A DNA stretch of 64,000 nucleotides from positions 1 through 64,000 of the forward strand of contig CAMSTY010000004.1 of the NCBI GenBank assembly GCA_947063875.1. Reading direction: 5' to 3'. Positions 1 through 64,000 of the stretch are shown piece after piece. Position 1 is the stretch's first letter, and each line of letters starts with the position of its first letter. This stretch comes from an uncultured bacterium. Lineage in GTDB: Bacteria; Bacillota; Clostridia; Lachnospirales; Lachnospiraceae. The notes beneath the pieces were generated by a model. That model searched no databases. It worked only from the letters and a program-made list of their open reading frames with translations, and was not told the origin of the DNA. Made by a program: the position numbers and the translations under genes.

Positions 1-138
1 GGGCGTGCCCAGTTCCTTTTCCAGCTTCAAAAGCTGCTGGTTTAAGGCAGACTGGGTGATAAAAAGCTTATCTGCGGCTCGGGTAATGTTATTTTCTTCT
101 GCAATTTTTAAAATATATTCAATTTGTTTGGTATCCAT
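1..138 (-). CDS. LysR-family transcriptional regulator, N-terminal part (cut by window edge)
   Basis: Reading leftward from the ATG at 138, 46 codons are present before the window ends. They encode the start of a LysR-type winged helix-turn-helix: MDTKQIEYILKIAEE followed by the recognition helix region with TRAADKLFITQSALNQQL. This is the standard LysR HTH pattern (x-AA-x-L-x-x-x-Q-x-x-L). The ribosome site AGAAAGGA lies just upstream on the minus strand. The effector domain is outside the window. It may control the sugar-acid island to its right, but an unrelated gene lies between them, so the target is unknown. Confidence 0.85.
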   Translation of the reverse strand, partial: MDTKQIEYILKIAEENNITRAADKLFITQSALNQQLLKLEKELGTP

Positions 139-302
139 GGAATCCTTTCTGGGCAAAACGCACAATTTACTATTAATAGAATTAAGAGAACATAAAAAAC
201 AAGTAATTTTACTTCTTATACAAGGTGGTGTATGATAAGTACATAGGAAGCAACAAAATCGCATCCGGAAGCAGGAAACGGAAAGTGATTTTCAAACACG
301 TT

Positions 303-1169
303 CTAGAGGGAAGCGGCCAAATCCATCAGATAGAGCAATTCCGGGAAGGGATCAAAATTCAGCTGTTTTTCAGTTGGCGGCTCCTTGACCGAAACCGGGC
401 GGGCCAGAAAGCGGCCGCGGATAAAGATATCCATCTGATTTCCCTGGATGCTGACTGCCGGGTAGCCGGGAGTGTATTCTGCCAGTTTTTTCAGTTCTCT
501 GAGGAAGGGACCGGGCAGAACCGGAGCCTCTTCTGTGATTGGGTGGTAGAGGACAAAGGCTTTGGCTAAGTCCGGGTCCCCAACCGGAGAAGGGATCAGC
601 AAGGATTCCCGGGAAAAGTAATCCATACGAATGGGAGTGGGTACGGATGTTTCGTGAAGCAGCCGGAAGTTCATACCGGTATTCCTGGAAAGTTCGATAT
701 GAGCCCAGACGCCAGTGTTGAAATGGACACGTTTTTTCCCTTTTTCCACCAGTCTGAAGTCCTGGGCGAGGGTGACGTCGCACAGGGAGACAAAAAGGCC
801 GCGAAGCTGGCCGGACAGTTCCCAGCGCAGAAGAGGTGTGCCGGTCTCCTCACGAAAGGGCATGAGATGAGCGTTTTTGAGGAGGGCGGGGGTGATGCGG
901 GAAGCGTTTTTCTCCGAAACGGTGTTTATGCCTAGTTTGGGGCAGAGGGTGCGTTCCAAGTTGGCCTGAAGAAAGGCCTGGACATATTTTTTCTGATGAG
1001 GACGGAGAATGGCCAGGTGAAATGCCAGGGCAGCTGCCAGGGCGGCCAGGGCCAGAAAGCGGTTTTGAAAGATGGAAATGAGGGCAGCGATGAGAAGAAG
1101 CAGCAGAAACAATACCTGCGTGCGGTAGCGATGATACATTTGCTGAAGATCGGAAATGGAATGTTTCAT
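303..1169 (-). CDS. membrane-anchored protein of unknown function (DUF3137-like appearance)
   Basis: A 288-residue protein. I chose the ATG at 1169 because AAAGGA sits about 8 bases upstream, although the frame stays open further up. After a short polar start (MKHSISDLQQMYHRYR) come two adjacent hydrophobic stretches at about residues 20-55, then a charged helix (RPHQKKYVQAFLQ) and a soluble C-terminal domain of about 220 residues with alternating beta-strand-like segments. The order of two N-terminal membrane helices plus a cytoplasmic beta-rich domain recalls DUF3137 proteins, but no diagnostic motif is visible, so the family is a guess. It stands alone, divergent from the tct operon, with about 220 bp of shared AT-rich upstream DNA. 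Confidence 0.6.
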   Translation of the reverse strand: MKHSISDLQQMYHRYRTQVLFLLLLLIAALISIFQNRFLALAALAAALAFHLAILRPHQKKYVQAFLQANLERTLCPKLGINTVSEKNASRITPALLKNAHLMPFREETGTPLLRWELSGQLRGLFVSLCDVTLAQDFRLVEKGKKRVHFNTGVWAHIELSRNTGMNFRLLHETSVPTPIRMDYFSRESLLIPSPVGDPDLAKAFVLYHPITEEAPVLPGPFLRELKKLAEYTPGYPAVSIQGNQMDIFIRGRFLARPVSVKEPPTEKQLNFDPFPELLYLMDLAASL

Positions 1170-1242
1170 AGGAGGTGTCCTTTCTGTTTTTGAAAAAACG
1201 TGGTGATCGGTTGAGTGCGCTTTTTCTGACATTGTATCATAA

Positions 1243-1271
1243 TTGATTATTTTTATAAAGACCTTTATTAC
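1243..1271 (+). promoter_or_regulatory. candidate promoter of the tct/glucarate operon
   Basis: TTGATT (1243-1248), a 17-base spacer and TATTAC (1266-1271) lie in an AT-rich stretch, followed by two ATTAAT repeats. This would give a leader of about 115 bases before the solute-binding protein. The -10 box matches only 4 of 6 consensus positions. Confidence 0.35.
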
Positions 1272-1391
1272 TATTAATTTTATTAATAAAAAGATACAGT
1301 ATGGATTTCTGCAATCGCGGCGGATGGGGAACCGATAAGGGTAGCAGTGCAATATCAAATATAAAAAATTTTAATGAGGGAGGTTTTTCAC

Positions 1392-2513
1392 ATGAGAAAA
1401 ACAATCAAAAAAGTGTTGGCAGCGGCAACAGCGTCAGTAATGGTCCTGTCCATGGCAGCCTGCGGAAACAATTCTGCCGGTTCCGGCGGGGCAGCGCCGG
1501 CGGCAGGAGGCGGGGAGACCCAGGCAGCGGCAGCGGCTCCCGCCGGTGCAGGGGAGAGCAGCCTGAAGGGGCAGAATGTCCGTGTGGTCATCGGTTCTAC
1601 CTCTACCTCCGGAGATTCTTATATGACCGCGGATCTGGTAACCCGTTATCTGAGCGCGGAGATGGGTTTTAACGGCAAGGTTGACGCCATCGGAAATGCG
1701 GCGGCGCTGGATGAGATCAAGAACGGCAAGGGGGATGGCAAGCTGATCATGATGTTTCATGATATGACTTTCTTAAGCCAGCTGTTTGGCTCGGTGGATG
1801 AGATGTATTCTCTGGAGAATATGACCGTCGGCCCGCGTATCGGCCAGAATCCGGGCGCCTGCTTCGGCGCGACGGCAGAAGACAATTTTGCCACCCTGGC
1901 AGATGTGACCAAGTATCTGGAGGAACACCCAGGTGAACCCCTGTCCTTTAATATTGAGTCCGGCGCCACCTCCCATCTGGCATTTGTGGCTTACTACCTG
2001 TATGTGAAAGAAACTATCGGAGACGACGCGGCAGGCGGAATCAAGGCGATTGTAGGCGGGACCACGGCAGAGAAGCTGCAAAGACTGTGGGACCGCAACG
2101 CGGACATTATTTATGGCGATACCTCTGCTTTTGAGCAGTATACCCAGGAGGGGGTTGAGGACCAGCTGAAGATGACCATGTTTGGTTCTTGTGGTGAGGT
2201 AAACGGTATCGAGATTGATTCCATGGCGGAGTCCGGGGTTACTTTTAACGGCGAGCCATTTGATTTTGCAAAGGATTTCTGTATGTATTTCCCTCAGGAT
2301 ATGGATGCAAATGTGCTGGCAGAGTATGAGGCAGCCATGAAAAAAGTGACCGAGAACCCGGACTTCCAGGCAGATATGGCAAAGCTGTATTATAACGCCT
2401 TGTCCGCGGACGAGGTGGGAGTGGATGCTTCCAAGGAGTTTATCTATAACAAGCGTGAAATGTGTAAAGAACTGATTGAGAAAGCTCCGTCGCTGGATGA
2501 ACTGGCCAACTAA
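1392..2513 (+). CDS. tripartite tricarboxylate transporter (TctC/Bug-type) solute-binding lipoprotein
   Basis: A 373-residue exported binding protein. It starts with a lipoprotein signal (MRKTIKKVLAAATASVMVLSM, lipobox Ala-Ala-Cys), then an Ala/Gly-rich linker of about 35 residues, then a two-lobed binding domain. GGGAGG lies 9 bases before the ATG at 1392. Identity as the TctC component rests mainly on what follows, namely tctB and tctA; the domain itself (VRVVIGSTSTSGDS near the start, GGTTAEK in the middle) is compatible with the Bug fold but diverged. It captures a carboxylate outside the membrane and delivers it to TctAB. Neighbouring glucarate dehydratase suggests glucarate or another aldarate as ligand (inference). 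Confidence 0.8.
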   Translation: MRKTIKKVLAAATASVMVLSMAACGNNSAGSGGAAPAAGGGETQAAAAAPAGAGESSLKGQNVRVVIGSTSTSGDSYMTADLVTRYLSAEMGFNGKVDAIGNAAALDEIKNGKGDGKLIMMFHDMTFLSQLFGSVDEMYSLENMTVGPRIGQNPGACFGATAEDNFATLADVTKYLEEHPGEPLSFNIESGATSHLAFVAYYLYVKETIGDDAAGGIKAIVGGTTAEKLQRLWDRNADIIYGDTSAFEQYTQEGVEDQLKMTMFGSCGEVNGIEIDSMAESGVTFNGEPFDFAKDFCMYFPQDMDANVLAEYEAAMKKVTENPDFQADMAKLYYNALSADEVGVDASKEFIYNKREMCKELIEKAPSLDELAN

Positions 2514-2575
2514 CCGGTTCTGGCAGGATGGGAATGTAAGGGATCGAAGCAGAGAAGGGGACTAAGGGTGCCAGG

Positions 2576-2630
2576 AAAGACCCGTGCCGTATGGGATGAC
2601 AAGACATGCCGCGCCGGGGGCGGGTCTTTT
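2576..2630 (+). terminator. intercistronic hairpin between binding protein and tctB
   Basis: AAAGACCCG (2576-2584) pairs with CGGGTCTTT (2621-2629), followed by only a short T run. It probably acts as a partial terminator or 3'-end stabiliser that keeps the binding protein mRNA in excess over the membrane subunits. Confidence 0.5.
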
Positions 2631-2667
2631 GCTCTGCAGGTTCAGAATACAGGAAAGGGGAAACGAT

Positions 2668-3105
2668 ATGATTAAGGTGGTGTACTCTACTCAGCATTGG
2701 ATTATGCCTCGTATTGTCATGGTGGTGCTGGCAGCCCTGCTGGCTGCAATCATTGTGACCGAGGGGCTGGCACGTGTGAAGGCTGGCGATTCCTTCCTGG
2801 CAAAGCCGGGAAAATTCTTCCGTGGAGACTGTGACCATGTGAAGCTGTGGGGGACGCTGGTATTGTTTGCCGGATATCTCTGGTGCTTAAATGTGATTGG
2901 CTTTACGGTAACCAGCATTGTGTTTGTTTTTCTGTTCAATGTGCTTTATGCGGGCACAGAGAAGAAGTCTTTGATTCTCAGTGTGGCGCTGTCGGTGGTC
3001 AGTGCGCTTATTATCAGTGTGTTGTTTGGCGTAGTGTTTAATATTACGCTTCCCAGCGGTATCTGCACTCTGCCCTTCCCGCAGCTTGGCTTCACACTTT
3101 ACTAA
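2668..3105 (+). CDS. tctB: tripartite tricarboxylate transporter small membrane subunit TctB
   Basis: A 145-residue membrane protein starting at the ATG at 2668, with AAAGGGG just upstream; upstream in-frame codons have no ribosome site. About four hydrophobic helices can be seen: residues 13-30 (IVMVVLAALLAAIIV), 55-70, 72-90 and 100-125. Length and topology match TctB, the small, poorly conserved subunit that pairs with TctA. The gene is 20 bp ahead of tctA, in the order binding protein-tctB-tctA usual for this family. TctAB proteins are secondary transporters driven by ion gradients, not ATPases. Confidence 0.8.
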   Translation: MIKVVYSTQHWIMPRIVMVVLAALLAAIIVTEGLARVKAGDSFLAKPGKFFRGDCDHVKLWGTLVLFAGYLWCLNVIGFTVTSIVFVFLFNVLYAGTEKKSLILSVALSVVSALIISVLFGVVFNITLPSGICTLPFPQLGFTLY

Positions 3106-3124
3106 GAAAGGATGGTAAAACGGT

Positions 3125-4591
3125 ATGGTAGCGCATCTTTTAATTGCAACTTTAGGCGTTGTGGCTGGTATCGTGTTCGGCGCCATCCCTGGCATGACGG
3201 CAACCATGGCGGTGGCAGTATTCCTGCCCATGACTTATGCCTATGATATGGATACGGCGCTGTTTCTGCTGCTTGGCTTGTATGTGGGCGGTATTTCCGG
3301 CGGCCTGGTGCCGGCAATTCTCATTAATATTCCGGGTACCCCCTCCTCGATCACCACAACTTTTGACGGATATCCTATGTCCAAGAGAGGCGAGGGGGAG
3401 CGTGCCTTAAAGATTGGCATTCTGGCCAGTTTTATCGGCGGTTTGATTTCTCTTTTGTGCCTGTGGCTGTTTACTCCGCTTTTAAGTGCGGCGGCCTTAA
3501 AGTTCAGCGCGGTGGAAAAGTTTTTGATTATTTTGTTTGCACTGACAGTTATTGCGGCGCTTTCCAAGGGGCAGATGCTGCGGGGGATTTTTGCCGGCTT
3601 CGGCGGTGTTCTGATAAGCCTGTGCGGAATGTTCAGCGTGAACAATTCTTATCGTATGGTGCCGGCGTTTATGAAGGCGAAGATGCAGGATGGCTTCCAG
3701 CTTCTGCCGGTGCTGATCGGCCTGTTTGCGATTGCCCAGATTTTTGAGGAAGCGGAAGAGGGCATGCGTTTCAAGATTGAGAAGGTTGATACGTCTGAGG
3801 GCGGCAAAGTCACAAAATTCTCCTTGAAGGATTTTAAGGGGCAGGGCGTAAACCTGGTTCGTTCCTCTCTGATCGGCACCTTTATGGGAGTGCTTCCGGG
3901 GGTTGGCGGATCGGCGGCTTCCATTCTTGCTTATGCTCAGGCCAAGAACTTTTCCAAGCACCCGGAACTTCTGGGCACTGGTTCTTCGGAGGGGCTGGTG
4001 GCTTCCGAGTCCTCCAACAATGGCCTGACAGGCGGCGCCTTGATTCCCCTTTTAAGCCTTGGCATTCCTGGTGACTCCACAACGGCTGTGCTGATCTCGG
4101 CGTTTATGCTCCAGGGCATACAGGTGGGGCCGCTGTTTATCACGCAGAATCCCCATACCTGGAATATAATATTGATTGCGTTGCTGGCCTGCAATATAAT
4201 CATGTTTATCGTAATGTTTTATCCAATCAAGTGGATCAGCAAGATTATCTACATTCCGCGCCAACGGCTGTATCCGATTATCATTATGATCTGTGTGGTG
4301 GGCGCTTATGCCACCAAGAACGGGCGGATGTTTGACGCCTGGACGCTGCTGGCCTTCGGCGTGATCGGGTATATCTTTGGCAAGATTAAAATTCCGGCCT
4401 CCTGCTTTTTGATCGGGTTTATTCTGGGAAAAGATCTGGAGAATTATTTTATTCAGGCTGTCTCGGCGGCCAGCGGGAGCCTTGCGGTGTTCTTTACCAG
4501 ACCCATTGGGCTGTTTATCTGGGTGCTGATCATTGTATCGGTGGCTTATGCGGTCTGGGATGACAGAAAGAGCAAAAAGAAGGCGGCGTAG
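3125..4591 (+). CDS. tctA: tripartite tricarboxylate transporter large permease TctA
   Basis: A 488-residue polytopic membrane protein with about 11-12 hydrophobic helices and the family hallmarks: GAIPGMTATMAVAVFLP near the N terminus, a GTPSSITTTFDGYPM segment near residue 75 and the second inverted copy GVLPGVGGSAASILAYA near residue 255. It is the translocating subunit that takes solute from the binding protein, using the sodium or proton gradient. The usual family length is about 500 residues, so it is complete. The gene sits directly upstream of glucarate dehydratase (62 bp), so uptake and first catabolic step are likely co-expressed. Confidence 0.93.
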   Translation: MVAHLLIATLGVVAGIVFGAIPGMTATMAVAVFLPMTYAYDMDTALFLLLGLYVGGISGGLVPAILINIPGTPSSITTTFDGYPMSKRGEGERALKIGILASFIGGLISLLCLWLFTPLLSAAALKFSAVEKFLIILFALTVIAALSKGQMLRGIFAGFGGVLISLCGMFSVNNSYRMVPAFMKAKMQDGFQLLPVLIGLFAIAQIFEEAEEGMRFKIEKVDTSEGGKVTKFSLKDFKGQGVNLVRSSLIGTFMGVLPGVGGSAASILAYAQAKNFSKHPELLGTGSSEGLVASESSNNGLTGGALIPLLSLGIPGDSTTAVLISAFMLQGIQVGPLFITQNPHTWNIILIALLACNIIMFIVMFYPIKWISKIIYIPRQRLYPIIIMICVVGAYATKNGRMFDAWTLLAFGVIGYIFGKIKIPASCFLIGFILGKDLENYFIQAVSAASGSLAVFFTRPIGLFIWVLIIVSVAYAVWDDRKSKKKAA

Positions 4592-4655
4592 ACAGGAAAA
4601 AATGAGGTAAAGATACATAAAAAACGAAAAGAATTGAATAAAGGAGGAAGTAGTG

Positions 4656-6011
4656 ATGGGAGTACCTGTAGTTACGAAAATGGAGGTTTATCCGGTAGCG
4701 GGCAAGGATTGTATGGAACTGAATCTGAGCGGCGCGCATTCTCCGTTTTTTACCAGAAACATTGTGATTCTGCATGCGGATAACGGGGAAATGGGGGTTG
4801 GCGAGGTCCCGGGAGGGAAGAAAATCACAGCGGCTCTTAACGAGTGCATTCCGATTGTGGAAGGCACCAGGATTTCTGAGTATAAGAGCACTCTTTTGAA
4901 GGTAAAGGCTTATCTGGACTCTAAGGGGGAGGAGGATGTGCGGGGCAATCAGACCTTCGATCTGCGCACGGGAGTGCATGTAATTACGGCGATTGAGGCT
5001 CCTTGCCTGGACCTTTTGGGTAAGTATCTGGGAGTGCCGGTGTGTGAACTTCTGGGAGATGGGCAGCAGAGGGATAAGGTGCGGATGCTGGGCTATTTGT
5101 TCTTTGTAGGGGACCCCAACCGCACGGATCTGCCTTATGATCATGAGCCGGATTCGGATTGTGAGTGGTACCGGATTCGTCATGAGGAGGCGTTGACCGC
5201 AGATAAGATTGTGGCATTTGCAAAGGCCACCCATGAGAAGTACGGCTTTCAGGATTTTAAGCTGAAGGGCGGCGTTTTGCGGGGCGATAAGGAGATGGAT
5301 GTGATCCGGGAACTGAAAAAGGCGTTCCCCGAGGCACGGATTGACCTAGACCCCAACGGCGGCTGGCTGCTGGAGGAGGCAGTGGAGTATGTGAAGGGAA
5401 TGAGAGGTATCCTGACCTACTGCGAAGACCCTTGCGGCGCCGAGGGCGTGTACTCAGGCCGTGAGATTGTCAGCGAGTTCCGCCGCCGTACCGGATTCCC
5501 GACAGCCACTAACATGATTGCCACGGACTGGAGAGAGGTGGGGCATTCCCTGGAGTCTCAGGCTGTGGATATCATTCTGGCTGATCCCCATTTCTGGACT
5601 ATGGCCGGCTCGGTGCGGGTGGCCCAGATGTGCCATGATTTTGGGTATACCTGGGGAAGCCATTCCAACAACCATTTTGACATTTCCCTGGCCATGTTTA
5701 CTCAGGTAGGCGCTGCAGTGCCGGGAGAGTATAATGCGCTGGATACTCACTGGATCTGGCAGGAAGGCCTGGAGAGGCTGACCAAGGAGCCGCTGCAGAT
5801 TGTGGACGGCTGCGTGGAGGTTCCCAAGAAGCCAGGTCTGGGAATTGAGGTGGACATGGAGCAGGTTCAGAAGGCTCACAAGCTGTATCTGGACAATTGC
5901 CTGGGAGGCCGTGATGATTCAGTGGGCATGCAGTATCTGATTCCGGGCTGGAAGTTCAACTCCAAGAAGCCGTGCCTGGTTCGTGAAGGCAGTGAGTGGA
6001 ATAAGGATTAA
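4656..6011 (+). CDS. gudD: D-glucarate dehydratase, enolase superfamily
   Basis: A 451-residue enzyme of the mandelate racemase subgroup of the enolase superfamily. It removes water from D-glucarate (and usually L-idarate) to give 5-keto-4-deoxy-D-glucarate. The full catalytic set is visible at positions three below E. coli GudD: the KLK motif (K202, K204), metal ligands D232, N234 and E257, D310, and the general base H336 in GSHSNNH. E. coli GudD has 446 residues, so the length fits. The ATG at 4656 has AAGGAGG eight bases upstream; a GTG one codon earlier is possible but poorly spaced. The next enzyme of the standard route (aldolase GarL/KdgD) is not in the window. Confidence 0.95.
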
Positions 6012-6018
6012 TCATAGG

Positions 6019-6053
6019 AAAAGGGGCAGGCATGAGAAAAACTGCCCCTTTTT
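6019..6053 (+). terminator. hairpin after gudD
   Basis: AAAAGGGGCAG (6019-6029) pairs with CTGCCCCTTTTT (6042-6053): an 11-bp stem with a T-run, the shape of an intrinsic terminator. The next gene starts 54 bases later with no clear promoter in between, so it may only attenuate transcription into the LarA-like and FAD genes. Confidence 0.75.
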
Positions 6054-6106
6054 CATACGGAATATCCGGCAAAAAGGCAAAGAATCCGGTACAAGGAGGG
6101 AGAAAC

Positions 6107-7450
6107 ATGATAAAGGCAGTAAATGGCGGTATGGTATCAAAGCTTTTAGAGAACACACCGATTCCGAAGATGTTTCATGCAAGACAGACATTTCCGGCAG
6201 AAAGGATTGCACCGGAAGAGATTGCGGGGACAGTGGCAAAGGAACTGGGGCAGGAAGCGTTTGCCTCTCTGATTCAGCCAGGCATGCGTATTGCAATCAC
6301 AGCTGGCAGCCGGGGAATCCGCAACGTGGATATTATTACGAAGGCCATCGTGGATTTTGTCAAGTCCAGAGGAGCCAGGCCTTTTATCGTTCCGGCTATG
6401 GGAAGCCATGGAGGGGCCACGGCAAAAGGGCAGCTGGAGGTCCTGGCAGGATATAATATTACGCCGGAAACTATGGGATGCCCCATCAAATCCTCGATGG
6501 AGGTGGTGGAACTGGGATATTCCAGGAGAAAGCGGCTGGTGGCCATTGATAAAAACGCCTACGAGGCGGATGGGATTATCGTTTCCTGCCGTCTGAAGCC
6601 TCACAATGCCTTCCGCGGCCCTTATGAGAGCGGCCCCTGTAAGATGATGACCGTGGGTCTGGGAAAGCAGGTGGGGGCTTCGGTGGTTCATGGAGACGGG
6701 ATGGATGTGATTGCGGAAAATATCCCTTCCATGGCAGAGGTGGTGCTGGAAAAGGCTAAGATTCTGCTGGCGATTCCCTGTATGGAAAATGCTTATGATG
6801 AGACTTGGAAGATTGAGGCGATTCTGGCAAAGGATATACTGGAGAGGGAGCCAAAACTTCTAAAAATGGCATTTTCCAATATGCCTCGGCTGATTGTAGG
6901 AGAGGGGGATGTGCTGGTGGTGGATGAGGTGGGAAAGAACTACAGCGGAACCGGAGTGGACCCCAACATTACGGGGACGTTTTCCACACCTTATGCCACC
7001 GGGGGAATCCAGGTGCAGAGAACCTGTTTTCTGAATCTCAGTAAGGAATCCCATGGAAACGCCCTGGGGGTGGGGCTTGCCAGCGCCATTACCAACAAGA
7101 TTTTTGAGGATATGGATGTGGAGAAAATGTATCCCAACTGTATTACCAGCACAGTGCTGGCTTCGGCCCGGATTCCCTGTGTAGTGGCCAATGATAAAGG
7201 GGCCATACAGATTTGTATTAAGACTTGCAATAAGATTGATCCGGAGAATGTCCGTGTGGTACGGATTCCCAATAGTCTGCATATCGGGGAGATTATGCTG
7301 TCGGAGGCATATTATGAGGATGTGAAGGCCGGAAAGTATCCGGGAGTCGAGGCATTGGATGAGCCGATGGAACTGGAGTTCGATAAGGAGGGGAACCTGG
7401 TGACAAAAATTTTGATGACGGATAACGGACCGTCATCTGGGAGGAGGTAG
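6107..7450 (+). CDS. LarA-family (DUF2088) nickel-pincer-dependent racemase/epimerase-like protein
   Basis: A 447-residue protein of the lactate racemase LarA family. LarA binds the nickel-pincer nucleotide through a lysine and uses two histidines to move hydride at a 2-hydroxy acid carbon. The equivalent residues appear to be present: H101 in GSHGGAT (LarA H108), H166 in KPHNAFRG (H174), K179 in GPCKMMTVG (K184) and H195 in VVHGDGM (H200), with matching K-to-H spacing. The sequence around them is unlike true lactate racemases, which places it among LarA homologues of other specificity. ATG 6107 is preceded by AAGGAGGG. Context (glucarate dehydratase before, FAD dehydrogenase after) points to a sugar-acid or other hydroxy-acid substrate. 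The cofactor makers larB, larC and larE are not in this window. Confidence 0.8.
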   Translation: MIKAVNGGMVSKLLENTPIPKMFHARQTFPAERIAPEEIAGTVAKELGQEAFASLIQPGMRIAITAGSRGIRNVDIITKAIVDFVKSRGARPFIVPAMGSHGGATAKGQLEVLAGYNITPETMGCPIKSSMEVVELGYSRRKRLVAIDKNAYEADGIIVSCRLKPHNAFRGPYESGPCKMMTVGLGKQVGASVVHGDGMDVIAENIPSMAEVVLEKAKILLAIPCMENAYDETWKIEAILAKDILEREPKLLKMAFSNMPRLIVGEGDVLVVDEVGKNYSGTGVDPNITGTFSTPYATGGIQVQRTCFLNLSKESHGNALGVGLASAITNKIFEDMDVEKMYPNCITSTVLASARIPCVVANDKGAIQICIKTCNKIDPENVRVVRIPNSLHIGEIMLSEAYYEDVKAGKYPGVEALDEPMELEFDKEGNLVTKILMTDNGPSSGRR

Positions 7451-7453
7451 GAG

Positions 7454-8911
7454 ATGGCAGGATTTGATGTGGTGATTATCGGGGCCGGTGTGGTGGGAAG
7501 CGCGGTGGCGCGGGAATTGTCCCGTTACCAAGTGCGCGTTGCTGTGCTGGAGAAGGAACTGGATGTGGCCTGCGGCAATTCGGGCAGGAACACGGGAATG
7601 CTTCATGCCGGTTTTACTTACAAGCCGGGTACTCTGAAGGCGGAGTGTGCAGTGGAGGGCAATCAGGAGTTTGACCAGGTGGCCGGCGAACTGCAGGTGC
7701 CGTTTCGCCGGACAGGAAAGGTGGTGGTCGGGTTTAATGACCATGACCGGGAGAATCTTTTAAAGTATAAGGCGGTGGGGGAGCAAAACGGCGTCCGTGG
7801 TATGCGGATGATTGACAAGGAGGAACTGAACCGGCTGGATTCCAGCGCCGGCGGGGAGTTTGCCATGTATGTGCCGGATTCCGGGATTTTGGACCCGATG
7901 CAGTACACGATCGCCCTGGCGGAAAATGCCTGTCAGAACGGAGTGGAATTTTATTTTAACAGCAGGGTAGTAGCGGTTGAGCGGCTGGAAGAAGGATATC
8001 TGGTAAAGACCGAAAAAGGAGAGTTTCCGGCCAGATGGGTCATTAACTGCGCCGGAATGTATGCGCCGGAGATTTCGGAAATGCTGGGGTATCCCAACTA
8101 TCCTACCAAAGGCTTTAAAGGGGAGTATTTTGTTTTGGACAAAAAGGCAGGAAAACACCTGGGCATTCCGGTTTACCCGGCTCCCAATGACAAGGGAGGG
8201 TTTTCTACCCATGCGACCCCTACCATTGACGGAAATGTGCTGGTGGGGCCGGATTCCTATGTGACAGAGGGGCGTGAGGATTATGCGGCTACCAAGGAAC
8301 ATCTGGACGGGTTGATTGCGGACGGGAAGAAAATGTTTAAGCATATGAAACGGGAATATTTTATCCGTAATTTTGCAGGAATCCGTTGGAAACGATATAA
8401 TCCGCAGACAGGGGAGATTCTGGACTTTCTTCTGGAGGCGGATGAAAACAGGCCCAATACGGTCAATCTGGTAGGCATTGAATCTCCGGGGATTACCTGT
8501 GCCCTGCCGCTGGCCAGGAGGGTGGTAAAAATTGTGGCGGAGCGGGAACAGCTGGAGCCGAATCCGGATTTTAACCCTTGCCGAAAGGGGATCCGCAAAT
8601 ATATCGAGATGGGCACTGAGGAGAAAAAAGCGGCTATTGCAGAAAATCCTGATTATGGCGAAGTGGTCTGCCGTTGTGAAAATGTTTCCCGGGCAGAGAT
8701 TTTGCAGGCTATCCATAATCCGCTGGGAGTACATACGGTTACGGGAATCAAGAACCGCACCCGGGCCACCATGGGGCGGTGCCAGGGCGGCTACTGTGAG
8801 ACCAGAATCACGAAAATGATAGAAGAGGAACTGGGAATCCCTCCGGAGGAGGTCCGGTATTCCAAAGAGAACGGATACATGTTTACAGGAAAGGTGAGGG
8901 AGGACGTATGA
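7454..8911 (+). CDS. FAD-dependent dehydrogenase, GlpA-like, with C-terminal BFD-type Fe-S domain
   Basis: A 485-residue flavoprotein. The N terminus carries the dinucleotide-binding fold (GAGVVGSAVARELSRY, then VLEKE), followed by a DAO-type substrate domain. From about residue 400 comes a BFD-like [2Fe-2S] domain with cysteine pairs CRCENVS and CQGGYC. This is the arrangement of anaerobic glycerol-3-phosphate dehydrogenase GlpA and of related hydroxy-acid dehydrogenases in Clostridia. The start has AGGAGGTAGGAG in front. The next gene overlaps by four bases (ATGA), so the proteins are probably made as a complex. In this setting it more likely oxidises a hydroxy acid from the glucarate branch than glycerol-3-phosphate (inference). 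Confidence 0.85.
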   Translation: MAGFDVVIIGAGVVGSAVARELSRYQVRVAVLEKELDVACGNSGRNTGMLHAGFTYKPGTLKAECAVEGNQEFDQVAGELQVPFRRTGKVVVGFNDHDRENLLKYKAVGEQNGVRGMRMIDKEELNRLDSSAGGEFAMYVPDSGILDPMQYTIALAENACQNGVEFYFNSRVVAVERLEEGYLVKTEKGEFPARWVINCAGMYAPEISEMLGYPNYPTKGFKGEYFVLDKKAGKHLGIPVYPAPNDKGGFSTHATPTIDGNVLVGPDSYVTEGREDYAATKEHLDGLIADGKKMFKHMKREYFIRNFAGIRWKRYNPQTGEILDFLLEADENRPNTVNLVGIESPGITCALPLARRVVKIVAEREQLEPNPDFNPCRKGIRKYIEMGTEEKKAAIAENPDYGEVVCRCENVSRAEILQAIHNPLGVHTVTGIKNRTRATMGRCQGGYCETRITKMIEEELGIPPEEVRYSKENGYMFTGKVREDV

Positions 8912-10143
8912 GGCAGACGGATGTGGTAATCATTGGCGGCGGTCCGGCGGGATTGGCAGCGGCAGTGCGCCTGTGGGAAAAGGGAGTCCGGGATATTCTG
9001 ATTCTGGAGCGGGAGCATTTTCTGGGCGGAATCTTAAGACAGTGCATCCATGACGGTTTTGGGCTGACCCGGTTCGGGGAGACCTTAAGCGGCCCGGAGT
9101 ATGCCGGCAGGTTTATCGACCAGGTGCTGGAAATGGGCATTCCTTATCTGACAGACATTACGGTTATTGACATTTCCGCTGACCGGAAGGTGACGGCCTC
9201 CTCCCGGGACGGTATTTTGGAAATCCAGGCGAAGGCAGTGGCGCTGACCATGGGATGCCGGGAACGGACCCGGGGTGCCATCGGTATTCCCGGGCAGAGG
9301 CCAGCCGGAATCTATACCGCCGGAGTGGCGCAAAGCTATATCAACCTGCAGAATAAGATGGTAGGGCGGGAGGCAGTAATCTTAGGCTCTGGGGATATCG
9401 GCATGATTATGGCAAGGCGGATGACCCTGGAAGGCGCCCATGTGCAGGCAGTCTTCGAGGTACAGCCCTATGCCAGCGGCCTTCCCAGAAACATTGAGCA
9501 GTGCTTAAATGACTATGGGATTCCCCTGTACTTAAGCCATACCGTGACGGATATCAAAGGAGCAGAGCGGCTGGAGGCTGTGGTGGTGTCCCAGGTGGAT
9601 GAGTGCATGCAGCCTGTTTTGGGGACAGAAAGGGAATACTGCTGCGACACCTTGATTCTTTCCGTGGGGCTGATTCCGGAGAATGAACTTTCCTTGGCAG
9701 CCGGCGTGGAATTGGATAGCCGGAGCAAGGGGGCGGTGGTGGATGAGAACCATCAGACCAGCGTTTCCGGAATCTTTGCGGCTGGCAATGTCTTACAGGT
9801 TCACGACCTGGTGGACTTTGTGTCCATGGAGGCAGAAAGCCTGGCTGATTCGGTAGTGCGTTATCTGGAGGAGGGAAGACTTGCAACGTGTATGCTGGCA
9901 GTGAAAACAGATGCAAATGTGACCCATGCCATCCCGCAGAAAATCAGCGGCGGCGAGGACTTTAAGCTGTCTTTGCGGGTGAGAAGGCCGGTAAAAAATG
10001 CTTTTATCCGTTTAAGCCAGAATGGAAATATAATATTGGAAAAGAAAATGCCTAAGGCGATTCCGGCAGAGATGATCCAGATTCCGGTAAAGGCAAGGAA
10101 GCTGAACAAAGAGAGTGATCTGGAGGTGAGTGTGGTATGGTAA
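8908..10143 (+). CDS. FAD/NAD(P)-dependent oxidoreductase, partner of the GlpA-like subunit
   Basis: A 411-residue pyridine nucleotide-disulfide oxidoreductase-type protein. It has an FAD-binding start (VVIIGGGPAGLAAAVRLWEKG), a central second nucleotide site (AVILGSGDIGMIMARRM) and a late FAD motif with TSVSGIFAAGNV. No redox-active CxxC typical of thioredoxin reductase is seen. In many Clostridia and Thermotoga such a gene lies between a GlpA-like gene and a DUF1667 gene, and the three are assumed to form an electron-transfer dehydrogenase. Overlap with both neighbours (4 and 7 bp) supports tight translational coupling. Confidence 0.85.
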   Translation: MRQTDVVIIGGGPAGLAAAVRLWEKGVRDILILEREHFLGGILRQCIHDGFGLTRFGETLSGPEYAGRFIDQVLEMGIPYLTDITVIDISADRKVTASSRDGILEIQAKAVALTMGCRERTRGAIGIPGQRPAGIYTAGVAQSYINLQNKMVGREAVILGSGDIGMIMARRMTLEGAHVQAVFEVQPYASGLPRNIEQCLNDYGIPLYLSHTVTDIKGAERLEAVVVSQVDECMQPVLGTEREYCCDTLILSVGLIPENELSLAAGVELDSRSKGAVVDENHQTSVSGIFAAGNVLQVHDLVDFVSMEAESLADSVVRYLEEGRLATCMLAVKTDANVTHAIPQKISGGEDFKLSLRVRRPVKNAFIRLSQNGNIILEKKMPKAIPAEMIQIPVKARKLNKESDLEVSVVW

Positions 10144-10508
10144 GGGAATATACCTGTATTATGTGTCCTTTGGGGTGTGGCTTAAGAACTGAGACCAGAC
10201 AGGGAGAGAGGGGGGAGGAAATCCTGGTAACCGGAAATACCTGTCCCAAGGGAAAGGAATATGCGGTTCAGGAACTGACGGACCCTCAGAGAAATATCGC
10301 TACTTCAGTGCTGGTATCCGGCGGGGAGCTTCCTTTAGCCAGCGTGCGTCTGACTCATGCGATTCCTAAAGACCGGATTTTCGATGTAATGGGAGAGATC
10401 CGTAAGCGGAAGCTGACAGCGCCAGTAAAGGCGAAAGAGATAGTGATTGAAAATGTGCTGGGATTGGGAAGCGATGTGATAGCGACCAAGGATATAGGGA
10501 AAATTTAA
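10137..10508 (+). CDS. DUF1667 Cys-rich protein
   Basis: A 123-residue protein with cysteine motifs CIMCPLGCGL at residues 7-16 and GNTCPKG near residue 38, the signature of DUF1667, which is believed to hold a metal or Fe-S centre. It forms the last gene of the three-gene FAD module, overlapping the previous gene by 7 bp. Its biochemical job is not established; by context it is a small subunit that links the flavoproteins to an electron acceptor. Confidence 0.88.
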   Translation: MVREYTCIMCPLGCGLRTETRQGERGEEILVTGNTCPKGKEYAVQELTDPQRNIATSVLVSGGELPLASVRLTHAIPKDRIFDVMGEIRKRKLTAPVKAKEIVIENVLGLGSDVIATKDIGKI

Positions 10509-10530
10509 ACAGGACAGTCCTTTTTTGCAG

Positions 10531-10604
10531 GGTCAGTTTGTATTTTTAATGTCATAAGGCCAAAAAAGCAGAGGAAAAAGAAACATTTGAATGCAAACTG
10601 AACC
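10531..10604. repeat. imperfect inverted repeat in the intergenic region before pdxS
   Basis: GGT-CAGTTTG-TATT (from 10531) and its partner AATGCAAACTG-AACC (to 10604) form arms of about 20 bp around a purine-rich loop of about 32 bases. No T-run follows on the plus strand. It could end the upstream operon's message or be a small repeat; function unknown. Confidence 0.35.
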
Positions 10605-10628
10605 GGTAAAAAAACGAAAAACTGAATC

Positions 10629-10656
10629 TTTTGATTATGCCGGTTTTTGATATAAT
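10629..10656 (+). promoter_or_regulatory. candidate promoter of pdxST
   Basis: A perfect TATAAT (10651-10656) sits 43 bases before the pdxS ATG, with a weak -35 (TTTTGA, 10629-10634) at 16 bases. The poor -35 suggests help from an activator; no PdxR gene is present nearby. Confidence 0.5.
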
Positions 10657-10698
10657 GCTTGATAATTCGATAAGGATAAAACGAAGGAGGATTCCATT

Positions 10699-11574
10699 AT
10701 GAAAGAAGATCGTTATCAATTAAACAAGCAACTGGCGCAGATGCTAAAAGGCGGAGTGATCATGGACGTCACGACTCCGGAGCAGGCGGAAATTGCAGAG
10801 CAGGCCGGGGCCTGCGCCGTGATGGCCTTAGAGCGGATACCGGCAGATATCCGGGCGGCAGGGGGCGTGTCCCGGATGAGCGACCCCAAGATGATCCGGG
10901 GGATTCAGGAGGCTGTGTCCATCCCGGTGATGGCAAAGTGCAGAATCGGCCATTTTGCGGAGGCTCAGATTCTGGAGGCAATCGAGATCGATTATATTGA
11001 TGAGAGCGAGGTGCTCTCTCCCGCGGATGACGTTTACCATATTGACAAGACCCGGTTTCAGGTTCCTTTCGTATGCGGAGCCAGGGACTTAGGAGAGGCG
11101 TTGCGGCGGATTGCCGAGGGCGCTTCCATGATCCGTACAAAGGGGGAACCTGGCACCGGAGATATCGTCCAGGCTGTGCGCCATATGCGGGCGATGAACG
11201 GAGAAATCCGCAGGGTGCAGAATCTGCGGCAGGATGAACTTTTTGAGGCGGCGAAGCAGCTGCAGGTGCCGGCGGACCTGCTGAAGCTCGTCTGGGAAAA
11301 GGGGCGGCTTCCCGTGGTCAACTTTGCGGCAGGGGGAGTCGCCACCCCGGCAGACGCCGCGCTGATGATGCAGCTGGGGGCCGAAGGCGTGTTTGTAGGG
11401 TCCGGTATTTTCAAATCCGGCAATCCGGCAAAACGGGCAGCGGCAATCGTGCAGGCAGTGGCCAACTACCAGGATGCCAGGCTTCTGGCAGAGTTGTCAG
11501 CGGATTTAGGCGAGGCTATGGTGGGAATCAACGAGGAGGAAATCGCCCTTCTGATGGCAGAGCGGGGAAAGTAA
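10699..11574 (+). CDS. pdxS: pyridoxal 5'-phosphate synthase lyase subunit PdxS
   Basis: A 291-residue (beta/alpha)8-barrel protein that builds PLP from ribose-5-phosphate, glyceraldehyde-3-phosphate and ammonia. Catalytic lysine motifs are visible: MAKCRIGHF (about residue 80) and RTKGEPGTG (about 148), with the phosphate-binding [19 protein letters not shown] near the end. Length matches the family. ATG 10699 is preceded by AAGGAGG. pdxT follows after 13 bp, and the two form the usual 12+12 synthase complex in which PdxT supplies ammonia. Confidence 0.97.
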
Positions 11575-11587
11575 GAGGAAAACGCGG

Positions 11588-12181
11588 ATGAATATCGGAA
11601 TTTTGGCCCTGCAGGGCGCTTTTGTGGAGCATGGAGAGGCCTTGGAAAAGCTGGGGATACAACATTTTGAAATCCGCCAGCAAAGGGATTTGAACCGGCC
11701 CTGTGATGGTTTGATCCTGCCAGGGGGAGAAAGCACGGTTATGGGAAAGCTTTTGCGGGAACTGGGCTTGTTTGCGCCCCTGCGGGAGCGGATTGCTGCC
11801 GGACTGCCAGTGTTTGGGACTTGCGCCGGGCTGCTGCTTCTGGCAAAAAATATTGATGGCGGCGGGCCCTGCCTGGCAACTATGGATATCCGGGCAAAGA
11901 GGAATGCCTATGGCCGGCAGCTTGGCAGCTTCTATGCAGAAAAGGATTTTGGCGATTTGGGGAGGGTTCCCATGACCTTTATCCGGGCGCCCTATATCTT
12001 GGAGGTGGGTTTGGGCGTGGAGGTTCTGGCAGAGGTGGAGGGGAAAATCGTTGCCGCCAGGCAGAAGAATCAGCTGGTGACAGCCTTCCACCCGGAACTG
12101 GGGGAGGATCTGGCAGTGCATCGGTATTTTGTTTCAATGGCAAAGGGAATCCGTCTGAGTGCGGGAGGATCCGCTCAATAA
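11588..12181 (+). CDS. pdxT: pyridoxal 5'-phosphate synthase glutaminase subunit PdxT
   Basis: A 197-residue class I glutamine amidotransferase. It shows the nucleophile motif FGTCAGLLLLA (Cys near residue 78) and the His-Glu pair in AFHPEL near residue 170, plus the PdxT-specific LPGGESTVMGKLL. It hydrolyses glutamine and passes ammonia to PdxS. The gene ends inside the last 7 bases of citC on the other strand, so the two operons converge without a terminator between them. Confidence 0.96.
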   Translation: MNIGILALQGAFVEHGEALEKLGIQHFEIRQQRDLNRPCDGLILPGGESTVMGKLLRELGLFAPLRERIAAGLPVFGTCAGLLLLAKNIDGGGPCLATMDIRAKRNAYGRQLGSFYAEKDFGDLGRVPMTFIRAPYILEVGLGVEVLAEVEGKIVAARQKNQLVTAFHPELGEDLAVHRYFVSMAKGIRLSAGGSAQ

Positions 12182-13221
12182 TGCACCACATTTTCCGCCT
12201 GGCAGATTCTTTCCATCACAGGAGCGGCCTCCTCGCTCTTAAAATAATCAAGGGTGGAATCGGGAACCAGCTGTTTCAGGGTATCAAAATCCCTTTCTTT
12301 GAGAAGCTGGCGTACCGTGGAGGCGCTGATGGGCCGTTCCATGGCCTGTCTGCGGGGGAGGATAACACAGTCAATGCCTGCCTTGGGAAGTTCGGCGGAC
12401 ATGATCTGGTTGTAGATTCCGGTCACCTGGCTGGTGGGTTCCTCTCCCACATAACGGCAGGTGACGGAAAGGGCTTTGGCAATCCTGGAAAAGATGATCA
12501 GGTCCAGCCTGGCATGACCTTGGATTACCGATTCCTCATCCTTTAGAAAGTAGCTGGGGAAGGTGGCGTTGCTGATGATATAAGGGCCGCTGTCGTGGCA
12601 GACCACATTGGGCAGGTGGGCGGTGCCGGCCAGCACAAGTTTTTTTCTCACAAAAAAGGGGACCAGGCTGGCGTCCTCGCTGACAATAAAGATGTGGAGC
12701 GTATCGCACCGGGAGGCGGCTGTCTCTGCCAGATATTGGTGTCCCAAGGTGAAAGGATTGGCATTCATGACCAACGCGGCAGAACTTCCCTCTCTTTTTG
12801 TCTTGGACAGGTCCGCCAGATAGCCGGCAAAGCCGTTTCTTCGGTTTTCCATAAAGACCAGGGTGTCGTCTACTCTGGCGATCTCATAAAAGCCAAGATC
12901 ATGGAAAAATTTGGCGGAACTGATTTTTGTATAGAGGAAAAGATGCAGATTGCCCCGCTGGTACTGGACATCGATCAGATGGGTGATGACCTGGTTGAGC
13001 AATCCTTCTCCCTGGTGGGCGCTGCTGACGGCAAAGCAGCGAAGGGTGTTGGCAAAGCAGCTTCCTGTGGCGACAATCTGATAATCCTCATCATACATGG
13101 CACAGACATAGTCCAGATTGGCGTCGCGCAGGATACCTTCCTGCTTTAAGAGGGCATCAATCTGGGCAAGGGCCCGGCGGTCGGTGGGGCGTATCTGGGA
13201 GATCGTATATTCTGACATCAT
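12175..13221 (-). CDS. citC: [citrate (pro-3S)-lyase] ligase CitC
   Basis: A 348-residue two-domain enzyme. The N-terminal half looks like a GNAT fold (CFAVSSAHQGEGLLNQV), the C-terminal half is a nucleotidyltransferase with the TLGH motif in NANPFTLGHQYL. CitC acetylates the citrate lyase prosthetic group and so switches the lyase on. The start overlaps the citXG stop (TAATGATG); a second ATG three bases in (13218) is better spaced from GAGGTG and may be the true start. The citrate lyase genes citD, citE and citF are not in the window, which is unusual for citC. Confidence 0.92.
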   Translation of the reverse strand: MMSEYTISQIRPTDRRALAQIDALLKQEGILRDANLDYVCAMYDEDYQIVATGSCFANTLRCFAVSSAHQGEGLLNQVITHLIDVQYQRGNLHLFLYTKISSAKFFHDLGFYEIARVDDTLVFMENRRNGFAGYLADLSKTKREGSSAALVMNANPFTLGHQYLAETAASRCDTLHIFIVSEDASLVPFFVRKKLVLAGTAHLPNVVCHDSGPYIISNATFPSYFLKDEESVIQGHARLDLIIFSRIAKALSVTCRYVGEEPTSQVTGIYNQIMSAELPKAGIDCVILPRRQAMERPISASTVRQLLKERDFDTLKQLVPDSTLDYFKSEEAAPVMERICQAENVVHY

Positions 13222-14576
13222 TACACCTCATTTTCTAAGAAATATAGCAGGTAACATACAGCCAGCAGGTCCGCGCTTCCGCCGGGGGAAAGATTTTTCT
13301 CCATAAACTTAGAGTCCAGCTGGCGGAGTGTGGGCAGATCGGGATAAGGATTGTGCATGAGCAGTTCCTTAAGCTGCAAGACCGTCTCCTGCTGGGTGGC
13401 AAGATCGCTTCGGGCAATCAGATTCGTGTCAACTGCGGCGGTAATCAAGGCGAGAAGGGCGCCGCAGCCGGCCCGGTCGGGACTCAGGCCCTGGGCAAAC
13501 CCCTTCTTTAAAACAGGAAGGCCCACATCTCTTACGGCCGGCAGTCCTGCCTCCATCTGTCCTCTTACGCCGGTGATCTGATGCTCCAGATATAGCTTTT
13601 GCCCCGTGGTGACGGCGTTTTCCCTGGTAAGTCCCGCAAAATCCTCGTTTACCAGTCCGGCGGTCATGGCAGCACATTCCTTCAGGATGGCATCGGGCTG
13701 CTTCCACTGCTCATTTGGCAGCCGGCCCAGGGCGGCGCAGAGGATTCCCAGGGAGAAAATAGCTCCCTTGTGAGTGTTGACGCCTTTTGTTGCCGCGAGC
13801 ATGTCAGCCTCCGCTCTTTGCCCTCGGGAGCGGATCTGTAGAAAAGTCTGTCTGGGGGGAAGTCCGGCAGTCTGTCTTCCGATGCGGGTACAGGCCTGAA
13901 AATAGGGCCAGAGAGCGCTGGCGCTGTTCATAAAGGTGAAAATATCCATGTCCTTATGGCTGCCGTTTCCTTCCCGGTCCACCAGCCCCGGTTTGGGAGT
14001 GGTGCAGACCTCATAGAGAAGGGCCTGACAAGCCAGCCTGGCAGCCAGGATGGAATCTTCTTCTTCCAGGGCATGAGTTAATATCTCTCTGGTTCTCGCC
14101 TGGAGCTGCTCTACCGTATGGGTGCGGCTGCGGGCGCATTCTTTGGCCGGACCGCCGCAAACCAGACAGAGGCGGGGGCTAAACCCCAGTTCAGCGCGGT
14201 CGATTTTGGTTCCGTCCGGCCTTAAAACATCCATATCAAATAATCTGCCGATCTCGGAGTTGTCCTCGATGGCACAGGTGATTTTTTTGATCAAAAGGGG
14301 GTCTGCGTCGATGAGCCAGCAGGCTTCATTTCCGGTAGCCTCGTTGATTTCTTCGTAATGGGCGCAGGGAATATGCAGGGAATCCAGCTGCTCTGTCAGA
14401 TAGCGTTTTCCTAGTGCAAAGCCTTTTTGGATTAACGGGCTGTTTTTGACAGGCCCTGCAATATTCATGGTAAAGCAGACCATGGGCATGGGGTATTGTG
14501 CCAGCAGCTGCCGCTGCCGGAGAACACGGCGCTCCCGGGCGTTTAGCATTTCCGGAAGGGTTATTTGGTGAGTCAT
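13221..14576 (-). CDS. citXG: fused CitX-CitG: apo-citrate lyase phosphoribosyl-dephospho-CoA transferase / triphosphoribosyl-dephospho-CoA synthase
   Basis: A 451-residue fusion. The first about 175 residues are CitX (IGRLFDMDVLRPDG, then SPRLCLVCGGPAKECARS); the rest is CitG, with the GSHKDMDIFTFMNSASAL and KGVNTHKGAIFSLG motifs. CitG makes the triphosphoribosyl-dephospho-CoA precursor, CitX attaches it to the acyl carrier subunit of citrate lyase. Fusions of this pair are known in Clostridia and lactic acid bacteria. The ATG at 14576 follows GGAGGATCAA; the open frame upstream lacks a ribosome site and contains the promoter. citC is translationally coupled behind it. Confidence 0.92.
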   Translation of the reverse strand: MTHQITLPEMLNARERRVLRQRQLLAQYPMPMVCFTMNIAGPVKNSPLIQKGFALGKRYLTEQLDSLHIPCAHYEEINEATGNEACWLIDADPLLIKKITCAIEDNSEIGRLFDMDVLRPDGTKIDRAELGFSPRLCLVCGGPAKECARSRTHTVEQLQARTREILTHALEEEDSILAARLACQALLYEVCTTPKPGLVDREGNGSHKDMDIFTFMNSASALWPYFQACTRIGRQTAGLPPRQTFLQIRSRGQRAEADMLAATKGVNTHKGAIFSLGILCAALGRLPNEQWKQPDAILKECAAMTAGLVNEDFAGLTRENAVTTGQKLYLEHQITGVRGQMEAGLPAVRDVGLPVLKKGFAQGLSPDRAGCGALLALITAAVDTNLIARSDLATQQETVLQLKELLMHNPYPDLPTLRQLDSKFMEKNLSPGGSADLLAVCYLLYFLENEV

Positions 14577-14619
14577 TTGATCCTCCTTGGTGTATAGCGG
14601 GATGGTTCTTTTTATAGGT

Positions 14620-14648
14620 ATCATATAATAAGCGGAGGGGGATGTAAA
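14620..14648 (-). promoter_or_regulatory. promoter of citXG-citC
   Basis: On the minus strand TTTACA (14648-14643), 17 bases, then TATGAT (14625-14620). Five of six matches at each box with ideal spacing, about 45 bases before the citXG start. Confidence 0.75.
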
Positions 14649-14694
14649 GGTTAAATTTTTAATTGGGGGGGGGGTGAAAAGCAAAGGGGGACGA

Positions 14695-14910
14695 AAAAAC
14701 AGGCCAGGGGTTGACAGGGTTTGGCTCCCGTTTCCGGGGCAAGTGCTTCCAGGGCAAAAAGACGGCAGTCACGGTTAGGTGTTCTTACGCAGCCGTGTCT
14801 TCGCACATTGCTGCTACAGCAACATATTCGTACAACTGCCGTCTTTTTGCCCAGGAAGTACTAAACCCCTCCAAAAGTCGCCAAACCCTGTCAACCCCTG
14901 GCCTGTTTTT
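14695..14910. repeat. 216-bp cloverleaf inverted repeat (MITE-like)
   Basis: The outer 31 bases (14695-14725, beginning AAAAACAGGCCAGGGG) are perfectly complementary to 14880-14910. Inner arms 14752-14769 and 14835-14852 (GGGCAAAAAGACGGCAGT and its complement) are also perfect, and the sequence between outer and inner arms is largely matched (for example GTGCTTCC against GGAAGTAC). The 65-base loop holds two small hairpins, CACGG...CCGTG and TTGCTG-CTA-CAGCAA. Blocks of A on the left and T on the right would let it end transcription in both directions. It encodes nothing convincing. It marks the left edge of the AT-richer patch. Confidence 0.8.
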
Positions 14911-15169
14911 GGGTACTCTTTTTCTCTTGGTGGGGGTGCTTGCTTTTGGGGGATTCGGGATGGGGATTTTGTTTTTGTTAATCAATTATCCAGTGCTTTG
15001 TAAAGATATTGATGATCCCATCAGACCGAACGGCTCTGTCCTTATTATGGAAAAAGTCCCTTACATTGCGGCGGAGGACTATACTTTCGACCTGACCATT
15101 TATATACTGCATATCGGTTAGCAGTAAACTTTCTTTGTATCTACAATCTAGCAAAAGCAAAGAGGGAAG

Positions 15170-16429
15170 TTAATAGAACGTTTTATTAAAATTTTGTTCT
15201 TTTTCTATCTTTCTAAAAAATCCTATTGCAGATGTAGCAATAGCGCATATTATTATGCCTGTTGGTATTAGACATAAGTAAATCCTATTGCTAAACCTAT
15301 CAAATAGGAAACCGTACAGGACCTGCCCTATGGGTTGAACGCACAATGTAATTGTAGATGTGTAAGCCATCACTTTTCCAATCAGATGATTCGGTGTTTT
15401 TTGCTGTATAAAGGAAACTGCAAAAATAGAAAAAATACTAATTGCAATCTGCATACCGCAAAAAGAAACAAGAGTGATAACATATTTTATAATGGAATCG
15501 ACCGGACATAAGAAAACAGTTCCCGCAGGAATCATAAAAACTCCCATAGAAGTGAGCAGGATAGCTAATCTATGTATTTTCAATTTCTCTGCAAGAAGTC
15601 CAGCGGCAATACTTCCTAAGATTGTGGCAATCGCTAATGCGCTTTCCGCTGCCCCATAATACCGTGCATTTAATCCAAGAACGGTACGCACAATAAAGGG
15701 AAGTCCAACTATGGTAATACCCATTACAAAAAATCTTGAAAATGCAGTCCAAAGCAGCATTTTTGCAATGTTTGTCTGTTCCTTTAAAATATATTGCATA
15801 CTTGATAGGAAGTCCTGTTTGATAACTGGCAGTATACTGCCTTTGTTCTGCGAATGTTGATCATTTAATTTTATAAAACATTCAAATAGTGCTGTGATAA
15901 AAAAGCAGCCAACACTTGCATACATAACAGGCTTTAGGCCAAATACTGCATACAGTATGCTTCCTAACATTGGAGCCATTAAGTAAGACAAGGAAGCTAC
16001 CTGGTTTACAGCAGCATTTCCTTTCATTATGTTATCGCCTTGCAGCATAGTCGGAATACATGTCTGTACCGTAGGCGTTTCAAACGCCCCTAACACAGAA
16101 AGTATGACAAGCAGTACACAGATTACCGTTAGGGCATTCTTTTCAGACAAGAGAAGTGTTGCGCATAAAACCGACGTACCGGTTAATCCGTCCAGCGCAA
16201 CCATAATATTCCGCCTGTCTGCCCTGTCTGCAAGAATACCGCCTAATGGGGAAAGAACAACCGTCGGGATTGTGGCAATCGATAGGATCCTCGCGAATAT
16301 GGCGGCTGAACCCGTTGCTTCCAGTACATACATAGACAATGCGAGTTTCAAGATGAAATTACCAAACAATGATGTTAGCTGCCCTAAGATAAGAAGCACA
16401 AAATTCTTTGTAAATAATTTTTGTGTCAT
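15170..16429 (-). CDS. MFS transporter, drug-efflux type
   Basis: A 419-residue major facilitator with about 12 hydrophobic helices. The loop between helices 2 and 3 shows the MFS pattern (GGILADRADRRNIMVALD). It resembles the MefA/enterobactin-exporter-like group of efflux carriers. The start codon overlaps the stop of the TetR gene upstream (ATGA), so regulator and pump form one operon read leftward. Codon use and base content are AT-richer than the flanking genes, which suggests acquisition. The substrate cannot be read from sequence; a toxic hydrophobic compound is the usual cargo of such pairs. Confidence 0.88.
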   Translation of the reverse strand: MTQKLFTKNFVLLILGQLTSLFGNFILKLALSMYVLEATGSAAIFARILSIATIPTVVLSPLGGILADRADRRNIMVALDGLTGTSVLCATLLLSEKNALTVICVLLVILSVLGAFETPTVQTCIPTMLQGDNIMKGNAAVNQVASLSYLMAPMLGSILYAVFGLKPVMYASVGCFFITALFECFIKLNDQHSQNKGSILPVIKQDFLSSMQYILKEQTNIAKMLLWTAFSRFFVMGITIVGLPFIVRTVLGLNARYYGAAESALAIATILGSIAAGLLAEKLKIHRLAILLTSMGVFMIPAGTVFLCPVDSIIKYVITLVSFCGMQIAISIFSIFAVSFIQQKTPNHLIGKVMAYTSTITLCVQPIGQVLYGFLFDRFSNRIYLCLIPTGIIICAIATSAIGFFRKIEKEQNFNKTFY

Positions 16430-17088
16430 AGTTTTTCATTTCCTTCTTTTTCTGAAATATCAGCGATAAATTTTTCTGTAAATGATACGGCTCCATCATC
16501 AAAAATCGGCAGTCCCATATGATTTAATACATCCATTACACAATGGTATTTATGATGCATTTCTTCCTTGGTTGCTGGAAATACTGTTGGCATCAGCCAG
16601 AAGTTAATGAGCGGCAAAAGTTCGGAAAGTTCTTTTGTATATTCCGTTTTGATTGAACCGTCATTTTTTCCTTCTTCCAATAATTCTAACCATAGAGGGG
16701 TCAGCACACGTCTGTTTTCTTCCACTGCCGTGGCTAGAATATGCGGATCTTTTAGGATTTGGATTGCCTGTATATTCAGATGATTACGTTCTTCATTGGA
16801 TTGATTCAGCACAAGTAATGACTGAATCTTTTGCAATCCGTTCAGATCGTCGCGATTTTTAATTGCTTCAAAAGGGTTATTTTCAAAAAACATCTGATTT
16901 CCTAATGTGTGCATAATATCTTCTTTACTTTGAAAAAAACGGTAAAACATTCCTTTCGCTCCGCCTGCCATGTCCATAATATCGGAAATCGAGGTTTCCT
17001 CATATCCTTTAGAAGCAAATAGCGTTTTTGCGGCATCAATAATTTCTTTTCTCCATTCATCAGGTGATTTTTTAACAGGTCTGGCCAA
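16426..17088 (-). CDS. TetR/AcrR-family repressor
   Basis: A 220-residue regulator with an N-terminal TetR helix-turn-helix (IIDAAKTLFASKGYEETSIS followed by DIMDMAGGAKGMFYRFF) and a helical ligand domain. The start is probably the TTG at 17088, 11 bases after AAGGAGG; no in-frame ATG is suitably placed. The next gene is the MFS pump with a 4-base overlap. A 31-bp palindrome in its own promoter region is the likely operator, so it should repress both itself and the pump until ligand binds. Confidence 0.88.
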   Translation of the reverse strand: MARPVKKSPDEWRKEIIDAAKTLFASKGYEETSISDIMDMAGGAKGMFYRFFQSKEDIMHTLGNQMFFENNPFEAIKNRDDLNGLQKIQSLLVLNQSNEERNHLNIQAIQILKDPHILATAVEENRRVLTPLWLELLEEGKNDGSIKTEYTKELSELLPLINFWLMPTVFPATKEEMHHKYHCVMDVLNHMGLPIFDDGAVSFTEKFIADISEKEGNEKL

Positions 17089-17110
17089 TTTTCAAGATAC
17101 CTCCTTTATT

Positions 17111-17141
17111 AATAATTATTGACTTGAAGTCAATAATTATT
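17111..17141. promoter_or_regulatory. 31-bp perfect palindrome, likely TetR operator over the -35 region
   Basis: Two 15-base arms (AATAATTATTGACTT and its complement) flank a single central G at 17126. The arm contains TTGACT, a -35 hexamer on the minus strand, so repressor bound here would block RNA polymerase. It lies directly upstream of the TetR ribosome site. Confidence 0.75.
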
Positions 17142-17354
17142 TTATCATTATGTTTTAGCTCTTGCAATAGCTACAAGTTTTTTTATTTGTCTTATAATCC
17201 CTAAAGCATCACGATTTTGTGGTGTTTGGACAAATGTGTGCCAACACTCTGCTTTGACTTGTCTTACCAGAGACAAATCGTCAAAGACTTTTTAATCAAT
17301 TTCACAAAAAATCCACATTTCCAGTGTCCGATAAACCCATTCCATGAATTTCAT

Positions 17355-17383
17355 TTGATTTTTCTTTGGCAGTCGAATATAAT
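17355..17383 (+). promoter_or_regulatory. promoter of the toxin-antitoxin pair
   Basis: TTGATT (17355-17360), 17-base spacer, TATAAT (17378-17383). It lies 47 bases before the antitoxin start and is directly followed by a palindrome. Confidence 0.8.
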
Positions 17384-17385
17384 AC

Positions 17386-17405
17386 AAGTAGGGAAATCCC
17401 TACTT
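17386..17405. promoter_or_regulatory. 20-bp palindrome at the transcription start, likely autoregulatory operator
   Basis: AAGTAGGGA and TCCCTACTT arms around a central AA. Its position over the expected +1 fits repression by the AbrB-type antitoxin or the toxin-antitoxin complex. Confidence 0.65.
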
Positions 17406-17429
17406 TCCATATTTCAGGAGGTGGAAGAT

Positions 17430-17705
17430 ATGTTAGCAAACGCTTTTGTTGACAATGCAAAGGTCATGGCCAAAGGGCAGGTCACAATCCCAAAAGATGT
17501 TCGTGAAGTGCTTGGCGTGGCAAGCGGAGACCGTATTTCTTTTATTGTGGAGGGCGGCACTGTCCGTATCGTTAATTCGGCTGTCTATGCCATGCAGATG
17601 CTCCAGGGGGAAATGGCAGGCGAAGCAGAGCGGGCTGGTCTCACATCTGACGATGATGTTATGGCACTTGTAAAAGAATTGAGAAATGAGGACGAAAATG
17701 CATGA
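17430..17705 (+). CDS. AbrB/MazE-type antitoxin
   Basis: A 91-residue protein with an N-terminal swapped-hairpin DNA-binding domain: VMAKGQVTIPKDVREVLGVASGDRISFIVEGG is the SpoVT/AbrB pattern (seen from residue 9, here quoted in part as GQVTIPKDVREVLGV). The remaining helical tail would bind and neutralise the toxin. AGGAGG sits 8 bases before the ATG at 17430. The toxin gene overlaps by four bases, the usual design of type II modules. Confidence 0.9.
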   Translation: MLANAFVDNAKVMAKGQVTIPKDVREVLGVASGDRISFIVEGGTVRIVNSAVYAMQMLQGEMAGEAERAGLTSDDDVMALVKELRNEDENA

Positions 17706-18106
17706 GGGTTCTGATTGATACGAATGTCCTCATATCTGCGGCATTGAGTGCAAATGGTGTTCCTTATCAGGCTTATTTAAAAGCAGCCTCTTATCCTAAC
17801 CACGGATTGATCTGTGAGCAGAATGTGGACGAAATGAAACGGATATTCAATAAAAAGTTCCCCAAACGTCTGGCGGCATTGGATAAGTTTCTGTCAATAG
17901 CCTTACTGATACTGGAATTAGCACCCATCCCAACAGACGAAAATATGTCGGAATCACAGATCCGGGATGCAGATGACCGTCCCATTTTAAGAGCGGCGAT
18001 TGCGGCAAAGGTTGATGTCCTGCTCACTGGTGACAAAGATTTTCTGGAATCAGGTTTGGAGAATCCAAAGATCATGACACCGGCTGAATTTCTCGACATG
18101 GATTAA
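17702..18106 (+). CDS. PIN-domain toxin, putative RNase
   Basis: A 134-residue PIN domain protein of the COG1569 toxin group. Acidic active-site residues are visible: LIDTNVLISA at residues 4-13 (Asp6), an internal acidic position, and ADDRPILRAA with VLLTGDKDFLE near residues 90-120. PIN toxins are Mg-dependent ribonucleases. It is co-translated with the AbrB antitoxin and lies next to a recombinase fragment, consistent with arrival on a mobile element. Confidence 0.9.
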   Translation: MRVLIDTNVLISAALSANGVPYQAYLKAASYPNHGLICEQNVDEMKRIFNKKFPKRLAALDKFLSIALLILELAPIPTDENMSESQIRDADDRPILRAAIAAKVDVLLTGDKDFLESGLENPKIMTPAEFLDMD

Positions 18107-18166
18107 AAACAGCTTTGTATGACAGGGCCGGAAACTGTAACAGCTTCTGGCCTTGTACTTTTACAT

Positions 18167-18655
18167 CTACCGTATCTCATTTTTCAGCATACTTTTCCAG
18201 CTCTTTACGCCCTCCCCGTAATGGGAAAGGTGCAAGGAAGGTATCTCAATCTTTTCCTGTGACAGCCGGTTCGCAATCTGATAGGGGCCGTATCCGTCCA
18301 AAGTCATAGCGAATATCCGGCGCACCACGTCAGCGGCTTCTTCGTCCACAATCCAGTGTTCCCGCTTTTCGTCCCACAAGTAGCCGTAAATGACCGTGCC
18401 GGTCAGGTGCTTGCCGCTCATGCCTTTTGCCTTGAATACGGACTTAATCTTGCGGCTGGTATCTCTGGCGTAAAATTCATACATGATGTTCAAGAATGGG
18501 GTAAAATCATTCTCTCCGTTGGCGCTGTCTACTCCGTCATTGATGGCGATCAGCCGGACACCTCTCTGCTGCAGGATTTCCATGACCTGGCCGACTTTGA
18601 GATAATCACGCCCCAAGCGGCTCATGTCCATGATTACCAAGGAAATGTCTGTCAT
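18167..18655 (-). pseudogene. truncated large serine recombinase
   Basis: About 160 residues match the inner part of a large serine recombinase as found in Tn4451/TndX-like elements: MDMSRLGRDYLKVGQVMEIL (resolvase helix region), YARDTSRKIKSVFKAKG, and the start of the recombinase domain with GYLWDEKREHWIVDEEAADV. The catalytic N terminus with the serine is missing and the protein stops at WKSMLKNEIR, well short of the zinc-ribbon and coiled-coil parts. It is a dead remnant and marks past insertion of a transposon or integrative element. Confidence 0.85.
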
Positions 18656-18955
18656 GGAATCAGAGGATTATGGTCCAAGGGAAAAAGGCGTAAGTGAAAA
18701 CCGGGGGACGAAGATCGACTATGTTCTTGGAGACGAGAAGGCGATCTACCTCGTGAGAAATCCCCTTCTAATAACTTTAAGAAAAAAGCAAAGAATTTTT
18801 ATATAGACCGTCTCAGTCTGAGCAAAGCCGGTGAATACCAGAACTTCCAATCAAGACACTGCCAGTCCCAGGCCCTTTGGGCGATGGTTTTTACGGTTGC
18901 GTTCCCCCGTGAAATCCCCGAAAATCTCCACAAAGCAACCTACAAAAATCCATAG
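18656..18955 (+). pseudogene. frameshifted coding remnant of unknown family
   Basis: Directly behind the recombinase break, one frame reads ESEDYGPREKGVSENRG then YVLGDEKAIYLVRNPLL up to about 18770; the text then continues more plausibly one frame over as NFKKKAKNFYIDRLSLSKAG and ALWAMVFTVAFPREIPENL, ending at a stop at 18955. Neither half has a ribosome site. The protein-like composition suggests a gene fragment with a frameshift near 18772. I do not recognise the family. Confidence 0.3.
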
Positions 18956-19030
18956 CATTTTTCGGCATTTCGAGATATAATAAAAAACTAATAAAAGAAA
19001 AAAATAGGAAGAGATTGTGAAAAACAGCAT

Positions 19031-19966
19031 ATGAATAAGAAATCACTCAAAATTACAACAGGCGCAATGGTTACGGCAATCTTCGGAGTAATGCTTTTGC
19101 TGAATCGGCAGACGGGAAGTCTTTTTCAAGGGGTCTTCCTGTTCATCTACCCGATTCCCATGGTTGCCTATGCCGCATTATACGGCTGGAAAAGCGGTAT
19201 TCCCGCTCTTTTGGCCATGACGCTGCTCTCATTTTTGCTGGGGGATTTTACCACCATTTTTTATGCGGTCACGCAGGCATTTGTCGGACTGGTGTTTGGC
19301 GGATGCCTGTATCATAAGATTGATATGACGAAAATATTGTTTGCAGTGATGATCCTGTCTGCCCTGATAAGCGTTCTCAACATTATTATGATGGAATTTC
19401 TGTCCGGCATCGACCTGAATCAGGAAGTGGAAGAGATGCAGAAAATGATGAATTTTGCATTTAGCCAGGCGGATGTGGATGTGCCGGAGATCATGCTGAC
19501 CGCCGCTTACTTAAAACAGATTCTTGTTGTTTCCATAATCCTGCTTGGGATTGTCCAGGGGTTTGTTGTGTATGAGATCAGCCTTTTGATTCTGCGCAGG
19601 CTTCGCTTCCCGGTACAAAAGCCCAAGTCCCTCTTTTTGTATGTTCCCCCTAAGTGGACAGGCTACGGCGCGTTGCTGGCATTTATTCTTTATAGTATCC
19701 GGATGGTGCAGCCTCTTGAAAATGATATGATGCAAAATATAGTACTGACGGTCGGGATTTTCGGATATCTGTATCTGATTTGCTTTGGGTTTATCGGCAT
19801 TTTATTGGTTTTGAAAGTCCGGTTTCCCAGGATCGGAGCCTGGGGATTTGTTATATGCTTGCTGGGGCTGTTTATGTTTCCGACGATGGAACTGGTGGCA
19901 GGGTTTATCTATATCGTGAGCCGGTATCATTCCGATTTGCTGGAGCAATACATGGCGCTTAAGTAA
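19031..19966 (+). CDS. DUF2232 (YybS-like) membrane protein
   Basis: A 311-residue protein with about eight hydrophobic helices and short loops, beginning MNKKSLKITTGAMVTAIFGVM, a form typical of DUF2232/YybS and of the S-component-like fold. YybS proteins have been linked to cell-envelope or sporulation functions, but no molecular role is firm. It stands alone, convergent with the histidine kinase gene 35 bp away. TATAAT at about 18978 (GAGATATAATAA) is a possible -10 box without a clear -35. Confidence 0.8.
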   Translation: MNKKSLKITTGAMVTAIFGVMLLLNRQTGSLFQGVFLFIYPIPMVAYAALYGWKSGIPALLAMTLLSFLLGDFTTIFYAVTQAFVGLVFGGCLYHKIDMTKILFAVMILSALISVLNIIMMEFLSGIDLNQEVEEMQKMMNFAFSQADVDVPEIMLTAAYLKQILVVSIILLGIVQGFVVYEISLLILRRLRFPVQKPKSLFLYVPPKWTGYGALLAFILYSIRMVQPLENDMMQNIVLTVGIFGYLYLICFGFIGILLVLKVRFPRIGAWGFVICLLGLFMFPTMELVAGFIYIVSRYHSDLLEQYMALK

Positions 19967-20001
19967 AAGCCTGGCCGGAATGCGGCTGCAAGACGACGCT
20001 T

Positions 20002-21843
20002 TTAACTGGCTGACGGGTCCCTCTCCTTTGGCAGGATCAAGGTGATGGAGGTTCCTTGATTCACCTTGCTTAGGATACGGATTCTGGCCTGCTGGCCATA
20101 GACCAGAACCAGGCGTTTCCAGGTGTTGGTCAATCCGATATGCTGGTAGGGGGTCTCATCGTCCATGATTCGGGATAGAAGTTCTTCTTTTTGGGCAGGG
20201 GTCATGCCGATGCCGGTGTCAATCATGTGAAGATAGAGAAAATCCTGCTTCTGATAGATTTTGATCTTGATCAGGCATTCTCTGTCGGAGGGTGCGATTC
20301 CGTGGTGAATGGAATTCTCCAGTAGGGGTTGAATCAGGAGTTTGATAGTGGGAATCGGGAGAATGTCCGGATCATACTCCCATATGACATGAAATCTGTC
20401 CCGGTAGCGGAGTTTCTGGATATATAAATAGGATTTGGAGTAGGCGATTTCATTTTCCAGGGAGACCTGCTCGTTGGGATCGGAAAGAGTGTAGCGCATG
20501 ATGTCACACAGGTTTTCGATCAGCAGGGATACCTGGTTGGGGCCGTCTGCCAGCTGAAAGGATTTCAGCCGGATGGTCTCCAGGGTGTTGAACAGAAAGT
20601 GAGGATTGATCTGGGACTGAAGGGCAATCAGTTCTAAGGTCCTGGCCCGGTAATTCTTTTCAGAAAGCTGGATGGATAAATAGTCCTGCCGGATAAAGGT
20701 GGAAATCAGGTTGGCAATAATGTAGCTTTGCTCGTCGTTGGAGGCGGCAGGGGCGGGAGGCAGGGGGTCGCCGTTCTGGGCGGCATGGAAGATATCCATG
20801 ATACTATGGATGTTCCGGGAAATATTCCGGCTGTAGGCGGCTGCCAGAAACAGGGAGACTATACAGGACAACGCTACGAGAATCCCTGTGATGAAGAGCA
20901 GCTTGGCGGGCATGGCGTATAGCTGGCTGTTGGGAATGAGGGAGATATAGAGAAAAGGGGCAGAGTCATCTTTTTGGACGGAGATGGTGAACCCCTTTTC
21001 TTTTACGTGGATCTGACCGTCTGCGGGGGATATTTCTTCCAGTATGTGGGAAAGGATTTCCCGTAGGTCCGCAGGGGAGGGTTCAGAGGCAAAAGCGGAA
21101 GAGAAACCGGAATCAGGCGCAGAGCCACAGGTGGAGCCGGAACTGGCCAAAAGGGTCAGGTCTTCATCAAACAGGAAGATCTGTTGTCCGGAAAAAGTGC
21201 ACAGGCGGGACAACTGCTTTTCCAGCATGGAGGGTTTGAGATTGAGAATCACCGTGCCCTTGGAGGTAAGGTAATCCAGAGTGATGATTTTCTGGTAAAT
21301 GGTCAAGGTATCGGAGGAAACCCCGTTGGAGCCGGTCAGGGTCCGGGGCTGAATCAGGCGGGTCAGGGCCCGGTCATCGGTGAAGGCCTGGCAGGTCTTT
21401 AGCCACTGGGTATCCTCCATATATTCCAGGGTGGTCAACCCCTTGTTGGAGGCCAGAAGATTCCCATGGTCATTAGGCCAGTAGAGGTAGGCGGATTCTA
21501 TGTAAGGGTTGGCGTTGACAAAGGTGTTCAGGATGGAGGTGAAGATGGGGTATTTTACCGAATCGCTGTAACTGAGTCCTTTTTTGCGCACAATGTGCTT
21601 GAGGGAGAAGCCGGAAAAGGAATCGGGATTAAAAGTAGCTTCGATAGTGCTTGCGTCAGAGAGGAGCTGGTTCCAGAACTGTCCTGCCTGATCTAAAGAG
21701 TTGGAGACGGAGTGGGAAGCGGTCTGGCGGATATCTCGGCAGGTCAGGCAAAATGCCAGGGTTCCCAGGATAAGAATGGGGATGGAGCCGATAAACAGCT
21801 GCCGCAGAAAGTATTTCATAAAGGTTTTAGATGGATGTTTCAT
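20002..21843 (-). CDS. sensor histidine kinase, YesM/LytS type
   Basis: A 613-residue membrane kinase. Helix 1 is at about residues 15-32, a long extracellular sensor of roughly 280 residues follows, and helix 2 (LLFITGILVALSCIVSLFL) precedes a linker. The His_kinase domain shows QSQINPHFLFNTLETIRLK with the phospho-accepting His, and the ATPase part has IQPLLENSIHHGI and DTGIGM. It overlaps the response regulator gene upstream by 17 bp, giving a co-translated pair. Its divergent neighbour is a sugar ABC importer, so it probably senses a sugar outside the cell and drives that operon. Confidence 0.92.
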   Translation of the reverse strand: MKHPSKTFMKYFLRQLFIGSIPILILGTLAFCLTCRDIRQTASHSVSNSLDQAGQFWNQLLSDASTIEATFNPDSFSGFSLKHIVRKKGLSYSDSVKYPIFTSILNTFVNANPYIESAYLYWPNDHGNLLASNKGLTTLEYMEDTQWLKTCQAFTDDRALTRLIQPRTLTGSNGVSSDTLTIYQKIITLDYLTSKGTVILNLKPSMLEKQLSRLCTFSGQQIFLFDEDLTLLASSGSTCGSAPDSGFSSAFASEPSPADLREILSHILEEISPADGQIHVKEKGFTISVQKDDSAPFLYISLIPNSQLYAMPAKLLFITGILVALSCIVSLFLAAAYSRNISRNIHSIMDIFHAAQNGDPLPPAPAASNDEQSYIIANLISTFIRQDYLSIQLSEKNYRARTLELIALQSQINPHFLFNTLETIRLKSFQLADGPNQVSLLIENLCDIMRYTLSDPNEQVSLENEIAYSKSYLYIQKLRYRDRFHVIWEYDPDILPIPTIKLLIQPLLENSIHHGIAPSDRECLIKIKIYQKQDFLYLHMIDTGIGMTPAQKEELLSRIMDDETPYQHIGLTNTWKRLVLVYGQQARIRILSKVNQGTSITLILPKERDPSAS

Positions 21844-22591
21844 CAGAGGAAGCCTCTCCTTTCGTCAATCCGCCCGCCCGGTATTCACTGGGAGTGACGC
21901 CGTAGTATTGTTTGAAGGTCCGGGCGAAGTTTTTGGGGTTGGAATACCCGATGATTTCGCTGATATCGTAGATTCGGTAGTTGTAGTCGTTCAATAAATC
22001 TGCGGCCTTTTTCATCCGGCAGTCGGTTACATAGTCAGTGAAATTAATGCCGGTCTTTTGTTTGAATAATTTGCTGATGTAAAAGGGATTCATGTAAATC
22101 TTCTTGGACACGGATTCCAGAGTTACATCGGCCAGATGTTCTTTTACTATTTTCTTGATAGCATTGATAATGTCAGCAGGTTCCTTTCTTTCCTGGATGT
22201 CAATGCCATATTCCCGGTCAAGTTCATGTCGGATTTTCCCGAATATTTCCGAGATCTGTTCAAATTTTGTGGGTTTTAACACGTAGTCGAAGGCGCGGTA
22301 GCGCAGGGCCTGCTGGATGTATTCAAAATCTTTATAGCCGGTGAGGAAAACGATTTTAACGGTGGATTTTTGGGAATAGAGTTCCTTTGCCAGTTCCAGG
22401 CCGTCGATAATCGGCATACGGATGTCGCACAGAACGGCGTGAATCGTATTGGCGGCAATGAAGTCCAGGGCCTCCTTCCCATTCTGGCATTGTCCGGCGA
22501 CCTGAAAGCCAAGGGTATTCCAGGGAATATAGTTAGCCAGGCCGGTTCGGATTTCGTATTCGTCATCTACAATCAAAAGTTGATAGTTCAT
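21827..22591 (-). CDS. response regulator with AraC-type DNA-binding domain (YesN type)
   Basis: A 254-residue regulator. The receiver domain has acidic residues in VDDEYEIRTG, phospho-acceptor Asp56 in LCDIRMP and the Lys in VLKPTKF. A linker of about 25 residues leads to an AraC double helix-turn-helix (LESVSKKIYMNPFYISKLFKQ and IYDISEIIGYSNPKNFARTF). It is transcribed away from the ABC operon, with the kinase gene behind it. Direct repeats in the shared intergenic region are good candidate binding sites. Confidence 0.93.
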   Translation of the reverse strand: MNYQLLIVDDEYEIRTGLANYIPWNTLGFQVAGQCQNGKEALDFIAANTIHAVLCDIRMPIIDGLELAKELYSQKSTVKIVFLTGYKDFEYIQQALRYRAFDYVLKPTKFEQISEIFGKIRHELDREYGIDIQERKEPADIINAIKKIVKEHLADVTLESVSKKIYMNPFYISKLFKQKTGINFTDYVTDCRMKKAADLLNDYNYRIYDISEIIGYSNPKNFARTFKQYYGVTPSEYRAGGLTKGEASSDETSI

Positions 22592-22713
22592 CCCTAGTCC
22601 TCTTTTCCATAATGGGCGGCGCCTTTAGTGTCTGTAGGTCCATGATCAGTAATAGTATACAATGGGAAAGATAAAAAAGCAAAGGACTATGGCGGGTATG
22701 TGATAAAGATGAC

Positions 22714-22770
22714 AAAAAAAGATACTATTATCAAAAAATGATACTACAAAGTGTATAAGAATTGATACGC
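22714..22770. promoter_or_regulatory. direct repeats upstream of the ABC operon, candidate response-regulator sites
   Basis: AAAAAAGATACTATTA (from 22715) and AAAAAATGATACTACAAA (from 22734) repeat at about 19-20 bases, and a third GATAC lies at 22764. Tandem sites at two helical turns are typical for AraC-type dimers. They lie 105-160 bases before the binding-protein start. Confidence 0.45.
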
Positions 22771-22874
22771 TTTCACAAATCCGGCTCCTGTTTGCCAAAA
22801 GTGGTTTATGTTACACTATAGCTATCAGATATTTTGGCCAGAATGAACAGTATCACAGAATAAGGAGGATTTGT

Positions 22875-24245
22875 ATGAAGCGTTTAAGAAAAGGGATTGC
22901 CCTGCTGACGGCAGCGGGAATGATGGCAGGAATGATGACAGGATGCGGCGGCGGAACTCAAACTGCAGGGGGTGGAACGGTTTCGGGAAGCGGACAAAGC
23001 AGCGGACAGGACAGCGGCAGCAAAGGAGGCGAGGCTTCCGGTGGTCAGGTGGTGCTTCGCTTTGCCTGGTGGGGAGGCGAGGAGCGGCATAATGCCACCC
23101 TGGAGGCGATTGCAAAGTATCAGGAATTGAATCCCAATGTCACCATTGAGCCGGAATACGGCGGGTTTGACGGCTATCAGCAGAAGCTGATTACCCAGCT
23201 GTCGGGCAACAGTGCGGCAGACATTATTCAGATTGACCAGCCTTGGCTGGCGGATATCAATAAGCAGGGGGACCTGTTGATGGATCTGAATACCTCGGAA
23301 AATATTGATCTGAGCCAGTTTGATGAGACATTTCTGAAAAACTGTCTGGAGTTTGACGGGAAAATCGTAGGTGTCCCTACAGGAATGAATACCAATGTAT
23401 TTCTGTATAACCGGGATGTACTGACGGATGACCGGTTTGGCGCAGACAAGATCATTTCCTGGGAGGAACTGATGGAGATCGGAACCCAGATGCACGCCCA
23501 GGACCCGGAATTTTACCTTTTAAATGTGGAACAGACCATCATCAACCTGATGCTTCATTCTTATCTGAATCAGCAGACCGGGGAGTATATTTTCAATAAG
23601 GATTATGAGAGGACCTTTACCGAGGAGCAGTTAAGGGATGGCTTTCAGATGGTGGTTGATTGGATTGACAATGGGGTGATTGAGCCGGCAGAGGTAAACG
23701 GCATTTATGTGAACCGCTGGTATGAGAATCCAAAGTGGATTGACGGAAAGCTGGGAATCTGCCAGGTATGGCTGTCCTCTCAGTCAACGGCTACGGTGGA
23801 CGGTTCCATCGATGTGGGAGTAATGTCCATGATTCGTGAGGCGGATGGCGTGGGAAGCGGCGTTATGATTCGGCCTTCTCAGGTGTACTCGATTCCCAGC
23901 TCTACAAAATATCCGGAGGAGGCTGTTAAATTTTTAGACTGGCTGGTCAATGACCCGGAGGCAGCTGCCATCTTAAAGGATACCAGAGGGGTTCCGGCTT
24001 CTGCCGCTGCCCGCCAGGTTCTGTTAGATATGGAGATTCTGAGTGAGGAAAATAACCATGTGGTGGAGAGCGCCATGGAGGCAGGAGCCATGACCATTCC
24101 CAATCTGCCTACCGGGGACATGGAGCAGATGTGGCTGGATGCCATCCAGGAGGTAGAGTATAAGGTGGCCAGCCCGGAGGATAAGGCGAAAGAATTGGTG
24201 GCGGATTTTGACGAATTGCTGCAGGAACTGAAGGAAGGCCAGTAA
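22875..24245 (+). CDS. sugar ABC transporter substrate-binding lipoprotein
   Basis: A 456-residue family 1 extracellular binding protein. A lipoprotein signal ends in the lipobox MMTGCGG, followed by a Gly/Ser-rich linker and the two-lobed domain beginning VVLRFAWWGGEERH. The motif ITQLSGNSAADIIQID is the usual region for carbohydrate binders of this group. AAGGAGG precedes the ATG by 8 bases. It starts an operon with two permeases, a GH65 phosphorylase and beta-phosphoglucomutase, so its ligand is probably an alpha-linked gluco-disaccharide or short oligosaccharide. The ATPase gene is absent, as is common; a shared MsmK-like ATPase elsewhere would serve. Confidence 0.93.
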   Translation: MKRLRKGIALLTAAGMMAGMMTGCGGGTQTAGGGTVSGSGQSSGQDSGSKGGEASGGQVVLRFAWWGGEERHNATLEAIAKYQELNPNVTIEPEYGGFDGYQQKLITQLSGNSAADIIQIDQPWLADINKQGDLLMDLNTSENIDLSQFDETFLKNCLEFDGKIVGVPTGMNTNVFLYNRDVLTDDRFGADKIISWEELMEIGTQMHAQDPEFYLLNVEQTIINLMLHSYLNQQTGEYIFNKDYERTFTEEQLRDGFQMVVDWIDNGVIEPAEVNGIYVNRWYENPKWIDGKLGICQVWLSSQSTATVDGSIDVGVMSMIREADGVGSGVMIRPSQVYSIPSSTKYPEEAVKFLDWLVNDPEAAAILKDTRGVPASAAARQVLLDMEILSEENNHVVESAMEAGAMTIPNLPTGDMEQMWLDAIQEVEYKVASPEDKAKELVADFDELLQELKEGQ

Positions 24246-24256
24246 AGGAGTGTGCC

Positions 24257-25156
24257 ATGAAGAGCAAGAAGAAAAAAGCATTTTCAAATTGGATAGGCCT
24301 TTTGTATGTGTCGCCGTGGCTGATTGGCTTTCTGCTGTTTACCTTGTATCCGATTTTGTCTTCGGTTTATTATTCTTTCACGGATTTTTCCATTGCCAGC
24401 GCTCCGGTATGGATTGGATTTAAAAATTATGTGGAGATTTTTACAAAGGATAAGCTGGCCTTGCCTTCCCTGGCCATTACTTTTAAGTATGTATTTTTGT
24501 CTGTTCCGGCAAAGCTGATTTTTGCTTTGTTTGTGGCTATGATATTGAATACCAACATGAAAGGGGTCAATTTTTACCGTACGGTATATTACCTGCCCTC
24601 TATTTTGGGGGGAAGCGTGGCCATCGCCGTGCTGTGGCGGTTTCTGTTCCGCCGGGACGGGATTGTAAATCTGATTCTTCAGGCAGTGGGACTTCCCTAT
24701 CTGGACTGGATTGGAAGCCCGAAATTTGCCCTGGGGACTGTGGCACTGCTGGCGGTCTGGCAGTTTGGCTCTTCCATGGTGCTGTTTTTGTCTGGCTTAA
24801 AGCAGGTGCCCCAGGAATTGTATGAGGCGGCAGAGGTGGACGGGGCTACCAAGGTGCGGCAGTTCTTTTCCATCACCCTGCCTATGATCACGCCGGTGGT
24901 ATCCTTTAACGTGATTATGCAGCTGATTAATGGATTTCAGGAGTTTACCGGTCCCTATGTGATCACCAGCGGCGGTCCCTTGAATTCTACTTATGTGTTT
25001 GCGATTCATCTGTACAACAGTGCGTTTAAATATTTCAGAACCGGCTATGCGTCTGCCTTGTCCTGGATTTTGTTTATGGCAATTATGGTTTTTACGGTGA
25101 TTCTGTTCAAGTTTTTTGACCGGTTTACCTATTATGAGGACGGAGGTAAATTCTGA
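24257..25156 (+). CDS. sugar ABC transporter permease (MalF type)
   Basis: A 299-residue inner membrane permease with six hydrophobic helices. The EAA loop that docks the ATPase is ELYEAAEVDGATKVRQFFSI near residue 195, followed by LPMITPV. The N terminus (WIGLLYVSPWLIGFLLFTLYP) is typical of sugar-importer permeases. It starts 11 bp after the binding protein and overlaps the second permease gene by one base. Confidence 0.95.
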   Translation: MKSKKKKAFSNWIGLLYVSPWLIGFLLFTLYPILSSVYYSFTDFSIASAPVWIGFKNYVEIFTKDKLALPSLAITFKYVFLSVPAKLIFALFVAMILNTNMKGVNFYRTVYYLPSILGGSVAIAVLWRFLFRRDGIVNLILQAVGLPYLDWIGSPKFALGTVALLAVWQFGSSMVLFLSGLKQVPQELYEAAEVDGATKVRQFFSITLPMITPVVSFNVIMQLINGFQEFTGPYVITSGGPLNSTYVFAIHLYNSAFKYFRTGYASALSWILFMAIMVFTVILFKFFDRFTYYEDGGKF

Positions 25157-26007
25157 TGAAGAAGAGAGAGGAAAAGAAAAGCGTAAAAGGTTTTTTGATG
25201 CAGGTGTTTATCCTGCTCTTCGGATTTGTGATGGTGTATCCGGTGTTGTGGATGATCTCTTCGGCTTTTAAGGAAAATAAGGATATTTTTACGGATATCG
25301 GACTGGTTCCCACCGTGTTTAATTTTAATGCTTTTATTGACGGCTGGCGAGGTGTGGGAAATGCCAACTTTGGGGTGTTTTTCTTTAACAGTTTTAAGAT
25401 TGTGATACCGGTGGTAGTGCTGACGATTCTCTCGGGACTTCTGGTGGCTTATGGCTTCGCCCGGTTTCCGTTTCCGGGGAAGAAGATTTTGTTTTCCATT
25501 ATGATTGCCACGCTGATGCTTCCTACGTCGGTGCTGACCATTCCCACCTATGTGATGTTTTCCAAGGTGGGATGGGTGAATACTTATCTGCCTTTTATTG
25601 TTCCGGCGGCGTTTTCTACCAGTGCGTTCTTTGTGTATATGCTGGTGCAGTTCATTCGGGGGATTCCGGTGGAACTGGATGAGGCGGCCAGGATTGACGG
25701 GTGTAATTCTTTTCAGATTCTGGTACAGGTGATTGTGCCCCTTTGTAAGCCGGCTATTTTTTCGGCGGGGATTTTCCGGTTTATGTGGACCTGGAATGAT
25801 TTCTTCGGGAATCTGATTTATATCAATACGGTGACGAAGTATCCCATTTCCCTGGGACTGCGCATGGCAATTGACAATACGGCGGGGAGTGTGAACTGGA
25901 GCAGTATTATGGCTATGTCGGTGCTTTCGATTCTGCCGCCGGTGATTCTTTTCTTTGTGGCGCAGGATTATTTTGTGGAGGGGATTGCCACTACGGGGAT
26001 TAAGTGA
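25156..26007 (+). CDS. sugar ABC transporter permease (MalG type)
   Basis: A 283-residue partner permease with six helices. The EAA motif is ELDEAARIDGCNSFQILVQV near residue 180, followed by IVPLCKP. The end QDYFVEGIATTGIK is the usual MalG-type C terminus. Its ATG overlaps the stop of the first permease, indicating coupled translation in equal amounts. Confidence 0.95.
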   Translation: MKKREEKKSVKGFLMQVFILLFGFVMVYPVLWMISSAFKENKDIFTDIGLVPTVFNFNAFIDGWRGVGNANFGVFFFNSFKIVIPVVVLTILSGLLVAYGFARFPFPGKKILFSIMIATLMLPTSVLTIPTYVMFSKVGWVNTYLPFIVPAAFSTSAFFVYMLVQFIRGIPVELDEAARIDGCNSFQILVQVIVPLCKPAIFSAGIFRFMWTWNDFFGNLIYINTVTKYPISLGLRMAIDNTAGSVNWSSIMAMSVLSILPPVILFFVAQDYFVEGIATTGIK

Positions 26008-26061
26008 GTGGTATGTGGTATAAGGCTGTGTGGAGGCAGGAAATAGAAAATCGGGAAAGGA

Positions 26062-28362
26062 ATGGTGAAGCGGATGAATCGGGCGTTTGTGTTTCAGAAG
26101 GATGGATATACAAGGACAGAGGGGGAACTTCTGCTGAACGAGACTTTGTTCCATAATGCGAATGGGTATTTTGGCGTGAGGGGGAATTTTGAGGAAGGGT
26201 ATCCTCCGGGCCAGGCTACGGTCAGGGGACAATATGTGAATGGGTTTTATAATTTCTCGGAGATGAAGCAGCCAGAAAAGCATTATGGGTTTCCGGAACA
26301 GAAGCAGACGATGGTGAATAGCTTTGATACCCAGACGATGGTACTGACAGTGGAAGGGGAGCGGGTGGATTTGTTTCAGGGGGAGGTTCTGGAGTTCAGC
26401 CGTGTTCTGGATATGAAAAAGGGGATTACCATCCGGCGGTTTGTGTGGGAATCGCCAAAAGGTAGACAGGTGGAGGTTTGCATTACGCGTATGGCTTCTT
26501 TTGAAATGCTTCCTCTTTTTACCATCGAGTATCAGGTTACGCCCCTGAATTTTTCAGGGAAAGCCTGGATGGAATCGGTTCATTCCGGGGATGTGTCCAA
26601 TTATTTTAATCCTAAGGATTCCCGGGTGGCGGGGGAGAAAATTACTCATCTGCGAGTGGCAGAGCGGGAGATGACGGAGGATGGTTTTAGCCTGATCCGG
26701 TCAAAGACGCTGAAATCGGGACTGGAGATTGCCAGTGTGACGGCCCATCTTCTGTCAGAGGAGTATACGGCAAAGAGCCAGGTAGGGGAGAAGGAGATTG
26801 TGCAGTTTTTTGAATTCCCCCTGAGAGAGAAGGTTCCGGTTACGGTGACAAAATATACCGTTACCTGCGATTCTATCCGGTATTTGGATGTAAAGGGTAC
26901 GGCGGCAGACCTGATGAGAAAGAGTTTGGGCAGGCCTTTGGATTACTGGTATCAGTGTCAGGAGGATTACCTGGATAAATTTTGGGAAAATGCAGAGATT
27001 GAGATTATCGGGGATGAGGAATTGAACCTTTCTCTGCATTATAACCTGTATCAGCTTCTCCAGTCCGTAGGTAAGGATGAGTATTGTAACATCGGCGCCA
27101 AAGGTCTGAGCGGCGAGGGGTATGAGGGGCATTATTTTTGGGATACGGAAATGTATATTGTTCCCTTTTTCTCTCTTGCCTGGCCGGAAACGGCGAAAAA
27201 TCTTTTGTCCTACCGCTATCAGATTCTGGACAGGGCCAGAGCCAATGCCCGGGTGATGGGGTATCTCAAAGGGGCGCTCTATCCTTGGAGGACCATTAAT
27301 GGAGATGAATGCTCGGGGTATTATCCCTCTGGCAGCGCCCAGTACCATATTAATGGAGATATTTCTTATGCGGCGGTTCAGTATTATCTGATTACGGGGG
27401 ATTGGGATTTTATGGTTTCCAAAGGAGCGGAGATTCTCCTGGAGACGGCCAGGATGTGGTATGACCTGGGGAATTTTTATCAGGGGAGCTTTCAGCTTCA
27501 TGATCTTACGGGACCGGATGAGTACAGCTGTGTGGTGAACAACAATTATTATACCAATCTGACAGCCAAGCATAATCTGGAATGGGCGGCGAAGATTTAC
27601 CGGAGGCTGAAGGCCCAGGGGCAGCTGGAGGATCTGGAGAGAAGGATCGGGATTGAGGAGGAGGAAATCCTGGGATTTGAGGAGGCGGCGGAGAAAATGC
27701 TGCTGCTCTATGACGAAGTCCTGGATATCAATCCCCAGGATGACAGTTTCCTTTCTAAGAAGGAGTGGGATTTCAGCCAGGAGGCGAAGGGAAACGGGCC
27801 GATCATGCAGTGGAATCATTTGTACCGGCTGTATCGGTATCAGGTGTGCAAGCAGGCGGACACGGTGCTGGCTCATATGATTTTTGAGGATGCCCAGAAG
27901 GTGAGTACCATGAAGAATTCCTTTGACTATTATGAGAAGCGGACGACTCATGACTCTTCTCTTTCCCGGTGTATTTTCGGAATCATGGCATCTAAGCTGG
28001 GAGAGAAGAAAAAGGCCTATGAGTATTTTGATTTTTCCTCGAAGCTGGACATTCTGAATTCTCAGCATAATACCAAGGATGGGATTCACACGGCCAATAT
28101 GGGCGGAACCTATATGGGGATTGTCTATGGATTCCTGGGATTCAGGGTGAAGGAAACGGGATTTTACTTTATGCCCTCTCTTCCTGAGCAGTGGGAGAGG
28201 TGCCGGCTTCGGCTTCAGCTTTTGGGCAGCCGGTTGGAGATCACGGTGACAGGGACGGAGTGCATGTTCCGGCTGATTGAGGGAACGCCGGTGAGGCTTT
28301 TCGTCTACGGAAGAGAGTATGAGGTGGAAAAGGAACTGACAGTTCCTTTGGAGGAGTGGTAA
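26062..28362 (+). CDS. glycoside hydrolase family 65 disaccharide phosphorylase
   Basis: A protein of up to 766 residues of GH65 (maltose, trehalose, kojibiose and nigerose phosphorylases). It has the N-terminal beta-sandwich start LFHNANGYFGVRGNFEEG, the (alpha/alpha)6 barrel with GHYFWDTEMYIVPFF and RTINGDECSGYYPSGSAQYH; Glu416 in GDECS is the likely catalytic acid. The enzyme splits an alpha-glucoside with phosphate, giving beta-glucose-1-phosphate plus the other sugar. The beta-phosphoglucomutase gene behind it fits exactly. The first ATG is almost touching GGGAAAGG, so the ATG at 26074 is a real alternative start. Which disaccharide is cut cannot be read here; the YYPSGSAQYHINGDISYA stretch resembles the trehalose/kojibiose/nigerose side of the family more than maltose phosphorylase. 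Confidence 0.93.
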   Translation: MVKRMNRAFVFQKDGYTRTEGELLLNETLFHNANGYFGVRGNFEEGYPPGQATVRGQYVNGFYNFSEMKQPEKHYGFPEQKQTMVNSFDTQTMVLTVEGERVDLFQGEVLEFSRVLDMKKGITIRRFVWESPKGRQVEVCITRMASFEMLPLFTIEYQVTPLNFSGKAWMESVHSGDVSNYFNPKDSRVAGEKITHLRVAEREMTEDGFSLIRSKTLKSGLEIASVTAHLLSEEYTAKSQVGEKEIVQFFEFPLREKVPVTVTKYTVTCDSIRYLDVKGTAADLMRKSLGRPLDYWYQCQEDYLDKFWENAEIEIIGDEELNLSLHYNLYQLLQSVGKDEYCNIGAKGLSGEGYEGHYFWDTEMYIVPFFSLAWPETAKNLLSYRYQILDRARANARVMGYLKGALYPWRTINGDECSGYYPSGSAQYHINGDISYAAVQYYLITGDWDFMVSKGAEILLETARMWYDLGNFYQGSFQLHDLTGPDEYSCVVNNNYYTNLTAKHNLEWAAKIYRRLKAQGQLEDLERRIGIEEEEILGFEEAAEKMLLLYDEVLDINPQDDSFLSKKEWDFSQEAKGNGPIMQWNHLYRLYRYQVCKQADTVLAHMIFEDAQKVSTMKNSFDYYEKRTTHDSSLSRCIFGIMASKLGEKKKAYEYFDFSSKLDILNSQHNTKDGIHTANMGGTYMGIVYGFLGFRVKETGFYFMPSLPEQWERCRLRLQLLGSRLEITVTGTECMFRLIEGTPVRLFVYGREYEVEKELTVPLEEW

Positions 28363-29003
28363 TGAGATATCAGTGCGGAATTTTTGATCTGGACGGGGTA
28401 TTGGTGGATACGGCAAAATACCATTATCTGGGCTGGAAACGGCTGGCGGACCGGCTGGGATTTCCCTTTACCTTGCAGCAGAATGAGGCGCTTAAGGGAA
28501 TCTCCCGTATGGCTGCCCTGGAACTGCTGCTGGAAATGGGAGGTTTGAACAAGAATTTTTCTCAGCAGGAAAAGGAGCAGATGGCAGCAGAAAAGAACAA
28601 GTATTATCTGGAATACATCGATCAGCTGGGGGAGGAGGAATTGCTTCCCGGGGTGATGGAGGCCTTTGAGAGGATGAGGAGGAATGAGATTAAGATTGCT
28701 TTAGGCTCCGCCAGCAAAAATGCCCGGCTGATCTTAAAACGGCTACATATTGAGGAATATTTTGACATGGTGATAGACGGGACATTGGTGAAAAAGGCAA
28801 AGCCAGACCCGGAGGTATTTACGCTGTCAGCAGACAAGCTGGGGATTTTCTATGAACGCTGTGTGGTTTTTGAGGATTCGCTGGCCGGCCTTATGGCAGC
28901 CAAGGCGGTGGGGATGACGGCAGTGGGAATCGGGGAGAAGGAGAATCTGCCCATCGCGGATTATCTGTGTAAGAATGTAGGAGAATTCGTGTGGGAGCAG
29001 TGA
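28362..29003 (+). CDS. pgmB: beta-phosphoglucomutase
   Basis: A 213-residue HAD enzyme that converts beta-glucose-1-phosphate to glucose-6-phosphate. The nucleophile motif is FDLDGVLVDTAKYHY (Asp9 and general acid Asp11), with a helical cap, LGSASKNARLILKRL, KKAKPDPEVF (Lys motif III) and FEDSLAGLMAAKAVGM (motif IV). The ATG at 28362 overlaps the GH65 stop (TAATG). A GTG six bases earlier is possible but less likely. Together with GH65 it feeds glycolysis without spending ATP on one hexose. Confidence 0.95.
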   Translation: MRYQCGIFDLDGVLVDTAKYHYLGWKRLADRLGFPFTLQQNEALKGISRMAALELLLEMGGLNKNFSQQEKEQMAAEKNKYYLEYIDQLGEEELLPGVMEAFERMRRNEIKIALGSASKNARLILKRLHIEEYFDMVIDGTLVKKAKPDPEVFTLSADKLGIFYERCVVFEDSLAGLMAAKAVGMTAVGIGEKENLPIADYLCKNVGEFVWEQ

Positions 29004-29014
29004 GACGGAATGTG

Positions 29015-29065
29015 GCCGGCAAGGGGCGCCTGTGGCGTGCTTTGTCGGCTTTTCTTTATTTTACC
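29015..29065 (+). terminator. terminator of the ABC-GH65-pgmB operon
   Basis: GCCGGCAAGGGGCGCC (29015-29030), loop TGT, then GGCGTGCTTTGTCGGC (29034-29049), pairing with some G-T pairs, followed by TTTTCTTTATTTT. Confidence 0.8.
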
Positions 29066-29094
29066 GGCTTTTTTTGCCTGTATCCGGATATACT

Positions 29095-29247
29095 TATAGT
29101 GAACGACAAAAATTTTTTATTTTTGGCGTTCAGTGCGCCGATTTTGCGTTGCGTGAAGCGCAACACTTACCTTTGCAAAATCGTGCGCATCCCCCGGAGG
29201 GATTATAGTAAATGACAAATTATTTTGTCGTTTACTATAGTATAATC
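29095..29247 (+). repeat. structured intergenic element, copy 1
   Basis: Four hairpins in a row. P1: TGAACG (29100) with CGTTCA (29127), continued by CAAAAAT/ATTTTTG. P2: GCGCCGATTTTGC (29135-29147) with GCAAAATCGTGCGC (29175-29188), with one bulged base, enclosing hairpin GTTGCG/CGCAAC. P3: TCCC/GGGA around CCGG. P4: GATTAT...AAATGACAAA with TTTTGTCGTTT...ATAATC (29201-29247). The outer ends TATAGTGAACGACAAAA and TTTTGTCGTTTACTATA also form terminal inverted repeats, as in a MITE. A diverged copy with the same folds lies at 48261-48406. It ends 30 bases before the bile salt hydrolase gene and contains its only TATAAT (29241-29246). Confidence 0.7.
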
Positions 29248-29276
29248 AATAATCAGGAAACAGGGAGGAATTGTGT

Positions 29277-30251
29277 ATGTGTACGGCTGCTGTTTATAAA
29301 ACCAAGGATTTTTATTTCGGAAGGACACTGGATTATGACTATTCCTACGGGGAGGAGGTTACGGTGATGCCCCGCAATTATCCGATTCTTTTCCGTGGGA
29401 CCGGCTATTGGGACAGGCACTATGCGGTCGTTGGCATGACTCATATTGCTCAGGATTATCCGCTTTTTTATGATGGCGTGAACGAGAAGGGCCTTGCCAT
29501 GGCAGGTCTCAACTTTGTAGGAAACGCCAGCTATCGGGCCCCGGTCCCGGGAATGGATAATATCGCGGTTTTTGAACTGATTCCGTGGATACTTGGAAGC
29601 TGTGCCAGCGTGAAGGAGTGCAAAAAAAGGCTGGAAAGGGTAAATCTTACGGATGTTCCCTTTGACGCAAGCCTGCCGGCGGCGCAGCTGCACTGGCTGA
29701 TTGCGGATAAAGAGGAGACAATCACTCTGGAGGCAATGGCGGACGGGGTTCATATCTATGACAATCCGGTCGGGGTGCTGTCTAACAATCCCCCGTTTCC
29801 CGATCAGATGTTCCAGCTGAACAATTATATGCACTTGTCGGTGAAGCCGCCGCAGAATCTTTTTGCGAAGGGCCTGTCCCTGGATGTCTACAGCCGGGGA
29901 ATGGGGGCCTTGGGACTTCCGGGGGACCTTTCCTCCCAGTCCCGGTTCGTCCGGGCGGCGTTTGTGCGGATGAATTCGGTATCCGGTGATTCGGAGGAGG
30001 AGAGTGTGGGACAGTTTTTTCATATCCTGGGTTCCGTGGAGCAGACGAATGGCTGCTGTGAACTGGGAGACGGCCAGTGTGAGAAGACGATTTATACTTC
30101 CTGCTGCAATACGCAGCAGGGGATTTATTATTATACCACGTACGGGAACCGGCAGATTACCGGTGTGGATATGCACCGGGAGAATCTGGAGGGGAGCAGG
30201 CTGTGCCATTACCCGCTGATTGGCCGGGAACAGATCCGGATGCAGAACTAA
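29277..30251 (+). CDS. cbh: bile salt hydrolase (choloylglycine hydrolase)
   Basis: A 324-residue Ntn-hydrolase. It cuts the glycine or taurine amide of conjugated bile salts. After loss of Met1, Cys2 becomes the nucleophile (MCTAAVY). Other active-site residues line up with the Clostridium perfringens enzyme: Arg16 and Asp19 in FGRTLDYDYS, Asn79 in MAGLNF, Asn170 in GVLSNNP, and Arg223 in SSQSRFVRAAF. LGLPGDLSSQSRF is a strong bile salt hydrolase signature. No signal peptide, so it acts in the cytoplasm. The ATG at 29277 is chosen because Cys must be residue 2 and GGGAGGAA lies 8 bases upstream. Penicillin V acylase is the alternative in this family but fits less well. Confidence 0.93.
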   Translation: MCTAAVYKTKDFYFGRTLDYDYSYGEEVTVMPRNYPILFRGTGYWDRHYAVVGMTHIAQDYPLFYDGVNEKGLAMAGLNFVGNASYRAPVPGMDNIAVFELIPWILGSCASVKECKKRLERVNLTDVPFDASLPAAQLHWLIADKEETITLEAMADGVHIYDNPVGVLSNNPPFPDQMFQLNNYMHLSVKPPQNLFAKGLSLDVYSRGMGALGLPGDLSSQSRFVRAAFVRMNSVSGDSEEESVGQFFHILGSVEQTNGCCELGDGQCEKTIYTSCCNTQQGIYYYTTYGNRQITGVDMHRENLEGSRLCHYPLIGREQIRMQN

Positions 30252-30487
30252 ATGGCGGAGGCTGCCGTAACTGCATAAACAATGTTATTTTTGCATAAAA
30301 ATACTTTCCTATATGAGTCTGAAAACAAATAAATGCTGGCGGGAATTTATCGGCAAGATAAAATAAACAAAAAAAGCCGACAAATTGTATCGACAATTTT
30401 TGACATAATTTGCGAAAATATCCGGGATCAAACCATAACCACAACAGAAAAGTTGTTACACGAACAGCAAAATAATTGTGAAAAGGA

Positions 30488-30516
30488 TTGACAATGGGAT
30501 TTCCTTCATGTATAAT
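30488..30516 (+). promoter_or_regulatory. consensus sigma-A promoter of the 5-oxoproline operon
   Basis: Perfect TTGACA (30488-30493), 17-base spacer, perfect TATAAT (30511-30516), 36 bases before the NRAMP-like gene. The rest of the 300-bp gap (30252-30487) shows no gene and no clear structure. Confidence 0.9.
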
Positions 30517-30551
30517 AACACGAAACATCTGAACACAAGGAGGATTATCCT

Positions 30552-31760
30552 ATGAAAGAGAAAAAGAGTGGTGGGGCACTACTGGGAGCGGCATTTCTGA
30601 TGGCGACATCAGCGATCGGACCTGGCTTTCTGACTCAGACGGCTCAGTTTACAGGTACACATAAAGGCAGTTTTGGATTTGTAATTCTGGTATCGATTAT
30701 CCTGGCGGCGATCGCTCAGATGAATATCTGGCGGGTCTTGTGTGTGTCCGGCCTGCGCGGACAGGACGTGGCCAATAAGGTGCTTCCGGGATTGGGATAT
30801 TTTGTAGCGTTCATGGTGGCGCTGGGAGGCCTGGCATTCAACATCGGCAATGTGGGCGGCGGCGCGCTGGGTTTTAACACTCTGCTGGGAATTCCGACTC
30901 AGGCCGGATGCGCGTTGGCAGGCATTATCGCAATCGCTGTGTTCCTGGTAAAGAATGCCAAGTCTGCTATGGATACCCTGGCCAAGGTACTGGGCGGTAT
31001 CATGATCGTGGTTATTTTCGGCATTATCATTGTGGTGAAGCCGCCTGTAGGAGACGCGCTGAAGAATACCTTCGTGCCGTCAGCAGGAGCTCCTAACCTG
31101 GTTCCGGCGATTATCACCTTGCTTGGCGGAACGGTGGGAGGCTATATCACCTTCTCCGGCGCCCATCGCCTGATCGACGGAGGGGTTACCGGTGAGGAGA
31201 ATTTAAAGGAGATCAATAAGAGTTCCCTGATGGGTATGGGGATCGCCACCATTGTCCGTATTTTCCTGTTTTTGGCAGTGCTGGGTGTGGTCACAAGGCT
31301 GGCTGAAGGCGTGACGCTGGATGCTTCCAACCCGGCAGCGGATGCGTTCCGCCTGGGCGCGGGGGAATTGGGATATCGTTTTGCAGGCCTGGTGCTGCTG
31401 TGTGCAGCCATTACCTCCATCATCGGCGCCGCTTATACTTCGGTTTCCTTTTTAAAGACCTTCCATCCGGCCATTGACAAGAATGAGAACTGGGTGATCA
31501 TCGGCTTTATCGCTGTTTCTACGGTGATTATGATTCTTCTGGGACAGCCGGCCAAGCTGCTGGTGCTGGCGGGCGCGCTCAACGGCCTGATTCTGCCGAT
31601 CACTTTGGGAATCTGCCTGATTGCGGCGAAGAAGAAATCCATTATGGGCGAAAAGTATTCCCATCCCATGGTTCTTTTGATTCTGGGAGCCATTGTAGTG
31701 GTTATCTCCGCTTACCTGGGAATCACCACCTTTGTATCCAATATGGGTAAGCTGATCTGA
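30552..31760 (+). CDS. NRAMP-fold transporter, YcsG-like, lacking the metal-site signature
   Basis: A 402-residue membrane protein with about 11 helices, related to the NRAMP/MntH family. In metal-carrying NRAMPs helix 1 has DPGN and helix 6 has MPH; here the matching places read ATSAIGPGFLTQT and GGYITFSGAHRLIDGG, so the ligating Asp, Asn and Met are missing. B. subtilis ycsG, an NRAMP relative, likewise sits with pxp genes (ycsF, kipI, kipA). The protein is therefore more likely a carrier for an organic substrate such as 5-oxoproline than a Mn importer (inference). AAGGAGG precedes the ATG by 8 bases. It is the first gene of the operon. Confidence 0.85.
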   Translation: MKEKKSGGALLGAAFLMATSAIGPGFLTQTAQFTGTHKGSFGFVILVSIILAAIAQMNIWRVLCVSGLRGQDVANKVLPGLGYFVAFMVALGGLAFNIGNVGGGALGFNTLLGIPTQAGCALAGIIAIAVFLVKNAKSAMDTLAKVLGGIMIVVIFGIIIVVKPPVGDALKNTFVPSAGAPNLVPAIITLLGGTVGGYITFSGAHRLIDGGVTGEENLKEINKSSLMGMGIATIVRIFLFLAVLGVVTRLAEGVTLDASNPAADAFRLGAGELGYRFAGLVLLCAAITSIIGAAYTSVSFLKTFHPAIDKNENWVIIGFIAVSTVIMILLGQPAKLLVLAGALNGLILPITLGICLIAAKKKSIMGEKYSHPMVLLILGAIVVVISAYLGITTFVSNMGKLI

Positions 31761-31896
31761 AGAATCTAATAGACGAAAAGTTACAGAGCCTGTTATTTCC
31801 CGCAAAGGTGTAATCACGGATATGATTGCGCCTTTTTGGGTATCTGAAAGAACGGATGGCGGGTTTTTTGAGAAAGGAGTTGAATCAAAAGATATT

Positions 31897-32622
31897 ATGC
31901 AGAATATCAGAATTTTGACAGCGGGGGATTCTTCTTTGCTGATCGAGTTTGGAAATGAGATCAGTCCGGAGATCAACCGCAGGATTGCGGCGATTGTGAA
32001 GCTGCTGCGGGAGCAGCATATTGAGGGCGTGGTGGACGTGATTCCCGCCTTCTGTTCTCTGCTGGTCAATTATGATCCCCGGGTGATCCGGTATGAAAAG
32101 ATGAAGAAGCGGATGGAGAGCATGCTGCGGGTGGATATCAAGGTAGGGGAAGGAAAGCGGAAGATTTTTGAGATTCCTGTATTATATGGCGGAGAATATG
32201 GGCCGGATCTGGGGAATATTGCAGAGCACGCGGGGATGAGCGAGGAGGAAGTGGTGAAGATTCACAGTTCCCAGGACTATCTGATCTATATGCTGGGATT
32301 TTTGCCGGGCTTTTGTTATCTGGGCGGACTGGACGAACGGATTCACACCCCCAGGCTTGCCAATCCCCGGCTGAAGATTCGCGCCGGAAGCGTGGGGATC
32401 GGCGGTTCCCAGACCGGAATCTATCCTTTGGATTCTCCGGGAGGCTGGCAGCTGATGGGGATGACGCCGGTAAAGACCTATGACCCGGAGCGGGAGGTGC
32501 CGATCCTGGTGGAGGCGGGGAATTATATCCGCTTTGTGCCGGTGGATGAGGCGGAATACAGGCGGATTCAGGCGCAGGTGGAAGACGGAAGCTATCAGTG
32601 TGTGATTCACGAGGAGGTGTAG
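31897..32622 (+). CDS. pxpB: 5-oxoprolinase subunit PxpB (KipI-like; carboxyltransferase subdomains C/D)
   Basis: A 241-residue protein of the KipI/AHS1 family, with GDSSLLIEFG near the start and the core motif LGFLPGFCYLGGLDERIHTPR around residue 140, then SVGIGGSQTGIYPLDSPGGWQ. PxpB works with PxpC and PxpA to open 5-oxoproline to glutamate using ATP. The same domain forms part of the carboxyltransferase of urea carboxylase. The ATG at 31897 is about 17 bases from AAAGGAG, rather far, so the start is uncertain. It lies 1 bp ahead of pxpC. Confidence 0.93.
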   Translation: MQNIRILTAGDSSLLIEFGNEISPEINRRIAAIVKLLREQHIEGVVDVIPAFCSLLVNYDPRVIRYEKMKKRMESMLRVDIKVGEGKRKIFEIPVLYGGEYGPDLGNIAEHAGMSEEEVVKIHSSQDYLIYMLGFLPGFCYLGGLDERIHTPRLANPRLKIRAGSVGIGGSQTGIYPLDSPGGWQLMGMTPVKTYDPEREVPILVEAGNYIRFVPVDEAEYRRIQAQVEDGSYQCVIHEEV

Positions 32623-32623
32623 C

Positions 32624-33628
32624 ATGGGAATTCGCATTTTAAAAGCCGGTATGATGACAACCGTGCAGGACCTGGGGCGCACCGGCTATCAGAGCCAGGG
32701 TTTTTCCGTGGCCGGGGTGATGGATGTGCGTTCGTTTAAGATTGCCAACCTTCTTTTAGACAATCCGGAAAATGAGGCTGTGCTGGAGTTTGCCCTGATC
32801 GGCCCTACGCTGGAGTTTACGGCAGGGACCTTGATCGCCATTACCGGCGGGGATTTCCAGCCTACGATCAACGGCGAGCCGGCGCCCATGTATACGGCCA
32901 TCGATATTCATAAAGGCGACGTATTGAAGTTCGGCAGCGCCCGGACAGGCAGCCGGGGATATATTGCATTTTCCAGCTACCTGAAGGTTCCGGTGGTGAT
33001 GGGCAGCCGCTGCACCAATATGAAGAGCTCCATCGGCGGGTTTAAGGGGAGAAAGCTGCAGGATGGGGATTATATCGGCTTCCGTATCAAACGGAGATAC
33101 TTACCTTTCTTCCTTTCCCGGACTCTGGAACTGGATGAGTTTAATCAGGACCACGTGACTTTGCGGGTGGTGCTGGGGCCTCAGGATGAGAGATTCAGCA
33201 AACAGGGGATCGAGACGTTTTTGAACAGTGAATATACGGTGACCAGCGATTTTGACCGTATGGGATGCCGGCTGGAGGGGCCTTTTATCGCAAGAAAAGA
33301 GGCCTCGGACATGATTTCCGACGGGATTGCTTTTGGCTCGATTCAGGTGCCGTCTCACGGAAAGCCGATTATTCTTCTGTCAGACCGTCAGACCACGGGA
33401 GGGTATCCTAAGATTGCCACCGTGGCTTCCGTGGACATTCCCTGGCTGGTGCAGCGCAAAACCGATCATAAGGTGCGGTTTAAAGCGATCAGCGTGGAGG
33501 ATGCCCAGAAGCTTTATCTCAAAGAACTGGAGGAACTGAATCAGATGAGAAAGAAGATTCATCAACCCTGCAAAGAGGTGCTGGAGTGCCGCCAGGTGTC
33601 CAGAAGGATTCGGAGACTGTTTCCGTAA
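32624..33628 (+). CDS. pxpC: 5-oxoprolinase subunit PxpC (KipA-like; carboxyltransferase subdomains A/B)
   Basis: A 334-residue KipA/AHS2 family protein. Typical motifs: MTTVQDLGRTGYQSQGFSVAG at the start (quoted in part: VQDLGRTGYQSQGFSVAG), DNPENEAVLEF, GSRCTNMKSSIGGFKGRKLQ in the middle, and SDRQTTGGYPKIATV near residue 255. With PxpB it makes the two halves of a carboxyltransferase-like fold. The C-terminal about 40 residues are charged. The gene is 1 bp after pxpB and 103 bp before the biotin carrier gene. Confidence 0.93.
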   Translation: MGIRILKAGMMTTVQDLGRTGYQSQGFSVAGVMDVRSFKIANLLLDNPENEAVLEFALIGPTLEFTAGTLIAITGGDFQPTINGEPAPMYTAIDIHKGDVLKFGSARTGSRGYIAFSSYLKVPVVMGSRCTNMKSSIGGFKGRKLQDGDYIGFRIKRRYLPFFLSRTLELDEFNQDHVTLRVVLGPQDERFSKQGIETFLNSEYTVTSDFDRMGCRLEGPFIARKEASDMISDGIAFGSIQVPSHGKPIILLSDRQTTGGYPKIATVASVDIPWLVQRKTDHKVRFKAISVEDAQKLYLKELEELNQMRKKIHQPCKEVLECRQVSRRIRRLFP

Positions 33629-33731
33629 GGGGAGGGTTTTGGGAAGATGACTGAGGGATTGGAAGAATGAATGCGTCCGTGACAGGGTTTCGTATCGGAT
33701 AGGAATTATGACAGGAAAGGAAGCGAATACT

Positions 33732-34181
33732 ATGGATTTGGAAAAAATTGCAGGTTTGGTAAAGATAATAGAAGATTCTTCTCTGAAGGAGTTCAGCTAT
33801 AAAGAGGGCGAGATCAAGATTACCATGAGCAAACGGGACAATGCCCCGATTGTGGCGGCCGGGGTCCCTTCCATGTCGCCTGTGGGGATGGCTCCGGCGG
33901 CGTCGCCGGTGCAGGGGACGGCAGAGGAGGGGGAGGAGGAGTCTCTTTTCATCACCTCGCCGATCGTGGGTACTTTCTATTCGGCGGCGGCGCCGGATGT
34001 GCCGGCTTTTGTCCGGGTAGGCGACCGGGTGAAAGAGGGGCAGACGGTCTGTATCCTGGAGGCCATGAAGCTGATGAATGAGATCCAGTGTGAATATGAT
34101 TGTGAGATCGAGGCGGTTTTGGTCAGCAACGAACAAAAGGTGGAGTATGGACAGCCCTTGTTCCGTGTAAAGAAAATCTAA
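33732..34181 (+). CDS. accB: biotin carboxyl carrier protein
   Basis: A 149-residue AccB-like protein: a helical N terminus (MDLEKIAGLVKIIEDSS), a Pro/Ala-rich linker at about residues 40-70, then the biotinyl domain starting ITSPIVGTFYSAAAPD. Lys113 in LEAMKLMNE is the biotin site. I chose the ATG at 33732 (GGAAAGGAAG about 8 bases upstream) over the in-frame ATG at 33708. Its place between pxpC and a biotin carboxylase, with no acetyl-CoA carboxylase transferase genes (accA/accD) nearby, suggests it serves the Pxp enzyme rather than fatty acid synthesis. Confidence 0.93.
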   Translation: MDLEKIAGLVKIIEDSSLKEFSYKEGEIKITMSKRDNAPIVAAGVPSMSPVGMAPAASPVQGTAEEGEEESLFITSPIVGTFYSAAAPDVPAFVRVGDRVKEGQTVCILEAMKLMNEIQCEYDCEIEAVLVSNEQKVEYGQPLFRVKKI

Positions 34182-34200
34182 ATGCCAGGAGGTTGGAGTG

Positions 34201-35574
34201 ATGATTAAAAAGGTTTTGATTGCCAACCGGGGCGAGATTGCGGTGCGGATTATACGCGCCTGCCGGAATATGGGGATTTTCAGCGTGGCGATTTATTCCA
34301 AGGAGGATGAGAACAGCCTTCACGCCCAGCTGGCAGACCAGCGGGTCTGTATCGGAGAGGGGCCGGCCAAGGACAGCTACCTGAATATGGACCGGATTAT
34401 CAGCGCAGCCCTGAATGTGGATGCGGATGCCATTCATCCAGGTTTTGGGTTTCTGTCGGAGAACAGTTCCTTTGCGAGAAAATGCCGGGAAAATGAACTG
34501 ATCTTTATCGGGCCGGACCCGGATGTGATTGACCGGATGGGAAATAAGTCCCAGGCCAGGCAGACCATGATGAATGCGGGAGTCCCGGTGGTTCCGGGAA
34601 CCAAGGAGCCGGTCTACGATGTGGAGAAAGGAAAGATGCTGGCGGAGGAGATTGGCTATCCGATCATGATTAAGGCTTCTTCCGGCGGCGGCGGCAAGGG
34701 GATGCGGGTGGCTGCCAATGAGGAGGAATTTGAATTCCAGTTTAATATGGCCCAGCGGGAGTCGGCGAATGCCTTTGGGGATGATACCATGTATCTGGAA
34801 CGTTTTATTGGAAATCCCCGCCATGTGGAGATCCAGATTATGGCGGATGCCCATGGAAATGTAGTGGCCCTGGGAGAGCGTGACTGCTCGGTCCAGCGAA
34901 ATCATCAGAAGCTGATTGAAGAGTCTCCGTCTCCGGCCATTGACGAGGGCACTCGTCAGAAAATGAATGAATACGCGGTGCTGGCGGCAAAGACTGTGGG
35001 ATACACCAATGCCGGGACCATCGAGTACATTGTAAGCCCCGGAGGGGAGTTTTATTTTATGGAGATGAATACCCGGATTCAGGTGGAGCATGGGGTCACG
35101 GAGATGGTGACGGGCACGGACCTGATTATCGAGCAGATCCGGGTGGCTATGGGGGAGGCCTTAAGCTTTTCCCAGGAGGACATCCGCCTGCGGGGCCATG
35201 CCATCGAATGCCGGATCAATGCGGAGGTGCCGGGGCACAATTTTATGCCAAGTCCCGGGGTGGTTCAGAACATCCATCTCCCGGCAGGAAACGGGGTGCG
35301 GGTGGATACGGCCTTGTATGCCGGCTATCGGATTCCGGCGGAGTATGATTCCATGATCGCCAAGGTGATTGTCCATGCCCCGGACCGTCCGGCGGCAATC
35401 CGCAAGATGCTGGGTGCCTTAGATGAGATGGTGATCACCGGGGTGGATACTAATCTTGATTTCCAGTTCCAGATTATGAGGAGCAAAATTTTCCGGGAGG
35501 GAAAGGCGGATACTGGCTTTATTGAAAAGTTCATGAATTTAAAACAGCCGGTTCCCGATGTGCCGGAGATATAA
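34201..35574 (+). CDS. accC: biotin carboxylase
   Basis: A 457-residue ATP-grasp enzyme that carboxylates biotin on the carrier protein using bicarbonate and ATP. Visible: KKVLIANRGEIAVRIIRACR at the N terminus, HPGFGFLSEN, the glycine-rich ATP loop KASSGGGGKGMRV, ERDCSVQRNHQKLIEE, and the catalytic MEMNTRIQVEHGVTEMVTG. Full length for the family. The ATG at 34201 is 8 bases after AGGAGG; GTG at 34198 is the alternative. It lies 19 bp after accB and 35 bp before pxpA. Confidence 0.95.
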   Translation: MIKKVLIANRGEIAVRIIRACRNMGIFSVAIYSKEDENSLHAQLADQRVCIGEGPAKDSYLNMDRIISAALNVDADAIHPGFGFLSENSSFARKCRENELIFIGPDPDVIDRMGNKSQARQTMMNAGVPVVPGTKEPVYDVEKGKMLAEEIGYPIMIKASSGGGGKGMRVAANEEEFEFQFNMAQRESANAFGDDTMYLERFIGNPRHVEIQIMADAHGNVVALGERDCSVQRNHQKLIEESPSPAIDEGTRQKMNEYAVLAAKTVGYTNAGTIEYIVSPGGEFYFMEMNTRIQVEHGVTEMVTGTDLIIEQIRVAMGEALSFSQEDIRLRGHAIECRINAEVPGHNFMPSPGVVQNIHLPAGNGVRVDTALYAGYRIPAEYDSMIAKVIVHAPDRPAAIRKMLGALDEMVITGVDTNLDFQFQIMRSKIFREGKADTGFIEKFMNLKQPVPDVPEI

Positions 35575-35609
35575 AAGGTGAACATTTGAAAAAGAAATGA
35601 GGAAATAAT

Positions 35610-36377
35610 ATGTACCACGTAGATCTAAACAGCGATTTGGGAGAAAGCTTTGGAAGATATACCCTGGGTATGGACGAGAGGGTGATTCCTCTGATTACCT
35701 CCGCCAATGTGGCCTGCGGCTATCATGCCTCGGACCCGGTGGTGATGGCGAAGACCGTTTCCATGGCAAAGGAGGCCAAAATCCGGGTGGGCGCCCACCC
35801 GGGGTTTCCGGATTTGATGGGATTTGGCCGCAGAAATATGGCCGTGACGCCTGCAGAGGCAAAGGACTATGTATTGTATCAATTGGGCGCCTTAGATGGG
35901 TTTTGCCGTTCTGCAGGAATCCGGATGCAGCATGTAAAGCCTCACGGCGCCTTGTATAATATGGCAGCCAAGGACTATGAGCTGTCAAAAGGGATCTGCC
36001 AGGCCATAGAGGAATTCGACAAAGACCTGATTGTCCTGGCTCTAAGCGGAGGCCAGCTGGCCCGGGCGGCGCAGGATATGGGACTTCGCACGGCCCTGGA
36101 GGTATTTGCAGACCGGGCGTACGAGGAGGACGGGACCCTGGTGGGCCGGGGGAAGCCGGGAGCCATGATTACCGACGAGGAAGAGGCAATTTCCCGGGTA
36201 ATCCGTATGGTCAAGGAGCAGGCCGTCACTGCCGTCACCGGCAAAGACATCCCCATCCGTGCTGACTCCGTCTGCGTTCATGGAGACGGGGAGAAAGCCC
36301 TGGCCTTCGTGGAGAAAATCCGGCAGGCCCTTGGCAGGGAAGGAATTGCGCTGTGCCCGTTGGAGGAGCTGTGCTGA
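35610..36377 (+). CDS. pxpA: 5-oxoprolinase subunit PxpA (LamB/YcsF family)
   Basis: A 255-residue LamB/YcsF protein with the hallmark start VDLNSDLGESFGRYTLGMDE, then SANVACGYHASDP and HPGFPDLMGFGRRNM, KPHGALYN and EVFADRAYEEDGTLVGR. PxpA has a metal-dependent (beta/alpha) barrel and carries out the ring-opening part of ATP-dependent 5-oxoprolinase with PxpBC. It closes the operon; product is glutamate. Confidence 0.95.
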   Translation: MYHVDLNSDLGESFGRYTLGMDERVIPLITSANVACGYHASDPVVMAKTVSMAKEAKIRVGAHPGFPDLMGFGRRNMAVTPAEAKDYVLYQLGALDGFCRSAGIRMQHVKPHGALYNMAAKDYELSKGICQAIEEFDKDLIVLALSGGQLARAAQDMGLRTALEVFADRAYEEDGTLVGRGKPGAMITDEEEAISRVIRMVKEQAVTAVTGKDIPIRADSVCVHGDGEKALAFVEKIRQALGREGIALCPLEELC

Positions 36378-36461
36378 TCTTTTTCCTGTCTGAGGCCATT
36401 GCGATACCGTCAAGGCGATGGTTTCCTTATATTTTCTGACTTTGGAAGGAAGTGCTTCGGG

Positions 36462-36511
36462 AACAGGATTGTCCGGGATTGTTTAAAACAGCAATCCCGG
36501 TCAATCCTGTT
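36462..36511. repeat. strong 20-bp-stem hairpin in intergenic region
   Basis: AACAGGATTG-T-CCGGGATTG (36462-36481) pairs with CAATCCCGG-T-CAATCCTGTT (36492-36511): a stem of 19 paired bases with one T-T mismatch and a 10-base loop. No clean T-run follows. It may end the pxp message or be the core of a small repeat. The rest of 36378-36592 holds no gene. Confidence 0.7.
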
Positions 36512-36592
36512 TGTGGGTCTGCCCTTCCGAGAAGTATCTGATCAGGAATGTCCTTTTCGGAAGATAAAAATTACGATCTCTGCATTTTCTGC

Positions 36593-36621
36593 TTGAATCT
36601 TCCCGACCCATGAATTATAAT
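36593..36621 (+). promoter_or_regulatory. promoter of the Gfo/Idh-EamA pair
   Basis: TTGAAT (36593-36598), 17-base spacer, TATAAT (36616-36621). It lies across the in-frame ATG at 36610, which rules that codon out as the start and supports GTG 36691. Confidence 0.75.
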
Positions 36622-36690
36622 AGAAAAATTGACATAAAGCCGGAAAAGCTGTATCTAAATTTCTGGAAAAAGGAGAGAAAGGAACGGAAA

Positions 36691-37668
36691 GTGAAGGTTG
36701 GAATATTAGGTGCCGGAATGATGGTAAATATGTTGATGGAGACCATAGACCAGCTGAATTTCTCCTATACGGCAGTATTGGGAAGAAGGGAATCGGAGGA
36801 AAAGGCCAGAAAACTTTGCCGAGATCATGGGTTGGATGCTTGTTTTTTTGATTATGAGGAGTTGCTGGAAAGCGATGTGGATACGATCTATGTGGCTCTG
36901 CCCAATCATCTTCACAGCGGGTTTGCGAAAAAAGCGCTGCTTTACGGTAAACATGTGATCGTCGAAAAGCCGGCCACAGCCAACGCCGCGCAGCTGAAAG
37001 AACTTATGGAGATTGCCAAAGAGCAGAAGAGGATGCTTTTTGAGGCGATGAACATTCATTATCTCCCGGCATATCTGTCTTTGAAGGAGGCTTTGCTTCA
37101 GGTGGGACGACCTAAAATTGTGAGTTTGAATTACAGCCAGTATTCTTCCCGTTATGATTCCTTCCGGGATGGACAGATCCTGGCAGCGTTTGATCCCATG
37201 AAGGCCGGAGGGGCTGTGATGGATTTGAATGTTTACAATGTTCACGCTGTCGTGGGGCTTTTCGGAAGGCCGAAAAGGGTATCCTATATGGCAAATGTAG
37301 AGAGAGGGATCGACACCAGCGGGGTTTTGGTTCTGGATTACGGGGATTTTAAGGTGCCTTCCATTGGGGCCAAAGACTGCAAGGCTCCTGTCCGCTGTAC
37401 GATTCAGGGGGAAGAGGGATGCTTTGTGATATCTGGCCCTATGAATCAGATGGAAGGTTATGAACGCATTCTGAATGATGGCAGGACCGTGGGATATCAG
37501 GTGGATAAGCCAAAGAACCGGCTGTATTATGAATTTATGGAGTTTCAAAGAATGATTGAGGAAAAGGACTGGGAAAAAGAAGCGGCGATGCTGGAAACAA
37601 GTCTGATCGTAGCGGAGATTTTGGAGGAAGCGAGAAGGCAGAATGGGATTTTTACGGATTTCAGGTGA
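36691..37668 (+). CDS. Gfo/Idh/MocA-family oxidoreductase
   Basis: A 325-residue NAD(P)-dependent dehydrogenase. The start is GTG 36691, with AGAAAGGAA 6 bases before it. The Rossmann fold begins VKVGILGAGMMVNML; the family motif YVALPNHLHSGFAKKAL is followed by VIVEKPAT (catalytic Lys in EKP). The C-terminal alpha/beta domain has GGAVMDLNVYNVHAVVGLFG. Substrates in this family are sugars and polyols and cannot be inferred here. It is followed 4 bp later by a drug/metabolite exporter-type carrier. Confidence 0.88.
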   Translation: MKVGILGAGMMVNMLMETIDQLNFSYTAVLGRRESEEKARKLCRDHGLDACFFDYEELLESDVDTIYVALPNHLHSGFAKKALLYGKHVIVEKPATANAAQLKELMEIAKEQKRMLFEAMNIHYLPAYLSLKEALLQVGRPKIVSLNYSQYSSRYDSFRDGQILAAFDPMKAGGAVMDLNVYNVHAVVGLFGRPKRVSYMANVERGIDTSGVLVLDYGDFKVPSIGAKDCKAPVRCTIQGEEGCFVISGPMNQMEGYERILNDGRTVGYQVDKPKNRLYYEFMEFQRMIEEKDWEKEAAMLETSLIVAEILEEARRQNGIFTDFR

Positions 37669-37672
37669 AAAG

Positions 37673-38611
37673 ATGAGTAAAAAAATTGATTTAACCAATA
37701 TGAAGGTAGTTCTTCTGGCAGCAGGCCTCTGCTGCTTTTTGTGGGGAAGCGCTGCGCCGGCCATTAAGATCGGATACCGGCTGTTTCAGATCGATTCGGC
37801 AGATACGGCTTCGATTTTGATGTTTGCAGGAATTCGTTTTCTGCTGGCGGGATTTCTGGTGATTGCATACCACAGTGCGGTAAGCGGCCGCTGGATTATG
37901 CCGCCGAAAGGTTCGGGAGTGGCGGTTGGCAGCCTGGCTCTGACCCAGACCGTTTTGCAATATCTGTTTTATTATGTGGGACTGTCCCACGCCAGCGGTG
38001 TGCACAGCGCGATTATCACCGGCACCAATGTGTTTTTCTCCATGCTGTGCGCCAGCCTGATTTTCAGGTATGAAAAGCTGGATGCAAATAAGATCGCGGG
38101 GTGCGTTCTTGGATTTCTGGGAATTGCGATTGTGAATCTGGCAGGGGCAGGCTCGGAAAAGATGTTTTCGATCTCCTTTTTCGGGGAGGGGTTTGTGCTG
38201 ATGGCCCAGATTTTCTATGCCGTTTCCGGCTCACTGATAAAGAAATATGCGAAAGAGTTTGATGTGGTTACGCTGTCCGGGTACCAGTTTATGGCCGGAG
38301 GCACGGCGTTGCTGATCATCGGCAAGGTCTGCGGCGGCACGCTGTCGGGGGCAGTAGGGCCTTCTGCCTTTGCACTTCTTTTGTATATGGGGATTTTATC
38401 GGCGGTTGCCTATACTTTGTGGGGAGTGTTGCTGAAATATAATCCGGTGAGCCGTGTGACGGTTTTTGGATTTATGAATCCTATGTTCGGCGTGATTTTA
38501 TCGGCCATTTTCCTGGGGGAGACCGGGCAGGCGCTGACCTGGAATACCCTGGCGGCGTTGATTTTGGTATGCCTGGGAATCTATGTGGTGAACAGAGAGA
38601 AGAAGCACTGA
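37673..38611 (+). CDS. EamA/DMT-family transporter
   Basis: A 312-residue protein with ten hydrophobic helices in two EamA repeats; the first begins GLCCFLWGSAAPAIKIGYRL, the second FFGEGFVLMAQIFYAVSGSLIKK. Such carriers move amino acids, nucleosides or other metabolites, mostly outward. The ATG at 37673 follows AGGTGAAA. It shares a promoter with the Gfo/Idh gene and ends at a strong terminator. Confidence 0.88.
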   Translation: MSKKIDLTNMKVVLLAAGLCCFLWGSAAPAIKIGYRLFQIDSADTASILMFAGIRFLLAGFLVIAYHSAVSGRWIMPPKGSGVAVGSLALTQTVLQYLFYYVGLSHASGVHSAIITGTNVFFSMLCASLIFRYEKLDANKIAGCVLGFLGIAIVNLAGAGSEKMFSISFFGEGFVLMAQIFYAVSGSLIKKYAKEFDVVTLSGYQFMAGGTALLIIGKVCGGTLSGAVGPSAFALLLYMGILSAVAYTLWGVLLKYNPVSRVTVFGFMNPMFGVILSAIFLGETGQALTWNTLAALILVCLGIYVVNREKKH

Positions 38612-38625
38612 TGAAGGAGACCATG

Positions 38626-38696
38626 AAAGAAATCCCGCAATATAGAACGTATATTGTAGAAAATACGTTTTATGCTGCGGGATTTCTTTATTTTTT
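38626..38696. terminator. bidirectional terminator between convergent genes
   Basis: AAAGAAATCCCGCA (38626-38639) pairs perfectly with TGCGGGATTTCTTT (38676-38689), with a second inner stem AACGTAT/ATACGTT. T-rich on the right and A-rich on the left, it serves EamA from one side and the wall-protein gene from the other. Confidence 0.9.
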
Positions 38697-38700
38697 GCTT

Positions 38701-39378
38701 TTAGTAATTGGATACGCCTGGCCCTTTGCTGGCGAGAGAATTTCCGGAAGATACGACCCGGCTCCCGGAGGAGTCAGAACTCTGCGAGGAACTTTGGCCT
38801 GAGGCCTGAGCGCCGGCGTTGTCAGAGTCGTAATAATTGTTTACGGACCCGGTGGAGGTGCATATTCCGTCAGGTCCGAAGGTATAGTTGGCCCCATCGA
38901 TATTTTTGGAGATGCCGGCCACCATCCGTCCGTCTCCGGCCGGGTCCAGATAATAGAAGGCGCCGTTCTTTTTCAGCCATCCGGTCAGCTTTTTGCCGTC
39001 GCTTTTGAAGAAGTACCAATAGCCGTCAATCTCAATGGCTGAGTTGAGCACGCATTTGCCGGAATCCGGCCGCAGGTAATACCAGTCTCCGTCAATTTGA
39101 CGCCAGCCGGTGGTAAGCATGCCGTTCTCCTGCATGTAGTAATATTCTCCGTCCAGCTTCAGCCATCCGGTCACCATGGAACCATCGGAAAGAAAATAAT
39201 AGTAGTTGCCATCCACAACGGCCAGGCCGGTAGTCAGGCTTCCATCCGGCTGATAATAGTAGGTTTTGCCGTTGGACTGGCTCCATCCGGCGGCCAGCGT
39301 CGGGAATACCGGCATAATGGCAAGGCTTCCGGCCAACCCCAAAAGCGCTATATTTTTTGCCGTTTTTTTCAATTTCAT
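38701..39378 (-). CDS. secreted choline-binding/glucan-binding repeat protein
   Basis: A 225-residue exported protein. The signal peptide is MKLKKTAKNIALLGLAGS followed by a hydrophobic core and an AxA cleavage site (TLAAG). From residue 30 come about seven aromatic repeats of roughly 20 residues (GWLKLDGEYYYMQENGMLTT, then GWRQIDGDWYYLRPDSGK), the CW-binding/choline-binding pattern. The last 35 residues are rich in Ser and Gly. No enzymatic domain, so it is probably a surface adhesin or wall-bound spacer. GGAGG lies 8 bases before the ATG at 39378. Confidence 0.88.
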   Translation of the reverse strand: MKLKKTAKNIALLGLAGSLAIMPVFPTLAAGWSQSNGKTYYYQPDGSLTTGLAVVDGNYYYFLSDGSMVTGWLKLDGEYYYMQENGMLTTGWRQIDGDWYYLRPDSGKCVLNSAIEIDGYWYFFKSDGKKLTGWLKKNGAFYYLDPAGDGRMVAGISKNIDGANYTFGPDGICTSTGSVNNYYDSDNAGAQASGQSSSQSSDSSGSRVVSSGNSLASKGPGVSNY

Positions 39379-39415
39379 CGGGTTATCCTCCTTGTAACGA
39401 AAAATGCTTATACCT

Positions 39416-39446
39416 ATTATAAAGGTTGGAACGGTTCCAGGGTCAA
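39416..39446 (-). promoter_or_regulatory. candidate promoter of the wall-protein gene
   Basis: Minus strand TTGACC (39446-39441) and TATAAT (39421-39416), 19 bases apart (17-18 if the -10 is read as TTTATA or TTATAA). GGAAC-CGTTCC, a small palindrome, sits in the spacer and could be an operator. Confidence 0.5.
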
Positions 39447-39508
39447 GGCCTTTTTTACGAGCCGGCAATCCATTAGAATTTATATACTCAATAATCCATA
39501 TTGATTTG

Positions 39509-40078
39509 CTATGATGTATGCATATCAGAAAACCACAAAACGGAGTAATCATAGCGATGCCATTCTAAAAAATGATCTGTGAATTTGGCAAAAAATCTAA
39601 AAAAAGAACCGTATAACCATAATAAGCAGATAACGTCCCGATAAAAAACACAAAAGAACGTACTGTTGCAAAGAAAGCCTTTGTTTCCATTCATCATCAT
39701 TTCATGCAAGGGGCGCAGATAGCAGATTACTTCATGATCACAAATTACATTCTTTGAAAATCCCGTAAGTTCCCGTTTCCCTGCCACGTCCTCTGTCAGA
39801 CCAAGCATAATTTTCTTGCTGATATTAAAGCCGCGGTAGTCCAGTGCACTATCGTCAGACTGTACGCAGGCATGGTTATCGCCCGGATTAAATAAAACAA
39901 CATTCCCCTGCCCAATCGTGTAGCCTATGTTTCTGCAGGACAGGCAGCGTTCCCCGTTCTCTACAAAACCAATCACAGAATGCTCATGGAAATGGTTGGG
40001 AAACGGCTGAACAATCCCCTCCTTGCCAAAAACTATTGGAAGCCAAAAGCCTTTAAAATTCTTGTAAGATATCTTCAT
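39509..40078 (-). pseudogene. decayed AraC-family regulator (sensor domain only)
   Basis: From MKISYKNFKGFWLPIVFG the frame reads a good cupin-type AraC ligand domain: FPNHFHEHSVIGFVENGERC, VVLFNPGDNHACVQ and YRGFNIS. After HEMMMNGNK (about 39690) the text turns into unrelated Phe/Trp-rich sequence and stops. The DNA-binding AraC domain is missing. It is a truncated or frameshifted gene. Confidence 0.75.
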
Positions 40079-40385
40079 TTTTTGACGATGGTATCTGCTG
40101 GCAAATGCACATCTCTCGGAGAGCAGCGGAGGCAAAAATCAATCCCCCTCCCGGATACAGGCGAGGATTGGCTGAGATTATTGCAGCATTATATTGTATG
40201 CTGAAAGCAAGCGTATGTATTGCATACGGGGCGCTTTTCCGACTTGGGGGCGGTGATGGCGGCCCGGCCGCAGGTAAAGGAGTTTTAAATAAAATATATA
40301 GATGGCTTTTTGCAGGATTTCCTATATAATAAAAGCATGGACTTGAAGGTAAAGTTTGAAAGATTCAGAATCATGGAGGTGAAAA

Positions 40386-40571
40386 ATGCTAATAGATTTT
40401 AATGCTAAGCCTGAACGGAAAATGCCAGAGATGAATGGCGACACTGGTGAAATGTCTGCAAAAATGTTTAGGAACGAAAAAGGGAAGATAATACCTTGCA
40501 AAATCCATGCAGGGGGTTCCATTGGGATGCACGGACATCCGGCAAGCGACGATATTAACTACATTGTATAG
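40386..40571 (+). pseudogene. truncated cupin-domain protein
   Basis: A 61-residue reading frame with GGTG-type ribosome site. It begins MLIDFNAKPERKMPEMNGD and contains the first half of a cupin with metal-ligand histidines (GGSIGMHGHPASDDINYIV), then stops abruptly at the point where the family normally continues SGEG. Small cupin proteins have about 110 residues, so the 3' half is lost. The DNA right after (40572-40638) is the leader of the next gene. The stretch 40079-40385 holds no supportable feature. Confidence 0.7.
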
Positions 40572-40638
40572 TAATATGAATATTTTAGAAAAGCCAAGTG
40601 TGAGAGCATTTGCAATCCGAAGGAGGGAGGTCTTAAAG

Positions 40639-41469
40639 ATGCTGGCAGATTATCATGTGCATACGGCGTTTAGCGATGATTCGGTGTATCCGATGGAGGA
40701 GGTGGTGAGGGACGCGATAGAGATGGGCCTGGATGAGATCTGCTTTACGGACCATGTGGACTATGGGGTAAAGGTGGACTGGGACAGCAAGGAAGAGGTG
40801 GCGTATCGGGACGGGGAGCCTCTGGCCAATGTGGATTATCCGAAGTATGTGGAGCAGATTGAAAAGATGCAAAAGCTATATGGGGACAGGATCGGCATAA
40901 AGCTGGGTATGGAATTTGGAGTGCAGATGCATACGATTCCCCAGTTTGAGTCTCTGTTTTGCCGGTATCCTTTTGATTTTATTATTTTGTCGGTTCATCA
41001 GGTGGAGGACAAGGAGTTCTGGACCCAGGATTTTCAGAAAGGGCGTACGCAGAAGGAATACAATGAGCGCTATTATGAGGAAATGTTAAACCTGGTGAAG
41101 CATTATAAGGATTACAGTGTGCTGGGGCATATGGATTTGATTGTGCGGTATGACAAAATGGGAAGCTATCCCTTTTCACAGGTGAAGCCTTATGTGGCGG
41201 ATATTCTGAAAAGGGTGATTGCAGATGGAAAGGGCATAGAGGTCAATACCTCCTCTCACAGATATGGGCTGAGGGATGCGACGCCGTCAAGGGAGATTCT
41301 GGAGTTATACTATCAGCTGGGAGGCAGGATTATCACTCTGGGGAGCGACAGCCATAAGCCGGAGCATCTGGGGACTCATATGGATGAGGCGAGAGGGCTG
41401 CTGAAGGGGATAGGGTTTCGGGAGTTTTGTACTTATGAGAAGATGGAGCCGGTATTTCATTCGTTGTGA
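40639..41469 (+). CDS. PHP-domain phosphatase, histidinol-phosphatase (HisJ/HisK) family
   Basis: A 276-residue PHP protein. Metal-binding motifs: DYHVHTAFSDDS at residues 4-15, CFTDHVDYGVK near 40, GMEFGVQ near 95, SVHQVE near 118, LGHMDLIVRY near 160 and TLGSDSHKPEHLG near 235. These fit the HisJ-type histidinol phosphatases (histidine synthesis, next-to-last step). No other his genes are nearby, so other phosphoesters remain possible. The ATG at 40639 follows GGAGGGAGG; the frame is open upstream but without a site. Confidence 0.88.
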   Translation: MLADYHVHTAFSDDSVYPMEEVVRDAIEMGLDEICFTDHVDYGVKVDWDSKEEVAYRDGEPLANVDYPKYVEQIEKMQKLYGDRIGIKLGMEFGVQMHTIPQFESLFCRYPFDFIILSVHQVEDKEFWTQDFQKGRTQKEYNERYYEEMLNLVKHYKDYSVLGHMDLIVRYDKMGSYPFSQVKPYVADILKRVIADGKGIEVNTSSHRYGLRDATPSREILELYYQLGGRIITLGSDSHKPEHLGTHMDEARGLLKGIGFREFCTYEKMEPVFHSL

Positions 41470-41532
41470 GGATGTGTGGAAGGAATGCAAAAATCTAAAA
41501 AGCACAGGAAATAGAAAGATGAGGGAAAAGTT

Positions 41533-42162
41533 ATGACAAACAAGGAACGCAGGGATGCGCAGATGGCTTACATTTCAGATGAGAGTGTGATGGAAGAGCA
41601 GAAAATATGCAGAAGGAAGCTGCAGGTCCTGAATTTTATGGACCGTTCTGATTTTGCCGGGATTGAAAAAGTAGTGAAGGATTTGCTTGGAAAATCGGAG
41701 GGAGCGTTTATTAATCCGCCGTTTTACTGTGATTATGGGACTCATATTGAGGTGGGGAAGAATTTTTTTGCCAATTATAACTGTATGATCCTGGATGTGG
41801 CCAAGGTGAGGATTGGGGATTATTGCCAGATGGCGCCCAATGTGGCAATCTATACGGCAGGACATCCGATTCATCCGGTCAGCCGCAATTCGCTGTATGA
41901 GTATGGGAAGGAAGTGACGATCGGGGACAATGTATGGATCGGTGGAAATACGGTGATCTGCCCGGGGGTTCATATTGGGGATAATGTGGTGATCGGCGCG
42001 GGGAGCGTGGTCACAAAGGATATTCCGGAGTGGTCGGTTGCGGTGGGGAACCCGTGCAGGGTGATCCGCAGGATTACGGATGCGGATAAGAGAAAGCTGT
42101 TTGGCAGTGAGGAGATTGATGAGGAAGCCTGGAATGATATTATCGGTAAAATGGAGTCCTAA
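41533..42162 (+). CDS. sugar O-acetyltransferase (LacA/Maa/NodL type)
   Basis: A 209-residue left-handed beta-helix acetyltransferase. It has the N-terminal Mac domain (MEEQKICRRKLQVLN), hexapeptide repeats such as IGDYCQMAPNVAIYTAGHP with the catalytic His, and IGDNVWIGGNTVICPGVHIG. It moves acetyl from acetyl-CoA to a sugar such as maltose or galactoside; the role in cells is often detoxification of non-metabolised sugars. It stands between the PHP gene and the LacI gene. Confidence 0.92.
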   Translation: MTNKERRDAQMAYISDESVMEEQKICRRKLQVLNFMDRSDFAGIEKVVKDLLGKSEGAFINPPFYCDYGTHIEVGKNFFANYNCMILDVAKVRIGDYCQMAPNVAIYTAGHPIHPVSRNSLYEYGKEVTIGDNVWIGGNTVICPGVHIGDNVVIGAGSVVTKDIPEWSVAVGNPCRVIRRITDADKRKLFGSEEIDEEAWNDIIGKMES

Positions 42163-42263
42163 GAGATGTGGCAGGACCGGAGGCCAGTCAGGCAAAGAGG
42201 GCCTGGAGGGTGCCTGTGCCGGGGTATTTATGACATTCACTGTTATTTCCGCCAGACGGCGCA

Positions 42264-43289
42264 TTAGTCGGTGGTTGCCCGGCGTTTTAAAATGGGAGTG
42301 ACGATCTGGTGGATGGGGGTGGCCAGAGGGGTGGGTTTCCTTTTTTTGCGTTCGTTCATCTGCATGACCAGCAGCTCTACCGCCTGCTGGGCGATCTTGT
42401 CGATCTGCTGTCCTACGGTGCTGATGGGGAGAATGGCGGAACTGGCGATGGGGGAGTCGTCAAATCCGACAATGCGGTATTCTTCCGGGAGGGCGCCGTA
42501 TTTTCTTATGATGAGATTTAAGAAAATGTTTGCATGGGTGTCATTGGAAATAAAGACGCCCTTTTTTTGCCCGGAGTAGCTTTCTTCCATTTCCTGAAAG
42601 ATTTCATTCATTCGTTTTTCGTTTTCCTCATAGGTTTTGCCGAAGCTGGTTTTGATGAGCTTGTGGGGCCAGTCGTGTTCCTGGCAGGTATCCAGAAAAC
42701 CCTGGATTCGCTGGTATCCGGGGGTGGTGGGGGATACCTGCTGATTGAGGTGGAACAGAATATGGCAGTTGTTTTTGCACAGCAGGCTGGTGGCCTGGAC
42801 TGCGCCCATGTAGTTGTCGGTGTTCACGCTGCAGGTGTACTGGTCTTCCCGTTCGATGGTAACTACGGGAATATGGTAGGAAGCCAGTTCTTTAGAGGGG
42901 ATGGTGTGGCTTAGGACAATCAGGCCTTCGATCTTGTAGGCCAGAAGCTCCTGGATGTATTGCTGTTCGATTTTTTTGTCCTGGTTCCCTTCAAACACCA
43001 GGAATTTATAGCCGAATTTTTCGTAGGAGGACAGGATGCTGGATAGCATTTGGGCATAGTAGTGCATGTAAAGGCTGGGGATGATAATGCCTACAAATTC
43101 GGTCTTGCCACTGGCCAGAATCCGGGCAACCTTGTTTTCTTTATAGTTTAAGGCCTCCAGGGCGTCGGCGACTACCTGCTGGGTTTCCAGCGTCAGGGAG
43201 TCGGGGGCGTTGAAGTAGCGGGAGATGGTGGTCTTGGAGAAATTGGTGTATTTGGCGATGTCGTCAAAGGTGATGTTCTTTTTTCCCAT
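42264..43289 (-). CDS. LacI-family repressor
   Basis: A 341-residue regulator with an N-terminal LacI helix-turn-helix (ITFDDIAKYTNFSKTTISRY, hinge helix ALNYKENKVARIL) and a periplasmic-binding-protein-like sensor domain (FVGIIIPSLYMHYYAQML; IVGFDDSPIASS). It is divergent from the PTS permease gene and very likely controls it. AACCGGTT at about 43408-43415 and the repeats at 43519-43566 are candidate sites. Confidence 0.92.
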   Translation of the reverse strand: MGKKNITFDDIAKYTNFSKTTISRYFNAPDSLTLETQQVVADALEALNYKENKVARILASGKTEFVGIIIPSLYMHYYAQMLSSILSSYEKFGYKFLVFEGNQDKKIEQQYIQELLAYKIEGLIVLSHTIPSKELASYHIPVVTIEREDQYTCSVNTDNYMGAVQATSLLCKNNCHILFHLNQQVSPTTPGYQRIQGFLDTCQEHDWPHKLIKTSFGKTYEENEKRMNEIFQEMEESYSGQKKGVFISNDTHANIFLNLIIRKYGALPEEYRIVGFDDSPIASSAILPISTVGQQIDKIAQQAVELLVMQMNERKKRKPTPLATPIHQIVTPILKRRATTD

Positions 43290-43479
43290 GTTGTTGATTC
43301 CTTTTTTGCGTGGGGCCCTATGGCCCCGAAGTGTTCCAATCTGCTTTATTTTCGTTGCCTACAGTATAACACAAAACGGATAAAAAAGGAAGAGTAACCG
43401 ATATTGGAACCGGTTTTATATAATGTGCACAGAAAGTTTGGAAGGATTTCATGATAATGCTGAAATGAGAGGGACGGCA

Positions 43480-43508
43480 TTGACAGGAGAGAGGAGGGGT
43501 GGTAAAAT
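43480..43508 (+). promoter_or_regulatory. promoter of the PTS gene
   Basis: TTGACA (43480-43485), 17-base spacer, TAAAAT (43503-43508). The predicted start at about 43515 runs directly into four 12-bp repeats. Confidence 0.8.
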
Positions 43509-43518
43509 AAGGATCATA

Positions 43519-43566
43519 AAGTTACCGGTTACATTACTAGTAACATAATTAGTTGCATAACTAGTT
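43519..43566. repeat. four 12-bp tandem repeats at the PTS transcription start
   Basis: Units at 43519, 43531, 43543 and 43555 share the form ACATAACTAGTT: each has the core ACCGGT, ACTAGT, ATTAGT or ACTAGT at the same place. Three cores are palindromic. Spacing is exactly 12 bases throughout. It is a likely operator array for the divergent LacI protein, although LacI proteins normally use single palindromes. Confidence 0.75.
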
Positions 43567-43579
43567 TCAAGCATTTTGA

Positions 43580-45631
<2,052 letters not shown>

Positions 45632-45658
45632 AGCATGTAAAAGGAGGAAAGGAACAAT

Positions 45659-46492
45659 ATGGAACTTCAATATTTGGGAACAGCGGCAGCGGAGGGATGG
45701 CCGGCTCTCTTTTGCGATTGTGAAATCTGTCACAAAGCACGGGAGAAAGGGGGAAAGGATTTGCGGACCCGGACCCAGTCCATCCTGGACGGGACGATTC
45801 TGATTGATTTTCCGCCGGACACCTATACCCATGCCCTCCGGTATCGCCTGAATCTGGGAAAGGTCCAGCATTTGCTGATCACCCATTCTCATATGGATCA
45901 TTTCTTTCCGGTTGACTTGATTCACCGGCATGAGCATTTCGGCCATAACGCGGAGGGGATGCTTCACGTGTACGGAAATGAGGCGGTGGAGAAGGCGTTT
46001 TATGAGGCGGTATTGATTGACCGGTTTAAGGTTCATCCTCTGGATAACAGTGTAAGGTTTGTCCGTGTGGAGCCGTTTCAGGATTTCGTGGCGGAGGGAT
46101 ACCACATTATTCCGGTGGCGGCTGACCATGACAAGAGGGAGGCCTGCCTGATCTATATCATTGAAAAGGACGGGAAATGCCTGCTGTACGGCCATGATAC
46201 GGGGATGAATTTAAGCAGGGAAGCCTGGGACTGCATCTGCAGCTATCAATATGACCTGATTTCCATGGACGCCACTATGGGAAGGCAGAAGACAAACGGC
46301 TATCACATGGGACTTTCGGATGATCTGGAGATGGTCCGGCTTCTGGAGGGAAAGGGTTGCCTGAAGAAGGGCGCCGTAAAAGTGATCAGTCATTTCTCCC
46401 ACAATGGCGGGATGACCCATGGGGAGTTGGAGCAGTTTGCCGGGGAGCATGGTCTGACGGCGGCTTATGACGGGATGGCAGTGAAAATATAG
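45659..46492 (+). CDS. metallo-beta-lactamase-fold hydrolase (PhnP-like)
   Basis: A 277-residue MBL-fold protein with LGTAAAEGWPALFC at the start, the zinc motif LLITHSHMDHFFP near residue 80, AADHDKREACLIY and GHDTGMN further on. The start resembles PhnP-type phosphodiesterases, including the Cys pair CDCEICHKA that could bind a structural zinc. It is 27 bp behind the PTS gene and likely in its operon. A phosphodiesterase acting on a PTS product would be unusual, so the link is unclear. Confidence 0.85.
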   Translation: MELQYLGTAAAEGWPALFCDCEICHKAREKGGKDLRTRTQSILDGTILIDFPPDTYTHALRYRLNLGKVQHLLITHSHMDHFFPVDLIHRHEHFGHNAEGMLHVYGNEAVEKAFYEAVLIDRFKVHPLDNSVRFVRVEPFQDFVAEGYHIIPVAADHDKREACLIYIIEKDGKCLLYGHDTGMNLSREAWDCICSYQYDLISMDATMGRQKTNGYHMGLSDDLEMVRLLEGKGCLKKGAVKVISHFSHNGGMTHGELEQFAGEHGLTAAYDGMAVKI

Positions 46493-46519
46493 AATTCCAT
46501 TGTCAGGAAGGGGAGTAAG

Positions 46520-46720
46520 ATGATAACTGGTTTTCACAAGAATATTATTCTGCATATCATGGAAATTTGGGGTGAGGGCGGGGAGAACCCGGAAGAATTG
46601 CTGAGAAGCTGCAATGGTTTGACCGAAGATGATAAAGCGGATGTTCTTCGGGGCCTGCAGGAGCGGAAGGTATGTTCTCTGGCTGCTTTGCTAGGGAAGG
46701 AGGAAAAGCTAGTGTGCTGA
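46520..46720 (+). CDS. small protein of unknown function
   Basis: A 66-residue acidic protein starting MITGFHKNIILHIMEIWGEG, with a GGAAGGGGAG ribosome site 6 bases before the ATG. It is mostly helical and has two Cys near residues 31 and 52 and one at its end. It follows the MBL gene by 27 bp in the same direction. I do not recognise it. Confidence 0.5.
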   Translation: MITGFHKNIILHIMEIWGEGGENPEELLRSCNGLTEDDKADVLRGLQERKVCSLAALLGKEEKLVC

Positions 46721-46721
46721 C

Positions 46722-46860
46722 CCATTTGCTTTCAGCTAAATGACGCAGAATGAATTTTCAGTCTGTAAGGCGACGGAGGGAGGCGATGCGGTGGCATCGT
46801 TGACCGACAACAACGCAGCAGATGGAAATTCAGGCAAGTCATTTGGCGAAATGTAAATGA
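46722..46860. repeat. long imperfect inverted repeat with inner hairpin (repeat element)
   Basis: GCTAAATGAC (46735) pairs with GTCATTTGGC (to 46847); inside, TGAATTTTCAGTCTG pairs with CAGATGGAAATTCA, and the centre has CGATGC-GGTG-GCATCG. Flanking CATTT/AAATG extends the arms to about 46722-46860. The folded shape and lack of coding content suggest a small repeat of the MITE/REP kind. Confidence 0.65.
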
Positions 46861-46901
46861 GTCAGTACACCAGAGAGGTACGGAACTATTCCGCGGTCTT
46901 T

Positions 46902-46947
46902 ATGGGTATTGTGCCGAAAGGGGAGTTTTCGGCGCAATACCCATTTT
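46902..46947 (+). terminator. hairpin with 18-bp stem, possible terminator
   Basis: ATGGGTATTGTGCCGAAA (from 46902) pairs with TTTCGGCGCAATACCCAT (to 46944) around GGGGAGT, followed by only TTT. The remaining bases to 47128 show no gene. Confidence 0.5.
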
Positions 46948-47128
46948 GCGCGTTGGCTGAAAACGTTGCGTACCCCTCAAAACCCAGGCAGCAGCCCATC
47001 CCCACTTCCTCATCTTGCCATTTGCAATCACACATGTTAGAATAAGAAATATTTATTGAAAGAAATTGAGAGAAAAGGATAATCCATATGGCGCTGGCAG
47101 ATGAGGGAAATGACAGGAGGAGGAATAA

Positions 47129-47632
47129 ATGAGAAGAAAAGATCGGGAAATGGATGAGAATTTCGCTATGGGAGTTGCAGACCGGTGTGAATACGCCGTT
47201 CTTTCCATGACTGATACCCAAGGGCAGCCCTATTGTGTTCCCATCAGTATTGTGAGGGAGGGCCGGGCGGTGTATTTTCATTGTGCGAAGGCGGGAAAGA
47301 AAACGGAGGCCATGCGTAAAAACCCAAGGGTGTGCATTGCCTGTGTGGGGGATACCTGCCGTGCCCTTCATGAGTTTACTACCGAATATGAGTCTGCAGT
47401 TATTCGGGGCATGGCAGAGGAGGTAATGGGGGAGGAAGAAAAGATTCACGCCCTCCGCCTGCTGTGCGAAAGGCATGTCCCTACCAATATGGAGAATTTT
47501 GACAAGGAACTTAACCGCAGCCTGGCAGTCACTGCCGTGTGGAAAGTAACCATGGACTCCATTACCGGGAAGCGCAAGAAGTATGATAAAAATGGTGAGG
47601 AAATGAAGTACGGCAGGATGGAGCAGGACTGA
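47129..47632 (+). CDS. pyridoxamine 5'-phosphate oxidase-like flavin protein (NimA-like)
   Basis: A 167-residue split-barrel flavin-binding protein. The start MRRKDREMDENFA and the core YAVLSMTDTQGQPYCVPIS, AVYFHCAKAGKKTEAMRKNP and VCIACVGDT match the group that includes nitroimidazole-resistance NimA proteins, common in Clostridia. True substrate is usually unknown. AGGAGG lies 6 bases upstream of ATG 47129. Confidence 0.88.
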   Translation: MRRKDREMDENFAMGVADRCEYAVLSMTDTQGQPYCVPISIVREGRAVYFHCAKAGKKTEAMRKNPRVCIACVGDTCRALHEFTTEYESAVIRGMAEEVMGEEEKIHALRLLCERHVPTNMENFDKELNRSLAVTAVWKVTMDSITGKRKKYDKNGEEMKYGRMEQD

Positions 47633-47680
47633 CCGCAAAGTTTTGCAGCGGAGAAAGAACGCGGGGAGGAGAACGGAATT

Positions 47681-48172
47681 ATGAGGATTGAGATAAGGGA
47701 TTACCGGGAGGCGGACCTTCCGGAAATGATTGCAATCTGGAACGAGGTGGTGGAGGACGGAGTTGCCTTTCCTCAGGAAGAGCTGCTGGATGAGGAGACG
47801 GGAAAGGCGTTTTTTGCGGGGCAGACCTATAACGGAGTGGCTGTGGATGAGGACAGCGGACGGATTTACGGACTGTATATTTTGCATCCTAACAATGTAG
47901 GGCGGTGCGGGCATATCTGTAATGCAAGTTTTGCGGTCCGCTCGGAAAGCAGAGGGCTGCATATCGGGGAAAAACTGGTTTTGGATTGTCTGGCGCAGGG
48001 GAAAATCCATGGTTTTCAGATTTTGCAGTTCAACGCCGTGGTGGCAAGCAATGTTCATGCCAGGCATTTGTATGAACGGCTGGGATTTGTACAGCTGGGG
48101 ACGATTCCCAAAGGTTTTCGGATGAAGGACGGGCATTATGAAGACATTTGCCCTTATTATCATGTGTTGTAG
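47681..48172 (+). CDS. GNAT-family N-acetyltransferase
   Basis: A 163-residue acetyltransferase. It begins IEIRDYREADLPEMIAIWNEV and has the acetyl-CoA loop FAVRSESRGLHIGEKL and the C-terminal VVASNVHARHLYERLGFVQLG. Members near this type acetylate phosphinothricin, amino acids or aminoglycosides; substrate unknown. It is 48 bp after the flavin protein and probably co-transcribed. Confidence 0.88.
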   Translation: MRIEIRDYREADLPEMIAIWNEVVEDGVAFPQEELLDEETGKAFFAGQTYNGVAVDEDSGRIYGLYILHPNNVGRCGHICNASFAVRSESRGLHIGEKLVLDCLAQGKIHGFQILQFNAVVASNVHARHLYERLGFVQLGTIPKGFRMKDGHYEDICPYYHVL

Positions 48173-48260
48173 GCGTCAGCGAATCTGCGGCATAGAATTG
48201 ATAAAAATTTAACGAGGAAAAATTTCCATAAATATTGCCGGCTTATCCGTATAGGTATAT

Positions 48261-48406
48261 AGGAAGCGCTATGATTTTCTTTTATGACGTTTCCTGCGCC
48301 GGTTTTTGCTGTGTATGAATGCAGAATCTGCCCTGCAAAAACCGTGCGGTTCCACCGGGGATTATCGTTAAACGGCAAATGGGTTTTCCGTTTGCAATAG
48401 GATAAT
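48261..48406 (+). repeat. structured intergenic element, copy 2
   Basis: The same order of folds as at 29095-29247 with changed bases: P1 AGGAAGCG (48261) with CGTTTCCT (48288); P2 GCGCCGGTTTTTGC (48296-48309) with GCAAAAACCGTGCG (48335-48348), keeping the single bulged T; P3 TCC/GGA around ACCGG; P4 ATTATC...AAACGG with CCGTTT...GATAAT (48361-48406). It ends 60 bases before the serpin gene, in the same orientation as copy 1 relative to its downstream gene. Confidence 0.65.
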
Positions 48407-48465
48407 TGCAGGAAGGGCATGGAATATTTCAGAAGTTCCGGGAAGATGCGGAGGAAGGAGAGCAT

Positions 48466-50472
48466 ATGAGGAGAAAAGGAAAAAGAGTTACGGCCTGTTT
48501 TTTGACAGCAGCCATGGTTTTGACGGCTGCCAGCGGGTGCCAGGGGTCTGGGAAGCCTCTGGAGCCGGATTTAAAGGCTTTGGAAACGGGAGCCGGAGAG
48601 GACGGTAAAATGTTGGGGCAGGAGACCGGGGAAGGGGCGGATGAAAGCGAGGCCAAAGCCGGCACGGCAAAGACAGAGGATGAGGATTGGATGAAGAATC
48701 AAAAGTATGAAACGGGCAGGTCGCTGGAGGCGGAGGAGCCAAAAGACGCAGATATCTTGCCGGAGGATTACGAAGGCTGGAACCGTTTTCTGGAGGAAAA
48801 GGAGATTTCCCGGGAGTTTGCAAAGGGGCTGGATCAGTTTGCGTACAAGAGCGGCAGCGCTGTCTTAAAGGGGACAGAGGGAAATGGGAATTATAGTCCG
48901 TTAAGCCTTTACTATACCCTGGCTTTGGCAGGCTGCGGCGCCCGGGGCGAGACCGCGGGCCAGATTCTGGAGAACCTGGGAGTGGAGGACAGAAAGGAAC
49001 TGGCAGACCAGTGCAGCAAACTTTATCAGTGGTATGTGTATCAGAGCCAGAAGGAACGGGAAATGATGGAACAATACGGAATAGAGGGCTACCGAAGCGC
49101 GATCCGCCTGGGGAATTCCCTGTGGATTTCCGGTCAGCTGGCAGTGGGGGAGGAATATCAGAAGCTGGCGGCGGAGAAATTCTTTGCCTCCTCCTATGGG
49201 GTGGATTTTGCAGATCCGGAAACCGCCAAAAGGATGGGAGCCTGGATTGCCGGAAAGACAAACGGGGTGTTGGAGCCTCAGCTTACCCTGGACCCGGGGA
49301 CGGTACTGGCTATCTTGAACACCTTGTATTTTTATGGGGGCTGGACAAATCCCTTTTCTCCGGAAATGACTCAGGAGGACAGCTTTACCTTGAAGGATGG
49401 GACTTCGGTGACTGTGCCGTTTTTAAATCGGACCGAATGGGAGGGGGCCTTCCGAAAAGGGGAGGGTTATACCCTGTCCTATCTGAGTACAGACAATAAC
49501 TGCCGGATGGTGTTTCTGCTGCCGGATGAGGGGAAAAATGTGGAAGAATTCCTGGAGAACCCCCAAAAGCTGCAGAGCGCGCTGGAGACAGAAGAAGAGG
49601 ACTGGGTAAACGCAAAAGTGATCTGGAAAGTCCCTAAATTTGAATTTGCAAGCAGCTATCAGCTGAATGATATCTTAAAGGCCATGGGAATGGAGCGGAT
49701 GTTTGGCCAAACAGCGGAATTTGGCGGAATTTCCTCAGACCCGCTGCTGGTGTCCAGTGTGATTCAGGAGAGCCACATCGGCGTGGATGAGCAGGGGGTA
49801 GAGGGCGCTGCCTACACCATGATGGCCATGGCCAGAGGAGCCATGATAGAAAATGAGGAAACTGCGGAAATGATTCTTGACCGGCCGTTTTTGTATGGAA
49901 TCCGGGATGACAGTCATGGTGTGTGGCTGTTTCTCGGGGTGTGCCAAAATCCGGCCGAGGAAGGCGGGGAGGCGGCGGAGATGGCGGAAGCATTGCTTAA
50001 GAAGGCGGAAAGTGACGTGATCCTGACCTCCGCGCCGGAAATTTATCTGACTGACCCACTCTCCAGTACTATGAACAATTTCCTGGTGATGCCTGGTGAT
50101 TACAGCTGGAACTGGAAGCAGGACCAAAAAGACGGGGAGATGGTGAGCCTGGTGGCCTGCGGCAGCCATCCCTTAGAGTATAAACCGAAGCAGGAGGATA
50201 TGCTGAAGATCCCGAACTATAACAAACAGACGGAAGTGGGTTACGTTTTACACTGTGCCGTTATGCCCCGGACCGTGACGGTCCGGGAGTGGGATATTTC
50301 CCAGCAGGGGAAGCAGGAGACGGCTTTGCCTGCGGAAACGGTGTATCAGGATGAGCAGACGATTCTTTTGAAACACGACAAGATCTATGAACTTGTTGCA
50401 GAATGGCCCCAGGAGGAACTGGAAAAGAATGGCTTTTTTGGAAGCGCAAGTTATGTGGTGATGACGGATTGA
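48466..50472 (+). CDS. serpin-domain lipoprotein with C-terminal extension
   Basis: A 668-residue surface protein. Lipoprotein signal with the lipobox TAASGC (Cys25), an acidic linker to about residue 105, then a serpin fold of about 400 residues: NYSPLSLYYTLALAGCGARG, VLAILNTLYFYGGWTNPF and the hinge region HIGVDEQGVEGAAYTMMAM before the reactive loop, closing with DRPFLYGIRD. Serpins trap serine or cysteine proteases; the hinge Glu-Gly-Ala-Ala pattern suggests an inhibitory type. About 150 residues after the serpin end form an extra domain I do not recognise. The ATG at 48466 has AGGAAGGAG 6 bases upstream. It may shield the cell from host or rival proteases. Confidence 0.88.
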   Translation: MRRKGKRVTACFLTAAMVLTAASGCQGSGKPLEPDLKALETGAGEDGKMLGQETGEGADESEAKAGTAKTEDEDWMKNQKYETGRSLEAEEPKDADILPEDYEGWNRFLEEKEISREFAKGLDQFAYKSGSAVLKGTEGNGNYSPLSLYYTLALAGCGARGETAGQILENLGVEDRKELADQCSKLYQWYVYQSQKEREMMEQYGIEGYRSAIRLGNSLWISGQLAVGEEYQKLAAEKFFASSYGVDFADPETAKRMGAWIAGKTNGVLEPQLTLDPGTVLAILNTLYFYGGWTNPFSPEMTQEDSFTLKDGTSVTVPFLNRTEWEGAFRKGEGYTLSYLSTDNNCRMVFLLPDEGKNVEEFLENPQKLQSALETEEEDWVNAKVIWKVPKFEFASSYQLNDILKAMGMERMFGQTAEFGGISSDPLLVSSVIQESHIGVDEQGVEGAAYTMMAMARGAMIENEETAEMILDRPFLYGIRDDSHGVWLFLGVCQNPAEEGGEAAEMAEALLKKAESDVILTSAPEIYLTDPLSSTMNNFLVMPGDYSWNWKQDQKDGEMVSLVACGSHPLEYKPKQEDMLKIPNYNKQTEVGYVLHCAVMPRTVTVREWDISQQGKQETALPAETVYQDEQTILLKHDKIYELVAEWPQEELEKNGFFGSASYVVMTD

Positions 50473-50558
50473 GGCCTTTTGTGGCCGGAAGGCATGAACG
50501 GGCATTTGGACTATGCTGTGCAAAAGAATATTTGACCCCTGTATATAGGTAAAACAAA

Positions 50559-51485
50559 ATGACCCTAACACAATTAAATTATCTGATTACAATCGCAGAA
50601 ACCCAGTCCATGAACAAAGCGGCGGAACTGCTGTACGTATCCCAGCCTTCCCTGACCAGCGCCATGAAGGAGTTGGAAAAGGAACTGGGAATCACTTTGT
50701 TCTACCGAAGCGGAAGGGGCGCCACCCTGACCGCTGACGGGACGGAATTTCTTTTATATGCCAAGCAGATCTACGGACAATATGAGAACGTCCTGGAAAA
50801 ATACGGGAAAAACGGTTCCCACAAGAAGAAGTTCGGGGTGTCCACCCAGCACTATTCCTTTGCGGTAAAGGCATTTGTGGATATGGCCAGGGAATTTGAC
50901 ATGTCTCAGTATGAATTTGCAATCCGGGAGACGAAAACAGCAGAGGTCATCCGGGACGTCAGCACGATGAAGAGCGAGATTGGCGTGCTGTATCTGTGTG
51001 ATTTTAACAGGAAAGCCATGGAGAAGCTGCTGAAATCTGCTGCCCTAAAATTCCATCATCTGGTAGATTGCCAGGCATATGTGTATCTCTGGAGGGGACA
51101 TCCCCTGGCAGGAGAAAGTTCCATCAGTTTTGAACAGCTGAAGGATTATCCCTGCCTCTCCTTTGAGCAGGGAGACAACAGTTCCTTCTATCTGGCGGAG
51201 GAGATTCTTTCCACCAACGAGTATCCCCAGGTAATCCGGACCAACGACCGGGCCACGATGCTGAATCTGATGATCGGACTGAACGGATATACCCTTTGCT
51301 CCGGAATTATTTGTGAGGAATTGAACGGAAATGATTATCTGGCGGTACCCTTCCTGGACGACGAGGAGAATCCCAACAGTACGATGGAAATCGGATACGT
51401 GACCAGGAAAAACACGTTATTAAGCAGGATGGGGGAGCGGTATATCAGGGCGATGAAAGAGTATTTGGGAACTACCCGGTTATAG
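50559..51485 (+). CDS. LysR-family transcriptional regulator
   Basis: A 308-residue regulator with an N-terminal LysR helix-turn-helix (LNYLITIAETQSMNKAAELL then YVSQPSLTSAMKELEKELG) and the periplasmic-binding-protein-like effector domain (VSTQHYSFAVKAFVDMA). It lies directly upstream of, and in the same direction as, the sulfhydrylase gene, separated by a terminator, and is a plausible controller of it. Confidence 0.93.
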   Translation: MTLTQLNYLITIAETQSMNKAAELLYVSQPSLTSAMKELEKELGITLFYRSGRGATLTADGTEFLLYAKQIYGQYENVLEKYGKNGSHKKKFGVSTQHYSFAVKAFVDMAREFDMSQYEFAIRETKTAEVIRDVSTMKSEIGVLYLCDFNRKAMEKLLKSAALKFHHLVDCQAYVYLWRGHPLAGESSISFEQLKDYPCLSFEQGDNSSFYLAEEILSTNEYPQVIRTNDRATMLNLMIGLNGYTLCSGIICEELNGNDYLAVPFLDDEENPNSTMEIGYVTRKNTLLSRMGERYIRAMKEYLGTTRL

Positions 51486-51513
51486 AACCAATCTATAGCC
51501 GGGTATTTTTTTT
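51474..51513 (+). terminator. terminator of the LysR gene
   Basis: ACCCGGTTATAG (51474-51485) pairs with CTATAGCCGGGT (51493-51504) with one G-T pair, followed by ATTTTTTTT. The left arm includes the LysR stop codon. Confidence 0.9.
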
Positions 51514-51727
51514 ATATATTAGACAAATAAAACCTACTATGATAGTATGAATTTATCAGCAAGGAAAACCGGAAAGAAAGCTGTGAAAAAAGAAATAGAA
51601 GCAACGATAGCACAAAAGAAAAGCTTTCTCCGAATGCACTCAAAGAGAAGCCATAGGAGAACGGAAAATCTAAAAAATCATAAAAAACATGAAAACACAG
51701 AAAAAACAATATCGGGAGGAAAGAGCA

Positions 51728-53032
51728 ATGGCAGATATCAGAGATTCAAAAAACTGGGGTTTTGAGACAAAACAGTTACATATCGGGCAGGAGCAGGCGG
51801 ACCCGGTTACAGACGCGAGGGCGGTTCCCATCTATGCCTCCACATCCTATGTATTCCACAATTCCCAGCACGCAGCGGACCGTTTTGGCCTGCGGGATGC
51901 CGGAAATATCTATGGGAGACTGACCAACCCGACTCAGGATGTGTTTGAGCAGAGAATTGCAGCCTTAGAAGGCGGCGTAGCCGCTCTGGCAGTGGCCTCC
52001 GGGGCAGCGGCCATCGACTATACCTTTCAGGCGCTGGCAAAATCCGGGGAACATATTGTGGCCTCCAAAACAATCTACGGCGGGACCTACAATCTGCTGG
52101 CCCATACCCTTCCCCTGACAAACGGCGTCACGGCCACCTTTGTAGACCCGGAAGAAGAAGGAGCCTTTGAGGCAGCGATTCAGGAAAATACGAAAGCAAT
52201 TTTTGTAGAGACCTTGGGAAATCCCAACTCGAATCTGGCGGATCTGGAAGAACTGGCAAAGATTGCCCATAAACATAAACTCCCGCTGGTGGTGGATTCT
52301 ACCTTTGCCACGCCTTATCTGATCCGCCCCATTGAATACGGGGCAGATATTGTGATTCATTCCGCCACGAAGTTTATCGGCGGACACGGCACGGCGATCG
52401 GAGGCGTTATCGTTGACAGCGGAAACTTCGACTGGAAATCCTCTGGAAAATACCCCTGGATTTCCGAGGCCAATCCCAGCTATCACGGGGTATCCTTTGC
52501 CGATGCCGTGGGAGCGGCGGCCTTTGTGACCTATATCCGTGCCGTCATCCTGCGCGACACAGGGGCAACCCTTTCTCCATTCCATGCCTTCATCTTTTTG
52601 CAGGGCCTGGAAACCTTATCCCTGCGGGTGGAACGCCATGTGAGCAACGCGCTGAAAATCGTGGATTACCTGTCCAAACATCCCCAGGTGGAGGCCGTCC
52701 ATCATCCGTCACTGGAAAGTGAACCCAGTCACGAACTGTATCAAAAATATCTGCCAAACGGCGGCGGCTCTATTTTTACCTTTGAGATTAAGGGAGATGC
52801 ACAGACGGCACAGAATTTTATCGACCATCTGGCGATTTTCTCCCTGCTGGCCAATGTGGCCGATGTAAAATCCCTGGTCATTCATCCGGCTACCACCACC
52901 CACAGCCAGTGCACCCGGGAGGAGCTTCTGGATCAAGGCATCAAACCCAATACCATTCGCCTTTCCATTGGGATCGAGAAAGCCCAGGACCTGATTGAGG
53001 CGCTGGAGGCGGCATTTGAAGCGGTAAAATAA
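51728..53032 (+). CDS. metY: O-acetylhomoserine (thiol)-lyase / homocysteine synthase
   Basis: A 434-residue PLP enzyme of the Cys/Met metabolism family. It joins O-acetylhomoserine with sulfide or methanethiol. Motifs: TKQLHIGQEQADPVTDARAV at the start, YGRLTNPTQDVFEQRIAALE, the PLP lysine in IHSATKFIGGHGT, and HPATTTHSQ near the end. Length fits MetY (about 430). The ATG at 51728 follows GGGAGGAAAGAG. The 214-base leader from the LysR terminator is purine-rich, with no S-box riboswitch seen; TAGACA-17-TAGTAT at about 51521-51549 is a possible promoter next to a CTAT-G-ATAG palindrome that may bind the LysR protein. Confidence 0.93.
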   Translation: MADIRDSKNWGFETKQLHIGQEQADPVTDARAVPIYASTSYVFHNSQHAADRFGLRDAGNIYGRLTNPTQDVFEQRIAALEGGVAALAVASGAAAIDYTFQALAKSGEHIVASKTIYGGTYNLLAHTLPLTNGVTATFVDPEEEGAFEAAIQENTKAIFVETLGNPNSNLADLEELAKIAHKHKLPLVVDSTFATPYLIRPIEYGADIVIHSATKFIGGHGTAIGGVIVDSGNFDWKSSGKYPWISEANPSYHGVSFADAVGAAAFVTYIRAVILRDTGATLSPFHAFIFLQGLETLSLRVERHVSNALKIVDYLSKHPQVEAVHHPSLESEPSHELYQKYLPNGGGSIFTFEIKGDAQTAQNFIDHLAIFSLLANVADVKSLVIHPATTTHSQCTREELLDQGIKPNTIRLSIGIEKAQDLIEALEAAFEAVK

Positions 53033-53067
53033 TGGCCGGTAATAGCAAAGGCCGCTTATTACTTTAA

Positions 53068-54048
53068 CTACCGTTCAAAATCAAACTTCATATCCCAGGA
53101 TGCACGGATATCCTCCATCAGCTGCAAAACAGCCAGGGAATCTTCGGCCCGCAGCACATCACTGGTACTCATATGGGCGGCTACGCAACGGCTGACTTCC
53201 CGGATCTGGTATTCAAAGCCATTGATTTGAAAAGGAATCTCCACCGTGTAGCTGTCCTTGTCATAGGGCCGCACAACCATGGACTGCGCCATCTGGTAAT
53301 CAGGCAGGGCGATAGACCCCTTGCTTCCAAAGACCACAGCCTCCCTTGGCATTGTCATACCAATGGAAGTAGTGGCAGTAGCACTAATGCCGCCCGGATA
53401 CTCCAAAAAAACACTGCTGAAATCATCCGTTCCATATTCATTGATAGAGACATTGGAATGAAAATGCAAAGGAGCGCAGCCGGTAATCATATGGATGAAC
53501 CCCAGATTATAAATACCGACATCCAAAAGAGCGCCCCCACCCAGGCCGGAATTAAATTTCCGGTCCTTTCTGGCGCCGGCAGCGATGAAACCATAGTCAC
53601 ATCGAATATATTTCACATCCCCGATCTCCCCGCTTCTTATGATCTCTTGCATCTTCCTTAAGACCGGCAGAAAACGAATCCAGAAAGCCTCCATGATAAA
53701 CAATCCCTTCTCCCTGGCCAGAGCATACAAATCACGCGCTTCCCGGGCAGTGATAGTAAAAGGCTTTTCACAAAGCACATGCTTGCCAGCTTCAAGACAG
53801 AGCCGGGCATTCTCATAATGCATATTGTTAGGCGTACTGATATAGACCGCCTCCACCTCCGGATCTCCACACAACTCCCGATAAGAACTATAAGCCTTGG
53901 GAATATGATACAATTCAGCAAAAGCCTGCGCCTTCTCCAGCTGCCTTGAACCAACAGCAGCTAAAGATTCCTCCTCCTGCGGCATAGAAGCAACCGTAGA
54001 AGCAAATTTATTAGCAATAGTTCCCGTTGCCAAAATTCCCCATTTCAT
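53068..54048 (-). CDS. Gfo/Idh/MocA-family oxidoreductase
   Basis: A 326-residue dehydrogenase with Rossmann start WGILATGTIANKFASTVASM, AVYISTPNNMHYENARLCLE and the catalytic VLCEKPFTITAREA. The C-terminal part contains GGGALLDVGIYNLGFIHMI. It resembles trans-1,2-dihydrobenzene-1,2-diol dehydrogenase-like members, but the substrate is open. The ATG at 54048 is 8 bases after GGAGG; ATG at 54054 is too close. It is transcribed alone, convergent with metY. Confidence 0.88.
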   Translation of the reverse strand: MKWGILATGTIANKFASTVASMPQEEESLAAVGSRQLEKAQAFAELYHIPKAYSSYRELCGDPEVEAVYISTPNNMHYENARLCLEAGKHVLCEKPFTITAREARDLYALAREKGLFIMEAFWIRFLPVLRKMQEIIRSGEIGDVKYIRCDYGFIAAGARKDRKFNSGLGGGALLDVGIYNLGFIHMITGCAPLHFHSNVSINEYGTDDFSSVFLEYPGGISATATTSIGMTMPREAVVFGSKGSIALPDYQMAQSMVVRPYDKDSYTVEIPFQINGFEYQIREVSRCVAAHMSTSDVLRAEDSLAVLQLMEDIRASWDMKFDFER

Positions 54049-54091
54049 ACACATAACCTCCATAATTATCATACTCACATCATTTGATGAC

Positions 54092-54100
54092 ATTATAACA
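54092..54100 (-). promoter_or_regulatory. extended -10 promoter of the Gfo/Idh gene
   Basis: On the minus strand TGTTATAAT (54100-54092), an extended -10 box, about 44 bases before the start; the -35 region is weak (TGGAAT). The rest of 54101-54432 contains no supportable gene. Confidence 0.6.
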
Positions 54101-54432
54101 GACTTCCCAAAGATATTCCACATCACCTCATGATTTTTACCCCGGATTTTTACACACGATACGAACAAGAAACTTTCTCTGAAAGATATGAGGAGGGAAG
54201 ATGTCTTAGCGCGCAGGAGATGATCAATCGGGAGAGAAGGAGGAAAAAACGGAATGGAAAATATATAGGAGCGCTGAGGGCGGGTATAAGCAGACAGACG
54301 GGAATGAGGATATATTTCCAAAAAGCGATAACAGGGATTTGCAGATAAGAGCAAAGCAGGAACGGATAACGGGAGAGGTCTGCCCATAGCCATCCCCAGG
54401 TAAGGTTACACGATCGTCCCCTCAAAGCAATC

Positions 54433-54461
54433 TTGCCATCTCCGACAACAACGGATATAAT
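54433..54461 (+). promoter_or_regulatory. promoter of mutM
   Basis: TTGCCA (54433-54438), 17-base spacer, TATAAT (54456-54461), 37 bases before the start codon. Confidence 0.8.
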
Positions 54462-54497
54462 AAACACAAAACCCAAAGAAAAAGGGAGGACCCCACC

Positions 54498-55334
54498 ATG
54501 CCGGAACTGCCAGAGGTAGAAACCGTCAAAAGAACACTGGAACATCAACTAAAAGAAAGAAAAATAATCTCCGTTCAGATAAACCGACCGGAGATCATCG
54601 CCCATCCGTCATCCGCCGCATTCACCCAAAATATCACCGGCCAGAAAATTGCCGAAATGGGCAGACGCGGAAAATTCCTTTCGATCTGCCTGGAAAACGG
54701 GGACACGATCTGGCTGCATCTGAGGATGACCGGCCGGCTTTTGGTGACGCCGCCGGATTTCCCAAAAGAAGCACATACACATCTTGTATTCTGCCTGGAT
54801 GACGGGATGGAGATCCGCTTTATGGATACCCGCAGGTTCGGCCGCTTCTGGCTGCTGAAGAAGGGGGAAGAAGACACCTTTACAGGCATGAATAAGCTGG
54901 GGCCGGAGCCATTGGGCGGGATACTGACAGCCGAATGGCTGGAGGCCAGGATCGGAAAACGGAAAAAATCTATCAAGGAATGTCTGCTGGATCAGAGCGT
55001 GGTTGCCGGGATCGGCAATATTCATGGAGATGAAATTCTGTTTTGCGCCCGGATCTGTCCCGGCCGGCCGGCATTTTCCTTAAAAAAGGCAGAATGGCAG
55101 CGATTGGCGGATGCGATCGTGGCTATGCTGAAAAAAGGAATCGAAGACAACCGGATGACTCCGCAGGAATATCTGGAGGGACGCGGAAAAGGATACCGGA
55201 TGGCGCCGTTTCTGCAAGTGTACGGGCAGGACGGACAGCCATGCCCCCGCTGCAAGACAACTCTGCGACGGATTGTGCTTTCTGGAAGGAGCAGCGTTTA
55301 TTGTCCGGAGTGCCAGAAGGAAGACACAATATAA
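54498..55334 (+). CDS. mutM: formamidopyrimidine-DNA glycosylase (Fpg/MutM)
   Basis: A 278-residue base-excision repair enzyme that removes 8-oxoguanine and nicks the strand. Pro2 (MPELPEVETVKRTLE) is the catalytic nucleophile after Met removal, with Glu3 next to it; the beta-hairpin lysine is in MGRRGKFLS. The helix-two-turn-helix has LLDQSVVAGIGNIHGDEILF, and the zinc finger is CPRCKTTLRRIVL...YCPECQ at the end. Complete and typical in length. Confidence 0.97.
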   Translation: MPELPEVETVKRTLEHQLKERKIISVQINRPEIIAHPSSAAFTQNITGQKIAEMGRRGKFLSICLENGDTIWLHLRMTGRLLVTPPDFPKEAHTHLVFCLDDGMEIRFMDTRRFGRFWLLKKGEEDTFTGMNKLGPEPLGGILTAEWLEARIGKRKKSIKECLLDQSVVAGIGNIHGDEILFCARICPGRPAFSLKKAEWQRLADAIVAMLKKGIEDNRMTPQEYLEGRGKGYRMAPFLQVYGQDGQPCPRCKTTLRRIVLSGRSSVYCPECQKEDTI

Positions 55335-55358
55335 TTTGAAGCAGAAAAGGAATCGGGG

Positions 55359-55387
55359 TTGATATTCTGAGGAAGTAGTGTTAGAAT
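55359..55387 (+). promoter_or_regulatory. promoter of yebC
   Basis: TTGATA (55359-55364), 17-base spacer, TAGAAT (55382-55387), giving a leader of about 108 bases. Confidence 0.75.
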
Positions 55388-55502
55388 GAAAATTAGTTGA
55401 GCGCCAGGGCGCAAAGCTGTTTGCTGATCGGACATGGCAGGACAAGGTCCGGGATTTCGGCATAAGAAGGACGAAAAGAGAAAGATAAGGAGCAGAGTCT
55501 GT

Positions 55503-56231
55503 ATGTCAGGACATTCTAAATTTGCGAATATTAAACACAAAAAAGAGAAGAATGATGCCGCAAAAGGCAAGATTTTTACTGTGATCGGAAGGGAACTTGC
55601 GGTGGCAGTGAAGGAGGGCGGACCGGACCCGGCCAATAACAGTAAGTTACGTGATGTGATTGCCAAGGCGAAGGCCAACAATATGCCCAATGATACCATC
55701 GACCGGGGAATCAAGAAAGCCGCCGGAGACGCAAACTCCGTGAACTATGAACTGCTGACCTACGAAGGATACGGGCCAAGCGGGGTAGCTGTCATTGTGG
55801 ACGCGCTGACGGATAATAAGAACCGTACCGCCGCAAATGTCAGAAGCGCTTTTACCAAAGGCAACGGCAACGTCGGCGCGCAGGGAAGCGTCTCGTTTAT
55901 GTTTGATAAGAAGGGCCAGATCATTATTGGCAAGGAAGATTGCGAGATGGACCCGGATGAGCTGATGATGCTGGCATTGGATGCCGGCGCGGAGGATTTT
56001 GCCGAGGAAGAGGACAGCTACGAGGTGATCACGGCGCCGGAAGATTTCAGCCAGGTCAGGGAAGAACTGGAAAAGGCCGGGATTGAGATGCTGGAAGCAG
56101 ATGTGACCATGATTCCGCAGACCTGGGTGGAGCTGACTGCCGAGGAGGATATCAAGAGAATGAACCGCCTTCTGGATCTTCTGGATGCGGATGATGACGT
56201 GCAGGCGGTGTATCATAATTGGGACGAATAA
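55503..56231 (+). CDS. yebC: YebC/PmpR family DNA- and ribosome-associated regulator
   Basis: A 242-residue YebC protein with the strongly conserved start [20 protein letters not shown] and [16 protein letters not shown], then [15 protein letters not shown] and [19 protein letters not shown] at the end. YebC proteins act as regulators and, in recent work, help ribosomes pass difficult proline stretches. The ATG at 55503 is fixed by the invariant MSGHSK start. Confidence 0.95.
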
Positions 56232-56299
56232 ATCACAGTTAGATTAACGGAAAACTGTCAGGCGTGTGATTTGCCCCTTTCGGTTTTCTGGTTCATCAG

Positions 56300-56335
56300 A
56301 ATACGGGGAGGGCGTGACTGCGCGTTGCCCGTATT
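56300..56335. other. hairpin in the yebC-SWIM intergenic region
   Basis: AATACGGG (56300-56307) pairs with CCCGTATT (56328-56335), with some further G-C pairs inside (GGCG/CGC). No T-run follows. It is followed 47 bases later by a full terminator. Confidence 0.5.
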
Positions 56336-56381
56336 GAATCAGATGCTTGTCAGAGACAGGAATTTGCTGATTTGAAACAGA

Positions 56382-56429
56382 AACAGGGAAGATTGGAGCA
56401 TCGCTTCGATGTTCCCTGTTTTTTATTTT
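56382..56429 (+). terminator. terminator between yebC and the SWIM gene
   Basis: AACAGGGAA (56382-56390) pairs with TTCCCTGTT (56412-56420), with inner GCATCG/CGATG, followed by TTTTTTATTTTA. It ends only 32 bases before the SWIM start codon and no promoter is visible in between. Confidence 0.85.
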
Positions 56430-56461
56430 ATAGGAAATTTGCAAGTGCAATAGGAGGTAGT

Positions 56462-57919
56462 ATGAGGACATTTAGTGAGCAGCAGATCGGATCTCTCGCA
56501 CCGAATGCCAACGCGGTCAGCAATGGCAGGAAAATTTCTGCCGGAGGAGGGTTCGTAACGCGTATGAGGTCAGAGGACGACAGCTTTTATATGGGGGAAT
56601 GTAAAGGCAGTGGCAAATCCAACTATGTGGTCTCGGCGGATTTTGCAGATGAGGAACATCCGGTTTTCCGATGCAGCTGTCCCAGTCGGCAATTCCCCTG
56701 CAAACACAGCCTTGCGCTGATGTTTGAGATGGCGGCGGGAAAGGATTTTACGGTGGGGGAGATTCCGCAGGAGATTCTTGACAAGCGGGAAAAAAAGCAG
56801 GCCCGGGAAGCGAAAAAGGCGGAAACAGCGGGGGAGAAAAAGCCGGCTTCCGAAAAGAGTGTCCGTGCAGGAAAGGCAGCAAAGACCAAGAAGATCAAAA
56901 AGCAGCTGGATGGCCTGAAACTGATGAAGCAGCTGACCGATCAGCTGATGAACACAGGACTCTCTTCCATGGGAAGCGTTTCCCTGAAAAATTACCGGGA
57001 TATGGCAAAGCAGCTGGGGGATTATTATCTGCCGGGACCTCAGAATCATCTCAGCCAGCTGATACTGGAGATGGAGGCTTATCAGAAGGACCAGGATAAG
57101 AAACATTATCACCAGGCAGTGGAGGTGCTGAAGCGGCTGCGCGCCCTAGAGAAAAAGGCAACTGCTTATCTGGAGGAAAAGCTTAAGACTGACCAGCCGG
57201 AGGCAGATGACGATATTCTTTATGAGAAGCTGGGCGGGATCTGGCAGATGACGCAGCTTGAGGAACTGGGCCTGAAAAAAGAGCAGGCGAGACTGTGCCA
57301 GCTGTCGTTCCAGGTCAACTATGATGCGGCGCGCAAGGAATATATTGATCTTGGATACTGGATTGATGTAGATACGGGAGAGGTTTCCTGTACCTGCAAT
57401 TATCGTCCGATTAAGGCCCTGAAATATGTAAAGCAGGAAGATTCCTGTTTTGATATGGCGATTGTCGGGCTTTTACACTATTATCCGGGAGGGATGAACC
57501 GGCGGGTCCGCTGGGATATGGCCTCTTTTGAGCCGGTGACAGGAGAGATGCTGTCAGCAATCAAGGGGCACGCCCATAAGGAGATCGCGGCGGCGGTGAA
57601 GCTGGCAAAGAATGAGATGAAAAACCTCTTGTCTGAGGATTTCTGCGGGATGCTGCTTTCGTTTGCACAGATTGGCATTGTAGAGACAGAGCAGGGAAAA
57701 CGCTGGGTGATGGAGGATTGCACCGGCAGCCGGATTGAACTGGCCACGCCGGCCGGCTGGGAAGATACAGCGACGGCATTGTCGCAGATTCCGGATTCGG
57801 CGGTGTTTCGCGATCAGGCATTGTTCGGGATGGTTTATTATGACAGAGAAGAGCGCAGAATCCGGATGTATCCCTGCAGTATTGTGACAGACCAGGGCAT
57901 TGTGCGGCTGCTGTATTGA
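56462..57919 (+). CDS. SWIM zinc-finger protein (YehQ-like)
   Basis: A 485-residue protein. A SWIM zinc finger is at residues 69-85 (FRCSCPSRQFPCKHSLAL: Cys71, Cys73, Cys80, His82). A Lys/Glu/Ala-rich linker follows at about 105-150 (REAKKAETAGEKKP), then a helical region (ELGLKKEQARLCQLSF) and a second Cys-containing segment (VSCTCNYRPIKALKYV). E. coli yehQ, part of the yehL-yehM-yehP-yehQ cluster, is the nearest known parallel. SWIM fingers bind DNA or proteins. The ATG at 56462 follows AGGAGGTAGT. It leads a five-gene cluster with a MoxR ATPase and a VWA protein. Confidence 0.88.
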   Translation: MRTFSEQQIGSLAPNANAVSNGRKISAGGGFVTRMRSEDDSFYMGECKGSGKSNYVVSADFADEEHPVFRCSCPSRQFPCKHSLALMFEMAAGKDFTVGEIPQEILDKREKKQAREAKKAETAGEKKPASEKSVRAGKAAKTKKIKKQLDGLKLMKQLTDQLMNTGLSSMGSVSLKNYRDMAKQLGDYYLPGPQNHLSQLILEMEAYQKDQDKKHYHQAVEVLKRLRALEKKATAYLEEKLKTDQPEADDDILYEKLGGIWQMTQLEELGLKKEQARLCQLSFQVNYDAARKEYIDLGYWIDVDTGEVSCTCNYRPIKALKYVKQEDSCFDMAIVGLLHYYPGGMNRRVRWDMASFEPVTGEMLSAIKGHAHKEIAAAVKLAKNEMKNLLSEDFCGMLLSFAQIGIVETEQGKRWVMEDCTGSRIELATPAGWEDTATALSQIPDSAVFRDQALFGMVYYDREERRIRMYPCSIVTDQGIVRLLY

Positions 57920-57965
57920 TGGAGTGCAGGATTTATATGGCGAAAATAGAGAGAAGGAGCGTTTT

Positions 57966-59894
57966 ATGAATCTGGATGTTTTATACGAATTGCGGGAAAG
58001 GCTGGAGACGGCGGCGGTAGCGGGCGTGAATCTGATAACGGAAGATTTCCGGCTGAAACGGGCAGTCCAGCAGATGGAACCATTGGCAAAAGCTTCCCCG
58101 GTGTTTCAGAAGATTGCCAGTATGGCGCAGGCCGTGATATTGCCGGAGTGCGAGGACCGCGCAGGGATTCTTCTGGATACCCTGGGACTGCTGGATGCGG
58201 TTCTCTGCACGCAGGGAGGACTTGGGACAAAAGGAGAACTGACAGAACCGGAGATCATTGGACAGACGGGGGATATTTACAAAAAGATTTCTTACGGCCG
58301 GTTGGCGGCAGTGCTAGAGGCATTCCGGGGAACCGGAGGGGGCCGGTATGCAGTGATTCAGGAAGCCCACGAGGCGGATGCGGAGATTTTTGCGGATTAC
58401 CGGATGAAATACTGGATGGTACAGGCGTTGGGCGACAGCTATGCGGAACTGGCGGAATTGGTGGCCGGATGGTTGGAACAGGAGGGAGAGAAGATTATCC
58501 CGCTGCTGAAGGCAGGTTTTGATTTCGACGGGAAACGGGAGATGGCGCGCCGGGTGCAGGTGATTGACCGGATTGCAGGAGCCAAAGAAAATGAATTTTA
58601 CCGCATGGCAGCAAAAGAGGGCAGCAAGGAGGTACGGGAAGCGGCGCTCTTTGCACTGCGCCATGAGGGAAGCAACCTGGAACTGCTTTTGGACTGTCAG
58701 AAATCGGAAAAGGGCAAATGCAAGGAGGCGTCCATGCAGGCCCTGTCCTACATGGACGGACAGGGTGCGGCAGAGTTCTGGAGAAAAAGGATGGCCAAAA
58801 AGCCGGAGGAGACAGCGCTTTACCTGGCGCCGTCTGCTCAGGACTGGGCAGGGGATTTGATCGCGGAAGTGTTGGAGGACTGGATACGGCAAGGCATTTT
58901 GAACGAGGAAACGGCGGAAGAGAAGCCAAAAGGGAAGGAGACGAAAGAAGAGCGGGCCAAAGAGCGGGCAAAGGAAAGGTCAGAGCGGGATCAGTACCGG
59001 CAGAAGCTGGAACTGTTCTGGAAGGCCGCCGCCGGAAAGCATTCGGAGAAGATCTGCGGATGTTACGAAAAGATGTACCAGATCCTGCCCAAAGAGGTGC
59101 CGGCAGTGCTGAGCCAGTCTGTGATCCGCAGCTGCCATCCTTCCTTATGCCGTCTGGCGGAGGAGATGTACGAAAAATATGGCGACGCATTTTTGGAGCC
59201 GGTATTTCTGGCTTCCGTGCTGACTGCCTCCGCCGCAGAAACCTTTGAACGGTTCCATGAATTTCTGAATCCGGAAGGCCTTTTGCGGAAACTGACCGGG
59301 AAAAAACAGGATGCGACGGGAGTGCTGTATGGTTTTGCTAAGATTGTCTACCGGGAGAAAGAGGGGAAGTACGGGATTACCCTGGAGGAACTTCACAGTC
59401 CGGTGAGGGAACGGCAGGTGTGCCGGTGGATTCCGGCCGGACTGGATTTGCGGTGGTATCCTCTTTTATTGAACTATCCGGGGCGGTTTGCCACCGGAAG
59501 ACGCAACAGCTACAGCATGTATCGGAATTATTATGACTGGATGGTGGCAAAGCTGTACCGGCCGGATGTGGCCGAACTGCAAAAACCGTATGGGGAATTC
59601 TTTTATGAGGGAGCTTTGCGTCTGATGCCGACGACAGAAGGGATTCGGATGATGAAACGCTGCGGCTGGGAAAAGTACGAGGGGCTGCTGGCCTCCTGTG
59701 TAAAAGACGGGAACTCCATGCCATCCTATCTTCTCAGGCAGCTTCTCAGCGAGATTCCGATGAGCAATGAGGAATTGGCAAAAGAGCTGGACGAGATTAT
59801 TCAGCATCGAAGCGCAAAACTAAATAACGGAGTTGCTATTCTGGAACATTGGAGAGACGGACTCCGGAGCGGGGTTTCCGTGGAGAAGCTGTGA
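57966..59894 (+). CDS. helical-repeat protein of the MoxR-VWA-SWIM cluster, unknown function
   Basis: A 642-residue soluble protein, almost all helical. Residues about 200-270 look like HEAT-type repeats (MARRVQVIDRIAGAKENEFY; EGSKEVREAALFALRHEG). A highly charged Lys/Glu/Arg stretch at about 315-345 (KERAKERSERDQYRQ) may be a coiled coil. The second half contains several Tyr/Trp-rich helices. I cannot assign a family. The ATG at 57966 has GAAGGAG 8 bases upstream, and the gene is 46 bp after the SWIM gene. As a scaffold of repeats it could bring substrates to the ATPase (inference). Confidence 0.75.
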   Translation: MNLDVLYELRERLETAAVAGVNLITEDFRLKRAVQQMEPLAKASPVFQKIASMAQAVILPECEDRAGILLDTLGLLDAVLCTQGGLGTKGELTEPEIIGQTGDIYKKISYGRLAAVLEAFRGTGGGRYAVIQEAHEADAEIFADYRMKYWMVQALGDSYAELAELVAGWLEQEGEKIIPLLKAGFDFDGKREMARRVQVIDRIAGAKENEFYRMAAKEGSKEVREAALFALRHEGSNLELLLDCQKSEKGKCKEASMQALSYMDGQGAAEFWRKRMAKKPEETALYLAPSAQDWAGDLIAEVLEDWIRQGILNEETAEEKPKGKETKEERAKERAKERSERDQYRQKLELFWKAAAGKHSEKICGCYEKMYQILPKEVPAVLSQSVIRSCHPSLCRLAEEMYEKYGDAFLEPVFLASVLTASAAETFERFHEFLNPEGLLRKLTGKKQDATGVLYGFAKIVYREKEGKYGITLEELHSPVRERQVCRWIPAGLDLRWYPLLLNYPGRFATGRRNSYSMYRNYYDWMVAKLYRPDVAELQKPYGEFFYEGALRLMPTTEGIRMMKRCGWEKYEGLLASCVKDGNSMPSYLLRQLLSEIPMSNEELAKELDEIIQHRSAKLNNGVAILEHWRDGLRSGVSVEKL

Positions 59895-59984
59895 GTTTTT
59901 TATGTGAGTTTTTCAGAAGAAGCGTTGACTCATAAAGCATATCAAGCAGGATGAGTGGAAAACAAAAAAGGGAGAGTGGCCTGA

Positions 59985-61070
59985 ATGGAGCAGAATGTGC
60001 AGAGGCTGCCGGCGGAGCAGCTGTATCAAAAAGAAATCGAAGTGCTGATGGAGCATGAGCAATATCCGGTGCCGACAGGATGGCAGATGTCGCCGAAGTC
60101 GGTACTGACCTATATCTGTGGCGGAAAATGCGGGGATATGGAGATCACCCCAAAGTATATCGGACACAAAAGGCTGGTGGAGATCGCCATCTCCACCCTG
60201 GTGACAGACCGGGCATTGCTGCTGATCGGGGAGCCGGGGACGGCCAAATCCTGGCTGTCAGAGCATCTGGCAGCCGCCATTAACGGAGATTCTACCCGGG
60301 TGATTCAGGGAACGGCAGGAACCACGGAAGAGCAAATTCGCTATTCCTGGAATTACGCGATGCTGATTGCCAACGGGCCGTCAAAAGAGGCCATGATTCC
60401 CAGCCCGATTTATCGCTGCATGGAGCAGGGAAAGATTGCGCGGGTGGAGGAGATCTCCCGCTGTGCTTCGGAGGTGCAGGATGCCCTGATTTCCATACTG
60501 TCGGAAAAACGGATTTCTGTGCCGGAACTGGGAGCGGAGGTTCCGGCCCGGAAAGGTTTTTCCGTGATTGCGACGGCCAACACCAGGGATAAAGGCGTGA
60601 ACGAGATGTCGGCGGCCCTTAAGCGGAGGTTCAATATCGTGGTGCTTCCGGCGCCGGACAGCCTGGAAGCGGAGATGGATATTGTACGGACCCGGATGGA
60701 GCAGCTTTCCGGCAGCCTGGACCTCAACGCACGTCTGCCGGAGAAAGAGGTGGTGGAGAAGGTATGTACCATTTTCCGGGAACTGCGCAGCGGGGTGACG
60801 TTGGACGGAAAGCAGAAGCTAAAGGCGACCTCCGGCGTGCTGTCGACGGCGGAGGCGATCTCGCTGCTGGCCAACAGCATGGCTCTGGCGGGAAGCTTTG
60901 GTGACGGGGCAATCACAGATTATGACCTGGCGGCAGGCCTGCAGGGCGCGATTGTCAAAGAGGACAGTAAGGACGGAAAGGTCTGGGAAGAGTATCTGGA
61001 AAATATCATGAAGAAACGAGGGTCAAGATGGCTGTCTCTGTATCAGGAATGCAAGGAACTGAACCGCTGA
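59985..61070 (+). CDS. MoxR-type AAA+ ATPase (YehL-like)
   Basis: A 361-residue AAA+ protein. Walker A is GEPGTAKS at residues 82-89, Walker B region KIARVEEISRCASEVQDAL, sensor 1 in VIATANTRDKGVNEMSAALK with the arginine-containing LKRRFNIVVLP. The N-terminal 50 residues are a specific extension with CGGKCG. MoxR ATPases work with VWA proteins as chaperones that insert metals or remodel complexes. The next gene starts at its stop codon (TGATG). E. coli YehL is the nearest named relative by context. Confidence 0.92.
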   Translation: MEQNVQRLPAEQLYQKEIEVLMEHEQYPVPTGWQMSPKSVLTYICGGKCGDMEITPKYIGHKRLVEIAISTLVTDRALLLIGEPGTAKSWLSEHLAAAINGDSTRVIQGTAGTTEEQIRYSWNYAMLIANGPSKEAMIPSPIYRCMEQGKIARVEEISRCASEVQDALISILSEKRISVPELGAEVPARKGFSVIATANTRDKGVNEMSAALKRRFNIVVLPAPDSLEAEMDIVRTRMEQLSGSLDLNARLPEKEVVEKVCTIFRELRSGVTLDGKQKLKATSGVLSTAEAISLLANSMALAGSFGDGAITDYDLAAGLQGAIVKEDSKDGKVWEEYLENIMKKRGSRWLSLYQECKELNR

Positions 61071-63421
61071 TGGAATGCAAGACAGAGAAGGGGAATCCGG
61101 CAGGGAAAAAGGCCGCAAAGGCTTTAAAGGGTGTGCCGCATGTGTTTGGAATCCGGCATCTATCACCGGCCGGCGCATATTATCTGCGGGAATATCTGGA
61201 CCAGATTCTGCCGGAACTGGTGCTGATTGAAGGGCCTGCGGACTTTACGGAACTGATGGATGACTTAGGGGCCGGGGAAGTGAGGCCGCCGGTGGCGGTG
61301 ATGGCTTACACACAAAAGCTGCCGATTCAGACCATTATCTATCCGTTTGCTGTGTATTCTCCGGAATACCAGGCGATCCTCTGGGCAAAAGAACATGGGT
61401 GTGCATGCCGGTTCTGTGATTTGCCGTCGGAGATATTTCTGGGGCTTGAGCAGCAAAAGCGGGAAATATTGTCTCAGGAGGGCGAAAAGGCAGAAGCAAA
61501 GGAGAGCCGTACGGCTCTGGTATACCGTTGCCTGGATGAACTATCCGGGGACAAAGACCATGAAACCTTCTGGGAACGGATTATGGAGCATGCCATGGAT
61601 GCGGGCGGATATCACAGCGGCGCGTCAGAATTCGGGCGTGCATTGCGGGAATTGTCTCTGGGCGATGAAGAAGAGGGCGGCAAAGAGAACGAAGAAAACC
61701 GGATTCGGGAAGCTTATATGCGCCGGGAGATTATGAAGGCGGTGAAAGAAGGGACAAAACCCGAAAAGATCGTGGTGGTCACAGGGGCGTTTCACGTACA
61801 GGGCCTTTTGGGAAATGACAAGCCGATGACGGAAAAGGAATTCAAAAAGCTTCCCCGTCTGGAGACAAAAAAGACGCTGATGCCTTATTCGTATTACCGC
61901 CTCTCGGAGAGGGCCGGCTACGGGGCGGGGAACCGCGCACCGGCGTATTATGAACTTCTGTGGAAAGGACTGTGCCGGCGGGAGCCGGATTATGCAGGCC
62001 GCTGCTATCTGACGTCTCTGGCGGCGTACCAGAGGGAGCATGGCAGCCATGTCTCGTCGGCAGAGATCATTGAGGCCATGCGGCTGGCATTGTCCCTGGC
62101 AGGACTTCACGACGGACGGCTGCCGGCTTTGCGGGATCTGCGGGATGCGGCGGTTACTTGTATCGGGCATGGAAGTCTTTCGGAGATTGCCGTAGCGGTG
62201 GCGGATACGGAAATCGGCACAGGGATAGGGAGCCTGCCGGAGGGAGTCAGCCAGACCTCGATCCAGTCGGATTTTAACAACCGGCTGCAGGAACTTCGGC
62301 TGGAAAGATATAAATCTGTGACGGCACAGGGACTGTCTCTGGACTTGAGGGAAAAACTGACGGTAAAGTCGCAAAAATCGGCATTTTTGGATTTGGAACG
62401 TTCTTTTTTCCTGCATCGGCTGCGGGTGCTTGGGATCTGTTTTGCTTCGGTGCAGGCGGTGAACCAGGAACGTGCCACCTGGGCGGAACAATGGCAGCTG
62501 CGCTGGACGCCGGAGGCGGAGATTCAGATTGTGGAAGCCGTGCTGAAAGGGGATACCGTGGAACAGGCGGCCTCGTTTGAGTTGCGGGAGCGGACGGAAG
62601 AGAGCACAGGGATTGCCGAAATTGCCGCCGTGATTGAAGACGCATGCAATTGCGGGATGCCGACGTCCATGGAATACGCAGTTACGTCGCTTCAGAAAAT
62701 GGCGGTGGACGCGGCGGCAGTCACAGAGATTGCAAAGACGGCAGGCCGGCTGTCGGTAGTGCTGCGCTATGGGGATATCCGCCGTCTGGACCGCGCTCCG
62801 CTGGTGCCGATCCTGTCTCAGCTTTTTCTGCGCGCCATGCTGATCCTGGCGGGGGAATGCGTCTGTGACGACGCGGCGGCAAAACAGATTGCGCAGGCGA
62901 TCATTACGCTGCATGAAGTGTCGGTAAATCATGAGTTTTTGGACCGCGAACGGTGGCTGCGGGCGCTGGAAGAGATCGCCGGGCGGGATGATTTGAATAC
63001 CCGGCTGTCCGGTCTGGCGGCGGCAATTCTTCTGGAATGCGGACAGATGGGCAGCGAGGAACTGGGGAGAGAGGTACAGCGCCGTCTTTCCAAGGGGATT
63101 CCGGCTGATCTGGGGGCGGGCTGGTTTGAAGGCCTGTCCATGAAGAACCATTACGCACTGATCGCACGGCTGAACCTGTGGGAGAAGCTGAGCGAGTATC
63201 TGGACACTCTCGATGATGAAGAGTTCAAGCGGGCGTTGGTGTTTTTGCGCCGTGCCTTTGCAGACTTCAATTCGGAAGAGAAAAATCAGATTGCGGAGAA
63301 TCTGGGAGAGATCTGGCAGGTGAATCCGTCGCAGGTCAGCGAGGTCTTAAACGGGCCGGTTTTGGAGGAAGAATTGGAGATGTTGTCGGGGTTGGAAGAT
63401 TTTGACTTCGGAGATATCTGA
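61070..63421 (+). CDS. DUF5682-family protein (YehM-like)
   Basis: A 783-residue protein. After a Lys-rich start comes PHVFGIRHLSPAGAYYLREY, LPELVLIEGPADFTELM, and near residue 240 VVVTGAFHVQGLLGN. These two His-containing motifs at strand ends, with the LIEGP motif, recall the TraB/ChaN/erythromycin-esterase-like fold in which such histidines bind metal (inference). The C-terminal half is helical (LRYGDIRRLDRAPLVPIL). I took the ATG at 61070, coupled to the MoxR stop, over the ATG at 61028 that would overlap by 43 bp. It lies between ATPase and VWA genes, as in E. coli yehL-yehM-yehP. Confidence 0.85.
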   Translation: MECKTEKGNPAGKKAAKALKGVPHVFGIRHLSPAGAYYLREYLDQILPELVLIEGPADFTELMDDLGAGEVRPPVAVMAYTQKLPIQTIIYPFAVYSPEYQAILWAKEHGCACRFCDLPSEIFLGLEQQKREILSQEGEKAEAKESRTALVYRCLDELSGDKDHETFWERIMEHAMDAGGYHSGASEFGRALRELSLGDEEEGGKENEENRIREAYMRREIMKAVKEGTKPEKIVVVTGAFHVQGLLGNDKPMTEKEFKKLPRLETKKTLMPYSYYRLSERAGYGAGNRAPAYYELLWKGLCRREPDYAGRCYLTSLAAYQREHGSHVSSAEIIEAMRLALSLAGLHDGRLPALRDLRDAAVTCIGHGSLSEIAVAVADTEIGTGIGSLPEGVSQTSIQSDFNNRLQELRLERYKSVTAQGLSLDLREKLTVKSQKSAFLDLERSFFLHRLRVLGICFASVQAVNQERATWAEQWQLRWTPEAEIQIVEAVLKGDTVEQAASFELRERTEESTGIAEIAAVIEDACNCGMPTSMEYAVTSLQKMAVDAAAVTEIAKTAGRLSVVLRYGDIRRLDRAPLVPILSQLFLRAMLILAGECVCDDAAAKQIAQAIITLHEVSVNHEFLDRERWLRALEEIAGRDDLNTRLSGLAAAILLECGQMGSEELGREVQRRLSKGIPADLGAGWFEGLSMKNHYALIARLNLWEKLSEYLDTLDDEEFKRALVFLRRAFADFNSEEKNQIAENLGEIWQVNPSQVSEVLNGPVLEEELEMLSGLEDFDFGDI

Positions 63422-63462
63422 CGGCAGCAGCGGCGAGGTCAGACAGGAAAGGGGCGCAACCG

Positions 63463-64000
63463 ATGGAGATCAAAGAACAGATGAAGCGTTGGCGGCTGAT
63501 CCTGGGAGAAGAAAGCCAGGTGAAGTTTGAGGAGATGGATGGTTCGGGGGAGGCGGCTCTTTCGGAAGAGCAATGGCTGATGGATCAGGCTTTGGCGGCG
63601 ATCTATAACAAGAATTCTGCCGGAGGGTTTAGCAATTTCGGACCTGGCGGGCGGGGGGCAGGAAAGGGGCCTTCCAATCCGCAGATTACCCGGTGGCTGG
63701 GAGACGTGCGTACCTTGTTTGACAAGGAACTGGTAAAAATCGTCCAGGCAGACGCGATGGAGAGGTGCGGCTTAAAGCAGCTGATCTTTGAACCGGAACT
63801 GTTGGAACAGGTGGAACCGGATATGAATCTGGCTACCACCATCCTGCTTTTAAAAGATCAGGTTCCCAAACGGAGCAAAGACAGTGTGCGGGAATTTATG
63901 GCGAAGATCGTGGAGGAGATCAATAAGCTTTTGGAGAGCGATATCCGGCGGGCGGTGACGGCAGCGGTCAACCGCCGGCAGCATTCGCCGATTCCCTCCG
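63463..64000 (+). CDS. VWA-domain partner protein, N-terminal part (YehP-like; cut by window edge)
   Basis: From the ATG at 63463 (AGGAAAGGGG upstream) the frame stays open to the window end, 179 codons. It begins MEIKEQMKRWRLILGEESQ, has a Gly-rich stretch (GGFSNFGPGGRGAGKGP) near residue 60 and helical text with LLLKDQVPKRSKDSVREFM. This is the N-terminal helical part typical of CoxE/YehP-like proteins whose von Willebrand A domain lies at the C terminus; the VWA itself is beyond the edge, so the assignment rests on position after MoxR and DUF5682 and on the general look. Confidence 0.7.
   Translation, partial: MEIKEQMKRWRLILGEESQVKFEEMDGSGEAALSEEQWLMDQALAAIYNKNSAGGFSNFGPGGRGAGKGPSNPQITRWLGDVRTLFDKELVKIVQADAMERCGLKQLIFEPELLEQVEPDMNLATTILLLKDQVPKRSKDSVREFMAKIVEEINKLLESDIRRAVTAAVNRRQHSPIPS

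What the first reader, a model, noticed from the sequence alone, without database searches (positions are those of the whole stretch)
30552..36377. 5-oxoproline operon encodes every part of a split biotin-dependent carboxylase
PxpB and PxpC belong to the families that make up the carboxyltransferase subdomains of urea carboxylase. Here they share an operon with a biotin carrier (Lys113 in EAMKLM) and a biotin carboxylase, plus PxpA, under one perfect promoter. No acetyl-CoA carboxylase transferase genes are near. The parts equal urea carboxylase cut into pieces, so 5-oxoproline may be activated by carboxylation before PxpA opens the ring; this would give a mechanism for the ATP need of PxpABC.
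Basis: partly seen in the sequence, partly recalled or inferred. Interest (0 to 1): 0.75.

Follow-up and report, generated by a model that had tools for sequence, protein, structure and literature searches.

The report
Biotin carboxylase wired into 5-oxoprolinase operon
A gut bacterium's operon for recycling the cyclised amino acid 5-oxoproline carries its own biotin-carboxylating enzyme pair, which probably feeds the ring-opening enzyme, although many related bacteria have the ring-opening genes without such a pair.

Summary
In detail: one exact-consensus promoter, then NRAMP-pxpB-pxpC-accB-accC-pxpA. The genome has a separate accB/accC with accDA in a fab operon, so this pair is extra. It looks dedicated to pxp: in 299 family genomes the 18 AccC at >=68% identity (window included) all lie in pxp operons. 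In three genomes it is the only biotin carboxylase and only weak AccA matches are seen; in the best of these (98% complete) the one other carboxyltransferase belongs to a Na+-pump decarboxylase. Linkage recurs in Alphaproteobacteria, a haloarchaeon and a Lactiplantibacillus plasmid. PDB 9YX5 has a PxpB/PxpC pair bound to a mycobacterial biotin carboxylase complex. Best reading: AccB/AccC supply carboxybiotin to PxpB/PxpC; chemistry and substrate are inferred. The gene set is in print for S. aureus, with accBC read as fatty-acid genes (PMC11315280, passages).

The parts
30488..30516 (+). sigma-70 promoter, TTGACA-17-TATAAT
   Evidence: 12 of 12 consensus positions; only exact pair in the window
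30552..31760 (+). NRAMP-family transporter (YcsG-like)
   Evidence: PF01566 98.4 bits; far below the MntH cut-offs. B. subtilis YcsG was reported as a Mn2+ importer (PMC10448178, passages); likeness to YcsG itself was not tested
31897..32622 (+). pxpB (CT subdomains C/D); ORF open from 31822
   Evidence: PF02682 260.6; TIGR00370 229.4 over 145.55
32624..33628 (+). pxpC (CT subdomains A/B)
33732..34181 (+). accB, biotin carboxyl carrier; ORF open from 33708
   Evidence: TIGR00531 152.6 over 115.2
34068..34070 (+). codon of the biotin-accepting Lys113 in EAMKLM
34201..35574 (+). accC, biotin carboxylase (ATP-grasp); GTG at 34198 also possible
   Evidence: TIGR00514 658.7 over 626.5; 14 catalytic or ligand residues (positions recalled) kept
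35092..35094 (+). codon of Gly299 (458-aa numbering) in QVEHG; Pro in fatty-acid AccC
   Evidence: G in 36 of 36 window-type, P in 17 of 17 FAS AccC compared
35610..36377 (+). pxpA (LamB/YcsF)
   Evidence: PF03746 348.1; NF003814 379.8 over 226

Best explanation
The operon encodes a biotin-carboxylase-coupled variant of the PxpABC lactam-opening enzyme. AccC uses ATP and bicarbonate to carboxylate the biotin on AccB Lys113; PxpB-PxpC, members of the urea carboxylase carboxyltransferase families, move the carboxyl group to the ring amide of 5-oxoproline (or a close lactam/amide); PxpA opens the activated ring; the carbamate loses CO2, giving glutamate. Shown here: gene content, likely operon, distinct BC lineage with intact active site, a separate fatty-acid accBCDA set, a genome where no other free carboxyltransferase was found, and recurrent linkage. 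Shown by others: a PxpB/PxpC pair bound to an AccA3-containing complex (9YX5). Inferred: that AccB-AccC charge PxpBC in this organism, the N-carboxylation step, and the substrate.
For: Second accBC with accDA in a fab operon. Family sample: 22 of 61 PxpC genomes have separate accB-accC next to pxpBC; 18 of these 22 hold another BC, 4 do not; 3 of those 4 (G362, G423, G477) have only weak AccA-model matches of 28.9-40.9 bits, and G362's only PF01039 protein, best match mmdA though below its cut-off, sits beside oadG-, mmdC- and Na+-pump beta-like genes. Of 28 matches to the window AccC in 299 genomes, the 18 at 68% identity or more (window included) are all at pxp-linked places; the 10 at 64-67% are in genomes not among the 61 with PxpC. 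Pxp-linked AccC of seven families (Lachnospiraceae, Oscillospiraceae, Aerococcaceae, Carnobacteriaceae, Turicibacteraceae, Peptostreptococcaceae, Eggerthellaceae) form one 23-row clade without fatty-acid AccC (99/98), with seven nearly fixed changes in the window type. On the PxpBC tree the linkage label needs 11 changes, at least 10 on starred branches. Linkage also in 9 of 16 plasmid regions opened, including an archaeon. 18 of 19 PxpC invariant columns are kept in K. lactis urea carboxylase. 9YX5.
Against: 36 of 76 phylum and 10 of 61 family genomes with PxpC show no BC, so PxpABC must have a route without it (some are drafts, and G151, G199, G221 and G376 have only partial PxpC). In the phylum sample only 3 of 74 genomes whose neighbourhood was read have the linkage. 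No PxpB/PxpC column of 530 follows linkage: the best goes the same way in 4.6 of 10 independent pairs on average, no better than the opposite extreme of 4.9. The same operon type exists with and without accBC (L135 type; L140, L145, L154, L155, L165 lack it). Two pxp-linked AccC groups, L135-type and L093/L113, fall outside the dedicated clade. G426's only BC is the linked one although it has accDA. 9YX5 shows binding, not transfer. No biochemistry for this operon was found.
Confidence: 0.5

Rival explanations
1. Same machine, other substrate: AccBC-PxpBC is a carboxylase of some urea-like or lactam compound other than 5-oxoproline, and PxpA hydrolyses the carboxylated product.
For: Only family membership points to 5-oxoproline; PxpC is under the PxpC equivalog cut-off (236.7 against 500), but so are all nine other PxpC tested, linked or not. 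The L135 PxpB lacks motifs that are invariant in eight other PxpB.
Against: The window PxpB is over the PxpB cut-off and PxpA over the NF003814 cut-off; many unlinked relatives share an NRAMP-B-C-A order.
Confidence: 0.2
2. Extra acetyl-CoA carboxylase: the linked AccB-AccC work with the genome's AccDA and tie fatty-acid synthesis to amino-acid supply.
For: AccB and AccC pass the acetyl-CoA carboxylase models. G426 has accDA and only the linked BC. The S. aureus paper lists the operon's accBC as fatty-acid synthesis genes (PMC11315280, passages).
Against: G362, G423 and G477 keep the linked pair but have only weak AccA-model matches (that these lie in a decarboxylase was checked for G362 only); the linked BC at 68% identity or more was not seen outside pxp operons in 299 genomes and falls in its own clade; Pro to Gly beside the biotin-binding loop (loop role recalled). 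Relatives G320, G468, G538 have fab-accDA operons and no BC found, so G426 need not use the linked one.
Confidence: 0.13
3. PxpABC works alone by phosphorylating 5-oxoproline, as assumed for canonical PxpABC (PMC13274462, passages), and accBC is a passenger.
For: Genomes with PxpABC and no BC found; no residue change with linkage.
Against: Linkage arose or was lost at least 10-11 times on the PxpBC tree, with varied gene orders in several phyla, and linked BC and carrier keep their active sites in nearly all loci.
Confidence: 0.12
4. AccBC is a regulatory or scaffold partner: PxpBC docks on the biotin complex without carboxyl transfer.
For: 9YX5 title reports MSMEG_0435-0436 bound to a long-chain acyl-CoA carboxylase.
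Against: Catalytic residues of BC and the biotin site are kept in nearly all linked loci, which scaffolding would not need.
Confidence: 0.05

Closest known systems
PxpABC (prokaryotic 5-oxoprolinase; E. coli YbgJKL, B. subtilis YcsF-KipI-KipA)
   Different: Here a biotin carboxylase and carrier are built into the operon; most relatives read in the phylum sample lack them
Urea carboxylase / urea amidolyase (K. lactis 3va7, 5i8i)
   Different: Split into four proteins, ACC-type BC and BCCP, and a LamB/YcsF hydrolase in the operon; fused urea-carboxylase-like proteins occur separately in the same family (L159, L163, L179-L181)
S. aureus six-gene operon with pxpB, pxpC, pxpA, accB, accC (PMC11315280, passages read)
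   Same: Same five genes in a six-gene operon, promoter bound by CcpE
   Different: There accBC was read as fatty-acid synthesis; the order and sixth gene were not seen by me
M. smegmatis MSMEG_0435-0436 on the long-chain acyl-CoA carboxylase (PDB 9YX5; title and chain names seen)
   Same: PxpB/PxpC homologues bound to an AccA3-containing complex
   Different: AccA3 carries BC and BCCP and is shared by acyl-CoA carboxylases (PMC11001197, passages); function of the docking unknown to me
Caprolactamase CapAB (PMC8453981, passages read)
   Same: ATP-dependent lactam opening that needs bicarbonate; a carboxylated lactim is one of three mechanisms proposed
   Different: Another protein family, said there not to be similar to PxpABC; no biotin

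Membership tests
PxpABC 5-oxoprolinase | PxpA, PxpB and PxpC family proteins together | tested here: met
   PF03746, PF02682, PF02626 and TIGR00370 over cut-off
PxpABC 5-oxoprolinase | PxpC equivalog model NF045499 over its cut-off (500) | tested here: inconclusive
   236.7 bits; nine other linked and unlinked PxpC also fall below (206.7-314.9), so the cut-off does not discriminate here
PxpABC 5-oxoprolinase | 5-oxoproline-dependent ATP hydrolysis and glutamate formation | not testable with these tools
   needs enzyme assay
Biotin-dependent carboxylase (as a class) | BC, BCCP with biotin lysine, and a CT component | tested here: met
   AccC, AccB EAMKLM, PxpB/PxpC of CT families
Biotin-dependent carboxylase (as a class) | carboxyl transfer to an acceptor | not testable with these tools
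   needs enzyme assay
Urea carboxylase | TIGR02712 over its cut-off (1303.85) in one protein | tested here: not met
   four separate proteins score 67.7, 170.5, 25.6 and 533.5; works like it in modules, not a member
Acetyl-CoA carboxylase | AccB and AccC models passed | tested here: met
   TIGR00531 and TIGR00514 over cut-off
Acetyl-CoA carboxylase | AccD/AccA carboxyltransferase in the same operon | tested here: not met
   none found on this contig; accDA sits with the other accBC on contig 53

The most novel reading that the evidence does not exclude
A biotin-dependent lactamase: PxpBC is a true carboxyltransferase that N-carboxylates 5-oxoproline, so that biotin, not phosphorylation, couples ATP to ring opening; and in genomes without biotin carboxylase PxpBC could draw carboxybiotin from the carrier of a Na+-pump decarboxylase (44 of 46 such genomes have at least one biotin/lipoyl-domain match), with direct ATP use as a parallel route elsewhere.
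Probability: 0.3. Interest if true: 0.82.

Novelty: new variant of a known kind. Interest (0 to 1): 0.62.

Why it matters
How PxpABC, a widespread bacterial 5-oxoprolinase, spends its ATP is unsettled; PxpB and PxpC of this window have no nucleotide-binding family match, only carboxyltransferase and PxpB/PxpC ones. An operon type with its own biotin carboxylase, in some genomes the only one found and with no full AccA match, makes a carboxylation mechanism directly testable by avidin and bicarbonate assays. If true it would re-assign pxp-linked accB/accC pairs now annotated as fatty-acid genes in several bacteria, and it warns against inferring acetyl-CoA carboxylase from accBC alone.

Tried and rejected
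Rejected: universal need of PxpABC for a biotin carboxylase. Rejected: linked accBC as this genome's fatty-acid set. Tried: residues of PxpB/PxpC that go with accBC linkage. The first run's output was cut; I repeated it on 530 columns: largest mean excess 4.2 of 10 pairs (PxpC Glu49, PxpB Ser140), short of the six differing pairs a sign test needs, and opposite extremes reach 3.6, so none is claimed. Tried: proof that L135-type accC was recruited separately from a fatty-acid accC; bootstraps favour it (97/93, 97/90 and 96/91 on the nested branches), but the AU test does not reject one clade of the pxp AccC tested (p 0.167, 0.177), so it is favoured only. The tree has long branches that meet; I lean, which left out 21 of its 68 rows (long rows, all urea-carboxylase and alphaproteobacterial/archaeal rows, and some others). 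One search dropped 35 of 152 unlinked loci for short flanks. No Rfam family at gathering score in 29000-38700. Fold searches: other folds listed (cyclophilin-like, cupin) cover part of PxpC only and were not used.

Papers: searches listed no paper whose title, abstract start or passages seen by me propose a biotin-dependent PxpABC; one search returned nothing, and searches listed 20 of 125 and 20 of 171 mostly unrelated papers. Passages only were seen of PMC13274462, PMC8453981, PMC10448178, PMC11001197, PMC11581127, PMC12427679, PMC13118682, PMC11315280, PMC12393781 and PMC3742457. The founding PxpABC paper (Niehaus 2017) is not held and is known to me by citation and recall only.
Full report

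IS THE PAIR SPARE OR HOUSEKEEPING? Two biotin carboxylases of this type were found in the genome (PF02785 also finds two; the further matches are 21-27% identical). The other, 64% identical, lies on contig 53 in fabH-acpP-fabK-fabD-fabG-fabF-accB-fabZ-accC-accDA (gene names by my reading of the ORFs, the acc genes).

DEDICATION. In 299 genomes of the same family, 61 have PxpC; I read 70 neighbourhoods plus the window, covering all 61 genomes, some on short contigs. Separate accB-accC adjacent to pxpBC occur in 22 genomes, window included. Fused urea-carboxylase-like proteins (L159, L163, L179-L181) and divergent loci (L186, L188, L189) were not counted. Searching the 299 genomes with the window AccC gave 28 matches at E <= 1e-195: the 18 at 68% identity or more (the window itself included) are all at pxp-linked places; the 10 at 64-67% are in genomes not among the 61; L135-type linked AccC fall below this threshold. 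A careful tree of 47 AccC puts pxp-linked ones of seven bacterial families, one of them an Eggerthellaceae from another phylum, in one clade of 23 rows without fatty-acid AccC (99/98); the L135-type and L093/L113 pxp-linked AccC lie outside it. The window type differs from the fatty-acid AccC at seven positions that are at least 92% uniform in each group, among them Gly for Pro after QVEH (36 of 36 against 17 of 17); sister loci L168, L178 and L249 still have Pro and L272 Ala. Of 14 catalytic or ligand residues checked (roles recalled), all are in the window AccC; over 61 linked loci 13 are kept in at least 60 and one, H236, in 55. Every linked carrier found has a Met-Lys biotin site; in L188, L218 and L315 this search found no carrier.

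A NATURAL EXPERIMENT. Of the 22 linked family genomes, 18 have a second biotin carboxylase and four (G362, G423, G426, G477) show only the linked one. G362 (98% complete), G423 (93%) and G477 (82%) have no full AccA: their PF03255 matches are 28.9-40.9 bits, formally over the cut-off, inside other frames of 371-515 aa, against 367.6 bits or more for the best match of each of the other 19 linked genomes. G362's only PF01039 protein is next to oadG-, mmdC- and Na+-pump-beta-like genes, so I read it as a decarboxylase alpha subunit; this was not checked in G423 and G477. With no AccDA found, PxpBC is the most plausible partner left for the linked AccBC in G362; absence from draft genomes is not proof. 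G426 points partly the other way: it has accDA with a fab operon lacking accBC, and only the linked BC. But G320, G468 and G538 have fab-accDA operons and no biotin carboxylase found, so that layout evidently can do without one.

SPREAD. Phylum sample: 76 of 249 genomes have PxpC; neighbourhoods of 74 were read (G151 and G221, with broken PxpC, were not fetched; some contigs end close by), and 3 genomes (window, G158, G228) have accBC beside pxpBC. A named scan kept the 80 best PxpB relatives, so it is biased to the window type: 33 have an AccC in the locus, one of which (L240) is a separate set with accDA. Named carriers include Eubacterium ramulus ATCC 29099 (L208), Mediterraneibacter catenae (L209), Globicatella sanguinis (L222) and Terrisporobacter petrolearius (L272). 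I opened 16 of 60 listed plasmid rows (of 743 records), chosen by hand, so this is no rate: 9 have BC and a carrier (L315's by annotation only) with pxpABC (L. plantarum, Thioclava, Bradyrhizobium, a Haladaptatus archaeon, Aureimonas, R. johnstonii, R. phaseoli, A. vitis, Phyllobacterium), 6 have pxpABC alone, and 1 is a fused urea-carboxylase-like protein. On a PxpBC tree of 174 rows (57 linked, 117 unlinked) the label needs 11 changes, at least 10 forced by starred branches.

PHYSICAL PRECEDENT. PDB 9YX5 holds PxpC and PxpB homologues (chains V and W) in the same entry as AccA3; its title is 'Structure of the long chain acyl-CoA carboxylase complex from Mycobacterium smegmatis with MSMEG_0435-MSMEG_0436 bound'. 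I saw titles and chain names only; no paper on it was found.

AGAINST THE GENERAL CLAIM. 36 of the 76 phylum genomes with PxpC, including one-contig ones (G019, G034, G187), show no biotin carboxylase; 10 of 61 in the family likewise. G151, G199, G221 and G376 among them have only partial PxpC. Of those 46, 44 still have at least one biotin/lipoyl-domain match, but G017 (97% complete, whole PxpABC in L048) has none. Over 530 PxpB/PxpC columns none follows linkage in 10 independent pairs. So the core enzyme can apparently run without a biotin carboxylase, and carboxylation cannot be the general explanation of its ATP need, unless carboxybiotin comes from elsewhere.

MECHANISM. Most likely (0.5): AccC carboxylates AccB-biotin; PxpBC transfers the carboxyl to 5-oxoproline; PxpA opens the ring; CO2 leaves. 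A bicarbonate-dependent lactamase with a carboxylation option is already described in another family (CapAB, PMC8453981, passages). That paper also reports P. putida oxoprolinase component A polypeptides of 64 and 51 kDa; 51 kDa would suit a biotin carboxylase and 64 kDa the sum of PxpB and PxpC. This is a size coincidence I did not test.

PRIOR ART. A S. aureus six-gene operon with pxpB, pxpC, pxpA, accB and accC is in print (PMC11315280, passages), with accBC read as fatty-acid synthesis. A Lactiplantibacillus pentosus paper lists an extra BCCP/BC pair and pxpBC as separate features (PMC12427679, passages). Plasmid records already name PxpC-family proteins 'biotin-dependent carboxyltransferase family protein'. 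The C. glutamicum paper says phosphorylation by PxpBC is assumed (PMC13274462, passages). I found no paper proposing biotin-dependent 5-oxoproline opening in searches; subscription papers are mostly not held.

VERDICT.

Noticed in passing
L321 (G426), L322 (G538), L323 (G320), L325 (G468): fab operons with accDA but no accB or accC detected; in G320, G468 and G538 no biotin carboxylase is found in the genome. How these make malonyl-CoA is unclear.
   Followed up: partly
L305:1154-10156 (L. plantarum plasmid p6): pxpB-pxpC-carrier-BC-putative hydro-lyase-pxpA-NRAMP cluster lying between IS30-type transposase genes on a plasmid typed as mobilizable: a possibly mobile 5-oxoproline module.
   Followed up: no
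L308, L317, L318: Alphaproteobacterial pxp clusters with two carrier-like genes each (by annotation and place), plus nac regulator and amino-acid ABC transporter genes.
   Followed up: no
L135:7508-8257 (-): A Lachnospiraceae PxpB lacking the GFxPGFxYLGG and AGSVGI motifs of other PxpB. Relatives with PxpB at 32-36% identity to the window occur with and without accBC (L140, L142, L144-L146, L154, L155, L165); their motifs were not inspected.
   Followed up: no
window 29271-30251: Choloylglycine hydrolase (bile salt hydrolase model NF038245, 457.4 over cut-off 350) just upstream of the operon.
   Followed up: no
window 26062-29003: GH65-family enzyme followed by a HAD hydrolase gene, as in disaccharide phosphorylase/phosphoglucomutase pairs (the pairing is recalled).
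   Followed up: no
window 38701-39552 (-): Protein with repeated W-x-G/Y-Y type motifs, like cell-wall-binding repeat proteins (family recalled, not scanned).
   Followed up: no
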